Part shown: positions 1-64,000 of the stretch, in pieces
Position numbering within the stretch: position 1 is the stretch's first letter
Layout: the number at the start of each line of letters is the position of its first letter
NCBI GenBank assembly: GCA_027922465.2
Contig: BQMF02000590.1
Span: 169,238 to 233,237, forward strand
Length of the DNA: 64,000 nucleotides
DNA from: Turritopsis dohrnii
Taxonomy: Eukaryota; Cnidaria; Hydrozoa; Anthoathecata; Oceaniidae
Direction of reading: 5' to 3'
Position numbers and translations under genes: made by a program
Notes under the pieces: model-generated
What the model saw: only the letters and a program-made list of their open reading frames with translations
Databases searched by the model: none
What the model was told of the DNA's origin: nothing

Positions 1-55
1 ATATCTCCGTGCGGGCTACCATCTTAATGAATTTCATTTTACCATAACAGACTTG

Positions 56-885
56 TACACATATTAATAGTCGATTCTCTGTCTGTCTGTCTGTTTGTTT
101 GTCAGTCACGCAAAATGGTAGATTGAGTTGTGAGCAAAATTATTTCTTTTTTTGTGTGCGATGCGAGTTTGAAACAAATACATTGCAACCCCCAATCGAA
201 CGTGACTTTTTTTGGCTGATGAACTAATAGGAATAATGTTTTGTTTTTATTATTATTGTTAGTTTTATATTCCACGTTGACTTGGCTTTGAAAACAGTAC
301 ATCAACTAAAAACAAAGAAACTAACTGATTAAACATTTCGGACATAAAAGCAGCAGTGGCAGAATGTGGCAGCATGTGCGGTTTGCCAGTGTATCCTAAC
401 GCTTGCCTGACTGTCTGAGACGGGTGAACATTTTTTCATAAAAACCGATTGGTAAAAAAAGAGTATCATGAAAGAAAATATTTTTTTGCTTTTGTCTTAA
501 TAGTTGTCTTAATTTCTTTTAATCGATTTCTTTGAATCTATTTTAGTCAGATCGAACATTTTTTTATTCACTTTATTCATTTAGCATGTGCCTTTTTCTC
601 TTTCTTCCTGTGTGATCTTTTTAAAAAGAAAAACCATTTCCCCCTTACGTTTGATCGCACCCATGTTAGAGCGCGTAACTCTTTTAAAACAAAAGCTAAT
701 AAGAAGTTGAAGTTTCCTCTCTCTACGTTTTGAGTGTATTGTTACACTGATAAAAGCTTGGTTTTACCAGAGGTTATGACTTCCAATCTGCTTCTGGTTG
801 AACACAAGTTGTACGAGACGTTTATTGATACAGTGATACAGAGCAGGTGGACATGGGCGGCGAGCGACGCCGCCTTGGTGGCTAG
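56..885 (+). mobile_element. Non-autonomous Helitron, copy 1
   Basis: The 3' end carries the hairpin GGCGGCGAGCGACGCCGCC (7-bp stem, 5-nt loop), then TTGGTGG and a terminal CTAG at 882-885 followed by T, the classic Helitron 3' structure. The 5' end aligns with TCTATATATTAATAG of the other copies, but its first bases have decayed (TA for TC). The interior is closely similar to the copy at 44880-45703. No coding capacity is visible, so it would depend on RepHel supplied elsewhere. Confidence 0.85.
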
Positions 886-1349
886 TAATTATAATAACTG
901 TTTATTTCCAACAATGAAAATAGGGCATCTCCATATTTACAACATGGCTCTTCGTCCCAATAAATACATACATAATATAAAAAGAAAAGAAATATTAAAC
1001 AACATTTTTATTTATATGACAAAAAATTTATAAAACATCATAACTATTAAAAGGTGATAAAATCGTTAAATTTGTAACTGGCATATGTGCAAATTCACAA
1101 GGACAGATAAAGATTGGAATTGTACATAAATGGAGAGGAAAATGAAGGTTGCACATAGTCCAGTAATAAATGAAAGGATAAAATGTAAATTTACTCACTC
1201 CAGTTAAGACAGTACAGCAGTAGAGAATTCAAAAGCAATGGAAGAGAGAAGTTGGAAGGTGGAATTGCAACTGTTAAGAAGAGATCTAGGAGTAAGCCAA
1301 TACTTGGTACGATAAAAAGTTAAATCAGATACTAAATTCAGGTATGAAA
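886..1349. other. AT-rich intergenic stretch
   Basis: I see no gene, repeat terminus or RNA gene here. It separates the first Helitron from the 3' end of the minus-strand LINE. Confidence 0.5.
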
Positions 1350-3650
1350 CTAAATACTACTGATGTTTCTTGCAAATGCAAGGTCAAGTTGATATCGTTT
1401 AACTAAACGTGAAAATGTTTTATAATTCTTTTCTGTTCTTATATTAACTGGTAGGTCATTGAAAATTTTACTAACTAAGACCTTAAATGTTTTTGTGTCC
1501 ATATTTGATGGCAGTGAATGCTTATTAATATTATGAAGTCTTACGTCTCTAGGTTTGAAAGTCAGCTTTAGATATTCTGGGAAAGTTTCATCGTAAATCG
1601 CTTTATGCGCTAATTTTAATTGGCAATAGTTAATTCGTTCGATCGTTGGTATCCAGCAAAGATTTATAACATCCCAAGTACGAGAATATCTTTGCGTAAC
1701 AAACGAAGCAGCTGATCTCATCACTTTTTGTAAGCGGTTAATTTCGATATGGTTAGCATTTGCAAGTAGTGGTAAAGCATAGTCTACTTTGGATAACACC
1801 TGTGTTTCAGCCAGTTGCTTTCATCTGTTGTAGTTAGCATATCTTTTCAATATACGGAATACGGATAGTTAAGCAAAGCATGATTTCACAACTTCATTTA
1901 TGTGAGTCTTCCAAGATAAGTTCTCATCAAAATTAACACCTAATACCTTCCAGTTTCTTACTCTTTTGATGGATCCATTATCTACTGCAATTTTATATGC
2001 ATTAATGTCTGAAAGATTATGAATGTCATACATTCTTCTTGTTGCAAATAACATCGATTTTGTTTTATCAAGATTGAAAATCATATTTTTGCTTTTGGGG
2101 TACTGCAACATATCTTGCATAACTTTTTCAAGCTTTGAAGCATTTTGATTTAGTTTCGACGGTCGGAAATGTTCGTAACAGGTAGTGTCATCAGCATATT
2201 GGCAGATGTTAGTTTCAATCAAGTTTTGCATGTCAGATACGTACAAGTTAAAAAGAATTGGGCCCAACACAGAGCCTTGCGGAACACCAAATTCTACTGG
2301 CTTTCTCTGTGAAGATTTCTCGTTCACTTGAACAAACTGTCGTCTTTCACACAAATAACTACAAATATGCTTAACTGAGGTTTTATCAAAACCAAGGTTG
2401 ATCAGGTTTTGTAGTATAGTAGAGTAATTTACGGTATTGAATGCTTAAGAACAGTCAGCAAATATGGCCATGGTGATTTCCCCACGGTTTATTGCTTTAA
2501 TAATATCATCGCGTAATTTCAGTAGTATTGTTGTTGTAGAATGAGATTTCCGAATACCAGACATGGATTCTTTTAAGATTTGTTCTTTTTTTTGATGGGC
2601 CATTATACGTTCAAAGACTTTGTAAAGCACTGGTAAAATTGATATAGGCCGGTAATCATTGTTACTTTCTGGGTTTCGTATTTTTGGAACCGGTGTTACT
2701 TTCGCGATTTTCCATTGATGTGGAAATTTTTCTTGATGCAAAGCAGAGTTTATAATGTGTGAGAGTGGTGATGCTATGATATCTGCTACAGATTTTATGA
2801 TAGAAGTTGGTATATTATCTGGACTGGTGGAACAGTCGCCCCTCAATGATTTAATTTCCTTTACTATCTCTTCATATGTAACGTTTTTAAATTTGAAGGC
2901 ATTGACGGATGAATAATTAGCTTCCTCAACAAGTTTATGAAGTACATCTTGATTAACAGGCTTAGCACCAGTAATGCGTTATGCAGTGCCGATGAAATGA
3001 TTCTTTAGTGAATTTGGATTAGCAACAATGTTTTTCAAATTTGGATCCAAAATTCTGTGTATGATTTTCCAGACCTCCGGCTGATAAAAAACACCAAAAA
3101 GAATATCGCTGTTTCTATTTTTTCCCTTAAGTTCGAACCATAATGTTTCAATATCAGTGTCTTTATTAGATAAGTCATCTCTAGGTGTTACCTCTATATC
3201 GTCACCTATATAGGCAGCTACACCACCTCCTAATTTATTTTTTCGATTTTGGTGAAGTAATTGAAGTCCAGGAATTTGGACATAATCGAGTTGGTATTTA
3301 TTTGATGTTAACCATATCTCACTTAATGTATACACATCAAAAGGATAGTCATTCACATATGCGGTGCATTCAGAGAAAGTTGATATGAGCGACTGTGTAT
3401 TTAAATGCATTACCTTTAAATACGATTTTTCCTTGAACTTTTCTTGTAGATTTTGAAGCATACCATCGTTGGATTCAATAAATTCACTTGAATCTGCAGT
3501 GTCAGGGATAAAACGACAGTTACTGAACGGTAGCTCATGAAAATTGCAAGAATCGCATGTCCATTTTACTGGTGCAGCTGATGTTATGCTCTTTGCCTTT
3601 GTCACGGGTAAATTAGAACAAGTAACATGTGTAAGTTCTAAACACAGTGT
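1350..3650 (-). pseudogene. CR1-like LINE ORF2 (PHD finger, endonuclease, reverse transcriptase), degraded
   Basis: Read on the minus strand, the order is as follows. A Cys/His cluster at about 3655-3540 fits a PHD-type finger (CTLC, HVTC, WTCDSC). An APE endonuclease start follows (VMHLNTQSL, LSEIWL, GGGVAAYI). Then comes the reverse transcriptase (VTPVPKIRNPESNNDYRPIS, GVPQGSVLGPILFNLY, and an intact YADD at about 2175-2200), and last the LINE C-terminal region (VLGVNFDENLSWKTHI, then 1799-1350). Frame breaks lie near 2980, 2445 and 1860. The endonuclease jumps from its middle straight to the linker, so its C-terminal half appears deleted. A PHD finger before the endonuclease is typical of CR1/Jockey-group elements. 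Non-functional. Confidence 0.85.
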
Positions 3651-3660
3651 GCACAGGAGA

Positions 3661-5415
3661 CGTTTTCTATTATTTCCAAGGCCAATACTACATATTTAGG
3701 AGATGAAGCTTTTTTGTTTAAAGTTTTTTTGATGATTGCATTCTGCGGACTATACGGAGTTGTTTATTGAAACCGGGTCCAGGATTTAATTCTATATCAC
3801 CAGATTCTAAGATAATGTTAAACGTTGCTACACTATTGGGATAATAATCAACTGTAGATTTGGCTCTTTTAATATGTCTTTTAATTTCAATTTCCTTCAG
3901 ATAGCTTTTTCATTGTAATGTACTACCTTTGGATACATCTTGTTTACTTGATACAGTTTGTAAGATAATGATTATACTAATTATCAGCAAAATATATTTC
4001 ATTTTGTGTTGCAACGGTTTCTATTTGTTGATTTATGAGAACGATGTGTAGCATAAACATTAACTCTGAAATTCCAACCGAAAGCAACAAACATCCAACA
4101 TAAAAAATCTCTCACCAAAAATATCACCACAGTTAGTCCAGGATTCCAGCTATACACATAAATTCAGTACCAGGTACTATTCGAACATCCTCAAAACGAT
4201 CAAAGCATTAATCAACATAACTATCATAGACCTCAATTCAGAGCGCCAGAAACACGTCCATCCGCCATGACAAACGAACTATTAATTATATCTATTTACT
4301 TAGAACACAGTTAGTATGCTGGATAAATAGAGTTGGTTAACTGTTGTGAAGTAGCCTGAGGAGATTTGAGCTCAGATTAAAAATGTGAATGCTTTCTTTT
4401 TGTTATAAACTCTTTAGCTATAGAAATTCTGCCATTACGTTTGTGTTTTAAATTATCATTCATAAGGTAAATGTGCTCTTGAAGTTTCTTTTAGTTTGTT
4501 TTGGTCTCTTTCAATATCGTCATAGAATGTTTTCATATATTCAAAAATCTTTAGCTATACACATTCTATTATTAAGTTCATGTCTTCAGTTATTGTTTTA
4601 AGTTGAATATATGTTCTCGAAGTTCCTTTTTGTTTGTTTGTCATAATACGATTAGGTATTTGAATCATTATGTATTTGAAATCTTTTTTCTTTTAGATTA
4701 GCAAAATAAAAAATGCAATAACCATAAAGAAATGAAACTCATGGTGTCAATGGTTTGTGAAGAACAGATTATCAATTCTAAAAATTCTGTCCAATGTAAC
4801 TTCCACATGAAAGAAACACAGTTGCAAGGTATCGATTTGTTTTCAATTCACATTTCGTAATGTTATTCAATGTTTGCTTTTGTGTTCTGTATTATGTATT
4901 GCTTTTTTTACACTTCAATTCTATTCTGTGTATACAATATACACTTCTTTATTGGATTGGCATTTGCTTCTACATTAGATCTTCTGCATGTAAAAACATG
5001 ATTTTGGTCTGTAGTAGGGCATTTTAAGTGATGCAATGTTTGTTGCACGTCTCCAGGGTAAAAAATAATTTTACAAAACCTTCATTCAGTTCAGTTCCAG
5101 TGATACACATAGGCATTTATATTTATTATAATAAGATGTTGGATTCTTTGGTGTTTTATTATGTTTTGTTTTACGTAGAAGTTACTTTGCATTTTCTGTG
5201 TATCAAAAAATTGTTTTTGGTCAATAGTAGGGCATTCTAAGTATTGCGATGTTCGGATATAATTTGCTTCTCCAGGGTAAAAACTTGCATTCTGATTAGG
5301 TTAATAGTTAGGACATTGGTTTTGCATGTTTTCGCTGTTCGCTCTCGTTGAATATAGACGTATTAAGCATGCTCTTCAAAAAAATTTTAAAAATCTACAA
5401 AATAACTCTTTAAAA
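3661..5415. other. Gene-free AT-rich region with short dispersed repeats
   Basis: No supported gene. The first part may be the 5' region of the minus-strand LINE. A motif of about 45 bp containing TTTTGGTC...AGTAGGGCATT occurs at about 4985-5040 and 5195-5255. A diverged copy lies at about 12955-13025, on the far side of the LINE and mariner insertions. Confidence 0.4.
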
Positions 5416-6156
5416 ATGTCTGCATCAGAAAATTTTTCCCTCAATCAAATCTAAGAAATCTTTAGCAAACATGAAGACACATTAATCAAACAGTCAAATT
5501 GAAAGAATGGAAAAGAAGATTCAGCATGTTGTGGAAGAAAATGTAATATTAAAGAAGGAAGTAACGGACTTGAAAATATCGCTGCAGTTTCACAGTGACC
5601 TAGTTAAATATAAAAAGACGAAAATATAAAAATATAAAAAATATAAAAGACGAAAATTCAGAAGATATAAACCAGTTAAAAACTGGGAACAACAGTTTAA
5701 AGGAGAAGGTAGCAGAAATAGAAGATAGAAGTCGTCGAAACAACCTTGGTTTTGACAGGTTATCTGAAGATTCAAATCAAGACTGGAACATTTCAGAAAA
5801 AAAATTAAAGAGCTGCTTAAAAACAAACTTGGAATTAAAAAAGAAGTGGAAATAAAACTTGCTCATCATAGTGGTGCCAGTAAAAGATCAAATGGGGAAG
5901 AAAACATAAAACAAACAGTGGTGGTAAAGTTTTAAAATTCAAGGATAAAACTCTTATTGTTGAAAAATATAAAGAAAAAGAACTATGGAACAAGAAAATT
6001 TACATCAACGAAGATTTTTCGGAACACACACGTGAATTAAGAAAAAACCTTTTTCGAAAAGCGAAACAACTTCGAGAAGAAGGTAACTATGCACGTGTTT
6101 TACACAACAAATTAATTGTTAAAGAAAATCATGAAAGAGTGCAAGGTTCTCATTGA
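5416..6156 (+). pseudogene. LINE ORF1 (coiled-coil RNA-binding protein), frameshifted
   Basis: The frames pieced together give a basic protein with a coiled coil (MEKKIQHVVEENVILKKEV). It then has an RRM-like ORF1 core (EIEDRSRRNN, KELLKNKLGI, IYINEDFSEHTRELRK, KAKQLREEGNYARV) and ends VQGSH. The motif ENRSRRNNL followed by a W and a basic C-terminal domain is characteristic of L1-type ORF1 (Transposase_22), which chaperones LINE RNA. Several stops and frame changes lie at 5452-5940. The ORF2 start follows 64 bp downstream. I chose the ATG at 5416 because the reading frame into the coiled coil begins there. Confidence 0.75.
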
Positions 6157-6219
6157 GTATAGTTGCACAACACTCAATCATGTTGTTATTTTATTTGATA
6201 GATAAAGCTCTCACTCACA

Positions 6220-6933
6220 ATGGCTACCAGTGATTTCGAACAAATACTATTCAATCCACTTACGTCAGAAAATTCGCAATTTGAAGATAATAATGACCCA
6301 GATATTCATTATTTCAATGAAGTTCATTCTTTGAATTTTGATACAAAATACATGTATCAAGTAGAAACAAAAGAATTTCTAAAAGAATCAAATAGATATG
6401 AGAATCTTTCGCTCTTTCACTTAAATATTAGGAGTCTTAAGGCTAATTTTGAAAATCTTAAGGAACTCTTAAAAGATAGTGGAAACTCTTTCAATATCTT
6501 ATGCATTACAGAGACCTGGGTCAGTGATAAAGAATTTTAGAATAATTCCACCTAGTCTCCCCATGTTTAATGCTATCCATTCTGAAAGAAAAATAAATAA
6601 GCACGGTGGAGGAGTCCTGATATACGTCAGAAATGATTGAAAATATAAAATAGGCAATGATCTCTATATCTCTGATTGCTGTGTTGCAAATCGATATCAA
6701 TTGAAATAATGATGAAAAACTCAAAAAGTAACTAGTAACTTGTTACCGAATACCAAATCGTAACGCAGCAGGCTTTACCAAGCACATAGAAAAAATCTTC
6801 CAAAAAGCCTCCACAGAAGGCAAAAAGTATTTCATTCTAGGAGACTTTAATTTAGATTGCTTGAATTTTAATGAAAATGCTGACATTAGGCACTTTTATA
6901 ATACTGCATTTTTACATGGAGCTTATTCACTGA
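6220..6933 (+). pseudogene. LINE ORF2, part 1: APE endonuclease
   Basis: Starts at an ATG shortly after ORF1. Endonuclease motifs are LFHLNIRSL, LCITETWVS and, after frameshifts, ILGDFNLDCL, ending in frame with YSL at 6933. The next bases belong to a Helitron on the opposite strand. The ORF2 reading frame resumes at 8570 with TRPTKVSATSATLIENIL, so both parts are one element split by the insertion. A stop at 6538-6540 and frame changes at 6600-6800 make it inactive. Confidence 0.85.
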
Positions 6934-8569
6934 CTAGTATCCCGTGTAAAAACTTTTTACTGTTGCATTTCTCAAAACGACGCATCGCTCACACCCATGT
7001 CGAACATTTATAGAAATAAAAAGTTATCATAATCGGCGCTGTGCATACCACTTCTAATTTAGGGAGTGAAATATTTAACTTTTTTTAAACGGTTTTTCCT
7101 ACATATTTGACGTTAGGCGACACTATTTTTTGATCTAACGTCATTATTAAAATGTCGTAAGATTTCAGTTCATCGTGAAAAGAGAAAGAGGTGATTACGA
7201 AACATAAAATGTAGATTTTGACACAGACACAAAAAAACCTCATGTCACGATGGATGAAGTGGCTGCTGTATTTGTTGGTTGGCGCATAGCAAAGGGCAAT
7301 AGGTGGGAATTTTGTTCTTACAGTCTTGAATGATAATGGGTGGTAAACAAAGCTGCCTTGGCGTGTAGTGAAAAATAAAAACGCCAAAGGAAATATGAAT
7401 GATAAACGGAATTATACCTGCTAACGTTGCTTCTTTACTCCAATAAGATTCGATAGCATTCGTTATTTCATTAGTCAGTTCTTTACCAAACACCCTTCAT
7501 ATTACAATGTCGAATTTATCTATTCTTTCATAATTAATTTTACCTAAAAAAGAAGATTTCTATTAATAATAAACCTATCATAAAAACATATTTAGCAACA
7601 TATACGCACAAACAAAAGCAAACTCAAAGAACGAACGCAAACTTGAAGCAAACATATGAGTAGGAACAGGGAATATTTATTAAAAGATCATGAGTTTAGC
7701 TTCAGCCTACCAAACAGTCAAAAAAGAAATAAAAGATATGTTATGAAGAAGAATAAAAACGCCATGTAAATGATATGCAGAATTATACCTGCTAATGTTG
7801 CTTCTTTATCCACTAAGAATCTATACCATTCGTTATTTTAATAGTCTGTTCTTTACCAAAACACTCAAGCATTTAGACTTGTTAAATTCTTTCGTAATTA
7901 TTTTAAACTAAAAAAAAAAAGATTTCCATGAGCAATGAAAACCATATCATAATAAACAAAATGCTACACATACACACAAACAAAAAAGGAAAGCAAAATA
8001 AAACAAAACACAAACTTGATTTCTTATCCAAATCGGAAAGCAAACATAGAAAAAGTTATTAAATTATCATGAGTATAGTTCCAGCCTACCAAACAGTCAA
8101 AAATGAATTAAATGGAAAAAGACGAAAACAGTCTCAAAACTTTGATTTTTGATTCAGTTCTTCCGTGAATTTACTTACACTTGTTAATTCAATCTTTACG
8201 ATACGATTTTTCTCCGAAAACTACTAAAACAATAAAATTAAAGATCTTTGTTTTAAAAAAAACTATCTTTGTGTTCGTGAAACTTTTTGTTTTTACTGCT
8301 ACAAAATGATCGTTAACCAATTTCGAACGAAGAACATTGCATTGCTTGGGCTTCTCCATTGACGTTTTTCGGCAGATTTTCAGCGCGAAACCAAAAAAGA
8401 ACCAAACGGAGGAGCATATACTAATCGTGGATGTGCACACAGTACACTCAGTTACTCACTTTCTAAAGATGCTGTGTTGAATTTTCCATAGAAACATTTC
8501 GTCCCCAGTCTTTTTTCACACTTACCAAGTTAAATGTGTTACACACGATTGCGGATTATTATAAGTAGA
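6934..8569 (-). mobile_element. Non-autonomous Helitron inserted in LINE ORF2
   Basis: On the minus strand it begins TCTACTTATAATAATCCGC, flanked by A, and ends with hairpin GTAAAAAGTTTTTAC, then ACGGGATACTAG, flanked by T. Removing 6934-8569 joins A(6933) to TT(8570) as the codon ATT. This gives SLITRPTKV, the usual LINE endonuclease sequence, so the insertion is exact at an A^T dinucleotide without target duplication, as known for Helitrons. The interior holds a diverged tandem duplication. No RepHel coding is seen. Confidence 0.9.
7379..8110. repeat. Diverged direct duplication inside the Helitron
   Basis: Two copies of about 350-370 bp, at roughly 7379-7750 and 7757-8110, share landmarks in the same order: ATTATACCTGCTAA, TTCTTTACCAAA, CATATCATAA and CAGCCTACCAAACAGTCAAA. 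Differences are frequent, so the duplication is old. Confidence 0.7.
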
Positions 8570-10901
8570 TTACTAGGCCTACAAAGGTTTCTGCAACATC
8601 AGCTACTCTGATTGAGAACATCTTAACAAATTGTGTATTTGATGAAACCTTAAAGAAAGGAATTATAAAGTCGGCCATCTCAGATCATTCCCAATATTTA
8701 CAGTTTTTAACACAAGTGAAAATTTAAAAACAGAAACAAACATCACTTTGAATAAAAGAAATTTCAGTGAAACAAACAAACAAAAGTATAAAAATGAATT
8801 AGGGCACATTGATTGGAGCATTTAAAAAAACCATGATAACGTGAATGACTCATATGAAAAATTTTATTCAATTTTCTACAAAATATATAACAAACACTTT
8901 ACCATCAAGAAAATAAAACTCAAGGAAAAAGATCTTCAAGCACCCTGGATTACAAGAAGAATATAAAAATGTTCTAAAGAGAAAGAAAAAATTTATATTA
9001 AATATTTGAAGAAAAAAACAACTGAATCAGAGAAAGCTTACAAAAGTTACAAAAATCTATTCGAAAAATTGAGAAAACGGTCAAAGCAACACTATTACGC
9101 ATCACAGATAAAAAAATATAAAAGAAACTCAAAAAAATGTGGGAAATCATGAAAGAAGTAACTGGAAAGATGAAAATTAAATCAACCGATTTGCCAAAAA
9201 TAGTAAAAACCGATCAAGGCACTACGGAAGACAAAACTGTTAAAGCAAATGAATTCAACAAATTTTATGCTAATATTGGACCAAAACTTGCTCAAAGTAT
9301 TCCTAAAGGAAACAAAAACTTTCAAAATTACCTTATCAATGTCAATGGAAGGTTAGGCAATAACCAATTAACGTTTCAAGATTTTGAATTTGCGTTCAGA
9401 TCGCTAAAAGGAAACAAAGCCACTGGATTTGATGATCTAAACAGCAATATTATTTTATACGTATACGATGTAATAAAAGATCCGCTCTTTTACATCTGTA
9501 AATTTTCTTTTAAAGAAGGAATATTTCCTGATAAATTGAAAATAGCAAAAGTTACACCAGTTTTCAAGACAGGAGATACTTCTGATATTGGAAATTATAG
9601 GCCAATATCCGTTCTGCCAGTTATTTCGAAAATCCTAGAAAAGATTATGTACAACAAGGTATACAACTACTTAACACATCATAAACTAATATACTCTAAA
9701 CAGTTCGGTTTCAAAAAAATACCTCTACTGAACATGCTATCCTGAAATTAGTAGATGAAATAACTGCTTCTTTCTCACAAGGTAAGATCACTGTTGGTGT
9801 ATTCGTAGATCTGTCAAAAGCTTTTGATACAGTTGACCACAACATACTCTTAGAAAATCTTAAATATTATGGACTCCATGGAAAAATATTTGAATGGTTC
9901 CAAAGATATTTGAGAAATCGGAAACAATATATTGCGTATGGACACATAAAAATTACAAAAGCACTAGATATTACTTGTGGAGTTCCCAAAGGGTCAATCT
10001 TAGGGCCACTACTATTTCTTATGTATGTGAATGATCTTTATAAATCATCTACAGAACTTACACAAGTTATGTTTGCTGATAATACAAATTTATTTTATTC
10101 CCACAAAAACTTTGCAGAACTTTTTTCAACAATAAATTTAGAGCTTACGAAAGTAGCTGAATGGTTTAAAGCATTGAATATAAGCAAAACAAAGTACTCT
10201 ATTTTCCATCCATCATATAAAAAGCGGTTCATTCCAGCGATTATTGCGGAAATAAAATCAACAATACTTGCATTAAACGGTAAACTGGAACTAAATTTCT
10301 AGGAGTTATGTTAGATGAAACTACTACTACTGCTACTAAAGTTTCTAAATATATTGGTATATTATATAAGGCAAGACCCTTATCGACGAAACAACTGCTA
10401 ATACAACTTTATTATGCGTTTATTTATTCTCACATATACTATGCAAATATTGCTTGGGCTAGTACGTCCAAATCAAAATTGTTGCCTCTTTATCGACTTC
10501 AAAAACATGCTATGCGTGTTATAAATTACAAAAACCGTCATGCAAATGTTAAACCACTTTTTGATAATCTCAAAACTTTCACTATCTATCCAATTAACGT
10601 TTATCAAATTCTATGTCTTATGTATAAATGCAAAACTAAAACTGCGCCGTCCACATTTCACCGTTTTTATACTATTAAGGTAGTGAGTAAATACACAACC
10701 ACATTTGCGAGAATATTATGTGAGCCATATTGTCGCAATAAACTTAGTCAATTTAACATATCTTTTCGTGCTCCACATTTGTGGAACATACCCATTGTAC
10801 CAAAAGACACCCTACAGGATTGCAAACCCTATTTAAATTTTAAGCATAAACTTAAGGTTATGCTCCTACAGCACTCCGACAACATGGAACAATATTTTTA
10901 A
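8570..10901 (+). pseudogene. LINE ORF2, part 2: reverse transcriptase and C-terminus
   Basis: Resumes the endonuclease (RPTKVSATSATLIEN). The RT follows: KVTPVFKTGDTSDIGNYRPI (about 9545), LSKAFDTVDHNILL (about 9815), CGVPKGSILGPLLFLMYVND (about 9975), and FADN at about 10073 in place of F/YADD. The second catalytic Asp is therefore Asn. The C-terminal region (LQKHAMRVIN, FRAPHLWN) ends at 10901. Frame breaks are near 9735 and 10305; at the latter the usual ENLSWK segment is replaced by ACT-rich repeats. It belongs to the CR1/L2-like group of the Jockey superfamily, judged by motifs only. Inactive. Confidence 0.88.
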
Positions 10902-11074
10902 TACGCGTTTTATTTTACGGCCAATTACTCTTTTAAAGATAAATTGTAAACAAATTTCTTACGTAATCAAATTCAGAAATGTCTCAACAAGAACTAGCAT
11001 AAAAGATTCTCCATGATAAGATCACCTTGATTTTCTGCGAGTTATCCTTGTTTCTCTATGAGTTTACAAGAATA

Positions 11075-12906
11075 TGAACGTGTGTAAAAAAAAAACGCCC
11101 CAAAATTAAAGATTTGACGTAGCCTTTTGTCTTTACCCTAGTTATTTTAAACTTTGTGGAAATGATTTACAATCTATATTTTATAATCACCTGAAATTTT
11201 TTTATCAAACTATGTTTCGTTTCGAAGATATGACCATTTTCCAAAAAGGTATCCAAACTCACTTGTTTATAGAATTGACGTCAATAACGATCTATTATTT
11301 TCCTTATCTTACAAATTTTAGGTTAGCAGAAATTATGAAAACAAAATTATATAAAACCATCAAGCATACAGACTTTCAAAAGTGAAAATGACTAAGCAAA
11401 AAGTGTTCAAGAATAAAGCATCTTGATTGAAGATCCATTGCAATCTCTAACTGCTTCCAATCTGTTGGGGAACTCTCTCATCGCTTTCCGGATCTCTCCG
11501 AGATTTGATGCACACTTTTTCCAAACAGATCTGATTTTCAAGATCATTTCCTCTTCACTTTCGAATGGTTTGTGGATCCTTCCTTCATAGACCATTGACT
11601 TGACTTTGTTCCAGAAATAATAATCCAAAGGGTTACAGTCAGGTGACTTTGGTGGCCATTATTGGTCCTTTTTTACAAAACGTCTTGGCATGGTCTCGTT
11701 GAGAAAATCTTGTACCAAGTTGCTCGTATGAGATGTCGCTCCATCCTGGGTATAAATCCAATCATTTCTTGGATATACTTTGCTTATCGCAGGGAAAAGT
11801 TCTTTCATTAAATGGATTTTGTAATTGTGTGCATTGACTTTTAGACCTTTACGATTGACAAAGATTGGTTTGGTAACACCGTACCAAGTCAAAGCAGCTG
11901 AAACCATGACTTTAATTGATTGTGGGTTCGTTGAATGAAAAAGGTTTTCGTCAGGCACGTCTTTTTTTCTGTCCTTTAAAATAAACTCGATCGTTCTGAT
12001 TGTTTAAAGGAACTTGTAAGGGAAAATCGCTTTCATCTTGAAACACAGCTCGCTCGATCATTCGAGGGTTCTTTGAAAACTTTTCAAAGAGACCTGCGGC
12101 ACGCTCTACCCTTCAGTTTCTTGTCGAATTATTAATCTGTGGTGTCTTAAGTCTTTTAAATTGATTTAAGTGTTTTGCTCTAACTATTCTGCACACTGAA
12201 GAGTGAGAGATCTCAAGCTCTTTTGCGATGCTGCGTGGAGTAACATGTGTGCCAGGTTCGTCTTCTTGCGAACAAATCATTTCCTCGACAGCAGCTTCAT
12301 TTTCAGTTGTTCTTGCACTTCTTGGCCGTCCAGATCCTTTTTGTCTATCCATGGTTCCGTGCTTCTTGTATCGTTTTACTAAACGCTTGACTGATGATAA
12401 GTCCCATTTTTTCTCTGGGTTTTGTTTCCAAATCTTGTAGCAAGACACGCCTTTTTCTAAATAATGTTTAATGATCGCCTTGTCATCACTGGAAAAAACC
12501 ATGTTTTCGTACTCGTGAAGTTGCCGACAAAATGCAAATGCTGGTTGTTTTCTGTTGTTCCCGATTAACGATTTCAACAATGCAATGCCATCAGAAAATA
12601 ACAATGCAATAGCTTCATTCTGTTCCGAGGAAAAAGACTTAAAACAAAACCGTCAAAAAGCACAATGATGCACATTTCGGCTGAAAGAATCCTGCGACGT
12701 CAAACTCTGTAAACAAGTGCGTTCGAATACCTTTTCAGAAAATGGTCATATCTTCTAAACGAAACATAGCTTGGTCACGAAATTTTAAGTGGGTCATCTA
12801 ATATAGATGTTATATCGCATTCACAAAGTCTAAAGTCACTAGCGTAAAGACAAAAGGCTACATCAAATCTTAAAGTTTGGGGGCGTTTTTTTTTACACAC
12901 CCGGTA
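11075..12906 (-). mobile_element. Tc1/mariner-superfamily transposon with long TIRs
   Basis: TA dinucleotides flank both ends (11073-11074 and 12907-12908). Both termini carry GTGTGTAAAAAAA, then CGCCCC, GATTTGA and GTAGCCTTTTGTCTTTAC. Homology between the inverted ends continues for about 200 bp, to the shared stretch TATGTTTCGTTT...GATATGACCATTTTC. The outermost bases have decayed, more on the left. The transposase gene fills the interior on the minus strand. Confidence 0.88.
11407..12604 (-). pseudogene. Mariner-type transposase, frameshifted
   Basis: N-terminal helix-turn-helix pair (VKRLVKRYKKHG, then RGRP-like GSGRPRSARTT, SIAKELEISHSSVCRIV) lies at 12500-12150. The catalytic domain carries FQDESDF, YTQDGATSHTSN and SPDCNPLDYYFWN. 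By my count 34 residues separate the second and third Asp (DD34D, mariner-like). A stop lies at 12113, a frameshift at about 11955 in an A run, and a stop in place of a residue just before WPPKSPD at about 11656. The element is therefore dead, though its termini could still serve as substrate. Confidence 0.88.
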
Positions 12907-13139
12907 TAATACACTTAACACTTTACAGCTTATCTATCTATCTATGTGTTCTTCATTTCATCTTCTGTGTATAGAAAACATAGTTTTGGTCAAAAAGTGG
13001 GAATATTAAGAATTTTGATGTTCCAATTTTTACTATTATTTTGATGTTTGATTCTTTTATGTCTCTAGGGGAAATTTAATTGACTAATCCTTTCTCTCGG
13101 TTCAACTCACATATACTTAAACTGTATTAACATTTTACC

Positions 13140-13259
13140 AGGTATATTAAAAACCCTACAACATGGACAAACTTATCATTGCCAATTCTTCATTTTATTT
13201 TTCGTGAACTGGACGCATGCTGAACATAGGGGGGCCAGCGACGCTGCCTAGGCGACTAG
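13140..13259 (+). mobile_element. Helitron 3' terminal module
   Basis: Resembles the 3' region of the Helitron ending at 31612: CAACATGGACA, TATCATTGCCAATTCTT, TTTTCGTGAAC, ACGCATGCTGAACAT. It ends in a decayed hairpin and GGCGACTAG. The next bases are TCTTATATATAATAGCG, a Helitron 5' end, so the junction is CTAG|TC. Its own 5' end is not located. Confidence 0.75.
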
Positions 13260-13610
13260 TCTTATATATAATAGCGAGTGTGCATCCCACTTTTATTTTA
13301 GAGAGTGATATATTTAGTTTAAATTTGTGGTCAAGTTCTTGTAAGTTGCATGTGAAACTGCGCAGAAGCACAATGTGGATTTGCCACATAATTTCACACA
13401 AGATATAAAAAACACATGGTGTGACGTCAGTTATTTAGTGAATCACCAGGAAACCACTTCATTGCATTCCCAATCGAACGTGACGTTGTTGGGGAAATAT
13501 ATCGAGAACTAATAGGGATAACTGATGTTTTTAAGGGTCCAGGATACGGTGATGCAACATTTGGGCCTAAATTTTTTTCGGTACTGCGGCTATGACATCA
13601 TTAAAATCTT
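13260..13610 (+). mobile_element. Helitron 5' fragment abutting the preceding 3' end
   Basis: Starts TCTTATATATAATAGCGAG and matches the reverse complement of the tetramer units at 14328-16548, including the block CCCAATCGAACG...GGGAAATAT...CGAGAAC at about 13470-13510. Similarity fades after the block complementary to CGCAGTACC. The rest of the copy is missing. Confidence 0.75.
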
Positions 13611-13689
13611 TTTTCTGCTATTTGCTTTCCACTGAAATTACACTATCATAAAACTTTCTTTATTTTCCAGTAAGTGTAGTAAACCTTTC

Positions 13690-13843
13690 ACCATTCACCT
13701 GCGCTATTATACTAATCATGAATGTGTCTTGCATGGTGGAAGTGCCTCTATACAACCACAAATATAAGAAGGTTTAAAAAAACAATAACAAGCACTCTTT
13801 AAGTTTAATGTGTTGCACACGATTGCGGATTATTATAACAAGA
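13690..13843 (-). mobile_element. Helitron 5' fragment, opposite orientation
   Basis: On the minus strand it starts TCTTGTTATAATAATCCGC, flanked by A, and contains CGATTGTG (plus strand: GTGTTGCACACGATTGCGG), as in tetramer unit 4. It lacks a hairpin and CTAG end. Confidence 0.7.
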
Positions 13844-14327
13844 TGGTCAGAAGATACCTTTGAGAGTGATCTGGCAAAGATTTTTCCTTAAATTAAATAA
13901 TGACAGTACTTCACAAATAGCATTATGTTTTTTTTGTTACTTTTATCTTGCTTTCGTCTTAATACACTTGATTTATGCAGGCAGTAAATTCACACAGTCC
14001 GATCAACCAAAAAACACCACAAATGGTTAAAATGATGCAGGTGTATACATCACCTGTAATAAACTTCCAACATTTGGCTGTGACCAGGAAAACATTGAAA
14101 AAAGGCTTTCGATCTATGGGATTCACTTCTTTGTTAATATAGTTCCGGACGACCCTCAATGAATGCATGAAAATGCCATTGGAGTGGTTGTGCTGGTTAG
14201 ACAATCAGATAAATACTAATGTATGTATGTCAATTCATCCATTTGAGTGATTATATGTTTGTTAGTTGAAATTAGTTGAACTTTAATATGATATTATCAG
14301 TGAAGTGCTTCATAACAATATATCTCA
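13844..14327. other. Spacer with no supported gene
   Basis: Contains a minus-strand reading frame (13959-14204) with a hydrophobic stretch but no family I recognise and no splice context. Treated as unannotated spacer. Confidence 0.4.
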
Positions 14328-16548
14328 CTAGTATCTCGCGTAAAAAATTTTTACGACTTTAATTTAGAAAAGAATCTGCAGAGATACGACGCGTTCCCGT
14401 GTGTGTACCCCGTGACGAAAATTTTAATTACGGAATTGGAAAAGGAAAGTGTACCCAAGCTGTAGAGCTTGAAAAACTGATCAAAAAAATGTATGGGATC
14501 GTTTCGCTACGACCAACCGTTGCAGAGATATCGTCGGTCAAAGATTTTAATGACGTCATAGCCGCAGTACCAAATAAAATTTAGGCCCAAATGTTGCGTC
14601 ACCCCATCACCCGTGTTGCCGACCCTAAAAAACGTCAGTTATCGCTATTGGTTCTCGAGATATTTCCCCAAAAACGCCGCGTTCGATTGGGGATGCAATG
14701 CAATGGCTCCCCCGTGATACGACAAAAATAACTGACGTCACGCCGCGTGCTATTATACTAATCGTCAATTATCAATGGTCTAACGAAAAAATGACCACGA
14801 TTAAGAAGATTTTGACCGTAAATTTAGAAAAAACACAACACTCTCTAAAATAAAAGTGGGATGCACAACGCGGATTAGTATATATAGTAACCCGGGTAAA
14901 AATTTTTACCAAACTTAACTTCGAAAACAATAGGTCAAATACACCATTCCCGTGTACATACCCCGTGACGAAAAAATAAATCATAGAATCGCAGCTCAAA
15001 AGTGTATCTATGTCGTAGAGCTCGAAAAACTGATCAAAAAAGTGTATGGGATCGTTTCTCTACGACCAACCGTTACAGAGATATCGTCGGTTAAAGATTT
15101 TGATGACGTCATAGCCGCAATACCAAAAATAATTTAGGCCCAAATTTTATGTCACCCCATCACCCGTATTGCGGACCCTAAAAAACGTCAGTTTTCCCTA
15201 TTGGTTCTCGAGATATTTCCCCAAAAACGTCGCGTTCGATTAGGGATGCAATGCAATGATTCCCCGTGATGGATTAAAAAACTGACGTCACGGCACTTGC
15301 TACTATATAATAATCGTAAAAAAACCGCATGGCCTAACGAAAAATATGACCACGATTAAGAAGATTTTGACCTTAAAATTCAACAAAATTTATCACTCTC
15401 TAAAATAAAAGTGTGACACACACTCGCTATTATATATAAGACTAGTATCTCGCGTAAAAGTTTTTTACGACTTTAATTTCGAAAGGAATCCGCAGAAATA
15501 CGACGCGTTCCCGTGTGTGTACCCCGTGACGAAAATTTTAATTACCGAACTGGAAATGAAAAGTGTAACCATGCTGTAGAGCTTGAAAAACTGAGCAAAA
15601 AAATGTATGGGATCGTTTCGCTACGACCAACCGTTGCGGAGATATCGTCGATCAAAGGTTTTGATGACGTCATATCCGCAGTACCAAATAAAATTTACGC
15701 CCAAATGTTGCGTCACCCCATCACCCGTGCCACCAACCCTAAAAAACGTCAATTATCGCTATTGGTTCTCGAGATATTTCCCCAAAAACGCCGCGTTCGA
15801 TTGGGGATGCAATGCAATGGCTCCCCCGTGATACGACAAAAATAACTGACGTCACGCCGCGTGCTATTATACTAATCGTCAATTATCAATGGTCTAACGA
15901 AAAAATGACCACGATTAAGAAGATTTTGACCATTAAAAAACAAAAAAACAAACACTCTCTAAGTTAAATGTGTTGCACACGATTGCGAATTAGTATAAGT
16001 AGACTAGTATCTCGCGTAAAAGTTTTTTACGGCTATAATTTCGAAAAGGATGTGTCGAAAATAGGTGAGGAAAAATTAAATCACAAAATCGTGACTGGAA
16101 AGTGTTGCCATGTTGTAGAGCTCGAAAAGCTGATCAAAAAAGTGTATGGGATCGTTTCGCTACGATCAACCGTTGCAGAGAAATCAGCGATCAAAGATTT
16201 TAATGACGTCATATCTGCAGTACCAAATAAAATTTAGGCCCAAATGTTGCGTCACTCCGTCACCCGCATCGCGGACCCCAAAAACGTCAGTTATCCCTAT
16301 TGGTTCTCGAGATATTTCCCCAAAAACGTCGCGTTCGATTGGGGATGCAATGCAATGGTTCCCCCGTGATCATAAAAACATCTGACGTCAAATGTCACGT
16401 GCTATTATACTAATTGTGAATGTGTCTTGCGTGGGCGAACTGCCGCTATATGACCACGATTAAGAAGATTTTGACCATTAAAAGAACAAAAACAAAACAC
16501 TCTCTAAGTTAAATGTGTTGCACACGATTGCGAATTAGTATAAGTAGA
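14328..16548 (-). mobile_element. Head-to-tail tetramer of non-autonomous Helitrons
   Basis: Four units read on the minus strand: 14328-14883, 14884-15441, 15442-16003 and 16004-16548 (545-562 bp). Each starts TC(T)TATATA-like or TCTACTTATACTAATTCGC and ends with an A/T hairpin followed by CGAGATACTAG or CCCGGGTTACTA. Junctions at 15441/15442 and 16003/16004 are exactly CTAG|TC with no extra base; the 14883/14884 junction is eroded. The outer flanks are A (14327) and T (16549) on the plus strand, so the whole array sits at one A^T target. Units differ by many substitutions and unit 4 has a distinct 5' part. Confidence 0.88.
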
Positions 16549-19150
16549 TAGGGAGTTTAACGAGTTTACCAAGGTGGGTGTTTTCATGCATTTCAGAAAA
16601 GAAAGCTTTCAGCAATAACGACATCCACAATGTAGAGGGCAATGATAATGGACGATGCGGTATTGAGTGAGCAATTCAGATCATGTCATTAAGATAAATG
16701 ATATGCATTCAATTATGTAGTTTTTATGGCGAAAATACCGCATAACATACCACAGAAACTGGAAACATCACAAAGCTAAAACTAAGAAAGCGCAAAGAAT
16801 ATTCGAAAGAAAATCTCCAAGTTCATGACAATGCAGCTGATGATGATGATGATTATGATGATTGTAGCTCTAACTCCGAACAGGAAAGTGTGGCATCTTA
16901 CGCTGGAGCTATCAGTCATGATTTTAGAGACCAAAACATGAAATTTGAATTTGGTCTGTGAAATACACAGGTGTCACATGATTTGGTAAAACTGTAGATA
17001 AGTATTCAGCATTAGTTTAAGGCAATAATCAAGCAATGATTCAATGCCAATAGATTCTTCCGTATCCAGTTACAGCATTGTAAGTGATTTTATCCTGGTC
17101 TGTAAAATACACAATTTTCATTTTAAAAATTGGCACCACATATTTCTAGTAGTATCAACCTTAAGGTTTCAGAAAAACATGAACATTTGCTTTTAATATG
17201 TTGATCCAACGGGACTTTGTGCAGTGATATCCTAACCTGCCATATTGTATTTCTTGATAAGCTTTTGTGAATTCATTATTGCAGACAAAGTACAAATATG
17301 CACTGATCGGGAAGCTCAATCAATGGCCAAAGATTTACAAAAAAAGGGAACCTTGCTAGACATGTTTGTGCGTCTAAAGAATTACAAATGCCCATTCATG
17401 AGGAACAAGTCAAGAAGTATTACAGTGAAGATGCATTCAAGCCAGTGCTTTATTCTCAACACTCTTGGGAAGTATGAATTACAAACTTCAGCAACATGAG
17501 TAGTGCCTTGTCTGAGATCATCTTTTTACAGTTATATATTTTACAAGTGCACCGCAGTCTGGTGTCACAGCAAATGTGGACGAATTTAGAAAGGCAAGAA
17601 CTTGAGAAATGGTTAATAGAAGTCTGGGATCATCAAACTGTCGATCCCTATGGACCAGCAAAGGTGCTATTGAATACCAACAATATTTGTAGAACGCACA
17701 AGAAAACAATCCAGCCATGTTTTCGTCAGTTGGAGTGGCAAGAAAATTACATCTTGTGATGTATTTAAATGATAACACGTGCTGCGGGAGAAAGTTAGAA
17801 ACTTTGAAATTAGAGATATCCCAAAGAACAGCTATCGTTATTAGGAAGCCTGGAAGCACTGGTCTCAGAATTAAAAACCGGAAAGGGGATGAAAACTGTC
17901 CTGGGACAGTTTTTACATTGCGATCGTATGAGATTTTTGTCCTGCCTTGCCGGGATGAAAATCACCCCGGGATGGTTTTTATGTTTTTGTAAATTTTAAG
18001 AAGTGTGCTAAAAAAATCAAAATGGGGGACAAGAAAGCTGTTTTGAAATCTTTGTTCATACAAGTTTAAGGGATAAGTTTGTTTCAACAAAAGCTTCAAA
18101 CTGCAATACTGAACAACCTTATCCAACAGAAGCAAATACTCAACTCTATCATTCAAATGACATCAACAAAACGTAGCACTGTGCTGAAAAGGGTGTTAAA
18201 TTCTCGTAAAAACGTTCAACAAGAATAACTAGATCAATTTGGTTTAAACCAGGTCATTCAGATCACTTTTGGCACAATTTAATAACTGGTGTTTTAGGAG
18301 AAGACACATAGAAAAAGCATCTTCGAATGAACAGATCGAAATTCATGAAACTTGCAGATTTACTGAGACCACATCAGTTAGGACCACTCGACCAGAATTC
18401 GTCGCTAAAATAATCGTGATTTATTATAAAGAATTGCCTCGATAATTTTATTTTACTCTCCTATTTGAATACATCGGATTGAATGATGACGATCTAGCAT
18501 AGCAACCGCATAGAAACATAGCTCTAGGGAAAATTCGACACGGTAAATTTTTTTTATTTTTGGGGTGGTGAAACTTTATGCAAAAACAAAACTTTTTACC
18601 GTGTCAAAATTTCCCTTTCGGCTTAGTTCTTCAGAAAATGAAGAAAGAAGAAAACGAACAATTTATACATCTTCGGAGGAGTACCGCTTTTCTAGCGATA
18701 CATTAGCATAAGTTTCAATAATGGTCGTAAAATTAAATTGCGCTATTGTGTGGCGTATCGACAAAACGATTATTAAAATCATTAACATAACAATACCAAA
18801 CATTGCAATAATAAATTTTCGGGAAGCATTCGGAATGAATAATTCAAACAAACGAATGGTTATTACATGCTTCACCGGAACATATATTTCGTAATAACAC
18901 GCTCAGTGTCCTCCTTTTTAACGTAAACGTGTTTGGTGGTGTATATTACGCAGATATCTAATTTGAAAAATTATGAGTCAATCAAAGCCGCAAAGAGCGA
19001 AAGCAGAAAGGTTGAAGTTTAAACTTCGATAAGAAACAATCGTTAAAAAGGTATAGCAGTAATCGTTAAGAAATTCGATTTCCGACTATTTTCAAACGTC
19101 GGAAATCCCACTTATAAAATTATGCATGTTCAACGTCCACCGCCACTCGT
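16549..19150 (+). other. Mostly unannotated; possible degenerate exons
   Basis: No recognisable full gene. A frame at about 16760-16962 reads basic then acidic/serine-rich (ADDDDDYDDCSSNSEQES), like a disordered exon. After a plausible acceptor at 17283, a frame reads GQRFTKKGNLARHVCASKE, then EEQVKKYYSEDAFKPVLYSQ and ends at a GT at about 17473. This resembles a decayed C2H2-finger exon, but the first Cys pair is out of frame. These could be remnants of one gene; support is weak. Confidence 0.3.
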
Positions 19151-22100
19151 CTAGTCATCAGCTTTATCTCGTTCATCATCATCTTCATCATCATCTTCAT
19201 CATCATCATCGTCATCATCCCCATCATCGTCGTCATCATCACAATCATCCATTTTTTGGATATTATTTTCTTTTCCCCTGCAGACAAATCACAAAGTTTT
19301 TACAGCTTACATAAAAAAGTTACTTTATAGCACTGTACGGAATTTTATTACTTACGCAGCACATAGTCTTTCTGACAACGTCACATAAATGTGTTGAAAT
19401 GTTTTTTTATTTTTTTCCAACAGAATTTGGTCAACAATTATTGACCTGTTTTCTAGTGCTTGTTCTTCAAATGCAACCAGATCAGCATCCAATACTTCTT
19501 TTGAAAGAAGGCTTGTGTGATTGCGATCAGCATCTACGATAATGATTTAGATTTATTTAAATCATATTTGTTTTGATTTTTAATTAATTTGACTTTTCTC
19601 TTAACTTTTTGTGACTGGCTGCTGTTGTAACCATACCTGACGTGAGATAGTCATTTTCTCTGAAAAGAGATCGTAACAAAAGAACGTCTTTCTCGGGAAC
19701 CATTCTTTTGTTTATCGTTGTATGCTTGTCGTTAATCTCTGCTTGAGAGTACAAATTCCTCTTAATCTAAAGACGATAAACTAACTCTATTAATTTCAGC
19801 TACGCAATATCTCTTCCGAATTTGAGTTGCTCTTCGATTTAAAAGTAACAACAAAATCTGGAAAGCAATATTCTTGGCATTCTCGAGAGGTATGATTAAC
19901 GTGTACATATTTCCATAGTTTTTCATACTATTTTCATATATTTAACTCATATTTCAAAATCTTATTTATGTTTAGCAACAAACTAAAGAAACACAAACAA
20001 CAGAGGTCCAAAAAAATGCTAATAATGCTAGTATTGTGCAGGAGTCAACGAATATCTGCCCGCCATCTTCACACTCTCCCATTAAGAGAAAGAAGAAAAG
20101 AGTGTCATTATCACACGGATCTGATTCCTTACAGTTACCAGCAATTGAGGGTCTTCTAGGAAAGAAAAATATGGAAAACAAAGACGAAGAGTCAAAATCC
20201 AAAAACAGCAGATGCTCTATTTGCCATGTTGTTTTTAAGTGCAAGGAAGATTTAAGATGTCAACGGTTGTACAAAGTTAACAATGAGTTTATGGGATGTG
20301 AGATCGATAGTTGCGACTATTGGGTACATGTTCGATGTACCAATCATAAAATAAAAAAAAGGCGGACATTTTAAATATTCAGTTTTTTTGTCCTGAACAT
20401 GAAAAACATAAAGTAAAATAAAATACCTTTTCTAATTTGTCGACAGATCTGATGGTTCTTAACCATTCGTCCTCAGAAGGTACTCCATGTTTCGGTAGCC
20501 AAAATTTCAGGCGTTTATTAATTTCTTCTAGACATGCATCCCCTTAAAGATAAAGATTCATTAGAATTGACGGTGTAAAGTAAGATTGCGGGTCAGGAAG
20601 TGTAACAATATTATGTAAAACATGCCTCCTTGACCGCTGTCTTTGACGCCACTAATAGAGGTAGCCATAGAATAGCATAACAGCTCCTTCACTTCTTTTG
20701 GCATGCAATAATGAACCTTTGAGTGGTACGCATAAATTTTTTGATACAAGGGATGCTTTCGAGCGAAAAACAATGGTGAAAGCTTTTCCATAGACGTGAT
20801 AATACCTTCATGAAAAGCGAAATTGCTAAAAAATTGCTATTATGGAATGAATGTACAACTATTTACCAAGAGCATGTATTACCTTCGTAATAATTTCTTC
20901 TGACGCTAATTCGGAACATCATCAATCCGTAGAAGAAAGAAAAAGCCATGGTTTGCAGGTAAACATAATTATCGGAAAGCTCGTTCTTTTTAGCAGCACA
21001 CCATTTCCAATAGCCCTCGACAGTTGGATTATTGCACACCGACATAAAAGGGTGCAGAAGCTCATCAACGGTAGCAAGTAAAATTAATTGGCATAGACGC
21101 CATGTCTGGTGATGGTCCTTGCAATTCTTAACAAAATCTTGCACTTTATCGGATTTATATCCCATCTCAATTGCGAAGGGCTTGACAAATACCTTTTGAT
21201 TAATAAACTGATAATAAGAATTCAAAATAAAGAACTAACAGTCTAAGTTAATTGTACTTACCTCCCAATTCAATTTGATAAGTGCTTTACAAACATTCAT
21301 TTCGAAATGTAGAAGCCCGGGAAGAGGAACAACCCAATCAAATTCTTTAACCAAAAATTTTGAATCACAGTCATGACCCTATAACCCCAAAAAGTATATG
21401 TATTTATCATAAACAGAAGATCATTCCAATTATTGACTTATAATTCAAATTAGTCTTACATTGAACGATGTTACATCATACTTTGACTGCTTACAGCATG
21501 CGCAGTGCATGCATTTTTTTATCAATGATATCACTATATTGAAAATTGTGCCATCTACCTCCACAAATAGCCACTCACGTAGTCCAGTACCATAAAGCTT
21601 AATCCCTGTAACAAACATGGTACTTTTGATTATAGATCATAAAACTAATGCGGACGTTTTCGTAAACATCGAATGAAAAACACTATCGCTGTACCTGACC
21701 GTTCCCCAAGCTTCCTCAACACAGTAGCGATTGCTTCATAGCCACTAGGATTTATAAAGTCAGGTTCACCACAAATTACTTCCTGCTTTGCTGAGTGTGA
21801 CGGAATTCTCGGGAAATATTGCGATGTATCGGTATTGTATTCACTTTGGATGACATATTCCCTCCTTTCTAGCGTCCCGTTACCACAAACTCAACAAACT
21901 CTGTAGGAGGAATCATTCTCGTGATGACAGCTCACACAAAATTTAACATCACGGTGGCGTTTCCTTTCGTTCACTATGGTTAAAACGTCATTGGACCTCT
22001 CCATTAAAGCCATCATTCTTTTTGCTATGAAATCGTCTCGAGAGGCTCGAAATAAATCCTTGTTCCCAAGATTTAACATTTGGGCAGCATCAAAGTCATC

Positions 22101-22862
22101 ATGAAGCCAATACTTTGGTTTCAAATGCTCCAAATATTGAATTTTTTTCACTCCAAGAATGATTTGGGAGTGAACGGAAATTACACTCGATGGCATTTTT
22201 TGGTTGCTTTTAAATTGCCATGTTTTGCCAATTTTCTGGGCGTTATCAAAGGACGCCTTGACATCGCCTTCTGGGAATTTCAATTCTCCAGCACAGTGAT
22301 TGTGTATGAAATCACACACATGTTGGTAACCTCCGGAAGGGGTAACACTCGCATTTAAATTGACAATTTGTTTTGACCTTGTCAACCTTTCCGTGACGAT
22401 ATTTTTATTTAAGGCCTGCGGAAGCACCAAGTGTGAATCACGACACTTGTAAATTGACTCGATAACGTGAGCCAATGAAAAATAATTTTGTGCTGTACTT
22501 ACAACAGGGAACTTACAAATTCTCTTCAGAATGTTAATCAAACTCTTTGGTCTATGTGAAACCCATTCCTCAGCACTGTAATCGTCAGCAAACGTATTGC
22601 CGTGGCGTTTTAATGCCTGGATATCTGCAGCAATATCTACCTCAAGCTGCTCATCTTCGCTTAAATGGCCTCGGTCATGGGAATATCTGTTAAAACAATC
22701 TTCACAAATTGTGGATGCATTATGAGTAACTACGCCCTCTCTTAACAGTTGATCTCTGATATGCGTTGGAAAAGACTTTGCTTTCACACTTAGTAAATTG
22801 CTTGGGTTTTCCAGGTGATATATTGACCCACACTTCTTCTGAAACCTTCCAGCATTCTTCAT
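19151..22862 (-). CDS. Nine-exon gene of unknown function with zinc-binding-like motifs and acidic tail
   Basis: Exons (minus): 22862-21695, 21605-21460, 21378-21262, 21207-20883, 20805-20626, 20542-20427, 19760-19637, 19533-19356, 19277-19151. All phases fit. Seven introns are GT-AG; the intron after 20626 has a GC donor (AG|GCATGT). The product is about 825 aa. It has Cys pairs (ICEDC, FCVSCHHE, then VCGNG), a central block (WLFVEVDGTIF, MHCACC, DWVVPLPGLLHFEMN, YWKWC), and a conserved-looking C-terminal part (CLEEINKRLKFWLP, WLRTIRSVDKLEK). It ends in a run of mostly Asp/Glu coded by a GAT repeat. One in-frame TGA (21891-21893) lies between two Cys motifs. The P-G-x-H-F-x-M-N segment recalls DUF6589-type proteins found beside animal transposons; this is from memory and unproven. 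The start is the first ATG after a possible acceptor, so upstream exons may exist. Confidence 0.72.
19800..20374 (+). CDS. Two exons encoding a PHD-like finger, antisense in an intron of the larger gene
   Basis: Exon 19800-19889 (good acceptor TTAATTTCAG, donor GAG|GTATGA) joins in phase 0 to exon 19976-20374 (acceptor TTATGTTTAG). The joined frame is open to a TAA. It has a basic, Ser-rich region (PIKRKKKRVSLSHGSDS) and then CSIC, CKEDLRC, MGCEIDSCDYWVHVRC. The closing W-V-H-x-x-C is characteristic of PHD/RING-like zinc fingers. A first exon must lie upstream and was not found. The two exons sit between exons 6 and 7 of the minus-strand gene. Whether they form a separate gene or a second gene of the same mobile unit is open. 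Confidence 0.6.
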
Positions 22863-23105
22863 TTTACTACAAAAGACCGTTTTAGATAATTAAATCGAGT
22901 TAAACAAAGAAAGTTAAACAATCGGACATGGCAAATATTTAACCAAAAGTTTTGTAACATTCATTACGATTTTATCGAAAGAAACACTTGCGTCTTCAAT
23001 TACAATATAATGTATCATGATTACTTACTTTTTCTTTTCTTTTACACGTCAAACTGATCATACACGAACAACGAACAGTAAAAAAAAACGAGAAGTCAAA
23101 AAATC

Positions 23106-23220
23106 GAATCAAAATGTTCGAATTTGCAATAGAAAGCGTGCGAATGAAAATGTTCGAATTTACAATAGAAAGCGTGCAAATGAAAATGTTCGAATTTGCA
23201 ATAGAAAGCGTGCCAAATAA
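23106..23220. repeat. 36-bp minisatellite, three copies
   Basis: The unit AAAATGTTCGAATTTGCAAT plus AGAAAGCGTGCGAATG is repeated three times with few changes. Because 36 is a multiple of 3, both strands stay open; the plus strand reads a basic 12-residue repeat (NVRICNRKRANE). I do not regard it as a gene. Confidence 0.8.
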
Positions 23221-24636
23221 AAACATTTGAAAATTACATAACCAATGTTACCGCAACGGAAGTTATATCCTGTTGAGGGAGATTTTTATTCAGAAGAACT
23301 TGGAGAAGATGTTAGTTTTTCTATTCCAAAGCTGAAAACCTAGTCCAGTTTTTGTTTTTCAATAATCCCACTGTATCGACTAAAATAGCATAACGTTTGT
23401 TACCCCTGTTTGTGGATACTTCATGTACTTAGAAATCATGAAGTGAGACAAAAGTGTGAGTAAAACGCCATATGAAATAAAAAAAATCTTGATGGTTTCG
23501 GGCAATTTTGTATCTTGAATGTATACATATACCTTACACTTAAGTTTTTAGTCAGAGCCACTTTAAATTAACCTGTGCTAGTTGTTAAATACCCGCACTT
23601 ATTGGCTTTGTGACATCGAAAAAACGCTACTCTAAGCAACTACGAATAGGTCAGAACTACTTTTTACATTTTTTCCACGGTCAGAATTGTTAAAGTTACT
23701 TAGAACTGTTTACCAGCGAAGTGTCTAACGATAACGTGTTTTTTGGGACAAAAAGGAATTTTGTTTTAAGTGTATAAGCTTGTGAGTGAAACTGGAATGT
23801 CGCACTTTTTTGGAATGACTCTTTTATAGAAATTTAGTAAAAAGAATTGCTTGAAAAACTGCTTGTTAAAAAAAGGAGGCCAACTAAATCCGAGGGTGGT
23901 GCGATCGCCTCAAAAGCAACCCCTGAGTTACGCCACTGCCTACTTACGTTGGGGATCTGGAAACTGAAGTTGTTCAATCTGAACACGAAAATAACACAAA
24001 AAGTCACGAGGACTCTTCAGGTTCAACTTTTCCGGAAAGGAAAAAAAAACCAAATGGCTGCATTCTTGAAATTTTTTTTGTGAAAATATTTAAAAGTCAC
24101 CAGCATTATAAAGTCGTGAATCCTAAAAAAGCAAAATGTTGTGTACAAAAATTGTCGCGAAAGTGGTGAGAATTTTTGTGCTCCTGATCCTTTGTGCCTT
24201 TAGTACGACGAACTTCGTTTGTATCTCGACGAATTCAATTCACATTATTGTCGAGTTTCATAGAAAAAACACAAGTAATTTGTTCTGGACAATTTATTTA
24301 TATCAACGTGAATGTACAAAGTAAAGAGTCCTAAGTTACAAATTAAATCAGATTGATAATTACTTCTTTCACGATTTTACAATACATTTCTCAATGTTGT
24401 ATTCTCAAATCAAAAGAAAATGTTGTGCATGCAATTCGTCGTGTGGCTGTCATAAAGCAGTATGAAACCCTTTTTATAACAAGTTTTGGTCGAGTGGTCC
24501 TAACTGCACATAGCTCCAGATGTTCGAGGTCCAAATTTCTGAGCAGTAACTGCAGAGAAGAAGCGTAGTTTCCGACAGTCGAAGATAGTGGGAAACACAG
24601 TTTCTTATCAACTCTGGACGGAGAGTAAGGAGGAGG
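23221..24636. other. No supported gene
   Basis: AT-rich sequence without recognisable coding. At about 23888-23939 the minus strand reads CAGTGGCGTAACTCAGGGG, resembling the end of a hAT-type element, but no partner end was found. Confidence 0.4.
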
Positions 24637-25590
24637 GTGCGCATGCGTATTAATGTAATTAATCCCATGCGCTTTAGTCAATATTCCAAAAGTTCATTGT
24701 CTAGATTTCTATCTGAGGGTAGACGTGAAACCTTGACCCCTATGTCTACAATGTCAACTTATCCTAAGAGAGTAAATGGACCCTGTTTGAACTGTGGCAG
24801 GTTAGGTCACATGGCAAAGAACTGTTTTCTCGCGAACTGACTCAAAAAGCTAATGCCTCCCTTTTGTAAGCAATTGAGCTATCGTATTATTTTCAACTTT
24901 GAAACCAGTTGTATGTATTATTGCTATTTATTCATTAACTTGAGCTAGCTGTAGTACTTTCATCCCTAGTTCAATTATTTTCGGATTTTCTAGGAGAGGG
25001 TACTCAGGAATGCATAGTTGACTTAAGCAAAACGTCGGTTATTGGGAAAACGAACTTAAGGCTTCGAAAATGGTTCTTCATGTGATAAAAAATGGATACT
25101 CTCTTCCCTTCACAGAAAAACCAAGTCCTTTTTTTGCAAAAAATAATGCTTCAAGTTTATCGCATTAAGACTTCGTCGAATATTCTATAAAAGAATTGAT
25201 TCATAACAAATGCGTAGTAGAAGTATCGGAGCTGCATCTTGTGTCAATCCCTTAACAGTAGCCAAACGAAACGATAAGCTGTGGCTTGTTTTTAGATTTA
25301 AGACATATAAACAAACACTTGGATGTTAAGAAATTCAAATACGAGGATCTGTTAACTTTTTCCGATATAGTTGAAACAAATTTTAAATTTTTTACCTTTG
25401 ATTTAAAGAGCGGGTAGCATCATATTTCTATTGCCAAAGAAGATCAGGATTATTTGGGTTTTTCTTGGGAATACAGTGGCGGGACGATCAAATTCTACAA
25501 GTTTCTTGTGGGGCTACCTCATCAGACGTGTTGTACGGTTTTTGACATCTTTGAATACCGTCAAACTACATATACAAATTAGGAATAATA
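24637..25590 (+). pseudogene. DIRS/Ngaro-like retrotransposon fragment (zinc knuckle and reverse transcriptase)
   Basis: 24637-24840 ends in a CCHC zinc knuckle (CLNCGRLGHMAKNC), typical of Gag. From about 25030, broken frames read YWENELKAS, FVEYSIKELIHNKCVVEV, VAKRNDKLWLV, DLRHINKHLDVKKFKYEDL, TFDLKSG(stop)HHISIA and YKFLVGLPHQ. Block order and wording fit the RT of tyrosine-recombinase retrotransposons. The catalytic YxDD block and everything after it are absent. Stops and frameshifts are numerous. Confidence 0.72.
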
Positions 25591-26050
25591 AATATCTACA
25601 TTTGACAAAGGAATATCATAATTAAACATTAGGTTAATGAAGTAAGTTTTGAGAACGTGAAATTTGTAATATTGATTATATTGAGTAAAAACTCGAGCCT
25701 AACCTAAGTGGGTATACATACATAAGAACAAAGAGAAAGGAAGGTCACGCCTACACAAAACGAGATGGCTGCTAAAGAAGAAAACAAAGAACAAAACCTA
25801 CCAGCTGGCCAAATAGATAGCTTTGAAATGATCAGTTACAGCGATCTTTTTGTTGTTTACCAGTACGCACAATTTATTTTTACTACGCACAATTTGTTTT
25901 TACTACTACATATATTGTATCGTGAAAGATTTATTATGAATATTTTGATGTGTTTCTGATCTTCTGATTAAAAAGTTTCTCTGTTCAGAACTCCAGTGTT
26001 TAGCCGGACTACCTAGGGATTTTTTATCAAAAGAGTGAAGAGTGTTTTTT
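25591..26050. other. No supported gene
   Basis: A 64-codon frame starting at 25765 (MAAKEENKEQNLPAGQIDSF) has a plausible start but turns into AT-rich sequence with no recognisable domain. Confidence 0.35.
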
Positions 26051-26341
26051 TCTGTATTGACGTTAGATGTTTTTAATCATGAGGAACCATTGCATTGCAT
26101 CTTCAATTTATACAAGTTATGTAAAAAGTGAAAAAAGTGGACGTATAACGCATATTTTTTTTATTTGATTAATTAAACCCATGTTCTACACGCCGTTCAA
26201 AATGGGATACTACATTCTAAGCATTCTACATTCCAAACAATTGAGGAACTGTAGGATACTAAAATTCATTATAGTAAGCCTTTCTCTCTGTTCAGCTCAC
26301 ATCGATTAAAACCTGTAAAAAAATTTTACACGGGTTACTAG
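26051..26341 (+). mobile_element. Helitron 3' fragment
   Basis: Ends with hairpin GTAAAAAAATTTTAC, then ACGGGTTACTAG (26338-26341) flanked by T. CCATTGCATTGCATC at about 26088 matches the tetramer units read in the same sense. The 5' boundary is not clear. Confidence 0.65.
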
Positions 26342-26348
26342 TATCTTA

Positions 26349-26579
26349 TAATGTCCATTCCTTTATTCATTTACCTGATGATGTAGTTCATTTCAATGAA
26401 AGTTTGAATGCAGTATCTTGCTTTCCATTTGAAAACCATTTTCAAGTGTTGAAAAAACTTGTTAAAAACTCTCAAAACCCAGTTTCACAAATGATCAAGC
26501 ATGCTGAAGAATGGGAAAATGTTGGTGAAAGCAGGATGCACCGGAAGTCAAGGAAGGATGGGATCATGATGACCTGGTG
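26349..26579 (+). pseudogene. C-terminal fragment of a transposon-type protein
   Basis: One open frame reads VHSFIHLPDDVVHFNESL, then NAVSCFPFENHFQVLKKLV and ends HAEEW... The pattern (V-H-x-x-I-H-L-x-D-D, then FPFENxxxxLKKLV) is one I associate with C-termini of transposon-encoded or transposon-derived animal proteins. A GTAAGT follows at 26600. Family assignment is uncertain and no other part of the protein is nearby. Confidence 0.5.
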
Positions 26580-27276
26580 AAAGCTAAATGCACTGGTGGT
26601 AAGTCTTGTACTTTGATTTGTTTTAGCATACACTTGTTAAATTTGTAAGGTCCCTTGGAGAATTCACCTATTCTAGATTTCCCATAGCAGCAAAAGAGCA
26701 ATCTATATATTAATAGCCGATTCTCTGTTTGTTTGTGCGTTTCTTTGTTTGTAAGTCACGCAAAATGGTAGATTTCGCTTCGAAAGAAATCGGAGATCTG
26801 CAACGGAGAATCTGAAGAAAATTAGGGGGTATAAACGTAAAAAATTGGCTTCTAAAAAATAGCAATAATTGCATAAAATTGTAATATTTTTAACTGAAAT
26901 ATATGTACATGAGAAATATAAGTGAATTTATAACTTAAGAATGACCTTTAGTGAAAAGGTTTTAAGCGTTTGTTAACCCCCGTTCAATGTCATGGCAACA
27001 ATTGGAAACTGATCAGGTTTGCCTTGAACCCTTTTGGTTCATATATTCGCGCGAAAAGAAAGTGAAGAAAGTTGAGAAAATATGATCATTTTGTTTGCCT
27101 AAAGACAACAAAGGAAAATTGTGTTTGCTTTTTTGTTTATTGTTGTCTATTTAGCTAGGTAAACTGACAAAAAACACAAGGCCTGTTGTGTTTTTATTTT
27201 TGTGGTGATAATAAAAATTAGATATACATTCCTGTGTATAGATTGTTCTTTTGTTTGAGTTTTTTCTCAATGAGTT

Positions 27277-27663
27277 ATGAATTCTGATCATGACTATGGA
27301 ATCCCTCAAAGGTTTGCATTGCCTAGATCACAATTTGATAGAGATGTAGTTGATGCACGGCAACAACAACAACAACCCCCTGCTGATGACCCTCAACAAC
27401 GTCGTCGCATTAGAAATGCTGAACGACAAAGGAGATATCGTGCAAATCAAAGTGAGATTCGTGCTCAATTGACAGGGGTGAGGGATGCACAACTTCAAAG
27501 ACAGCGACGGGCTAATGAGCAACCGGAACAAGTTGCTGCTCGACTTGAAGCGCATGCTCACCGACAACAGGCGCGAAGAGATAACGAGCAACCTGATCAA
27601 GTAGCTGCTCGACTTGAAGCATTCCTACTTGAATTAGGAAGTGGAGCGATACTGATACCATAA
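27277..27663 (+). pseudogene. RepHel leader fused by deletion to helicase sequence
   Basis: Codes for a Gln/Arg-rich leader with two repeats (RRANEQPEQVAARLEAHAHR, RRDNEQPDQVAARLEA), as at the start of animal Helitron RepHel proteins. It passes straight into FLLELGSG, a segment from the helicase domain (often W/F-L-L-x-L-G-x-G). The HUH nuclease and helicase motifs I-III normally lie between; their absence shows a large internal deletion near 27615. A stop follows at 27661. Confidence 0.72.
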
Positions 27664-28528
27664 AAAAGGATGAGCCATTTAAAGACTCCATCGAAATTCC
27701 AAATGAATGTGTTGTGCATGAAAATAATGATATCGTCCACTCTATTTTTAGTGATGCTGGAGGAGAGGATATGTCGAGTCGTGTAATTCATACACCGACG
27801 AATGATGAGGCTTTAGTTATTAACGAACGGATTCTTCAGGGAATGCCAGGTGAAACAGTCACGTACTTTAGTGTCGATTCTGTTGTTTCTGATGAGCAAG
27901 AAGAGATTGACCTATATCCGATGGAGTTCATCAATTCGCTTACTCCTTCTGGAATGCCTCCACACTGCTTTAACTTGAAAGTCAACAGTATAGTGATGCT
28001 GCTGCGAAATTTATCGTTGAAGGACGGTTTATGCAACGGCACCCGATTAGTCATCCGTAATCTCCGAGAGAATATCCTTGATTGTGAAGTGCTGACGGGT
28101 ATCTCCGCTGGAAATCGGGTGCTCATTCCTAGAGTAACATTATGTCCCAATGATACCAACCTTCCGTTTCAGCTGAAGTGTACACAATTTCCTCTCCATT
28201 TGTCCTACGCAATAACCATAAACAAAAGTCAAGGTCAGACTTTTGAACGGGTTGGTATTTACATGCAAAGGCCTTGCTTCAGTCACGGTCAACTTATGTT
28301 GCATTTTCACGAACACGAAGCTTTGAAGCGGTGAAAGTAAAGGTTTGTAGAACTTTACAGCAAGGCTATGTTAGAGAGAGATGCTACACTAGAAATGTAG
28401 TCTACCAACAGGTATTAGGAATATTTTTACCTTGCAAAAATATATGTGCAATTGATATTAAATGTTTTGAATTGAAACTTTACACAAGGTTAATGAGGAG
28501 GCATTACATTACATTGCCTGGAAATTAA
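27664..28528 (+). pseudogene. RepHel C-terminal helicase motifs
   Basis: Reads IEIPNECVV, VINERILQGMPGE, LTPSGMPPHCFNLKVNSIVM, GLCNGTRLVIRNL and then SYAITINKSQGQTFERVGIY (motif V), the typical end of Pif1-type Helitron helicases. At about 28295 the frame shifts by one. The correct continuation (TYVAFSRTRSFEAVKVKV, motif VI) is in the second frame, to 28528. Confidence 0.85.
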
Positions 28529-28533
28529 ATTGG

Positions 28534-28665
28534 TATACATTGAATTGAATTACATTGAAATGAATTACATTGAAATGAATTATATTGAATTGAATTACAT
28601 TGAATTGAATTACATTGAATTGAATTACATTGAATTGAATTACATTGAATTGAATTGAATTGAAT
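28534..28665. repeat. 15-bp minisatellite
   Basis: About eight to nine copies of TTGAATTGAATTACA with small variants. Confidence 0.85.
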
Positions 28666-28814
28666 GAGTGTAGCATTAGATTAGATGACCTAGAAATTAG
28701 ATTACTTTACATTAAATAGATTAGATTGAATATGCCAAATGATAAGAATATAGCATTAGATTAGATAACCTTGAACTTACAGTAGATTGAAGATTGAATA
28801 GTTTATGGAAGAAT

Positions 28815-28885
28815 ATGGAAGCGGCATTGAGCCGGGTGGAGGAGGGTATGAAAGCGGCATTGAGCCGGGTGGAGGAGGGTAGGCA
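28815..28885. repeat. Two and a half copies of a 35-bp GC-richer repeat
   Basis: Unit GCGGCATTGAGCCGGGTGG followed by AGGAGGGTATGAAA, repeated in tandem inside the Helitron. Confidence 0.75.
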
Positions 28886-28889
28886 AGCG

Positions 28890-30030
28890 GCAAAAAGCCG
28901 TTGTATGCGTGACATTTTGTAATTTATTCTCTTTTTTTGAGATTCTGATGTCATTGAAAAGGCAGTTTTATCATTGTTATACAGTAACCTATGGTCATAC
29001 ATGTTGAACTGCATGATTTCTTTTTAAAATTGGTATGAATTTTTCGCTTATAATTCTTTTCTATTTTTTAACCTGATAGTCCATTGTTATTTGCATAGCT
29101 GCAGTTCACTAACAATTTCTTTTCTTTTTTTGATAGAGAGACAAAGTGTGAACTTCTCCAGATTATTGATTTTACATTGTGGTATTGATACTAAGCTAAA
29201 TGACTTCTTCATTAAAAGAAACCTTTTAATGATTTTCCCCCTCACTTTACTAACAAATTGAAAGTAGATTCAATTTTTCATGAGTTCATGTTATGACCAC
29301 AACTTATTTTCATGTTTAGAGTTTGCATAGTGTCGTAGAGTAGAAGATACATATCAGCTAATGTGACTAAAAATGACATTTTGTTGCACTTGAAAGATCA
29401 GCTTATATTTATTGAGATATTAGACAGAAACTTTGAAATTTCTGATATTGCAGATACACGTTTAACTGATCTGAAGTAACTGAAAACGGCAGTGCATGTT
29501 CAAAATTCATGGTTGCATGTTCATGTTCATTTATCACCCATGACATGACCCACCTTCCTTTTTAACTGTTTAAATTTCTAAAGTCCCAATGAACATTGCT
29601 TATTATACCTATCTATAAGGTTTCTTCTGGAAGAATAGACTTAGTCAATCCCTTTTGGCTTGGGATAACCAGAAGTTTTTACCCTGGAGTCGGTATAATA
29701 ATCAGATGTTTCATATATTCGAACTTAAGAACATGCAAATAACAGGAATTAATCTTTATAAAAGTGTTTATAATGATTTCATATTACTTACTTTACATTG
29801 TAAAATATATATATTGAGAAGATATAACTTGAACCGTTGTCCAATATTTTCTCTTGTACAGAATAATTTAGCATAAATCGTATTGGCTGTTAGATGCCGC
29901 TTTTCTGCATCTCTTTCATGCAACTTTATTACCTAACATGCTTTTAGTCAACGTTCGTATTATCACATGTAAATGACATTTTGACCGCATGTCCAAAAAA
30001 AGTATTCTTTACAATTTTTTATTTTTTCAG
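28890..30030. other. Helitron interior without a supported gene
   Basis: AT-rich, with several T-rich AG acceptors (for example at 29140) and short open blocks. Upstream exons of the micro-exon gene may lie here but I could not define one. Confidence 0.35.
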
Positions 30031-30707
30031 ATGTCAAACAACAACAACAACAACAATAAAAGCAAAGCTGCACTTGCAGCATTGTGTAAACACCTCACGA
30101 TAATTCATTTTGTTACATGAATACTGTTTTCAAGTTCAATTCTTTGTTTTTCCTTTTAGTTCAAAATTTAAATAATCAAGGTATGTCCATTTCTTTTCAC
30201 AAAATCTTTCTATGATTTTTTCTAAGAAATGTACTTTTTTTTGCTATTTTTTTATTCATATCATGTGATCGTTGCTTGCTATTTTTTATTTCTTTTTTTT
30301 TTTTTGAATTTTAGATATGGAGCAGCTTCTTGGTAAGTCGCTGTTATAGTTATTGCCTAATTTTTCGTAGTTGATTTTTATGTGTAGATATGTCATTCCT
30401 AATTCATTCAATAATTAAGAAAATTTGAATCTCGATGAAAATGGCCGGGAGCCGGACCTGGAAATCAGTAAGAATTCAATTAACCTTTTTATTATTATCA
30501 TTCCTCAATTATAAACAGGCATATTTTCTTATTATAGTTGCAGTGTATACAAGGCTCCTACGGGTACAACTGGGCTGTGGTGGGCCAAGGACCGACGCCG
30601 CCCTCGGCTTGTGGGTGCGACATGGAGGGGTTATTCTCCCTCCAGACCAAACCCGCGGTAGGAGTCGGGGACAGGGCCGCAGTTTCAACAGGCCGTGGCC
30701 ATACTGA
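30031..30707 (+). CDS. Five-exon micro-exon gene carried in a Helitron, unknown function
   Basis: Exons 30031-30085, 30160-30180 (21 nt), 30315-30332 (18 nt), 30420-30467 (48 nt) and 30538-30707. All four introns (70-134 bp) are GT-AG and all are phase 1. The joined frame starts ATG and runs open to TGA, giving 103 residues. It begins with an Asn run (MSNNNNNNN), continues LNNQDMEQLLENLNLDENG, and ends in a GC-rich, Arg/Gly-rich tail (GRSRGQGRSFNRPWPY). A good acceptor just before the ATG (ATTTTTTCAG) implies a non-coding or additional upstream exon. No known domain. The last exon is far GC-richer than its surroundings, suggesting capture of a host gene; alternatively it belongs to another element nested here. 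Confidence 0.62.
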
Positions 30708-30879
30708 ATGTTTGTGTGTTTTTTTATGTTTTGTTTTTTGTTTCATGTTGTTTTATGTTTCATGTTGTTTTATGTTTCATGTTTGTTAAATTATAAATCT
30801 TGAATTATAAATCTTCTTTGGTTCTTTTCTTGATTCCCCTCTTTCCATGCCATTATATTTTTTGTGAACTCTTTGGGGG

Positions 30880-31612
30880 AAGTGACACAACGCATGCTGA
30901 ACATGGGCGGCGAGCCGGGTAAAACTTTTTTACCGAGTTTAACTTCTAAAAAAGGAATGCGTCAAATTCCCCTTTCCCATGTGCGAACCCCATGACGAAA
31001 ATTTTTACGACTACTGTTTTTCGAGCTCTACAATATGGACACACTTATCATTGCCAATTCCTTAATTTTATTTTTGGTGGACTCAAATTTAGTGTGTTTT
31101 TTGTGGACGGGTCTGTGACGTCATCAAAATGTTTGAACGAAGATATCTCTCTAACGGTTGATCATAGGAAAAGGACCCCATACATTTTTTTTATCAGTTT
31201 TTCGAGCTCCACAACATGGGCACCCTTATTATTGCCAATTCTTTAATTTAATTTTTCGTGAACTTAACAAAGGCTGAAGATGGGCGGCGAGCGACAGAAA
31301 CTGCTGTGTGGTTGTTGAAGATTTCAATGGATTCATTTAAATCTTCTATGGAAGTCAAAAAATAAATTTGCACGGCAAATGTGAGAAATGGCTAAAATTT
31401 ATAAAAAAAGTAAACGATAGACCGGTGAAGCTACCAACATCTTTCTAACAGTTGATCATAGGAAAAGGATCCCATACATTTTTGTAATCAGTTTTTCGAG
31501 CTCTACAACATGGGCACACTTATTATTGCCAAATCTTTAATTTTATTTTTCGTGAACCCAACGCAGGCTCAAGGTGGACATGGGCGGCGAGCGACGCCGC
31601 CTTGGCGGCTAG
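30880..31612 (+). repeat. Mosaic of repeated Helitron 3' modules
   Basis: The module TTTTTCGAGCTC(C/T)ACAA...TATTGCCAATTC...TTTTCGTGAAC...ATGGGCGGCGAGC appears as partial copies ending at about 30914, 31298 and 31612. Only the last reaches CTAG. The first hairpin is cut after GGCGGCGAG and joined to CCGGGTAAAACTTTTTTACC, the hairpin end of a minus-strand Helitron. The modules also share the CCCATACATTTTT block with the tetramer units in inverse sense. Confidence 0.7.
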
Positions 31613-31716
31613 TATAAAATTTTTTTGATATTTAGCTCACGTTATTTCATGAAATAAGAGAACATCAAAGGATAGTAACATGCATATGTGAGTTGAAAAG
31701 GCTTCGATGAAAACTG

Positions 31717-31890
31717 TCAGTGTGTGTGTCGTAAAAAAGTTGATATGGCAAGCATTTCTTTACATGAAGAAGAAACTTTAACAGAAAAATAAAACCCTGT
31801 CTTATATGAGAAACAGTGCAAAGAATATAAAGAGAAGGATGTACTTAACAATGCGTGGTCTGCAGTAATTGTAAATTCTCCAAGTAGATA
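31717..31890 (-). pseudogene. PIF/Harbinger transposase fragment (downstream part)
   Basis: Minus strand reads YLLGEFTITADHALL and continues open. Joined across the gypsy insertion to the fragment at 36757, the frame is continuous (ILPYYLLGEF). It matches the Harbinger pattern LPYxLLGDE. Decayed; the catalytic residue after GDE is not convincing. Confidence 0.55.
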
Positions 31891-31895
31891 GTATG

Positions 31896-32021
31896 TGGAC
31901 AAAAGTTATTCGATTAATATGTCATATATATTAGAATGTTTGAATCTAAAATACAAACAAAGGAACAAACAAAAGGACAATGAACTATAAGATAGTGAAT
32001 GTCATTAGTCATAACTCTCCA
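31896..32021 (-). repeat. 3' LTR of the gypsy element
   Basis: 126 bp, TG...CA ends; shorter than the other LTR by loss or gain of ACAAACAAAAG repeats. A purine-rich tract (AGGGTGGGAGA on the minus strand, 32022-32032) directly abuts it and is the likely polypurine primer site. Confidence 0.88.
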
Positions 32022-32049
32022 TCTCCCACCCTAGTTTTACGTAGTGGAA

Positions 32050-32421
32050 CTAAATCCAGTTTCCAGTTTCAGGTTCATAAGTTTTCGGACGCCGCATGTC
32101 TCGAGAGGAATGTCTCATTGGAGTAGGGATAGGAGCTCCCATGTCAACGTGGTCTTCGTCAGGTGCAGTGTCGCAGGGTGCAGGTGGCCCAGTGTTGTCG
32201 TCAGGGCGGATAACGGAACCGGTAGGGACAGTCTGAAGCACTTGGTATGGCAGGATGAGTGTGACCACTGGTGGGGAATCAGCTGTGGCACCAGGCTGGG
32301 CCAACATGCTAGGAGCTGGAAACAGGGGTGGTTGATGGAGGGAGCGCGGGGGTGGTGTGGGATTAGGTGGTACAGATGGCGGCATCTGTTTCGGTGATGG
32401 GAGGGTTGGTGGTGGCGGCAT
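32050..32421 (-). CDS. Gypsy Pol C-terminal tail
   Basis: Pro-rich region followed by RHSSRDMRRPKTYEPETGNW, the basic tail typical of the end of gypsy integrases of this group. Ends next to the 3' LTR. Likely in the same polyprotein as the preceding integrase frame, separated by a frame change near 32424. Confidence 0.75.
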   Translation of the reverse strand: MPPPPTLPSPKQMPPSVPPNPTPPPRSLHQPPLFPAPSMLAQPGATADSPPVVTLILPYQVLQTVPTGSVIRPDDNTGPPAPCDTAPDEDHVDMGAPIPTPMRHSSRDMRRPKTYEPETGNWI

Positions 32422-32426
32422 CTGTG

Positions 32427-33718
32427 TCAGTGCTGGGAAGGTTGGTGTTGCAATGTCAGCAGGAGACGTGCAGGGACGAACTGTCTGAGATGTTTACGGT
32501 TTCTCCTGGTCAGGTGCCCAGAGCCATCAACTTTAACAGCATAGCTGTGGTTACCATGGTCCTCGACGACCGTGCCAGATCGATCCCATCTCCTGGGATA
32601 GTCTCCAGCCTGATTTTGGACATAGCAACGGTCTCCGAGATGAAGGGGTGGCATGCCCCGCGAATCCTTGTATAGCTTCTTGGCAGTATGATGGAAGCGT
32701 TCTCTCAGAGCCGACTCCTTCTGTGACCATGCTCTCCGCCAAAGCAGACGTATGTGGGGATTGCTGAATGTCTCGAGTCGATTTGAGAAAGCAAACGCAT
32801 CCCTGATCGGTCGGCCAAAAACTATCTGAGATGGCGATATGTTGCAGTCCGGGTCAGGAGTATTCCGTAGATGCATCATGGCATCTGTCAGTGTCCAGGG
32901 AGCCAGAGGGGCCTGTGTTCGAACGGAGGAGACGCTTAGCGGTCTTAACTGCTACCTCTGCTCGTCCGTTGGACTGTGGGTAGTAAGCGGAAGACAGTCT
33001 GTGCTTCACACCCCAGCAAGAGAGGAAGTCTTCTGTGGCTGCTGCAACAAACTAAGGGCCTCCATCACTAGATATCTCTTCGGGTACTCCAAAGCGGGCA
33101 AAATAATTGCGCAGGCACGGAATGAGTCCAGCAGAGCCAGATTGAGGTGAGCCATGCGGTGATGTCGACGTATTCACATTCCGAGAGGTGGTCCCCAATG
33201 ACAAGGTAATGTTGGGCACTGAGGTCGAAGAAGTCTGCGAACACTTTCTCGAATGGAGTAGAAGGTGATCCCGAAGGTGGAGAGGGCTGTGCTGGTTGTG
33301 AAGGGGCATTTACGATGCAGTCTCTACAACTTGCCCTTGTTCGTTCAATGTCTTGAGTCATCCCTGGCCAAAATACGATCGTACGTGCCCGAGCCCCCAT
33401 TGTTGAGACCCCCTGGTGCGCCAAGTGCAGGGCTTCCAAGATGGCTGGGCGAAGGGAAGGCGGTATCACAGTTCGATCCTGATAGATGACAACACCATTA
33501 GATACATGTAGGCTATGGCGGTATTGCCAGTATGGAGCAACAGCAGGCTGGTGGTGGGTGCCATCCGGGAACCCGCAGAGGATAGCGTCCAGCAGGGCTG
33601 ACATGGCAGTGTCCTTCTTGGTCTCCGAAGCTAGTTGTTCCCATGTGACCGATGTGAGGGCAGTTGTGTCTCGACGTATAGCTGCAGCCATCAAGGATTC
33701 TGAGTTGTCAGGAGGCAA
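32427..33718 (-). pseudogene. Gypsy integrase
   Basis: 33718-33068 carries the H2C2 zinc motif (LHLAHQG... CRDCIV), then EKVFADFFDLSAQHYLVIGD with the first catalytic Asp. The next frame, near 33140-33052, reads FARFGVPEEISSDGGP with the second Asp. 32879-32427 reads NISPSQIVFGRPIRDAF and the C-terminal domain DRCYVQNQAGDYPRRWDRSG. Frame changes at about 33140 and 32890-33050 interrupt it. Confidence 0.85.
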
Positions 33719-33775
33719 GGACAGACCCTCATTATGGGATGGGTGGCGTGATGCAGCGTCGGCAGCAAAGTTGGA

Positions 33776-34306
33776 CTACCCAGGCAGGTGGATAATATTG
33801 AAGCACCAGGGAAGCGTTCTCTGTTTCAGCCGGAATAGTCTCGTATTGGATATCTCGTCCAATGTTCTGTCCCCGAAGACTTTGGGGAGCGACTTATGAT
33901 CGGTCGCAACAATGAGGTCTCGACATCCCAGGGTGCACCACTTTGTCTGCTCGAGGCCCCAGCTTATGGCGAGGGCCTCACCTTCGATGGGTGCGTAGTG
34001 TTGTTCCGCGGATGACAGGACTCTGTATCCAGCCAGGGTTATCCGCCAACAATCTGGGCAGCAGTCAGGTACCTTGCTAGGACAGGAACAGTTGTTTTGC
34101 AAAAGAAAGTATCCAATGCCTTGTTTTGACCAATCTGTTCGCAGGCAAGTTGGACGCTCCAAGTCGAATATCTCGACGCCAGATCTGATCGCATCAATAA
34201 TGGCGGCTTTTGATGAGGAGAAAGCCGCATCCATTGGAGCTTCTCGGGGTTCAGCACAATGCCTGCGTTTCCCACAAGGGTTAGGAAGTCGATGGTACAC
34301 CACCAA
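33776..34306 (-). pseudogene. Gypsy RNase H region
   Basis: Reads AAIIDAIRSGVEIFD, CLRTDWSKQGIGYFLLQ, YAPIEGEALAISWGLEQ and VATDHKSLPKVFGDRTLDEI, the standard Ty3/gypsy RNase H blocks. It lies in a different frame from the RT that precedes it (shift near 34250), so Pol is broken here unless frameshifting occurs. Confidence 0.85.
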
Positions 34307-36597
34307 TGCTCCTCAAGGTTTTGGTCGTAGTGAAGGGTGTCATCGATGATACGTTCTTTGCGTGGGAGCTCGGCTATAATGGCATCGAATCTGTGGTTGT
34401 AACCGTCCCCTAACGATAAGAAGCCCTGTGGTGCTTGCTTATAGCGCCATCGACCAATGGGGGTGATAAATGTGGTCAGGTGGCGATCAGACTCACGGAG
34501 GGGAAGGCTATGATAGCCATTCCAGGCGTCCGTCACGGTCTTCCAGGTATCACGTGGGATCCGACGAGAGACATGGAATGGGGATTCAGCATTGAGCATT
34601 TCTCTCCTGCAATGTTTGTTAAGGGGAGAGAGGTCAACTGTCCTGCGCGGGGATCCATCCTGCTTCCTTGTGATAACCATGCGGTGACACCAAGTCACTG
34701 CTTCACCAATGGGCACCCGTTCAATGACTCCCAGTGCTTCGTCGCGATGTAGGTCTGAATTCACCTTTTCCTGCAAGTGCATCGGCACTGGTATCGCGGA
34801 GTGGCAGGCTGTTGGTTTCGCATCATCACGAAGGTGTATTTCTACCAGAGGGCCATCTATCCGTGAAAGTTGTTGGTGTGGACAGGTATTGAAGGTGGAG
34901 CTGGCATATCGTTGAAGGAGCCAGTCCCGCATTTTGTCATTGTTGGCAGGGTTGCAGGGAAACGGAAGTTTCTTCGGGCGATCAGGGACGATTGTCCTCC
35001 GAGGGCAGTTACAAATGCCACCATCGTCGTTCGTCGCTCCACATATGGATCCATCATTTGACATGGTAGCTCCACTGATCATCTCACATAGGACTGTACA
35101 AGTACTGTTGTCGAACTTGCCAATGGTGGGGAAGTGGCTATCGATAATTCCCAGCTGGAGCATCGTTTCGTGGGACAGGTATAGCGCGTTGGCATCACGA
35201 CTGACGTAGACCATTGAGCGAGAAAGGACGTTCCCCCCTGCGTTGGTCGTTCCTGTAATTTGTGCGAAGAAGATGCCATCAATGCAAATCGGAGATTTGT
35301 TAGCTGCGTTCAGTGACATCTTGGCAGGGTGCAGGTCGGACATCTTAAAGCCAGACTGCAAGTACTGGTCCAGTGACCACAGCTCAGATTGAGCACCTGA
35401 GTCAGTGATTCCTTCCACATTAACGATACTGGATGGCCGACTCTCAAGCGATAGCTGCAGGTCAACGGTTGGGTGTTCTCTCATGCGAGCCTTCCTCCAT
35501 TCGCCTTTGCTAAAAATTTGGTGGTCCGCCGGTACCGTGGTCCGAGACTTCGAGGGCTTCTGGGACGAGTGGTGATGGATCGATGATATTTGACCAAAAT
35601 AGTCCACCGGGGCAACACTCACAGAACTGGCATCTCCCTGCTTCTTGCGCTGTTGGATGTCTCTGTTTTTTTTACAACAGGTTTCACATCGTGTGTGGGG
35701 TTTCCGATTCCACCCTCGTGACTTCTTGGAGAACACCTTAAAGGTCCTACCACAATCTGAGCACCCCGCAGTGCTGCACTTGTCAGTCTCACTCGGGGAT
35801 GTGGGGCAGTGTCTGGCGGGGTTGGCTCTATTGCGACGGTATGATGACAAGGCGGAGATCGATGTGGCTGGGTTAGCGTTCCTGGCGGTTTCCCTGTTTT
35901 TGACGAAGGCTATAACTTCTGTTCGAGCTTTCGTCTGGATGTTGTCGGTGCTGAGGGCATCACGGCGTATATCCAGGTCTGCTATTCCATTTAACAATAC
36001 GTCCTGTATGACCTCGTCAGTATAGTAGACATTGCCACGGTATGCAGTGTTGCAATTGCCACAAAGACCGTGGTACATGGTCTGGAATTCACAGGTTTCC
36101 GCCTTACCCTGAACTCTCGCAGCGAATGTTCGGAATGGCTCGCTAGGGTCCTGTCTCATGGCCAGGAGCTCCGATCTGACCACACCGAGGGCGACGGGAA
36201 TAACGGCCAAGGTCTTGAGGGTCTGTAGCGCCTCGGTGAGTGGGAGAACAGTGAATGCAGGGTTTGCTCGTAGGGCGATGTTGCCAAGGTGTTCATTGGC
36301 ACATTCAAGTAGCTGACCAGATGCTGCGTCATCTGGGATCATGGATCCAACACGAAAGGTCTCCCATCGTCTGATGAATGCGTTCCAGTCCTTGGTTGTG
36401 GAGGTGAGCCGGACCTTAGGACGCTCAAGCCTGGGTGCACGTGGGGCAGTGGAAGCAGCGTGTGTATGCGAGTGCACGTTCAGTATTGCAGCTGCCCCAA
36501 TGACGTCAACATCGTCCGTTTGAAACCCACATCCAGGAATTGGGCATGTGAGGACTGTCATAATTAACTGCTCAGAGTATTCCAGTATAAGATTCAA
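34039..36597 (-). CDS. Gypsy Gag-protease-RT open frame
   Basis: 852 codons. The N-terminus has a C2H2-like finger (CPIPGCGFQTD...HSHTH). Gag includes FRTFAARVQGKAETCEF and a Cys-rich block (CSTAGCSDC, CETCCKK). The protease site is ITDSGAQSELW (DSG). RT includes AVTWCHRMVITRKQDGSPRR, TVDLSPLNKHCRRE, APQGFLSLGDGYNHRFD and RIIDDTLHYD, the YxDD equivalent with both Asp. The last part after about 34250 is out of frame. The ATG lies four bases inside the 5' LTR boundary; a second Met 12 residues in may be the true start. Confidence 0.88.
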   Translation of the reverse strand: MNLILEYSEQLIMTVLTCPIPGCGFQTDDVDVIGAAAILNVHSHTHAASTAPRAPRLERPKVRLTSTTKDWNAFIRRWETFRVGSMIPDDAASGQLLECANEHLGNIALRANPAFTVLPLTEALQTLKTLAVIPVALGVVRSELLAMRQDPSEPFRTFAARVQGKAETCEFQTMYHGLCGNCNTAYRGNVYYTDEVIQDVLLNGIADLDIRRDALSTDNIQTKARTEVIAFVKNRETARNANPATSISALSSYRRNRANPARHCPTSPSETDKCSTAGCSDCGRTFKVFSKKSRGWNRKPHTRCETCCKKNRDIQQRKKQGDASSVSVAPVDYFGQISSIHHHSSQKPSKSRTTVPADHQIFSKGEWRKARMREHPTVDLQLSLESRPSSIVNVEGITDSGAQSELWSLDQYLQSGFKMSDLHPAKMSLNAANKSPICIDGIFFAQITGTTNAGGNVLSRSMVYVSRDANALYLSHETMLQLGIIDSHFPTIGKFDNSTCTVLCEMISGATMSNDGSICGATNDDGGICNCPRRTIVPDRPKKLPFPCNPANNDKMRDWLLQRYASSTFNTCPHQQLSRIDGPLVEIHLRDDAKPTACHSAIPVPMHLQEKVNSDLHRDEALGVIERVPIGEAVTWCHRMVITRKQDGSPRRTVDLSPLNKHCRREMLNAESPFHVSRRIPRDTWKTVTDAWNGYHSLPLRESDRHLTTFITPIGRWRYKQAPQGFLSLGDGYNHRFDAIIAELPRKERIIDDTLHYDQNLEEHWWCTIDFLTLVGNAGIVLNPEKLQWMRLSPHQKPPLLMRSDLASRYSTWSVQLACEQIGQNKALDTFFCKTTVPVLARYLTAAQIVGG

Positions 36598-36600
36598 ACA

Positions 36601-36751
36601 TGGACAAAAGTCATTCGATTAATATGTCATATATATTAGAATGTTTGAATCTAAAATACAAACAAAGAGAACAAACAAAAGAACAAACAAAAGAACAAAC
36701 AAAAGGACAATGAACTATAAGATAGTGAATGTCATTAGTCATAACTCTCCA
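36601..36751 (-). repeat. 5' LTR of the gypsy element
   Basis: 151 bp, TGGACAAAAG...ACTCTCCA on the plus strand, near-identical to the other LTR except for extra ACAAACAAAAG units. Such short LTRs are at the low end for Ty3/gypsy. Confidence 0.88.
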
Positions 36752-36756
36752 GTATG

Positions 36757-37170
36757 GTAAGATTTGTTCATGACTTTCAGCTAATTTTCTATCAACTGAG
36801 ACATGTAGGAAATCATCTTCAAGCATTTTGCCCGAACTGTCGTTGTTGGGACCGTCAAAAAGCATGAAGCAGCAGTTTGCGACGCAAACAGCTATTAGAA
36901 AACACTAAGGAACTTTTTATAAGTTTAATGAAGTGTTCTGTTTAGTTTTCACTCTGTGTTTTCTATCAATGCATCCAATGGCATTACCCGAAGAAATATT
37001 CCTTGTCTTAATTTACGAAGCTCCTTGATGAGACGGTGATATTCACCAAGTTCCTCCCTTTTTTGGAATATATTTCTTATCCAAAATCACAGTGAACTTT
37101 TTTCTGTTTTCTTCTTCGGTTTCTTCTTAGCAACAACATTAAGAAGACATCTTCTGGGATACTTTCCATA
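36757..37170 (-). pseudogene. PIF/Harbinger transposase fragment (upstream part)
   Basis: Minus strand, in broken frames: RNIFQKREELGEYHRLIKEL (the usual start of Harbinger transposases), MPL, AIGCIDRKHRVKTKQNTSLN (catalytic Asp in GCID), LIAVCVANCCFMLFD and GPNNDSSGKMLED (G-S-N-N-D-S equivalent, second Asp). It is cut at ILPY by the gypsy element and resumes at 31890. This shows the gypsy insertion is younger than the Harbinger copy. Confidence 0.78.
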
Positions 37171-37483
37171 TTATTAATGAGTTTCTTGGAATAAGATGAA
37201 ATAACAGTGAATGCAGTGGAAACCTATGCATAATTAACTTTCTGTCATGAAATAAGAAATTATTCTCAAAAATTTATTTCACCTTATTTCACCTTATTTC
37301 ACAATGGAAACCAACCTTTAACAAAAGGAAATTCAGAGCTGAAAAGTTAAGAAAATATTAAGAAAATTTCAGCCTCATTTGGTCAAAAACCTTAAGAAAA
37401 TTGAGGCTCGGGCCAAAAAGTGACTTTCTTATAAAAAAGAACATGTACATTAGAAATAATCAAGGTCAATTTTTTCTGTTTAT
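37171..37483. other. Spacer
   Basis: No gene seen. The short motif TTTCACCTTA is repeated near 37280-37300. Lies just left of the tandem duplication. Confidence 0.4.
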
Positions 37484-38321
37484 CCTACTACCCCAGACAG
37501 AGGGTAAAAAAACTAATACGCTACATTTCCAATTAGCAGTAAGAATTCAAAATCTCTAAGGACCAATTAATTCTCATTGCAAATGATGTGTTGACTAGGT
37601 CGGTTTGTTGTGCGGAAATAAACTCTTTCTTGTGCCAGTGGTTCAAAAAACACAAAAGGCTAAATAAAAATGACTGAAACGTAGTAGAAAAAAGAATGGA
37701 TAAGAAATACGTATGGATTGTATGGAAAATCCTAGCACACAGCCCTGTTGAGCACATTGATGCTCAGTCAACTAATAATTTTAGTGTGCTTTGAAAAGTT
37801 AAGAAGCCTTACTTCTAGAATTTAAGAGATTGTCAAAAAGGTCAACAAACAATATATTCTCATCCACAACTTACATTAATAGCATGAAGGTATTGGTTTC
37901 CCAGAAACAAACCTCAAAGTAAAGCCTTCCCGGGGAAAGGGGAAAATGTCTACTGAACTCTAACTAAGAGTGGCAACAGTCCATGTACTGTAGAAACGGG
38001 AAAATTTGCCTAAAAGCCATACTTGGAAAATTTTTTTGCTTGTGCATTGAAGGTGTTATCTGAGTGAATTCCACTTAGGAAATCTGATGCAAGTGAGCCA
38101 AATTGCTCTTTTTGTATGACCCTGTAGGAGGTTTCGTTGAGTTACGGCAGCCAAAATGCATCTCTCTGTTAGTATTGATGACAATATTTGATCTTGCCAA
38201 ATGAGCTCCGTTCCGCGAAAAGCTACACTTCGCAGTTATTAAACTATTTTGACGATAACATTACGAAAAAGTGGTTCATATTTCATTGTATTGGCAAAAG
38301 TATTCGTTGCTCATAACTAAC

Positions 38322-38770
38322 ATGGAAGACGCTATTCAAGATTTTGAAGTTGACTTTGATTTAAATGAAGACAATGAAATTGATGAAAGGACACTGTTTT
38401 ATCAAAATGAATATGAAAGTTTTTAAGTGAAGATTCCAGACGATATTTCTGTTGATGAGTTGAACGAACATGAGCAATGTTGCCACTTATTCAGTTTTGT
38501 GATGAATCAGAGATCACCACTACTACAGTAAATAACAGCACCACGTCACTGGTTTGCACTAAATGCCAGAAACTTTATAAAAGGAAAACACACTATGACA
38601 AGCACCTACTAATTTGTGGCATTAACTGTAAGTTTTCTTTTTATTCTCACTATCCCCTCTTCACAAAAGCCTGTTTGAAAGGTTCTCTTCATTTTATTTT
38701 GTAGCCCATAAACAGTTAACAACTAAAATGAGACCTGGAGTTGATGATATAGACACCAACAAGCAAGGTG
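38322..38770 (+). pseudogene. Zinc-finger host gene, 5' exons (duplicate copy)
   Basis: Same content as 40250-40698: exon 38322-38627, intron 38628-38704 and exon 38705-38770 up to the transposon. See the entry at 40250. As copy 1 is followed only by a truncated transposon, it has no downstream exons of its own. Confidence 0.65.
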
Positions 38771-39400
38771 TATGGTGGCCGAGAACTGCCACAGGGAAAA
38801 ATAAAAAATGAATAAAAATTCAAATGAAAACAATATTTAAATCAAACAAAAATTAAACTTGAGAACAAAAACTAAATTTAAATTGACGCTATTGGACTTC
38901 AATTCAAATCAAAATCAGATAAAAAGTTGAATCGATTTTGCTTTTAAATCAACTTTGGTTTCTCAATTCGAAATGAAATTAAGTTGATTTTTTTGGTCAT
39001 TGGTTCAAACTACTATACTTTGAAATTACCTTGCTGCCACATGGACAAGAACTTTCAAAATCAAACAAGATGTCTGATAGTAAGAAAGATAAGCAGAAGT
39101 GGGCAAAGTATGCTGCTGGCGTTCGAAACAAAAAACAAATGAAAAGAAAAGAAAAGGACGTTGTGGCTGGATCACATATTTTGGTAGAGAATGAAATGAT
39201 TGTCCAACGATTAGGAAGCGTCCCAACAGGGAAGGCAATGAAATATGAGAGAATGGGTGCCCAAGAATTTGTTGCTTATCCTTATGAAGAAATAACACTA
39301 GATCTTATAAAGACAGCTTGCTACGAACATTATAAGAGCAATCTTGTTGATGCTGGTAACATGGTGTGTGATGTTTTAGCCTCACAAAATGGGCCTTCCT
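38771..39400 (+). mobile_element. Truncated left end of the kinase transposon (duplicate)
   Basis: Begins with the TIR TATGGTGGCCGAGAACTGCC preceded by AAGGTG, as at 40699. The kinase frame from 39031 runs 123 codons identical to the full copy, then 11 foreign codons at the duplication junction and a stop at 39435. Confidence 0.88.
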
Positions 39401-39411
39401 ACTACTACTTC

Positions 39412-41328
39412 CCTACTACCCCAGACAGAGGGTAAAAAAACTAATACGCTACATTTCCAATTAGCAGTAAGAATTCAAAATCTCTAAGGACCAATTAATT
39501 CTCATTGCAAATGATGTGTTGACTAGGTCGGTTTGTTGTGCGGAAATAAACTCTTTCTTGTGCCAGTGGTTCAAAAAACACAAAAGGCTAAATAAAAATG
39601 ACTGAAACGTAGTAGAAAAAAGAATGGATAAGAAATACGTATGGATTGTATGGAAAATCCTAGCACACAGCCCTGTTGAGCACATTGATGCTCAGTCAAC
39701 TAATAATTTTAGTGTGCTTTGAAAAGTTAAGAAGCCTTACTTCTAGAATTTAAGAGATTGTCAAAAAGGTCAACAAACAATATATTCTCATCCACAACTT
39801 ACATTAATAGCATGAAGGTATTGGTTTCCCAGAAACAAACCTCAAAGTAAAGCCTTCCCGGGGAAAGGGGAAAATGTCTACTGAACTCTAACTAAGAGTG
39901 GCAACAGTCCATGTACTGTAGAAACGGGAAAATTTGCCTAAAAGCCATACTTGGAAAATTTTTTTGCTTGTGCATTGAAGGTGTTATCTGAGTGAATTCC
40001 ACTTAGGAAATCTGATGCAAGTGAGCCAAATTGCTCTTTTTGTATGACCCTGTAGGAGGTTTCGTTGAGTTACGGCAGCCAAAATGCATCTCTCTGTTAG
40101 TATTGATGACAATATTTGATCTTGCCAAATGAGCTCCGTTCCGCGAAAAGCTACACTTCGCAGTTATTAAACTATTTTGACGATAACATTACGAAAAAGT
40201 GGTTCATATTTCATTGTATTGGCAAAAGTATTCGTTGCTCATAACTAACATGGAAGACGCTATTCAAGATTTTGAAGTTGACTTTGATTTAAATGAAGAC
40301 AATGAAATTGATGAAAGGACACTGTTTTATCAAAATGAATATGAAAGTTTTTAAGTGAAGATTCCAGACGATATTTCTGTTGATGAGTTGAACGAACATG
40401 AGCAATGTTGCCACTTATTCAGTTTTGTGATGAATCAGAGATCACCACTACTACAGTAAATAACAGCACCACGTCACTGGTTTGCACTAAATGCCAGAAA
40501 CTTTATAAAAGGAAAACACACTATGACAAGCACCTACTAATTTGTGGCATTAACTGTAAGTTTTCTTTTTATTCTCACTATCCCCTCTTCACAAAAGCCT
40601 GTTTGAAAGGTTCTCTTCATTTTATTTTGTAGCCCATAAACAGTTAACAACTAAAATGAGACCTGGAGTTGATGATATAGACACCAACAAGCAAGGTGTA
40701 TGGTGGCCGAGAACTGCCACAGGGAAAAATAAAAAATGAATAAAAATTCAAATGAAAACAATATTTAAATCAAACAAAAATTAAACTTGAGAACAAAAAC
40801 TAAATTTAAATTGACGCTATTGGACTTCAATTCAAATCAAAATCAGATAAAAAGTTGAATCGATTTTGCTTTTAAATCAACTTTGGTTTCTCAATTCGAA
40901 ATGAAATTAAGTTGATTTTTTTGGTCATTGGTTCAAACTACTATACTTTGAAATTACCTTGCTGCCACATGGACAAGAACTTTCAAAATCAAACAAGATG
41001 TCTGATAGTAAGAAAGATAAGCAGAAGTGGGCAAAGTATGCTGCTGGCGTTCGAAACAAAAAACAAATGAAAAGAAAAGAAAAGGACGTTGTGGCTGGAT
41101 CACATATTTTGGTAGAGAATGAAATGATTGTCCAACGATTAGGAAGCGTCCCAACAGGGAAGGCAATGAAATATGAGAGAATGGGTGCCCAAGAATTTGT
41201 TGCTTATCCTTATGAAGAAATAACACTAGATCTTATAAAGACAGCTTGCTACGAACATTATAAGAGCAATCTTGTTGATGCTGGTAACATGGTGTGTGAT
41301 GTTTTAGCCTCACAAAATGGGCCTTCCT
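39412..41328 (+). repeat. Tandem duplication, copy 2
   Basis: Second copy. Here the sequence continues beyond the duplicated block into the rest of the kinase and the transposon, so this copy is probably the original and copy 1 the duplicate. Confidence 0.93.
40250..40698 (+). pseudogene. Zinc-finger host gene, 5' exons
   Basis: Exon 40250-40555 starts MEDAIQDFEVDFDLNEDNEI (acidic). After a stop and a frame change it has a C2HC finger, CTKCQKLYKRKTHYDKHLLI followed by C. Donor ACT|GTAAGT, acceptor TTTGTAG; exon 40633-40698 reads SHKQLTTKMRPGVDDIDTNK and QG, then is cut by the transposon TSD. Removing the transposon (40699-44860) and the Helitron (44880-45703) gives a frame that reaches a GT donor at about 45710. 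The gene probably continues at 45778. Its function is unknown; it looks like a multi-copy cnidarian zinc-finger gene now decayed. Confidence 0.6.
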
Positions 41329-42401
41329 GCTCCAAGCTCTCTCATATAAAAAACTTCAAATTGCTTTTTGTACGATTCATCTCTGGAAAGCCTGTTTTGA
41401 CAGACTCTGCAGCAATGTCTGTAGTCCGTACACTTGCATCATCTTCATCAACTTTTCTTCATACACCTCCTGCTTCTACACCTATCAACAATAAGATAAA
41501 ACCACTCATATTGGACCAGAAAAGCTTGCCTGGTTGTTCAACAAGAGCATCTGCAACAAAATCAATTTGTTATCCTAAAAGTTTATCCATCTCTTCAATG
41601 CTTAAGGTTGGGTCAGCAATCTCATATAAATTACCAGTATCAACAAACATTAAACTTTTACAGTTTGATGTGGGTAACTTAGAGTGGAATTCTCTATACC
41701 AAAACAAAAACATGATTATTGAAGTATCTCCATTTGCTGAAGGTGGCTTCAGATCTGTGTTCAAAGCAAGGTCAACAACTGATGGTACTGAATTTGTAGT
41801 GAAAAGATTTTTGCCAGAAACATTAACAGCAATGGAAAAGGTCAACGAGATTCTTAAAAAACCTGAGACAGCAGAAACTCTTTGTAGGAAGGCAATTCAG
41901 ACGCACATGCTAGCCAAGAACTTTGCGGATCAACTACGAATGTTTGTCAGAAATACATGCCTTAGAGAATTTGGGGAGACTTTTTTCTATGAAAAAGTAT
42001 TTTTTGGTATTATTGAAAAAGAAGATAGTAATGAATATGTTATGGTAGAGCCATACATCCCTGGAACATTCAAGAAATACCTTAATAATACAGGAGCACC
42101 AGTACGAGAACACCCTGAAGATTTAGATCTTGTTGAAAAAGCTATGTGTTTAGCCCACTATTCATATGAAAAATCTAGTGAAAAGTTACTCCTTGTTGAC
42201 ATTCAAGGATCAGATTATGCACTATATGATCCTGAAATTGCTACGACTGAGAAAGCGTTGGATGAAAGTGGTGGTTTGCAGTTTTGTATGGGGAACCTTT
42301 CTTCAACAGCATTTAAAACTTTCTCATCTCTTCACATTTGCAATATTTACTGTCATTTAATTGGCTTGAAACCTTTAGCAAATAGTATTAGTTCTGATTG
42401 A
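40998..42401 (+). CDS. Alpha-kinase (MHCK/eEF2K type) encoded in a transposon
   Basis: An intron-free frame. I prefer the ATG at 40998 (MSDSKKDKQKW) to the upstream in-frame ATG at 40959. About 467 aa. A basic N-terminus (KKDKQKWAKYAAGVRNKKQM) and a Ser/Thr/Pro-rich linker precede the atypical kinase domain, about the last 230 residues. Landmarks are FAEGGFRSVFKA (Gly loop), FVVKRF (ATP-binding Lys), VMVEPYIPGTFKKYLNN, LLLVDIQGSDYALYDPEI and FCMGNLSSTAF. The terminal Zn site is SLHICNIYCHLIGLKPL, H-x-C-x3-C as in MHCK, eEF2K and TRPM kinases. The usual GxGNxG motif is weakened (GNLS). No internal stop, unlike most genes here, so it may be active. It would phosphorylate Ser/Thr; the substrate is unknown. 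Confidence 0.9.
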   Translation: MSDSKKDKQKWAKYAAGVRNKKQMKRKEKDVVAGSHILVENEMIVQRLGSVPTGKAMKYERMGAQEFVAYPYEEITLDLIKTACYEHYKSNLVDAGNMVCDVLASQNGPSCSKLSHIKNFKLLFVRFISGKPVLTDSAAMSVVRTLASSSSTFLHTPPASTPINNKIKPLILDQKSLPGCSTRASATKSICYPKSLSISSMLKVGSAISYKLPVSTNIKLLQFDVGNLEWNSLYQNKNMIIEVSPFAEGGFRSVFKARSTTDGTEFVVKRFLPETLTAMEKVNEILKKPETAETLCRKAIQTHMLAKNFADQLRMFVRNTCLREFGETFFYEKVFFGIIEKEDSNEYVMVEPYIPGTFKKYLNNTGAPVREHPEDLDLVEKAMCLAHYSYEKSSEKLLLVDIQGSDYALYDPEIATTEKALDESGGLQFCMGNLSSTAFKTFSSLHICNIYCHLIGLKPLANSISSD

Positions 42402-43090
42402 TAGGAGTTTGATTTTTGTTGGTTGGTTGTTTCTTATGTTTTTATTTTCTCACATTGGCTTGAAAAAGCTATGTGGAACCTTTCTTCAGCAGCCTTTGAA
42501 ACTTTCTTATCACTTCACATTCGCAATATTTTACTGTCATGCAATTGGGTTAAAACTTTTTCAGCCAAAAGTAATAATATAACATTTTTTATAAGCATAA
42601 TAGATATATGCATATAGACTGAAAGTTGTCAAAACATTGAGCATTAGTTAAGCCTATCTCGAGCCTGGGGAACATTGCTAAGTATAAAGTATATAGAAAA
42701 GAAAATTGGCATTTGAAAATTCATTTTCAGAGAAACCACTCCATTGCAATTGATTGTGGCATGTGTTCTTGCAATGTGCAGACGAAAATTAAAATAAAGC
42801 ACGTTATAAGCATGAACTTTGATTTCTAAAAAATTTTAAGCATAACCGAGGCTGAGCCAAATTTACCTGATGCTTATAAAAAAGGCATAGTTAAGATTGA
42901 TAGCAGCTCAATTTTTTTGGGCATTTCATTTTTTTGTTTTTATTTTTCCACTTTGGCTTTTGTTAAGATTCTTGTTGTAATAAAGTGTAAAGTTTTGCTT
43001 TGTGCACATATTATGCATTTTTTTATATTATGTTTCCATTTTTGTGGTATAAATGTACAACTATATTCTATAAAATATACAGACTTCTAT
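42402..43090. other. Transposon interior between the two genes, with a kinase C-terminal relic
   Basis: At about 42470-42560 a second, diverged copy of the kinase end is present (NLSSAAFETFLSLHIRNI, then HAIGLK-like out of frame). It follows the intact one within 70 bp. It shows that the kinase 3' end was duplicated or that a second kinase gene was lost. The rest is AT-rich and non-coding. Confidence 0.65.
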
Positions 43091-44593
43091 TTACATTTTA
43101 TATTTAAGATCCAAAAAAGACTGCACATAGTTCATTTCTGTTACTTCATCAACAAGGGTTAGCTCACACAACTCTTTAAAGTTTGAATCCATGAAACAAT
43201 TACTTTGTTCATTCACACCTGACTCTCTTTTGATTGTTTCGAGTTCTTCCTTGGAGACAACAAAGCCTATGATCATAGAAAATATTGACTTTTAGAACAA
43301 AGATCAAATATATGTATAAGTTTTAGAAATAAACTCTTACCACATTGTTCTAGGCCATATTTTTCAGGAAAATCGTAAATATGGTTTGGGATTCCATCAG
43401 CCATTAATGTGTTTTTTTGATACCTGATTCTGTGAGGGTTCCATATAACGTCTTTAAATTCATCTAATTTGTTTTGTATTAGTGGTATCATCACAAAAGC
43501 AAGTTTCATTCTTAAATAGACAAAAAAATAAATATTGAATTAATAAACTTAATAACATTTTGCTCCGATTGAAGAATCGAATTGTTCATATTTACTTCAT
43601 CACATCATAACAGTATTTTGATTTACAAATTTCTTTCAACAAAAACCAACGGAAATAATGAACATTTTTACCTGTCATTCACGGAATCTCGATCATAATG
43701 TTTTTCTTCAAGAAGCCAAGAAAGTCCAACTTTGTAAAACTTTTCTAATCTTTCGTGGAGTTCTCTCCACCATCTTTCAATCTAGAAAAGTTATATAAAT
43801 ATTTATTTATATTATACGACAATAAGTGTTTTAACCTTTTCATATTTTCTCTTACCTGATTTGATGTTGATGGGCCGAATATCACTGCATCCAAGGCATC
43901 ATCCAGGTCTCCATGATTATCTCTCAAAAAACAGTGCATTGTTGCCATTATCGAGGTTTCTGTTCCTTTGTCCATTCTGATATAGTTTGGAATTACTTGG
44001 AATTCAGTGAGGTATTCCAAATACCATCTACCAATTACTTCAGGTAAGGAATTGGTGTGCCAGACCTTGAGAAATAAGATTTTACGGCTAGCTGTATCCA
44101 TGCACCCATATATTGCCAGTGGAAATGTTGAATTTTGATAGCCCATGAGCTTATCGTGACCATCAAGAGAATAAACCCAGTCAGGCCCTTTAGTAACAAA
44201 ATTCGTCTTCTTTTTTTTCTTCTTTAAACCCGGTCGCTTTTCTTCTAAAACACTCTTGTATTCTTCTGTTAAAATATTATATACAAGATCTCTAGGAACA
44301 CAAAGTTCATATTTTTGCCTTATTTTAAGATGTAGGGCTCGGTATCCGAGTAATTTTCCTGCACCTTCCATTTCTTTACGAACAGCAACTCTTACATCAC
44401 CTTCAGTAGCATATTTGTCTTGATAGTAGATCTCAAAATGTCTAAGTCTTCTATCTAATGTCCTAAGACTCTAATTATAATTTGGATAGTCTTTTTTAAC
44501 GTAATCAAGTATTTCGTTTCTTTGCATTGACTGTGTAACATATTGCCTCAAATCTTCTTCAAGACTAGTGTCATTTTCCCATTCCGACGACAT
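43091..44593 (-). CDS. Integrase-type DDE transposase, four exons
   Basis: Exons (minus): 44593-43856, 43781-43672, 43510-43341, 43266-43091; all GT-AG with matching phases. The N-terminus (MSSEWENDTSLEEDLRQYV) has an HTH-like segment (SLRTLDRRLRHFEIYY). The rve-like catalytic domain has Asp in VYSLDGHDKLMG, Asp in YIRMDKGTETSIM and Glu in SNQIERWWRELHERL, the last formed across the first splice. Exon 3 (MIPLIQNKLDEFKDVIWNPH) and exon 4 complete the family's usual C-terminus. One in-frame TAG near 44470 (PNYN, stop, SLRTL) probably replaces a Trp codon; otherwise intact. It lies tail to tail with the kinase in the same element and would catalyse its excision and insertion. Confidence 0.85.
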
Positions 44594-44879
44594 TGTTTAA
44601 CAAAACAAGATCAACAAAAATTTTGTAATAATAAGGGAAATTCCCGCCGTAGTTTTGATGTATAGGGGTTTGGACCAATGACACAAAATTAAAATCGATT
44701 TTAATTTGAAACTCATTCGAAAACAAAATACAAATGAATTTGATTTGATATGAATTTGATTAACATTTGAATTTAAATTTAGTTTTCAAATCAATTTAGA
44801 TGTCGTTTTTGTTTTTTAATCTAATTTTCCCTGGGGCAGTTCTCGGCCACCATAAAGGTGTATTTATGTATTGTGTATA

Positions 44880-45703
44880 TCTATATATTAATAGCCGATT
44901 TTCCGTTGTTGGTCACACAAAATGGTAGATTGAGATGTGAGCGAAATTATTTCTTTTTTGCGTGCGACGTGAGTTCCAAGCAAATACATTGCAACCCCAA
45001 TCTAACGTGACTTTTTTTGGCTGATGAACTAATAGGAATAATATTTTGTTTTTATTATTATTGTTAGTTTTATATTCCACGTTGACTTGGCTTTGAAAAC
45101 AATACACCAACTAAATACAAAGAAACTAACTGATTAAACATTTTGGACAAAAAGCGGCAGTGGCAGAACGTGGTAGTTCGGTTTGCCAGTGTGTCCTAAC
45201 ATATCCTTGCCTGACTGTCTGAGACGGGTGAACTTTTTTTTCGAGCAATCAAAATGTTTAAAAACCGATAGGTAAAAAAACAGCATCATAAACAAAATAT
45301 TTTTCTTCTTTTCTTTTAATTAATAATTTAATTTCTTTTTTTAATTGTTAAGCTCTTCTGATCGAACGTGTGACATTTTTAAAAAGAGAAACCATTTTCC
45401 CCCTGTTTGATAGCACCCATGTTAGAGCGCATAACGTTTTTTAAACAACAGCTCTCTACGTTTTGAGTCTATAGTTGAAGTGAAAAACGATTGCTTTTAA
45501 AAAGTAAATAAATAGCACATCATGAAATTTGGATGTTTGGAACCATTGTTTAAACTGATATTTGATATTTGATTTCGAATCTGCCTCTGGCTAAACACAA
45601 GTTGTATGAGCCGTTTTTAAGGAAATATGAGGTTTATTGGGGTCTCCGGGGTGACACAGAGCAGATGCACATGGGCGGCGAGTGACGCCGCCTCGGTGGC
45701 TAG
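44880..45703 (+). mobile_element. Non-autonomous Helitron, copy 2
   Basis: A|TCTATATATTAATAGCC at 44880 and hairpin GGCGGCGAGTGACGCCGCC followed by TCGGTGG and CTAG at 45700-45703, then T. Both ends and the A^T target are intact. It sits 20 bp from the right TSD of the kinase transposon, inside the same host-gene exon. Confidence 0.93.
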
Positions 45704-45777
45704 TACAGTGTAAGTTTTGTTGATGCATGTTTTGTATTTTATAATTATGCAAGTTTTAAATATCCATTTTAATTATT

Positions 45778-46383
45778 TTGGAACTTCTCGCACAAGGATT
45801 GAACTTCATTTGTGAAGCCTTACAAGAAAGCATCACTAACCCATTTAACAATATGGTAGTTAAAGAGACTGTTACGAGGGGCAATAATGTGAAGCAACTG
45901 GCAACTGAAGTTTTGATGTGTGCCAATGAAGAAGGCAATTCTGAAATATGGAAATGCATAGTTAATCCTATCATTGACCTTGTTCTTGAAACAAATTTCA
46001 AAATTAGCAGCAGTAGAGAAAATCTATATGTTGGTGTTTTCCGAAATCAAGACATAATTTCATTATGGTGTGACAAATTAAAGTACAATGAATTTGAGAA
46101 ATCATCACTAACTAGGTTGATCTACTTTGTTGTGATGAGTGTACTTCGGCTAGCAATCAAATACCTTAATGAGAAGAACCGTTTAACAAATGATGATGAA
46201 GTGGATGTCAAACTAAGTGATGAAGAACAATAAGTGCTTTATTATGTTTCTGGGTACATTATTTATTTGTTGAAGAAAAAATATAAAAAGATCTTGGACT
46301 CAAAGCCAACTAACACTGCAGCTCGTTCTGCTAAACAATTTTTGAACTCTTTAGTGTTCACTCAGAAAGCAAACTTAAGTAGG
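45778..46383 (+). pseudogene. Host gene, 3' exon part 1
   Basis: Open frame from a region after a possible acceptor (CACAAG at about 45795): ESITNPFNNMVVKETVTRGN, WCDKLKYNEFEKSSLTRLIY, then after a TAA at 46231 it continues in frame as VLYYVSGYIIYLLKKKYKK and FLNSLVFTQKANL. The frame is cut by a LINE at about 46384 and resumes at about 47413. I do not recognise the domain; the Y-x-S-G-Y-I motif is common in transposon-associated animal genes. Confidence 0.6.
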
Positions 46384-47412
46384 TAAGTAAGTAAGTAAGT
46401 AAGTAAGTATCAATTTATTTCCAGATTTATTTGCAGATAAGTGGAGACCACTTCAATAGAATTAATCTAAACGAAGGAAGGGCCACCACATCAAAAAGTT
46501 ACAAACATCAAAACGTTACAAAATTTAACAAACAAGTAAACAAATAAAAAGTAAAAAGCTAAAAAAATGAAAAATAAACAAAATGCTACGAAACACCTTG
46601 TGTGACAACTAAAATAAAAGTAAAATTGAAAATAACTAGTTTTTTCTTTAATTTTTTACTTATTTTAAAAATACGAGAAAACATTCAACATCTATCAATA
46701 CTGTACATGCAACAGAAAAATTTTAGTACCAACTAAACGTAAGAAGACAAAAAATATAATTTGACTAGGTCTTTCAACCTGTTAAGTGATAAAGTTGACA
46801 AATCATCAACATCAAGGTAGTTCTGAAGAAGATTCCAAGAGGCCACTGATTGGTATGTTAAAGAGTAATCTCCAAACCTAACGGTGGAAACTTTCGGAAG
46901 ACGCAAGATACCAGATTTCGCTCTTCGAGGACGAGAATAATCACAAGTAATATCAGCTAAATCAAAAGTGTCATACAACGGAGAAGGTACATTGCGGTTC
47001 AGAAGCTTATACATAAAGACAATGTTACAAAACTTGATAAAATCATGAAAAGAAAGAATTCTAAGTTGAGTAAAAAGGGGAAGAGAATGAGCATTAAAAT
47101 CTGAAAATGTCATAATTCTAACAGACTTTTTGTGAAGAGTCATAATGCGTTTCATTGAATTTTGATTTAAAGCCCATACATTAGCTGAGTAGGACAAATG
47201 AGAATGAAATAATGCATAATATATTGATAAAAGAACTTCTCTCGACACAAAATGTCGCAGCTTACTTAGTGCACCATTCGCTCTAACTAACGTTTTGCAA
47301 ACAAAGCTTATGTGATCACCCCAGTTTAAATTCGAGTCAATGATCACACCTAGATACTTTGCAGAGACACTAGGATAAAGTCTAGTACCATTGATTTTAA
47401 CCTTGAAATTTT
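46384..47412 (-). mobile_element. 5'-truncated CR1/L2-like LINE
   Basis: On the minus strand it reads KYLGVIIDSNLNWGDHISFV, LRHFVSREVLLSIYYALFHS, HLSYSANVWAL and FGDYSLTYQSVASWNLL, ending at 46733, then a 3' UTR with an (ACTT)n tail (plus: GTAAGTAAGTAAG at 46383-46410). Similar flanks AAACTTAAG (left) and AACCTTAAAGG (right) look like a target duplication. Removing it restores ANLKGLTFLYFTKRW of the host gene. Confidence 0.85.
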
Positions 47413-47721
47413 AACCTTAAAGGCTTGACATTCTTATATTTCACTAAGAGATGGATTGAAATTCTTGATAAGGGTGGTTTAGTCAAAGTCAGTGATGATT
47501 TTTTTCTGTATGTCAGAAGGATCGAAAAAGCTGCCAGAAGTATTTTAAATACAAGGTTTTTGAAGAATTATAAAGGTGAAGATTTACGGGATGCCATATG
47601 TCAACAATTGAATGAGAGTTTCTTTGTAAATAAATACTGGGATAGTATCAGCAGAAATATTCCGAATAGATCACTGGCAAATACATTAAAAAAACAAGTC
47701 ATCAAGAAATGGATTGATATA
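47413..47721 (+). pseudogene. Host gene, 3' exon part 2
   Basis: Continues the host frame: GLTFLYFTKRWIEILDKGGL, VKVSDDFFLYVRRIEKAARS, LANTLKKQVIKKWIDI. It is cut at a TA by a MITE and resumes at 48252 as REFIHHSLCSNVKKEK. Confidence 0.6.
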
Positions 47722-48251
47722 CTCTTCTGTGCTTAATTGTAGGGGGGGGGGGGGGGGGGGGTCATTTTCCATTTTTTCGATTTTTTCACCCCCGAAATCA
47801 TTTTATAATGCCCCCCCCCCCCATTTTATGAAATTTAGTCAGTTAAACCACCCCCACACTTTATTAATAACCCCCCCATATTATGCTTTTTTGGCTCCAG
47901 AACACAAAAATTTGATTAAAATTTTAAATTCAAAACACAACTTTTTCTTTTTTCTTATATACAGGGTTAAAAATATAAAGTACTAGGTACCATATCTGAA
48001 CAAAATAACATGAAAATATACTTCTAAGTACTTAAGAAAGTGACAGTTCCAAAACAAAATACCAAGTAAGCAAATTGAAAATTGAACCCATCCCCCCCCC
48101 ACTTTATTTCCACCCCCCCCATTTTGTGTAAAATATCTGAATCCCCCCTTGGTTCATTTTATTTTGACCCCCCCATTTTATGGATATTTTTCCGCAACAC
48201 CCGCCCCCCCCCTGCTTAATAGACCCCCCCCTACAATTAAGCACAGAAGAG
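47722..48251. mobile_element. MITE with homopolymer G/C tracts
   Basis: TIR CTCTTCTGTGCTTAATTGTA followed by a G run at the left, and its inverse (C run then TACAATTAAGCACAGAAGAG) at the right; flanked by TA duplications (47720-47721, 48252-48253). The interior repeatedly alternates C runs of 5-14 with ATTTTATG-like AT blocks. No coding. The TA target suggests a mariner-type helper. The long G run at 47743-47761 could form quadruplexes. Confidence 0.85.
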
Positions 48252-49136
48252 TACGTGAATTCATTCATCACAGTCTATGTTCAAATGTGAAAAAAGAAAA
48301 GTAAGCTTGTTTTCCACCAGTGAGATATGTGCTTATCGTGTAATTTTTTGCGCGATAGTTCAGTGAGATAGTTGGTGGAAATTAAGTACGCGATAACGAT
48401 TTGCTTTTCATCTCACAATTTTTGTGAGATAGGAACTGCGAAAAAATCAAAAAGTTTTGATATTTTATCGCAGCGTCTTTCTCATAAAATTGATATTTCA
48501 AAGAAAGGCAAAAGGTCCCTTTAAACAAATTGCATGGAACCTATTGTTTGTTCCCTGTCTTAAAATGTGAGCAGAATTTTTACACGTGTTTCGTTCTGTT
48601 GTGAAAATCTGAATGTGTGTAAGAGCAGTTGGTAAAGAAGAAGTAGAAATAAACGTGGGTCGAACAAATAATTCCGACCACAAGAAAGACGAAAGTCTCA
48701 GTGATGTTATATGAAAAAATTCAGTTTTCTTCACGACAAATGAGAACAAACATACGAAGAAAAAGATCGCGTGGCAAACGGTTAAAAGCAGAACTTGGAT
48801 ATGAAGAAGGTGAATATTTTTGAAAGATTTTTTAAAAGTTCTTTTTATCCAGTATGAAATGAATCAATCTCATAACAATTGGGTAACTGGATATAATAAT
48901 TTGGATTGGAAATCGTGATCTGACTCTTTTCCATATTTATGCAAAAACTACTGAAATTTGTATTGGCATGCTATCTCACAAAAACTCACTTGATGAATTA
49001 AATTCCATTTCACTGAGCCATATCTCACTGGTGGAAAACAAGCTTTAACAAAGATGAACGTCGAAGAAAAACAGAAAACCAATGTTAATTTGTCTAATGT
49101 TGCAGAACCTGCTATGAGAATAACATTACATAAATG
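48252..49136 (+). pseudogene. Host gene, 3' end, interrupted by a second MITE
   Basis: 48252-48302 reads REFIHHSLCSNVKKEK. After the MITE at 48303-49046 a frame reads TKMNVEEKQKTNVNLSNVAE and ends at a TGA at about 49134-49136. The join is uncertain by one or two bases. Confidence 0.45.
48303..49046. mobile_element. MITE with 27-bp TIRs
   Basis: AAGCTTGTTTTCCACCAGTG (continuing AGATATG) at 48303 is perfectly inverted at 49020-49046. It is about 740 bp and non-coding. Inside, GTGAGATA-like words recur near both ends. Target duplication unclear (TA or TTA). Confidence 0.8.
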
Positions 49137-50387
49137 ATATCTTTTTGTAGTTTTATTCCTTAGGCATTTGATAGGTTTAAGTTTCCTTGTAATGTTTTCT
49201 TTTACAGAAATTTGTGTTTCTCTATACTCAATTACTAGTTTTTTGTTATAATATGTGATAAGTTTATGATTGCAGTAATTAATAAGAAATTGTTAATTTA
49301 AAATAGTTTATTATATCCCCATGGTCATCTTTTATGTTTCCCAGGGTTTTTTGTGACAATGAAATCGTGTTTTTGCAGCTGAAAAATAACACCTTTACTT
49401 TTACTGATCGCTTTTTTTATATTGTTCGTCATAAATGGCCCATTTGAAAAATGCTCAGGAATAACGGATTTTAGAAAACCTGATTTCTTCACAAGGAAGC
49501 AATATGATATGAGTTCAAATACTCTAAAGGAAATAACTGATTCGCGGAGAAGTTGAGATTAGGAGAAAAATCTGTTACGTCACTTTTTGCGAAATGTCCT
49601 TTGGGTTATACCCTACCGCATAATTTCCCTCTTCTGGATAACGCATAATATTGCTGCTCGTATGAGGTGGGCTGTCTCGCTTGACCGGACAGACTTCGCT
49701 AGATGGATTGTTTCTCATCCCGATCAACCGGGTTAGGATGAAAGTTTACATTTTCAGATGATATTGAGATGGTCATGACATTTACTTGGCAGTTCATTGG
49801 TCCAAATAAAGTTTCATTAGGTTTTTATTTCTTCAGCTTCATCAATATCATTCCTTTCTGCCTAGCTTACTTTTAATTCAATTCATTCAACTGCACACGT
49901 GTTTATCAAAATCTCAACCCACTCACCAGGATAGTATGTTCGTATGTCATTTATTTGAATAGAGATCTTGTCAAGCTAACCCGCCACCATATGAACAGAC
50001 CCTAAGATTTTATAGTAGGCAAAACTGTAAAAAATCACTGCGATGAAGAGCATTTTTATTGAAGGGTGTATATTTCTATAGAAATGCACTCCTACGCAGT
50101 GATTTTCAACAAGTCTGCTGCTGGGAGGGTACAGTGCAATAATAGTCTTCATTAAAATTTGTTTAACATGCAAATACACATTTACAATTAGTATTTTGTC
50201 AAAACAATAATATGTTAAATTATTATGTCAAACAAGGTAGATATGTGTAATAAAAAACACTGTTTTCTTTAAAAGTCTTTGCGATTACTTCATTAATTCA
50301 AAACTCAAGGTTTTTCGTGATCAGCTATGTTATAAAGAACTCATAAACTCATAAATATCCACACAATTAAAAATTACACTCATGTAG
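49137..50387. other. No supported gene
   Basis: AT-rich intergenic sequence between the convergent host gene and the P-type transposase. Nothing recognised. Confidence 0.45.
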
Positions 50388-52620
50388 TTAGTATATTATT
50401 ATTGTTTTTTCCTTTCGGGGTCTGCTATCAGGTCGACCTTGAGTGTTTCCACGCAAATCATTTATCAAATCTGATTTGATAATGTTTAAAGCAACTTCCT
50501 GTTGACCAAATTGGTATACTGCTGGGTTATCATTGCATCCCCCGCTTCTACCATGACGAGAGAAGTGCTTTTCCAGCAGATCTTGCGAAAATTTCTCACT
50601 TAGTATGTACTTAACACCTTGATTTAACAGCAACTTTGTAACTTCAATAAATTATTTTACTCAAAAAGAATAAAATTATTTAATACTCTTTGGAACTCAC
50701 TCATAACCTTGCATGATTTTCATTGATTAGCAAAAGCGTTTTTAAAGAACAATGAAGACATGTAAGAAGCCAAAATACTACTTACTAGTAATATTCCACC
50801 CCAACTCAGTCTGATAGCTGTTCTTTTCCTCTTGATTCATTCCAGGGGTCATATTTGCTTCATTTTGCCAATCATGTAGATATTGCAAGACACTTTCCAA
50901 AAACTTAAAATAAGAAGATGAAGAGTTGAATTAACTGTAAATCACAAACTAAATAATTACCCCATGACATATATAATGATATTACAGAATTTTAAATCCA
51001 AGCTTACCTCAAATCTTTGGTCATTAGGATCCATGAATGGTTTTCTATCAGGTTTATCATTATTTTTTGACATAACATTTAGACAAAGGCTCTATCAAAT
51101 ATTTTAATGAAATGCCTGGTGGAAGATGTGTCATGCTTATCATACATTTCCAGTGCAACAACCACAGAATTACTAAGACCTGAAGAGGACACAAGGTAAT
51201 CATGTATAAGATCATCAATCAACACTCATTACACTTAAGTTATCTTAACAACATAAATAGTATACCTGTGCTGTTTGACTCTCATTCTGTCTCGTGGAGA
51301 AAGATGGACAAGCTCTTCTCGAACTCTGTGAAGCCAAGAGCTGCACCATTCAAGCCTAAATCCCATTCAGAAACTGACATAATATACTTCCAGCTGCTAT
51401 CTTGATGTTGAAACTAATACGACAAAAAAAATTAGAAAAATCATCCCAATTAAAACAATTATCTTTAAACTAAACAAATTTAAATAACATCAATAGCTCC
51501 CTTATTAGATGATATACATACATGCAAATTTCTGGATTGAAGTTTTAATTTTCCAAGTTGTTCCTAGTTGTTTTAAGTAGATGAGGAACATCAGACGTAA
51601 AGAAGATTTTCCTTTCATGTGCAAATGGTTTCCATGTCCAATTGCCATCATCGTCATAAGCATTGAGCTTAAAGTTTTTTCGGTTAGGAGATGCACCATT
51701 GCAAACCCACACCCTAACCTTAAAACCAATACTTTCCAGGATCCTGGTAGCCTTCCAAACTAACAGGTTAAGTTGATCTGCTGTAAAGCTAATGGAAGCA
51801 TTATATCCAAACGAATAGCATAAACTTGAGCAGATACCATGTACCATACCATGTACATGTGTGGCAAAACTTTTGTCGATATTTTCACCTTCACATGATC
51901 TCTGAAATTCACCAATCTCTTCATTGAGGTCTCTCATTTCTGTATAACCCACAAGTTTACCAGATGGTCGCCTACATACAAGCCCAGATCTTAATTTCAT
52001 TTCGTCATATAGAAGAGACACATCTTTTTCATACTCTTGAACACCTTTCAAATTCGAATCCACTATTAACCGTTCAAGCACATCTGGATTAAAGACACTA
52101 CATGGCTCAGTGAAGTTCAGGTACTTCTTTAATGTATCGTCAGGAGGAAGAACCAAAAGTTTATTTCTTTTACTGGAAATATGATGGTATGCAGCTGGTG
52201 ATGTGTGGTAAATGCCGAGACACCATCTAATAATTAATGGATGCCACCTCATTGACTTGCTGTTCTTGCTTGCTTCCTCAATTTGCTGTTGCCACAACAG
52301 CCATTGTGGAGTACCTACAAAATTCGATTAACAAGATATATCATTGATTCTTATAGTACATTTCACTTAGCTGAAGTTCTACACATATCTGAAATAATCC
52401 AGCCATGGAGGCACATAAAACCTTAATACATGTAATACCTTCAGTTAATTCTGGTGAATTTCTGACAAGAATATCCTTAAACACTCTAATACCACTGTTT
52501 TTCAAGATTTTATCAATTTTTTGTGAATACTTAATAATTTTGATAAAGAGCTTTTTTTAGCTGAAGCAAGGTTCTTTGCTCTTCCTTCCAATTCTGACCT
52601 AGTCAAATATCTAGAAAGAA
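50388..52620 (-). pseudogene. P-superfamily (THAP9-like) transposase, multi-exon, degraded
   Basis: Exons (minus), approximate: 52610-52439, 52314-51545, 51415-51270, 51180-51010, 50907-50830, 50640-50388. The main exon reads MRWHPLIIRWCLGIYHTSPA, VSLLYDEMKLRSGLV, FGYNASISFTADQLN, VCNGASPNRKNFK and FFTSDVPHLLKTTRNNLEN, hallmarks of P-element/THAP9 transposases. The following exons (LVHLSPRDRMRVKQH; VVALEMYDKHDTSSTRHFIK; FLESVLQYLHDWQNEANM) and the last one (YILSEKFSQDLLEKHFSRHG, GCNDNP) match the family C-terminus. Frameshifts near 52520, 51545, 51330 and 51065 make it a pseudogene. No N-terminal THAP domain found. Confidence 0.88.
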
Positions 52621-52679
52621 TCAATATTCACCCAAAAGATGCTGCCTGCTATTCGTGAAAAAAGTGTCTCTCTCCTCTA

Positions 52680-52770
52680 CATGGTTTTACGCAGATATAA
52701 GAAGACGATGACCGTTAAGAAATTTATCACTCTCTAAAATAGTAGTACTACACGATTAATAATAATAACA
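52680..52770 (-). mobile_element. Helitron 5' fragment
   Basis: The plus strand shows CACTCTCTAAAATA...CGATTAATAATAATAACA, the 5' end of the tetramer family read on the minus strand, with TC decayed to TG. It directly abuts a Helitron CTAG end at 52771. Confidence 0.65.
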
Positions 52771-52845
52771 CTAGACCCCAAGGCGGCGATGCTCGCCACC
52801 TATGTACAGCTTGCGTTGTCGGGTAAAACTTTTTTACCAGTGCTA
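52771..52845 (-). mobile_element. Two Helitron 3' ends
   Basis: Minus strand: GGCGAGCATCGCC hairpin, GCCTTGGGGT, CTAG (52771-52774), the GC-hairpin type of terminus. Next to it (about 52819-52840) lies TCGGGTAAAACTTTTTTACC, the A/T-hairpin type, without its CTAG. The same pairing of termini occurs at about 30905-30935. Confidence 0.65.
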
Positions 52846-52880
52846 TTCAATGCCCAGATGCCTCTTTTTAATAATTACAG

Positions 52881-53093
52881 GAGGTTCTTCAAAGTTTACC
52901 AGCAGGAACAAATGTACAGTTTAGGAAAGAGTTTGGCATCAATCTGTCGAAGGAGCTTACAATTGACAGAAGTGCACAAAAGTCTTTAGCACATGAAATT
53001 AAAGAATTCTTTGGTAGAGAAGATGTATCCAAGGTTGCGCTAGACATGAAGAAAACTGTCAGTTATCCATGTGACCCAAGCAGAAAAGTACAG
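52881..53093 (+). CDS. Single conserved-looking internal exon, unknown gene
   Basis: Acceptor TTAATAATTACAG and donor CAG|GTTTGC bound an exon open in one frame for 71 codons: EVLQSLPAGTNVQFRKEFGI, NLSKELTIDRSAQKSL, EIKEFFGREDVSKVALDMKK. It looks like a genuine protein exon, but I cannot name the family or find neighbouring exons; the upstream side is Helitron sequence. Confidence 0.45.
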
Positions 53094-53738
53094 GTTTGCT
53101 ATCAGCTACGATACAAAAAAACCCTTTTGAAACCCATCTGATTGGGGTCTCTGCATGGCGTGCCCTAATCCTCAGCTCAAAGTTCAAAAGTTAATGAAGG
53201 AGAGAAAGTAATAGTACAAGCAGCAGAATATTGCAATGTTATATACAAATATCTACAACTAACACATATTCCCTTTCAGAAACGGTAAACCTGATTTGAT
53301 TTTGTTTATAGTTGAAATCACTTTACATGGAACTTTTATTCGATTTAAGATGCTTTCAAATTTTGCAGTTTTCCTCTGTATTGGATGTAAATCCATTTTT
53401 GCTCCTTTTCCTGTTCTTCCTGTCTTTTTTCTCTGTTCACCGTTTCTTTGTTTTGACCTTTCAAGATGTTGGAGAGCGTTTTGTTTATTATAGATAAAGT
53501 CTATAGTATCCTGGGCGAACGTCTTTTGCAGGTTTTAATTTCAAAAACGGCTATGTGCAAATCATTGAAAATAAGTCAAGAAAAATAAAACCACAGAATT
53601 ACCAACTGTATGTATATGTCATACATTAGTTTATTTTATTTACTTTTCTGTTTCGTTTTAGCTCAAAAATTTATTAAGATATAGATATATATACAATAAA
53701 AGGTATTCTTGCTCATGTTTGAGCTCATAGACTAAAAG
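53094..53738. other. No supported gene
   Basis: T-rich sequence; open frames at 53296-53497 are hydrophobic low-complexity translations of T/C-rich DNA. Confidence 0.4.
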
Positions 53739-54414
53739 ATGCCAGTTTTCAAATGTCCACTACCTGGATGTGGTCATGTAACTGATTAAGTGGAAACAAT
53801 TGTTGGTGTAGCTCAATTGAACATTCGCACCTTGATACATCACAAGGCCCAAATCTTGGAGCAACACCAAAGATCCAGCGACCAACAATCTCCAAAGGAA
53901 CGACAGAAGAAACATGGAATACCTTTCTCAAACGATCGGACATTTTCAAACAAGGTACAGACATTCCTGCTGGTCAAACTGTAACCCAACTGTGGCAATG
54001 TTGTGATAAAGAATGTGAAGAGGATTTGTTAAAATATGTTGATAACATTAACAATATTAATGAACAAGATCTATTACAATCTATTAAACGTTGAGCTGTT
54101 ATCTCTACTGTAGTGAGTGAGTAGAGTGTTAGAAAAATTTAATTACTCTCTATGTCTCAAGATCATGGGCAACCCATTCGAACATTTGCTGCAAAAGTAA
54201 AGGGCAAAGGTTGCGCATTTTCGAAACCGTGTACCAGTGCAAACTGTCAACAAATGGTTGATTATACTGATGATATCGTGAAGCTACCCACGATAACGAG
54301 GAAGATATCTGTGACAATGAAGCAAATGTGATCGAGTCATTGAAATCACCACGTAGATCAACTAGGGTTCGTAAATCCCCTGGTTGGCATAGCGATTATG
54401 TGATGGATAAATGA
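53739..54414 (+). pseudogene. Gypsy deletion derivative: Gag plus end of Pol
   Basis: Starts MPVFKCPLPGCGHVTD, homologous to the finger of the gypsy Gag at 36561 (CPIPGCGFQTDDV). It continues in broken frames with WNTFLKRSDIFKQGTDIP, QDHGQPIRTFAAKVKGKG and CAFSKPCTSANCQQMVDYTD. It jumps at about 54290 to RRSTRVRKSPGWHSDYVMDK, the basic Pol tail, with stop at 54412-54414. Protease, RT, RNase H and integrase are deleted. It is a relative of the full element, not a recent copy. Confidence 0.75.
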
Positions 54415-54731
54415 TTTTGAGGACGTCATAGTTCTGTCGCCCCAAAGAATTTAGGCCAAATGTTTCGTCATCCCATGCCTGTATCGTAGATCCTAAAAAC
54501 ATTAGTTACCGCTAATGGTTCTCGAAATATTTCCCCAGAAATGCCGTGTTTGATTGGGGATATGCAATGATTCCCCTATGATCATAAAAAAACTGACGTC
54601 CAACTACATGCTTTTCTACTTATTGAGACAAAAAGTGTTGACATGATTTTATGGGCAACTAAGAAGAACTTGACCATAAAATTAAATTAAAAAAAATAAG
54701 TGTGACACACACTTCCTATTATTATAATAGA
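54415..54731 (-). mobile_element. Helitron 5' half
   Basis: On the plus strand it matches the tetramer units from GACGTCATAG through AATTTAGGCC, GGTTCTCGAAATATTTCCCC and GGGGATATGCAATG to ATTATTATAATAGA|T. Read on the minus strand it begins A|TCTATTATAATAATAGG. The hairpin/CTAG half is missing; the break falls at the stop codon of the gypsy relic. Confidence 0.75.
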
Positions 54732-55410
54732 TAAAAATTTTATGATTTAGTATGGTATATTTGTATATAACATTATAATATTTTATCTAGCGGTTTTAAC
54801 TGTTTTTATTCGTATTTTCAGACCTGAAGATGAAAACTATGTTTTCGAAATATATTGTCAAATAAATAAATACATTATTGGTGCAAATTGATGTAACGGA
54901 CACTTTTATTCATTCACAACAGCTCAGTGGTGGATACAGCGTATGTTAAACTTGTCCTTCTGACGTACTTGATTTTTATCAAACTGTGCTTTTTCTTAAA
55001 TTCAAGCAAACAAAGAGTTTGACTCTTCTCCTCAGCTGTTGTATTTTGTGCTTACTTCAATATTTGATTAAACCACGCTCTACCGCCGTACAAATCCCCT
55101 AGCATTAGTTCGCAGATTCAGTATTGTTCCAAGACGTATGTCTTGCAATTTGATCTCAAGGGGGAAAGAAAATAAAATATTCTAGTTAAAACTAATAAAG
55201 AATGCAGTTATTAACCCCCTTCAGGAAAAATTAACAATAAATTATTTTCAGGCGACTACAATGGGAGCAGTTTTTTTGGCGACCTTAAAATCAGTCATTA
55301 AGTATGTCCGACCATGTCTGAAAAAACATGGGAGTATTGACTTTTTCAGAAAAAACACTAATGATACCAATACCTTTACTCCATGACTTTTTGGTAGAAG
55401 TTAACTTAGT
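54732..55410. other. No supported gene
   Basis: AT-rich. At about 54825 the sequence CCTGAAGATGAAAACTATG resembles words seen in 3' ends of several invertebrate retroelements, but no coding or boundaries support a call. Confidence 0.3.
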
Positions 55411-55616
55411 TTGCATCAGTTGGTTGTAATATTGATAAAAATTTTTAAAAGGAGTCTTTGTATTCTTCGGATCTCATCATCCCAATCTCATCTCGAACCA
55501 TTAGTGCTAAGATATTATGAGCCAAACAAAGTAAGATTCCCGGAGGACTATGCACATCATTTGCTATTTTTATATTACCCATTTCGTGATGAGGAGCAAT
55601 TGTTATGTGCAAAAAT
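55411..55616 (+). pseudogene. Helitron RepHel fragment before the DIRS insertion
   Basis: In frame: LEPLVLRYYEPNKVRFPEDY, AHHLLFLYYPFRDEEQLLCA, KIYQ. The H-H-L-L-F-L-Y-Y-P-F-R-D-E motif is the region just upstream of the Pif1 helicase in animal Helitron proteins. The reading resumes at 63394 as LHEPSVIDIVNRNRQ. The 7.8 kb in between consists of later insertions. Confidence 0.75.
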
Positions 55617-56027
55617 TTATCAATTACGTAAGGCGCGTATTTTATGAATATAAAATTGAAATACGATTTAATATTGGATAATCGAGCCCATTCCCGCAAT
55701 AATGGTACCCCGAGAGAAGCGTTCGCGGAACCCAACAATGCATCTTTTGTTGCCTCAAACCGGCAAAATCAAGGTAGAGTGGGGCAAGGTAAAAGTCAAT
55801 AACAAATATATAATAAAATAATCTTTTCTCTAAAAGTAATCACGTTCTGGAATGATTATTACTTCCACGATAGTTGTTACGGTAGCCTAAAAACAATAAA
55901 TAAAGTCATGTTTGCAAAAAAAAAGTTTAAATGTATGGGGCAGGTGGGTGGGACAATATTAAATCGTATTTCAATTTTATATTCATAAAATCTCAATTAC
56001 ATTGCGGCGCTACGCGCCTTACGTAAT
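55617..56027. repeat. DIRS-type terminal repeats facing each other, first cluster
   Basis: The block GAATATAAAATTGAAATACG, continuing ATTTAATATTGGATAATCGAGCCC, lies at about 55640-55690; an inverted partial copy lies at about 55956-55996. Outside both lies GCGCGCCTTACGTAATTGAT or its inverse. The same block bounds the DIRS element at 59213 and 63390. This looks like a short internally deleted DIRS relic whose right end was later split by the hAT-like element. Confidence 0.6.
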
Positions 56028-59000
56028 CAGGGGCGGACGCAGGGTACAGCTCATACAGCTCAAGCTGTAGTAAAATTTCGTCAAGAGAATGGTTACTAAA
56101 TGAGTTACGGCTGTACTCCTATTCTTTTCGTCGATTTTTTACGTCGTCATTATCACGCGACGCGACGCCGTCACTCAAACATCTGTCTAATACATTTATT
56201 TATGGATTAGCGCATTATTTGTCGGCGCCCCATTTGACTCCCAAATTTTAGGTAAGCTATAACTGCAAACCCCACCGCCTGATTGTTCTTCTCGGTTCTT
56301 CTTTACAGCTCAAAAAACGGCCCCTTTTGATCTATGATGATACGAATTATAACTAACAGTTTTGAGCTGTATCGATACAGCTCAAAGATACAGCTCAAGT
56401 CCCGATTCTACGGTAGTTCGACACCCATGGCCCTAATTGTAGCTTAGCAGTAATTCTTTCGTTCTTCCATCTGTACAGTACTGCTCTGGTGCCTAAAGTA
56501 CGTAGAACGATAATAGGTTTTAGCCCAAAGTGTAAGCCTTTAGGTCTTTCGGTCGTCGGTAGAGTGGTCAAATACAGCTCAATACAGCTCAAAGCCCATA
56601 CCATACACTTCTTTCTTGATTTTACCACGTCAAAGAATCATTGTTCTCCAAGACGTTTTTATTTCTCCAAACGAGAAGGGACTTTAGAGCTGAGAAATAC
56701 CTTGCAGAAGATGAAAGAAAACATCGTGATGGATGCAAAGTAAGTTTATGTTTTCTCTTTTATTAAAACTTTGTATTTTATAAATCTTCACCAGTTTTGT
56801 TTGTTTTGTTTTAATTATTAATTTGTTTAATTTAAATGCAGAACAAATAAACAAACATGAATGTGAGTTTAGATTCAATATAATTTGTTCACACATATCT
56901 CAAATTTGTGGAAAAAGAACATAATTTCATGATTTTTTTATTATCTTTTGCCTTGCTAAACTCTCAACTTTAGAATTTTACTCCGAGTTGTTGATGTTGT
57001 CTTGATTACTTTAAAAACTTGTTAGCTATGTAGTTTGAACATGATACACTAGTGGTGATAAAAAAAAAAATACAGAGTTTGCTACTTACATTACGTTAAC
57101 TTTGATTTTTAAAAATTATTACATTATCTTGACATATTTTGGTGTGATGACTGTTTGTATAGCTATATGTTTTGCTAGCTTTATTTGGAAATAATTTGTC
57201 AGTGAGTTTGTTAGGGGCTCTTACATCATTAATACTTCACAGCTCAACTCTGCATTTTACAGTGATCACCATTTTGTTGTTTATATGTTTGCCTTTAACA
57301 ACCATTTGTTGTTAAAAGCATTTGCTAAAGATCAAGGATAAATATTTAAAGGAAACATTTCCTTGTTGTGTTTTGTTGAAGTATGCAGCCATGAGATTAA
57401 TATATTTTTTCAGAAACAAAAGTTAAAAATATTTTACAAAATTATACGAAGCTTTCTCTCGTGTTCTCTCAAACATCTTCAGGTATATGTTACAATAAAA
57501 TTAAAACCATACTACATGTATAAAATTGTCTAATAAAATTGTCTAGGGGATTCTTAAGTAATACCGTTTCTAAAAAGTCGCAAAAATTTTATTTCCTTGT
57601 TGCATTTCTGTGTATCCTCTGATGTTTCAGATGTAACTGATAGGTTTATAATGTGGAAGCAAACTGAAATTGTAAGGAAAACATTTTTTGTGTTATTTCT
57701 TATGTTTGTTGGGATTTTCATCAATCATTAGTCTTCCTATTCAATCACAACATTCATCATTTAAATCAGTGCAAAATTAAATCAACGCTTGATCAGTTAA
57801 TGTAGCCTTGTAACCTGAAGGAATTACCCTTCAATCTCACAATCCATGTTTTGTTTTGAGGAGACCTCAAGCATTTTCCCCATAATCGCTATGTTCCATT
57901 GGTTCTTGGTTTTCTTTGTAAAAGTCTGGTTCTTTATAGAAATCCTGTGTTTTTCCTAAAAAACATATGGACAGTCATTTCTGTTGAGAAGGCTTCATGT
58001 TTATTCTTTGTGGTGTTATTCCCCAAGTACAAGCTTATGTGGCATCTTCAGGCTAAAAAATATTCAGATTGATATCTTACTTATACACAGCTCAATAATT
58101 GCTTGTATTTACAATAAAAACACATAAAACAGTTAAGATAAAAAGAAATGAAAATTGGCAACAAATACCCAGAAGATCAAGTGATAAGAAAAAAGAGAAA
58201 CTGCATGAATGTTATAAACTGTTTGTATTGTGTGCTTTTTGGTAGGAAAGTTAATAAGTTTTGATAAGCGTCACGAGAAATGTACAACATGTTGCCTGGC
58301 TTCAGCTGTCCTGTTTATAGTCATCTCCATTATAGCTTGAAATAGGAAGTATTTTGTTGTCTTTACAGTTTTGCTTTAGTATGTATGGACTGTACAATGT
58401 ACAACAATAGATGGAAATAAATCTGATTGCTAGTTTGAATATTGACTAGACTTTGACTAGATTTTGTTTTATATCCAAAAATGATATGATTGATTTGCAT
58501 TTACTTGCATTTGCATTTCTCCTTTTGGGATTCCAAATCCAATATCTTACCTTCACATGGTGTACCCTGTTAATTTAACCATGGAATTTAAGTAAGATTT
58601 CATGATCTGTATTTTATTTAGAGATTGAAAAATCAGTTAATTGAATGGTTAATGGTTACTATATATCATACTAATTTACAATAATGTAACTATCTTAATT
58701 TTGAATTGTTCATTGTCTGTCTTTTTAGAAACATTTACAGTATCAGCAGCTACTGCTGCAGCAACAAACAGCAAATTAATTTAATCAAGTCTGGAACTGG
58801 AACTTTCTTGAAAGTGAGCATGCCAGGAGGTTTTTCGTACAACAGAAGGAACATGTTTTATTGGATATAGAATACTAGTTTTATGACTTTGTACATAAAA
58901 GACGTTGACATTTTATATTATGTTGTATTTACTTTTGTTGTGCTAATATCGAATAAAGTTTTAAATTTTGGCTTCTATTCTTATGGCTCTGTGGTTGCAA

Positions 59001-59201
59001 TGCTTAGTGAAAGGTAATTTTGGTGTCTGGGGTGTTCACCGTGAGTAACTGCGACAGAACTCATCTGTTAAAATGATCGCACATTTTCGGACGGCATTTT
59101 CCGGAAATCGGGTTGTCCCGAATAAAAATCGGGAATCAGAATACTTATTGGAATTCGAAAAGTTGAGCTGTACCTACAAGATATTTCTGTGTCCGCCCCT
59201 G
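56028..59201. mobile_element. hAT-like element without transposase
   Basis: Ends CAGGGGCGGAC...GTACAGCTC and the inverse GAGCTGTAC...GTCCGCCCCTG. Flanks CGTAAT (56022-56027 and 59202-59207) are a duplication of at least 6 bp; hAT elements make 8 bp, so the outer two bases would have changed. The word ACAGCTCAA, often in pairs, recurs within the first 600 bp and near 57237 and 58088, as expected for transposase-binding subterminal repeats. I found no transposase or other gene in this 3.2 kb. Confidence 0.72.
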
Positions 59202-59321
59202 CGTAATTGATAAATTTTATTTCATATAAAATTTCCATACGATTTAATATTGGATAATCGAGCCCATTCTCCTTCATAATGGCACCGGGGTACTTCGCAA
59301 TTTCTCAGTTCAAAGCAAAAC

Positions 59322-60812
59322 TCATTTCTTAAATATCATGTCCTGGTAAACCTGAGCTTTATTTACAATAGGTCGACAGTAGTGTTTCTGCCACGTTGAA
59401 GATTTTCTAGACCAATCTCCTCTATCAAGTATTCCTTCCAACGACAAACCCATAGCACTTGCTTTGGAAGAAGACGCCCATCTGCTTGAGTGGGCAGTAA
59501 ATAATTTGATGTCTACACCGGCACCCTTCAGCACAGCTTTAACCCATCCTGCTATAGTGGAACAAACTACTTCATTATGTGGTTTTAGGGGACTAAGTAG
59601 TAACTGGAATTTAGAATCACCCCTCCATGGTTTGTACCTCTCTAAATAATTATCTAATAAAGTCACAACACAGAGATTCTTGTTCTCTGGAAATTCATGA
59701 TATTCCACTTCCGGAGGACGTGAGCCTTTTTTCCTAGTTTTTGTCACTTCCCCAAATTTAAATTTGTATGAAACCCTGGTTCTAACCATATAGCGTGTGT
59801 CAAAAAGTTTCATTTCTGATCCTCTGGAAGCAGAACATAATGCTAACAACATTGTCACCTTGAGAACAAGCATCCTATCAGATAGCAACTTGATCTCTGG
59901 AAAAGTATCTAAGTAATCCAAAACTTGTACATCCCAGACAAAAACAAATTTCGGTTTGGGAGGACGTTTGTTCATCACACCTGATGTAAGAGCACAAACT
60001 CGTGGATGCTGTCCCACCGGAAAACCTTCAATGGGAATGTGATAGGCTGATATTGCAGATCTGTGGCTATTTATTGAACTATATTCAAAACCCTGATCAA
60101 AAAGACTAGCAAGATAATCCAGTACTAAATTTATAGGACATCGAAAGGGATCAGCTTTCCGTTCGTGACACCAGCTAACCCACTTACCCCAGGACGATTC
60201 GTAATTAGAATTTGTGCCTCTTGTTTTAGCATTTGAGATAAGTTCTGTAGCCCTTTTTGATATGCCTTCACTTGCCAAAACTTGCCTGAAATTTTCCATG
60301 CCACTAGCTTTAGTGATTGGTTTAGAAGTAAGGGGTGATAGTTTCCCTGGGGTCCTTCCAGGAGATTCAAGTGTTGAGGAAGAATCACTGGATTTGCAAC
60401 TGCCATGTCCAAAAGAGGACCATACCAAGGTTGTGTTTGCCAGGCAGGTATGATTAATATCATGCACACTTTTTCCTGTTTGGCCTTCATCAAAACTCTT
60501 CCTATCAGGGCAAAGGGAGGGAATGCATACGGATAAAAGTTTTTCCACTCCTGTTGCAACGCATCTACTGCGTAGCAACCCGGATCGGGCTTCCATGACC
60601 TGTAGGTTGGTAACTGATGGAAGAGTCGTGATGCAAACAGGTCCACATCTGGCAATCCCCATAACTGGCAAACCTTCCGAAAGACTGTGGGGGCCAGTTT
60701 CCATTCGCTGGAATCGTGAAAATTTCTGGACATCCAGTCTGCCCTCACATTCAATTCCCCTGGGAGATGCTCGGCAGTAATTGTGATCTCCTGAGCTATC
60801 AAAAAGTCCCAC
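59322..60812 (-). CDS. DIRS tyrosine recombinase
   Basis: The recombinase proper starts about residue 180 (ASEGISKRATELISNAKTRG) with the N-terminal SAM-like part (SWGKWVSWCHERKADPF). The catalytic part shows Arg in LALCSASRGSEMK, H-x-x-R in FTAHSSRWASSSKA and the Tyr in WQKHYCRP near the C-terminus. It would integrate the circular DNA copy. The first 170 codons of this frame overlap the RNase H/methyltransferase frame and are probably not translated. The frame is intact from about 60280 to the stop. Confidence 0.88.
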   Translation of the reverse strand: MGLFDSSGDHNYCRASPRGIECEGRLDVQKFSRFQRMETGPHSLSEGLPVMGIARCGPVCITTLPSVTNLQVMEARSGLLRSRCVATGVEKLLSVCIPSLCPDRKSFDEGQTGKSVHDINHTCLANTTLVWSSFGHGSCKSSDSSSTLESPGRTPGKLSPLTSKPITKASGMENFRQVLASEGISKRATELISNAKTRGTNSNYESSWGKWVSWCHERKADPFRCPINLVLDYLASLFDQGFEYSSINSHRSAISAYHIPIEGFPVGQHPRVCALTSGVMNKRPPKPKFVFVWDVQVLDYLDTFPEIKLLSDRMLVLKVTMLLALCSASRGSEMKLFDTRYMVRTRVSYKFKFGEVTKTRKKGSRPPEVEYHEFPENKNLCVVTLLDNYLERYKPWRGDSKFQLLLSPLKPHNEVVCSTIAGWVKAVLKGAGVDIKLFTAHSSRWASSSKASAMGLSLEGILDRGDWSRKSSTWQKHYCRPIVNKAQVYQDMIFKK

Positions 60813-61204
60813 AGGTCTTTTGATATCTGAATAAGATCCTTGTTTTTGGTTCCCCCCATTTTCACTATGTAAGATAGGGCTGTCATATTGTCTAGTTGGT
60901 AATGTATATGCTGAAACTTCATCATTTTCCTGAAGGTCAGAGTAGCTAAGTCAGCTGCCTTTAGTTCTAGAATGTTGATGTGTAAGAGTCTTTCCTCCTG
61001 TGACCATTGTCCTCCTATACGCTTCCTTTGGCAATAGGCCCCCCATCCTTTTTTGGAGGCATCTGTTTGAAGTATAACCTGACTCCGTGGTTTCAAAAGA
61101 GACTTGCCCTTGTTCAAGATTATATTGTTCAACCACCATTTGATCTCCTGAAGAGCCCTTTGAGTTAAAGTTAGATGTGATTGATAACTCTTTCCCGTTT
61201 TCAA
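60131..61204 (-). CDS. DIRS RNase H and methyltransferase-like region
   Basis: RNase H: VILQTDASKKGWGAYCQ, LLHINILELKAADLA, HYQLDNMTALSYIVKMGG and ELNVRADWMSR. The segment after it (DVDLFASRLFHQLPTYRSWK, YAFPPFALIGRVL, MILIIPAWQTQPWY) is the DIRS-specific methyltransferase-like region. The 3' 680 bp overlap the upstream end of the recombinase frame. Confidence 0.88.
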   Translation of the reverse strand: MKTGKSYQSHLTLTQRALQEIKWWLNNIILNKGKSLLKPRSQVILQTDASKKGWGAYCQRKRIGGQWSQEERLLHINILELKAADLATLTFRKMMKFQHIHYQLDNMTALSYIVKMGGTKNKDLIQISKDLWDFLIAQEITITAEHLPGELNVRADWMSRNFHDSSEWKLAPTVFRKVCQLWGLPDVDLFASRLFHQLPTYRSWKPDPGCYAVDALQQEWKNFYPYAFPPFALIGRVLMKAKQEKVCMILIIPAWQTQPWYGPLLDMAVANPVILPQHLNLLEGPQGNYHPLLLNQSLKLVAWKISGKFWQVKAYQKGLQNLSQMLKQEAQILITNRPGVSGLAGVTNGKLIPFDVL

Positions 61205-63117
61205 AGCCTCTATTAAAGTTTGTCGAAGGAAACGTATCTAGAGGTTCGTTGGAACTACTGCCTGTGAAGTTGAGGATAACTTGCCCACTTAACTGCTCAA
61301 CTCCCACAGTCATGGAGGGATGAGTCAGAACATATTGGCATTTTTCCTGCAATTTTTGCACCTTCTCTTGAGGTAATTTTATGATCATCTCTACAGAGTC
61401 TATTTCCATGCCTAAAAAACATATTTTTTGGACTGGCTCCATCACTGACTTTTTTAGATTTATCACAAATCCCAACTGTTGAAGTAAGAAAATTAGAGTG
61501 TCACGGGCCATGAACAAGTCTTCCCTTGTTTGGCTCATTAGCAACATGTTGTCTAAGTAAATGATCACACGAATGTTTATTCGTCTCAATATAGAAATCA
61601 GGTACTTTCAGTAACTTTGTGAAGATTCGTGGAGCTGGACCAAGACCAAAGCATAGGCATAGAAACTCGTACAGGTTTCCCTGCCACTGAAACCTGACAT
61701 ACTTTTGAGACTTCGGGTGCAGAGGAATACAAAAATATGCATCTGTTAGATCGATTTTGCACAGAAAGTCCCTCTCCTGCAACATTTCCTTCAACAAATG
61801 TAGGCCTTGCATTTTGAAGTGTTGGTAAGGTATGAATGAGTTGAGATTCCTTAGATTGATTACTGGTCGGTTCCCCCCATCCTTTTTCCCTACCAGGAAA
61901 ATATTGCTTACAAATTGGCCGCTCCTGTGAGAAACTTTTTGAATGGCTCCTTTTGTCATCATGGCTTCTATTTCCTCCAACACAAGAGAAACTTCTTCCT
62001 GCTTCATTTGTGCTTGATGAGGGGGAGTGTTTTGACATGGTTCTGACAGAAAAGGAATTTGGTAACCAGAAACAACCCCTAATATGTCTGGGTCTCTTGT
62101 CAACTTTCCCCAATTTTTTTGGAAATGTTTCGACCTTCCTGCCAGTGGATAGTTGCCTATTGGTTCTCTGAAAAGGTTTTTCACTAATGGATGAACGTGC
62201 TGAAGATTTTTCTCTGGAAGTATCTCTGGATAAACCTTGTTTCTCACTCTCAATGGAGCCATGTTGACAAAGGTTTCCATGTGTTTTCTGACACTTACCA
62301 CTGATCCGTGGGAAGCTGGACTTTGGATTCTTCCTGAAGTCATTACGCGAAAAAGTTGATTGCCCCCCATTTCTCTTCCCTTGAAATGAGGGGCTTGGTA
62401 GAAAGGCTTGCTACGTTGTTGGTTGATACCAGAGAAAGTTGACTGGAACTTGGGCTTGTTGTTGTGTGAAGGAAGAAATTCCTTTGACTTCTCTTTCACC
62501 TTAGCTTTGTCTATGACATGTTGTTGAAATTTTCCACCAAACAGTTGTGAACCAGAATCTTCAAGAACTTGACTGTGGTCTTTCAGCATGGATTTCACCT
62601 TCTTTTTATCCAGCATTATGGCAGACATTGCATTTAAACGCCTGTTGTATGTAATAGCATTAAATGCTTGACCCACTAACATGACCGTCTGTTCAACAGT
62701 TTGTGACATCTCTTGCAAGGAAAGTTCTGGTCGACATTCTGCTGGCATGCCTAATGTTGCTTCCACAGCATACCATGTCCTACTCAAGGGACCATAAACA
62801 TTCACAAGTTTGTGTTGGATTTTTTCTAATCCGTCATCTAGAGTTAATTCTACTCTACATCGATTTTCCTCTAATAGCTCACGAAAGAATTCGTCCATCT
62901 TCTTAGGCTGACGAATGTTTGAAGGAACAGGATTTTCAGTCATTATACTGTCTCGAATGCCCTTGTCTTGGACAAACATGTCCATATATTTATTTGTATA
63001 GTCAGCTAATTCTGCTGGAAATTCATAAGCATTATGTTTCTCTTCTGCCAATGGCTCGAAACACTGCCTCTTGAAGGATGGTTCAACGACCTCGAGGTTC
63101 GACGACAGGCACTTCAC
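60951..63117 (-). pseudogene. DIRS Gag-like and reverse transcriptase frames
   Basis: 63117-61501: Gag-like N-terminal half (ELADYTNKYMDMFVQDKGIR), then RT (KVSHRSGQFVSNIFLVGKKD, PVINLRNLNSFIPYQHFKM, LCKIDLTDAYFCIPLHPKSQ, FGLGPAPRIFTKLLK). A frameshift near 61590 moves RT to 61589-60951, with VIIYLDNMLLMSQ where YLDD is expected, then LGFVINLKKSV and FLGMEID. The second catalytic Asp is Asn. RNase H follows in a third frame from 61204, so another shift lies near 61230. Confidence 0.85.
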
Positions 63118-63393
63118 TACTCAAAGGCTCAACGGCCGAGTTAGTTTCACTCACAAACACTACGGTTCATATCACCCTGTTGTGCAATCACATTACAATT
63201 AATTATGTTTTGATCATCCATGATGAAATAGATTGATTTGGATTTTCGAAAATAAGTAAAACATGCGAACAGTTGCGGGAATACTCGAAAAAGAGAAATT
63301 GCGAAGCTCGGGGTACCATTATGAAGGAGAATGGGCTCGATTATCCAATATTAAATCGTATGGAAATTTTATATGAAATAAAATTGCATGAAC

Positions 63394-64000
63394 CTAGTGT
63401 TATAGATATTGTAAACAGGAACCGCCAAAATATTGAACCACATGCTGAAGTAGTGCAGAAAGCTTTTGAACAGTATATGAATGATCAATTTACTTTGCAA
63501 TCTAGTTCATTTGGGCAGCAAGAAAATGACGAGGTCCTCCGAGGAATTGGTAAATAATGAACACCCTAATAACAACGATGGTAATCATTCAGATATTACA
63601 ACTACACGTTCAGACTCAACCTGTTCTTCTTTCAGATATTGATGTTAATACTCATATTCAAACTCTTAATAATCAACAAAGAGATGTACTTGATTTTGTT
63701 CATAAATGGGCAATTGATTATATAAAAAATCTTAATTGTAAGAAATCGACGACAATAAAGCCATTCTATTTATTTATAACTGGTGGTGGAGGAGTTGGAA
63801 AGTTTAATTTATTGACAACTATCTATCATTCTGTGTCCAAAATTTTAATATACAGAGGTGGTGAACCAAGTAAAGAAAGAATTCTAGTCCTTGCTCCAAC
63901 AGGAGTTGCAGCAGTGAATATAAATGGAACTACTATTCATTCAGGACTGACTATCCCCACAAGAGGAAAGTTATATCCATTAAATGATAAAGCAAAAAAC
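63394..64000 (+). pseudogene. Helitron Pif1-type helicase, continues past the window
   Basis: LHEPSVIDIVNRNRQNIEPH, then after frame changes near 63557 and 63640: TLNNQQRDVLDFVHKWAIDY, FITGGGGVGKFNLL (Walker A, with Phe where Ser/Thr should follow Lys), LVLAPTGVAAVNINGTTIHS (motif Ia). It is the continuation of the fragment at 55411-55616, and the DIRS element separates them. The Walker A change and frameshifts suggest a dead copy. It runs off the window end. Confidence 0.82.

Follow-up and report, generated by a model that had tools for sequence, protein, structure and literature searches.

The systems closest to the element analyzed here are found among DNA transposons of the IS3EU superfamily. 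IS3EU/GingerRoot elements are described as having TA..TA termini, usually a 6-bp TSD, and a DDD/E transposase (PMC10045372, in excerpt). Styx of Zymoseptoria combines an IS3EU-derived transposase with several genes, including ones with GATA, CCHC, and DUF3577 domains; a 6-bp TSD was used in the search for it, and its ancestor was drawn by the authors as a two-protein IS3EU element (PMC10853768, in excerpt). For the TET-bearing fungal IS3EU families, hosted by rust fungi and a truffle, a 2025 paper remarks in passing that transposase and alpha-kinase are oppositely oriented. In the portions of this paper that were available, alpha-kinase is named twice, in one passage, and the rust elements are given 6-bp TSDs and the ends TAYGG..CCRTA, while the TET/JBP enzyme of the fungal elements is presented in the abstract as an escape from methylation-based silencing (PMC12730594).

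The window, a stretch of 64,000 nt of Turritopsis dohrnii DNA, contains an element that fits the IS3EU superfamily by its 6-bp TSD, its TATGG..CCATA ends, and its predicted integrase-core transposase. It resembles IS3EU/GingerRoot in termini and TSD, and putatively in transposase type, but carries a kinase, a word that occurs 0 times in the main text of the respective paper (PMC10045372). A kinase likewise takes the place of the other genes excerpted for Styx (PMC10853768). With the TET-bearing families it shares the opposite orientation of kinase and transposase, and with the rust ones among them also the 6-bp TSD and matching ends. In contrast to the excerpted fungal elements, where a TET/JBP dioxygenase gene separates kinase from transposase, such a gene was sought between the kinase and the transposase of the window element and was absent, and the named relatives of the window element are cnidarian rather than fungal (PMC12730594). 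The original prediction knew of no described eukaryotic transposon with an alpha-kinase. Kinase-bearing fungal IS3EU elements are, however, mentioned in the available text of PMC12730594; the two-gene combination is already known and the window element is a new, probably cnidarian, case of it. With a probability of roughly 0.85, we consider the region to be a single copy of a DNA transposon with two genes, the kinase being the standing second gene of a whole branch of such elements in this genome.

Layout of the Element and Its Two Genes

Matching TIRs, an AAGGTG TSD, a 467-aa kinase, and a spliced transposase in tail-to-tail arrangement had all been described in the original prediction and were confirmed (Table 1). 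The TIR tips (40699-40718 and 44835-44854) are the same in 20/20 bases and the 48-nt arms are 81% complementary, in keeping with IS3EU elements, for which TIRs longer than 30 bp are expected. In a shuffling control of the window (100 shuffles), 0.00 chance matches to the 20-mer were expected at up to three mismatches. Both genes lie inside the TIRs, and the longest frame in the region between them measures 110 aa from stop to stop; none of five inter-gene frames scanned against Pfam scored above the cut-off.

Table 1. Positions of the element, its genes, and neighboring repeats within the window.
Feature	Position	Strand	Remarks
Whole transposon	40699-44854		~4.2-kb unit; TIRs, TSD, and two genes
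Left TSD AAGGTG	40693..40698	.	
Right TSD AAGGTG	44855..44860	.	
Left TIR	40699..40746	+	begins TATGGTGGCCGAGAACTGCC; first 20 nt same as right end
Right TIR	44807..44854	-	
Alpha-kinase gene	40998..42401	+	467 aa, intron-free, open; ATG 40998, stop 42399-42401
Kinase N-terminal domain	41088..41400	+	common to element kinases
Alpha-kinase catalytic domain PF02816	41736..42353	+	profile match
Partial copy of kinase 3' end	42470..42576	+	~100 bp, 83% to 42287-42390
Transposase exon 1	43856..44593	-	two leading acidic residues of the putative DDE triad, identified by eye
Transposase exon 2	43672..43781	-	IERWW with the putative catalytic E, identified by eye
Transposase exon 3	43341..43510	-	
Transposase exon 4, with stop	43091..43266	-	
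Tandem duplicate of 39412-41331	37484..39403	+	1920 bp, one mismatch

The match of the window kinase to PF02816 (E=2.2e-31) covers all 185 model positions, and PDB 1ia9, which we take to be TRPM7, is the top profile match of the catalytic domain (E=3.2e-32). Residues K268, D400, D410, H386, H445, C447, and C451 (numbering A1, counted from residue 2; alignment to PDB 1ia9), presumably the ATP-site Lys, the catalytic Asp, and the His/His/Cys/Cys of the zinc site, are invariant or at least 90% conserved across 31 sequences. The residues looked for as marks of an active alpha-kinase are thus present. Cellular alpha-kinases (TRPM7, MHCK-A, eEF2K, ALPK1) have the catalytic domain in common with the element kinase, whereas the N-terminal domain found in element kinases matched no alpha-kinase chain in PDB; sequence searches with this domain gave nothing in Pfam and only two matches in PDB, at E 0.6-0.8, which are not significant. 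In the genome, 94 of the 110 places of the N-terminal domain have a kinase domain at most 4 kb downstream, and the domain stands before 94/129 kinase places among the matches listed.

The spliced transposase consists of four exons with GT..AG introns and has 398 codons counting the stop. It matches PF24764 (rva_4, integrase core) with E=3.7e-7. Four of six relatives scanned show HTH_21, presumably an IS3-type helix-turn-helix, each match being below its cut-off. An NCBIfam scan for the transposase returned no IS3-family match and no usable transposase model, and a PDB search with a full-length relative gave no match. Exon 1 of the window copy contains one in-frame stop at 44471-44473, which had not been mentioned in the original prediction, and this copy would at best be movable using the transposase of another copy.

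Copies of the Gene Pair and Their Shared History

Three further copies, 98-99% identical to the window copy, exist elsewhere in the genome. Their TSDs (CACATC, GACCTC, and GATCTC) differ from each other and from that of the window copy, so that four sites carry four 6-bp TSDs. All four copies have both ends, and the three sisters likewise show the kinase 3' end repeated in part. The kinase is open in 4/4 copies, whereas the transposase is broken in 4/4, by a stop, a length change in exon 2, an internal deletion, and a frameshift in exon 1. The proposed better preservation of the kinase consequently holds for this family but not genome-wide, where 33 kinases and 45 transposase exons 1 are intact among 71 linked pairs, the kinase being the longer target. 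Since the difference fails genome-wide, it is not counted as evidence.

An alpha-kinase was found within 6 kb of 86/111 close transposase places among the matches listed; a first count of 84/111 compares with 0.43 expected under uniform placement. At the other 25 of these 111 listed places no kinase was found within 6 kb, and six of them have an intact exon 1. Distantly related transposase places showed no kinase within the same distance (0/36 among the matches listed). These counts draw on 150 of 154 kinase matches, 150 of 161 transposase matches, and 150 scored of 1019 transposase candidates, the unscored ones being probably mostly distant relatives. Some copies may count twice owing to possible uncollapsed haplotypes, although the four TSDs of the window family differ.

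The proposed status of the kinase as a stable second gene was borne out by TIR-bounded elements of more than 1.5 kb (TIRs with at most one mismatch), 22/25 of which hold both genes among the matches listed, four kinase places (C182, C747, C201, and C389) having been added by hand. The refuting outcome named in advance, a consistent lack of the kinase from other copies bounded by these TIRs, was not observed. The underlying TIR search, at up to two mismatches, gave 187 matches; pairing used the 91 listed matches with at most one mismatch, excluding the listed two-mismatch ones, and yielded 31 TIR pairs in all, with TSDs checked for part of them only. Kinase and transposase occur in both orientations in TIR-bounded pairs, and further families also show TIRs with a 6-bp TSD. 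Among individual loci, L023 has TIRs, a TSD, and a kinase fragment, with no transposase match at 1e-5; L020 has a left TIR only, and L013 has no TIR by the rule applied in the TIR search. L010 was rejected as two complete tandem elements, its second copy being devoid of a recognizable left TIR. With dozens of related elements carrying the same pair, the kinase is to be seen as a regular component of the element rather than a chance passenger.

Kinase and transposase distances are correlated across 11 loci (Mantel r 0.851, p 0.0002), and in the trees of 15 loci, a comparison suggested in the original prediction, the two genes agree in all 7 starred branches. In comparisons of L025 with L027 and L028, the kinase shows a pN of 0.24 and a pS of 0.80-0.82, and the transposase a pN of 0.12-0.14 and a pS of 0.87-0.92. 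At the level of sequence, it is shown that the two genes travelled together through the sampled family splits and that the kinase is conserved between families, along lineages still transposing; once inserted, individual copies drift. Between the window copy and each sister, 8 to 11 kinase changes per pair were counted, at most one of them synonymous. The changes among recent copies look neutral, without purifying selection, and a need of single copies for the kinase therefore has no support here. The dN/dS comparison suggested at the outset thus indicated conservation between families and neutrality among recent copies.

Possible Roles of the Kinase

Most DNA transposons are thought to require the transposase alone, and we know of no eukaryotic DNA transposon that depends on a self-encoded kinase. 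The retention of an active-looking kinase through family splits points to phosphorylation as a regulatory layer about which little is known for transposons. Most likely, the kinase helps transposition or evades host control. The transposase would bind the TIRs, mobilize the whole 4.2-kb unit, and cut the target with a 6-bp stagger, while the kinase would be translated separately and phosphorylate the complex of transposase and DNA or, alternatively, a host factor of chromatin or silencing. Such phosphorylation would raise the rate or survival of transposition, and selection acting on the element rather than the host would maintain the kinase.

The kinase might act outside the transposition reaction itself, as an anti-silencing or host-manipulating factor directed at chromatin, small-RNA, or DNA-damage pathways, and the chances of this fall only somewhat short of even. 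It is favored by fungal IS3EU elements in which transposase and kinase flank a TET/JBP demethylase (PMC12730594, in excerpt). The lack of a kinase within 6 kb at all 36 distant transposase places, among the matches listed, points in the same direction, as do seven between-family pairs in which kinase evolution outpaces that of the transposase by a factor of 1.5 to 2.3. Fast evolution is common in host-facing proteins.

A direct target in the synaptic complex or in the transposase itself, with the kinase serving for example as an assembly switch or a limit on over-production, can be entertained with more doubt than belief. Close co-divergence of kinase and transposase and the retention of the pair in both orientations argue for it; however, simple co-inheritance also yields co-divergence, and related transposases exist without the kinase.

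In a wider and tentative frame, the alpha-kinase would be ancestral and selected in one whole IS3EU branch of animals and fungi. It is equally tentative that the rust alpha-kinase expansion and cnidarian myosin heavy chain kinase-like or TRPM6-like genes would be transposon genes, and, with the same reserve, that the kinase would have the transposition machinery or silencing factors of the host as its substrates. Transposon spread would explain large families of alpha-kinase genes in a simple way, as 86/129 alpha-kinase places among the matches listed lie within 6 kb of a close transposase. A paper calling the rust alpha-kinase family highly expanded gives no transposon-gene label in the passage concerned.

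It is improbable that the host keeps the kinase as a domesticated multigene family that the transposon merely spreads: 37/88 kinase places are intact and 3/37 are without a transposase within 6 kb, but 34/37 intact kinases still stand beside one, and recent copies reveal no host-level purifying selection. A one-off passenger, that is, a host alpha-kinase caught by chance and without a role in the element, is very improbable and considered refuted because of the copy counts and shared trees, for although kinase-free places exist and recent copies drift neutrally, the kinase accompanies most listed close transposase places, its tree agrees with that of the transposase, database relatives retain the catalytic residues, and the host-gene-like, long-frame kinases on C184, C631, C345, and C826 are without the N-terminal domain.

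Database Relatives and a Neighboring Duplication

The organisms named among the matches are Clytia, Hydractinia, Dendronephthya, Exaiptasia, Actinostola, and Paramuricea, all six of which we take to be cnidarian genera; Clytia and Paramuricea were named among the kinase matches. A pattern search of viral contigs found 14 stretches that fit the pattern and 0 relatives. In a large protein database, 49 kinase proteins were compared with 120 listed of 807 transposase proteins, and at least four coincidences of kinase and transposase sources equal in size were found, of which only a 6387-base contig (P0015, P0054) was judged strong. The source of 1,439,982 bases (Clytia) is a long scaffold, and those of 1696 and 1385 bases are too short for both genes side by side.

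The tandem duplication beside the window element had likewise gone unmentioned in the original prediction. The right end is absent from the duplicate, which contains a second left TIR at 38771 and a truncated kinase comprising the first ~111 residues only.

Structure of the kinase-bearing element

The DNA transposon that carries an alpha-kinase gene beside its transposase gene is a real two-gene transposon. It belongs to a kind already noticed in fungi, and gene counts, trees and conservation establish the kinase as its standing second gene. The terminal inverted repeats (TIRs) are identical over 20 of 20 bases at their tips and 81% complementary across 48 nt, and the target-site duplication (TSD) AAGGTG borders the element at either end. 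The two genes are oriented tail to tail, with frames of at most 110 aa between them, none of which scores above the Pfam cut-off. The transposase matches the integrase core PF24764 (E=3.7e-7); its joined frame of 398 codons, including the terminal stop, contains one in-frame stop.

Features of the element and its surroundings (window positions)
Feature	Position	Strand	Remarks
Element	40699-44854		TIR-bounded, TSD-flanked
Alpha-kinase gene	40998-42401	+	467 aa, intron-free; PF02816 E=2.2e-31, whole model
Partial repeat of kinase gene 3' end	42470-42576		also in three sister copies
Transposase exons	44593-43856, 43781-43672, 43510-43341, 43266-43091	-	4 exons, GT..AG introns
In-frame stop of transposase	44471-44473	-
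Tandem duplication	37484-39403 and 39412-41331		1 mismatch in 1920
Third TIR	38771		added by the duplication
RVT_1 fragments	61504-63120, 34042-36618, 1872-2444	-	2 below Pfam cut-off
Pif1-type helicase pieces	27633-28331, 63554-63998

The tandem duplication spans the left end of the element and thereby also adds a truncated kinase. As it includes flanking DNA and lacks the right end, it did not arise by transposition and is either a recent duplication in place or an artefact of the assembly. The window further holds reverse-transcriptase fragments of other retroelements and helicase pieces that are perhaps Helitron remains.

Pairing of kinase and transposase across the genome

The genome (G000; 435.9 Mb in 891 contigs) contains three further copies with both ends on other contigs, which are 98-99% identical to the element and flanked by the TSDs CACATC, GACCTC and GATCTC. 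In all four copies the kinase is open across 467 aa and the transposase is broken, differently in each (by an internal deletion at locus L029). Additional partial copies were found on contigs C292, C389, C700 and C179. The same anatomy, with TIRs starting TATGGTG and perfect 6-bp TSDs, recurs in more distant families (L009 and L010, two overlapping loci that show a single element; loci L012, L022, L027 and L028; and an element on C33). Directly after a complete kinase-transposase element in L010 (562-3982, TSD TGTAAG), both genes occur a second time, with a right TIR at 7404 and no recognisable left TIR. At L023, both ends are present with a kinase fragment only.

Searching the genome with the TIR yielded 187 matches with at most two mismatches, against 0 for the reversed control. 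Among the matches listed, pairing the 91 that had one mismatch or none produced 31 elements, 25 of them longer than 1.5 kb and six short. Both genes were present in 22 of the 25 (16 tail to tail, six collinear), again among the TIR matches listed; two carried only the transposase, one of which, on C158, has pieces of the kinase N-terminal domain, and one only the kinase. Five short elements had neither gene and one had part of the kinase. Three of the six (L034, L035, L036) are 133-bp miniatures with the 20-base TIR of the window element; they share the same flanks and a TSD matching at five of six positions and are thus probably one insertion multiplied.

A census based on the genes themselves returned at least 150 alpha-kinase matches in at least 129 places (best 150 of 154 matches), and 147 transposase places from 150 listed matches. 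Among the latter, 111 were at least 45% identical to the window transposase and 36 were distant (34-40%). An alpha-kinase lay within 6 kb of 84 of the 111 close transposases, compared to 0.43 expected under uniform placement, and of 86 once the kinase places of a second search were added, whereas none of the 36 distant ones had such a neighbor, all among the matches listed. The 86 linked pairs comprise 49 tail-to-tail arrangements, 32 with the transposase upstream and four with it downstream on the same strand, and one with it upstream on the opposite strand. Conversely, 34 of 37 intact kinases (88 kinase places examined) have a transposase within 6 kb, and six intact transposase exons had no detected kinase within that distance. 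A member of the distant group, L032, carries a single transposase frame (868-2259) with a Cys-rich, zinc-ribbon-like N-terminus; a left-end-like TATGG start is situated at 767, and a right end was not found within the stretch.

Shared history and conservation of the two genes

Kinase and transposase distances between pairs of loci are correlated, with a Mantel r of 0.851 (p 0.0002) for 11 loci and of 0.903 (p 0.0018) for the eight that are arranged tail to tail. When maximum-likelihood trees were built from 15 loci, all seven starred branches of one gene's tree recurred in the other's (window+L014; L012+L018; L010+L022; L027+L028, then +L025; L019+L033, then +L020), and the deeper branches are weakly supported in either tree. 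The original prediction had regarded the kinase as a stable second gene and proposed both the count of TIR-bounded copies and the comparison of trees; these results, together with conservation of the kinase between families, bear it out.

A single clade of collinear loci was rejected for the transposase (p-AU 0.026) and not rejected for the kinase (p-AU 0.20). The two genes may therefore have been reoriented relative to each other more than once without becoming separated, a reading that depends on L013, a locus with long branches and an uncertain position. L013 is a collinear pair with a transposase that groups among tail-to-tail families and a very divergent kinase, possibly reflecting a kinase swap or an inversion. 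Two-mismatch TIRs on the same contig, at C21:1283228 and 1295603, would enclose it.

Among the matches listed, the N-terminal domain of the element kinases occurs in 110 places; at 94 of these a kinase domain follows within 4 kb downstream, and 94 of the 129 kinase places have the N-terminal domain ahead of them. It is absent from the long-frame kinases (372-763 aa) on C184, C631, C345 and C826, which resemble host genes. Being common to the element kinases, this domain argues for a single capture of the kinase.

Comparison of L025 with L027 gave pN 0.236 and pS 0.803 for the kinase and pN 0.138 and pS 0.870 for the transposase, values that bound omega and do not measure it, since synonymous sites are saturated. 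In seven between-family pairs the kinase changed at 1.5 to 2.3 times the rate of the transposase. Against each of its three sisters, the window kinase has 8 to 10 non-synonymous changes and at most one that is synonymous, and other close pairs, where both genes read as open frames, show ratios of 0.56 to 0.65 based on few changes. The kinase is conserved between families, and its evolution among recent copies looks neutral. Such a pattern, in which copies drift and the transposing lineage is under selection, is common for transposon genes. The suggestion that the kinase is the better-kept gene does not hold in general, as among 71 linked pairs both genes were intact in 28, only the kinase in five, only the transposase exon in 17 and neither in 21, the kinase being the longer target.

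Putative function and known relatives

In the element kinase, the lysine of the ATP site, the aspartates of the catalytic site and the residues that bind zinc align with PDB 1ia9 and vary little or not at all across 31 sequences (the window kinase and 30 database relatives); consequently, the kinase is very probably functional. Most likely, it would raise transposition, or survival of transposition, through phosphorylation. As its target, a host silencing or chromatin factor is tentatively and slightly preferred, because the 36 distant transposases listed from the same genome have no kinase within 6 kb and because, in the fungal relatives, a demethylase gene is added in this position. The transposase complex is a possible but slightly less probable substrate.

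IS3EU elements, the superfamily fitting the termini and TSD, are described as ending in TA..TA, usually with TSDs of 6 bp (PMC10045372), and the ends of the window element fit the TAYGG..CCRTA reported for rust IS3EU (PMC12730594). One passage of the latter source already puts the combination of transposase and alpha-kinase in print for fungi, stating that in all TET-bearing IS3EU families a TET/JBP gene lies between these two genes, which have opposite orientations (PMC12730594). A non-exhaustive search of the literature on alpha-kinase, kinase or IS3EU with transposons revealed no other recognisable description among the papers listed. Other papers mention a highly expanded alpha-kinase family in rusts (PMC4469406), PF02816 in a domain table with a ratio of 2.34 (PMC5295586) and a set of 46 proteins with diversifying selection, one of which is an alpha-kinase (PMC4150398); we infer that these are IS3EU genes. 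The named relatives of the window's proteins are cnidarian, with kinases annotated, for example, as myosin heavy chain kinase A-like or TRPM6-like.
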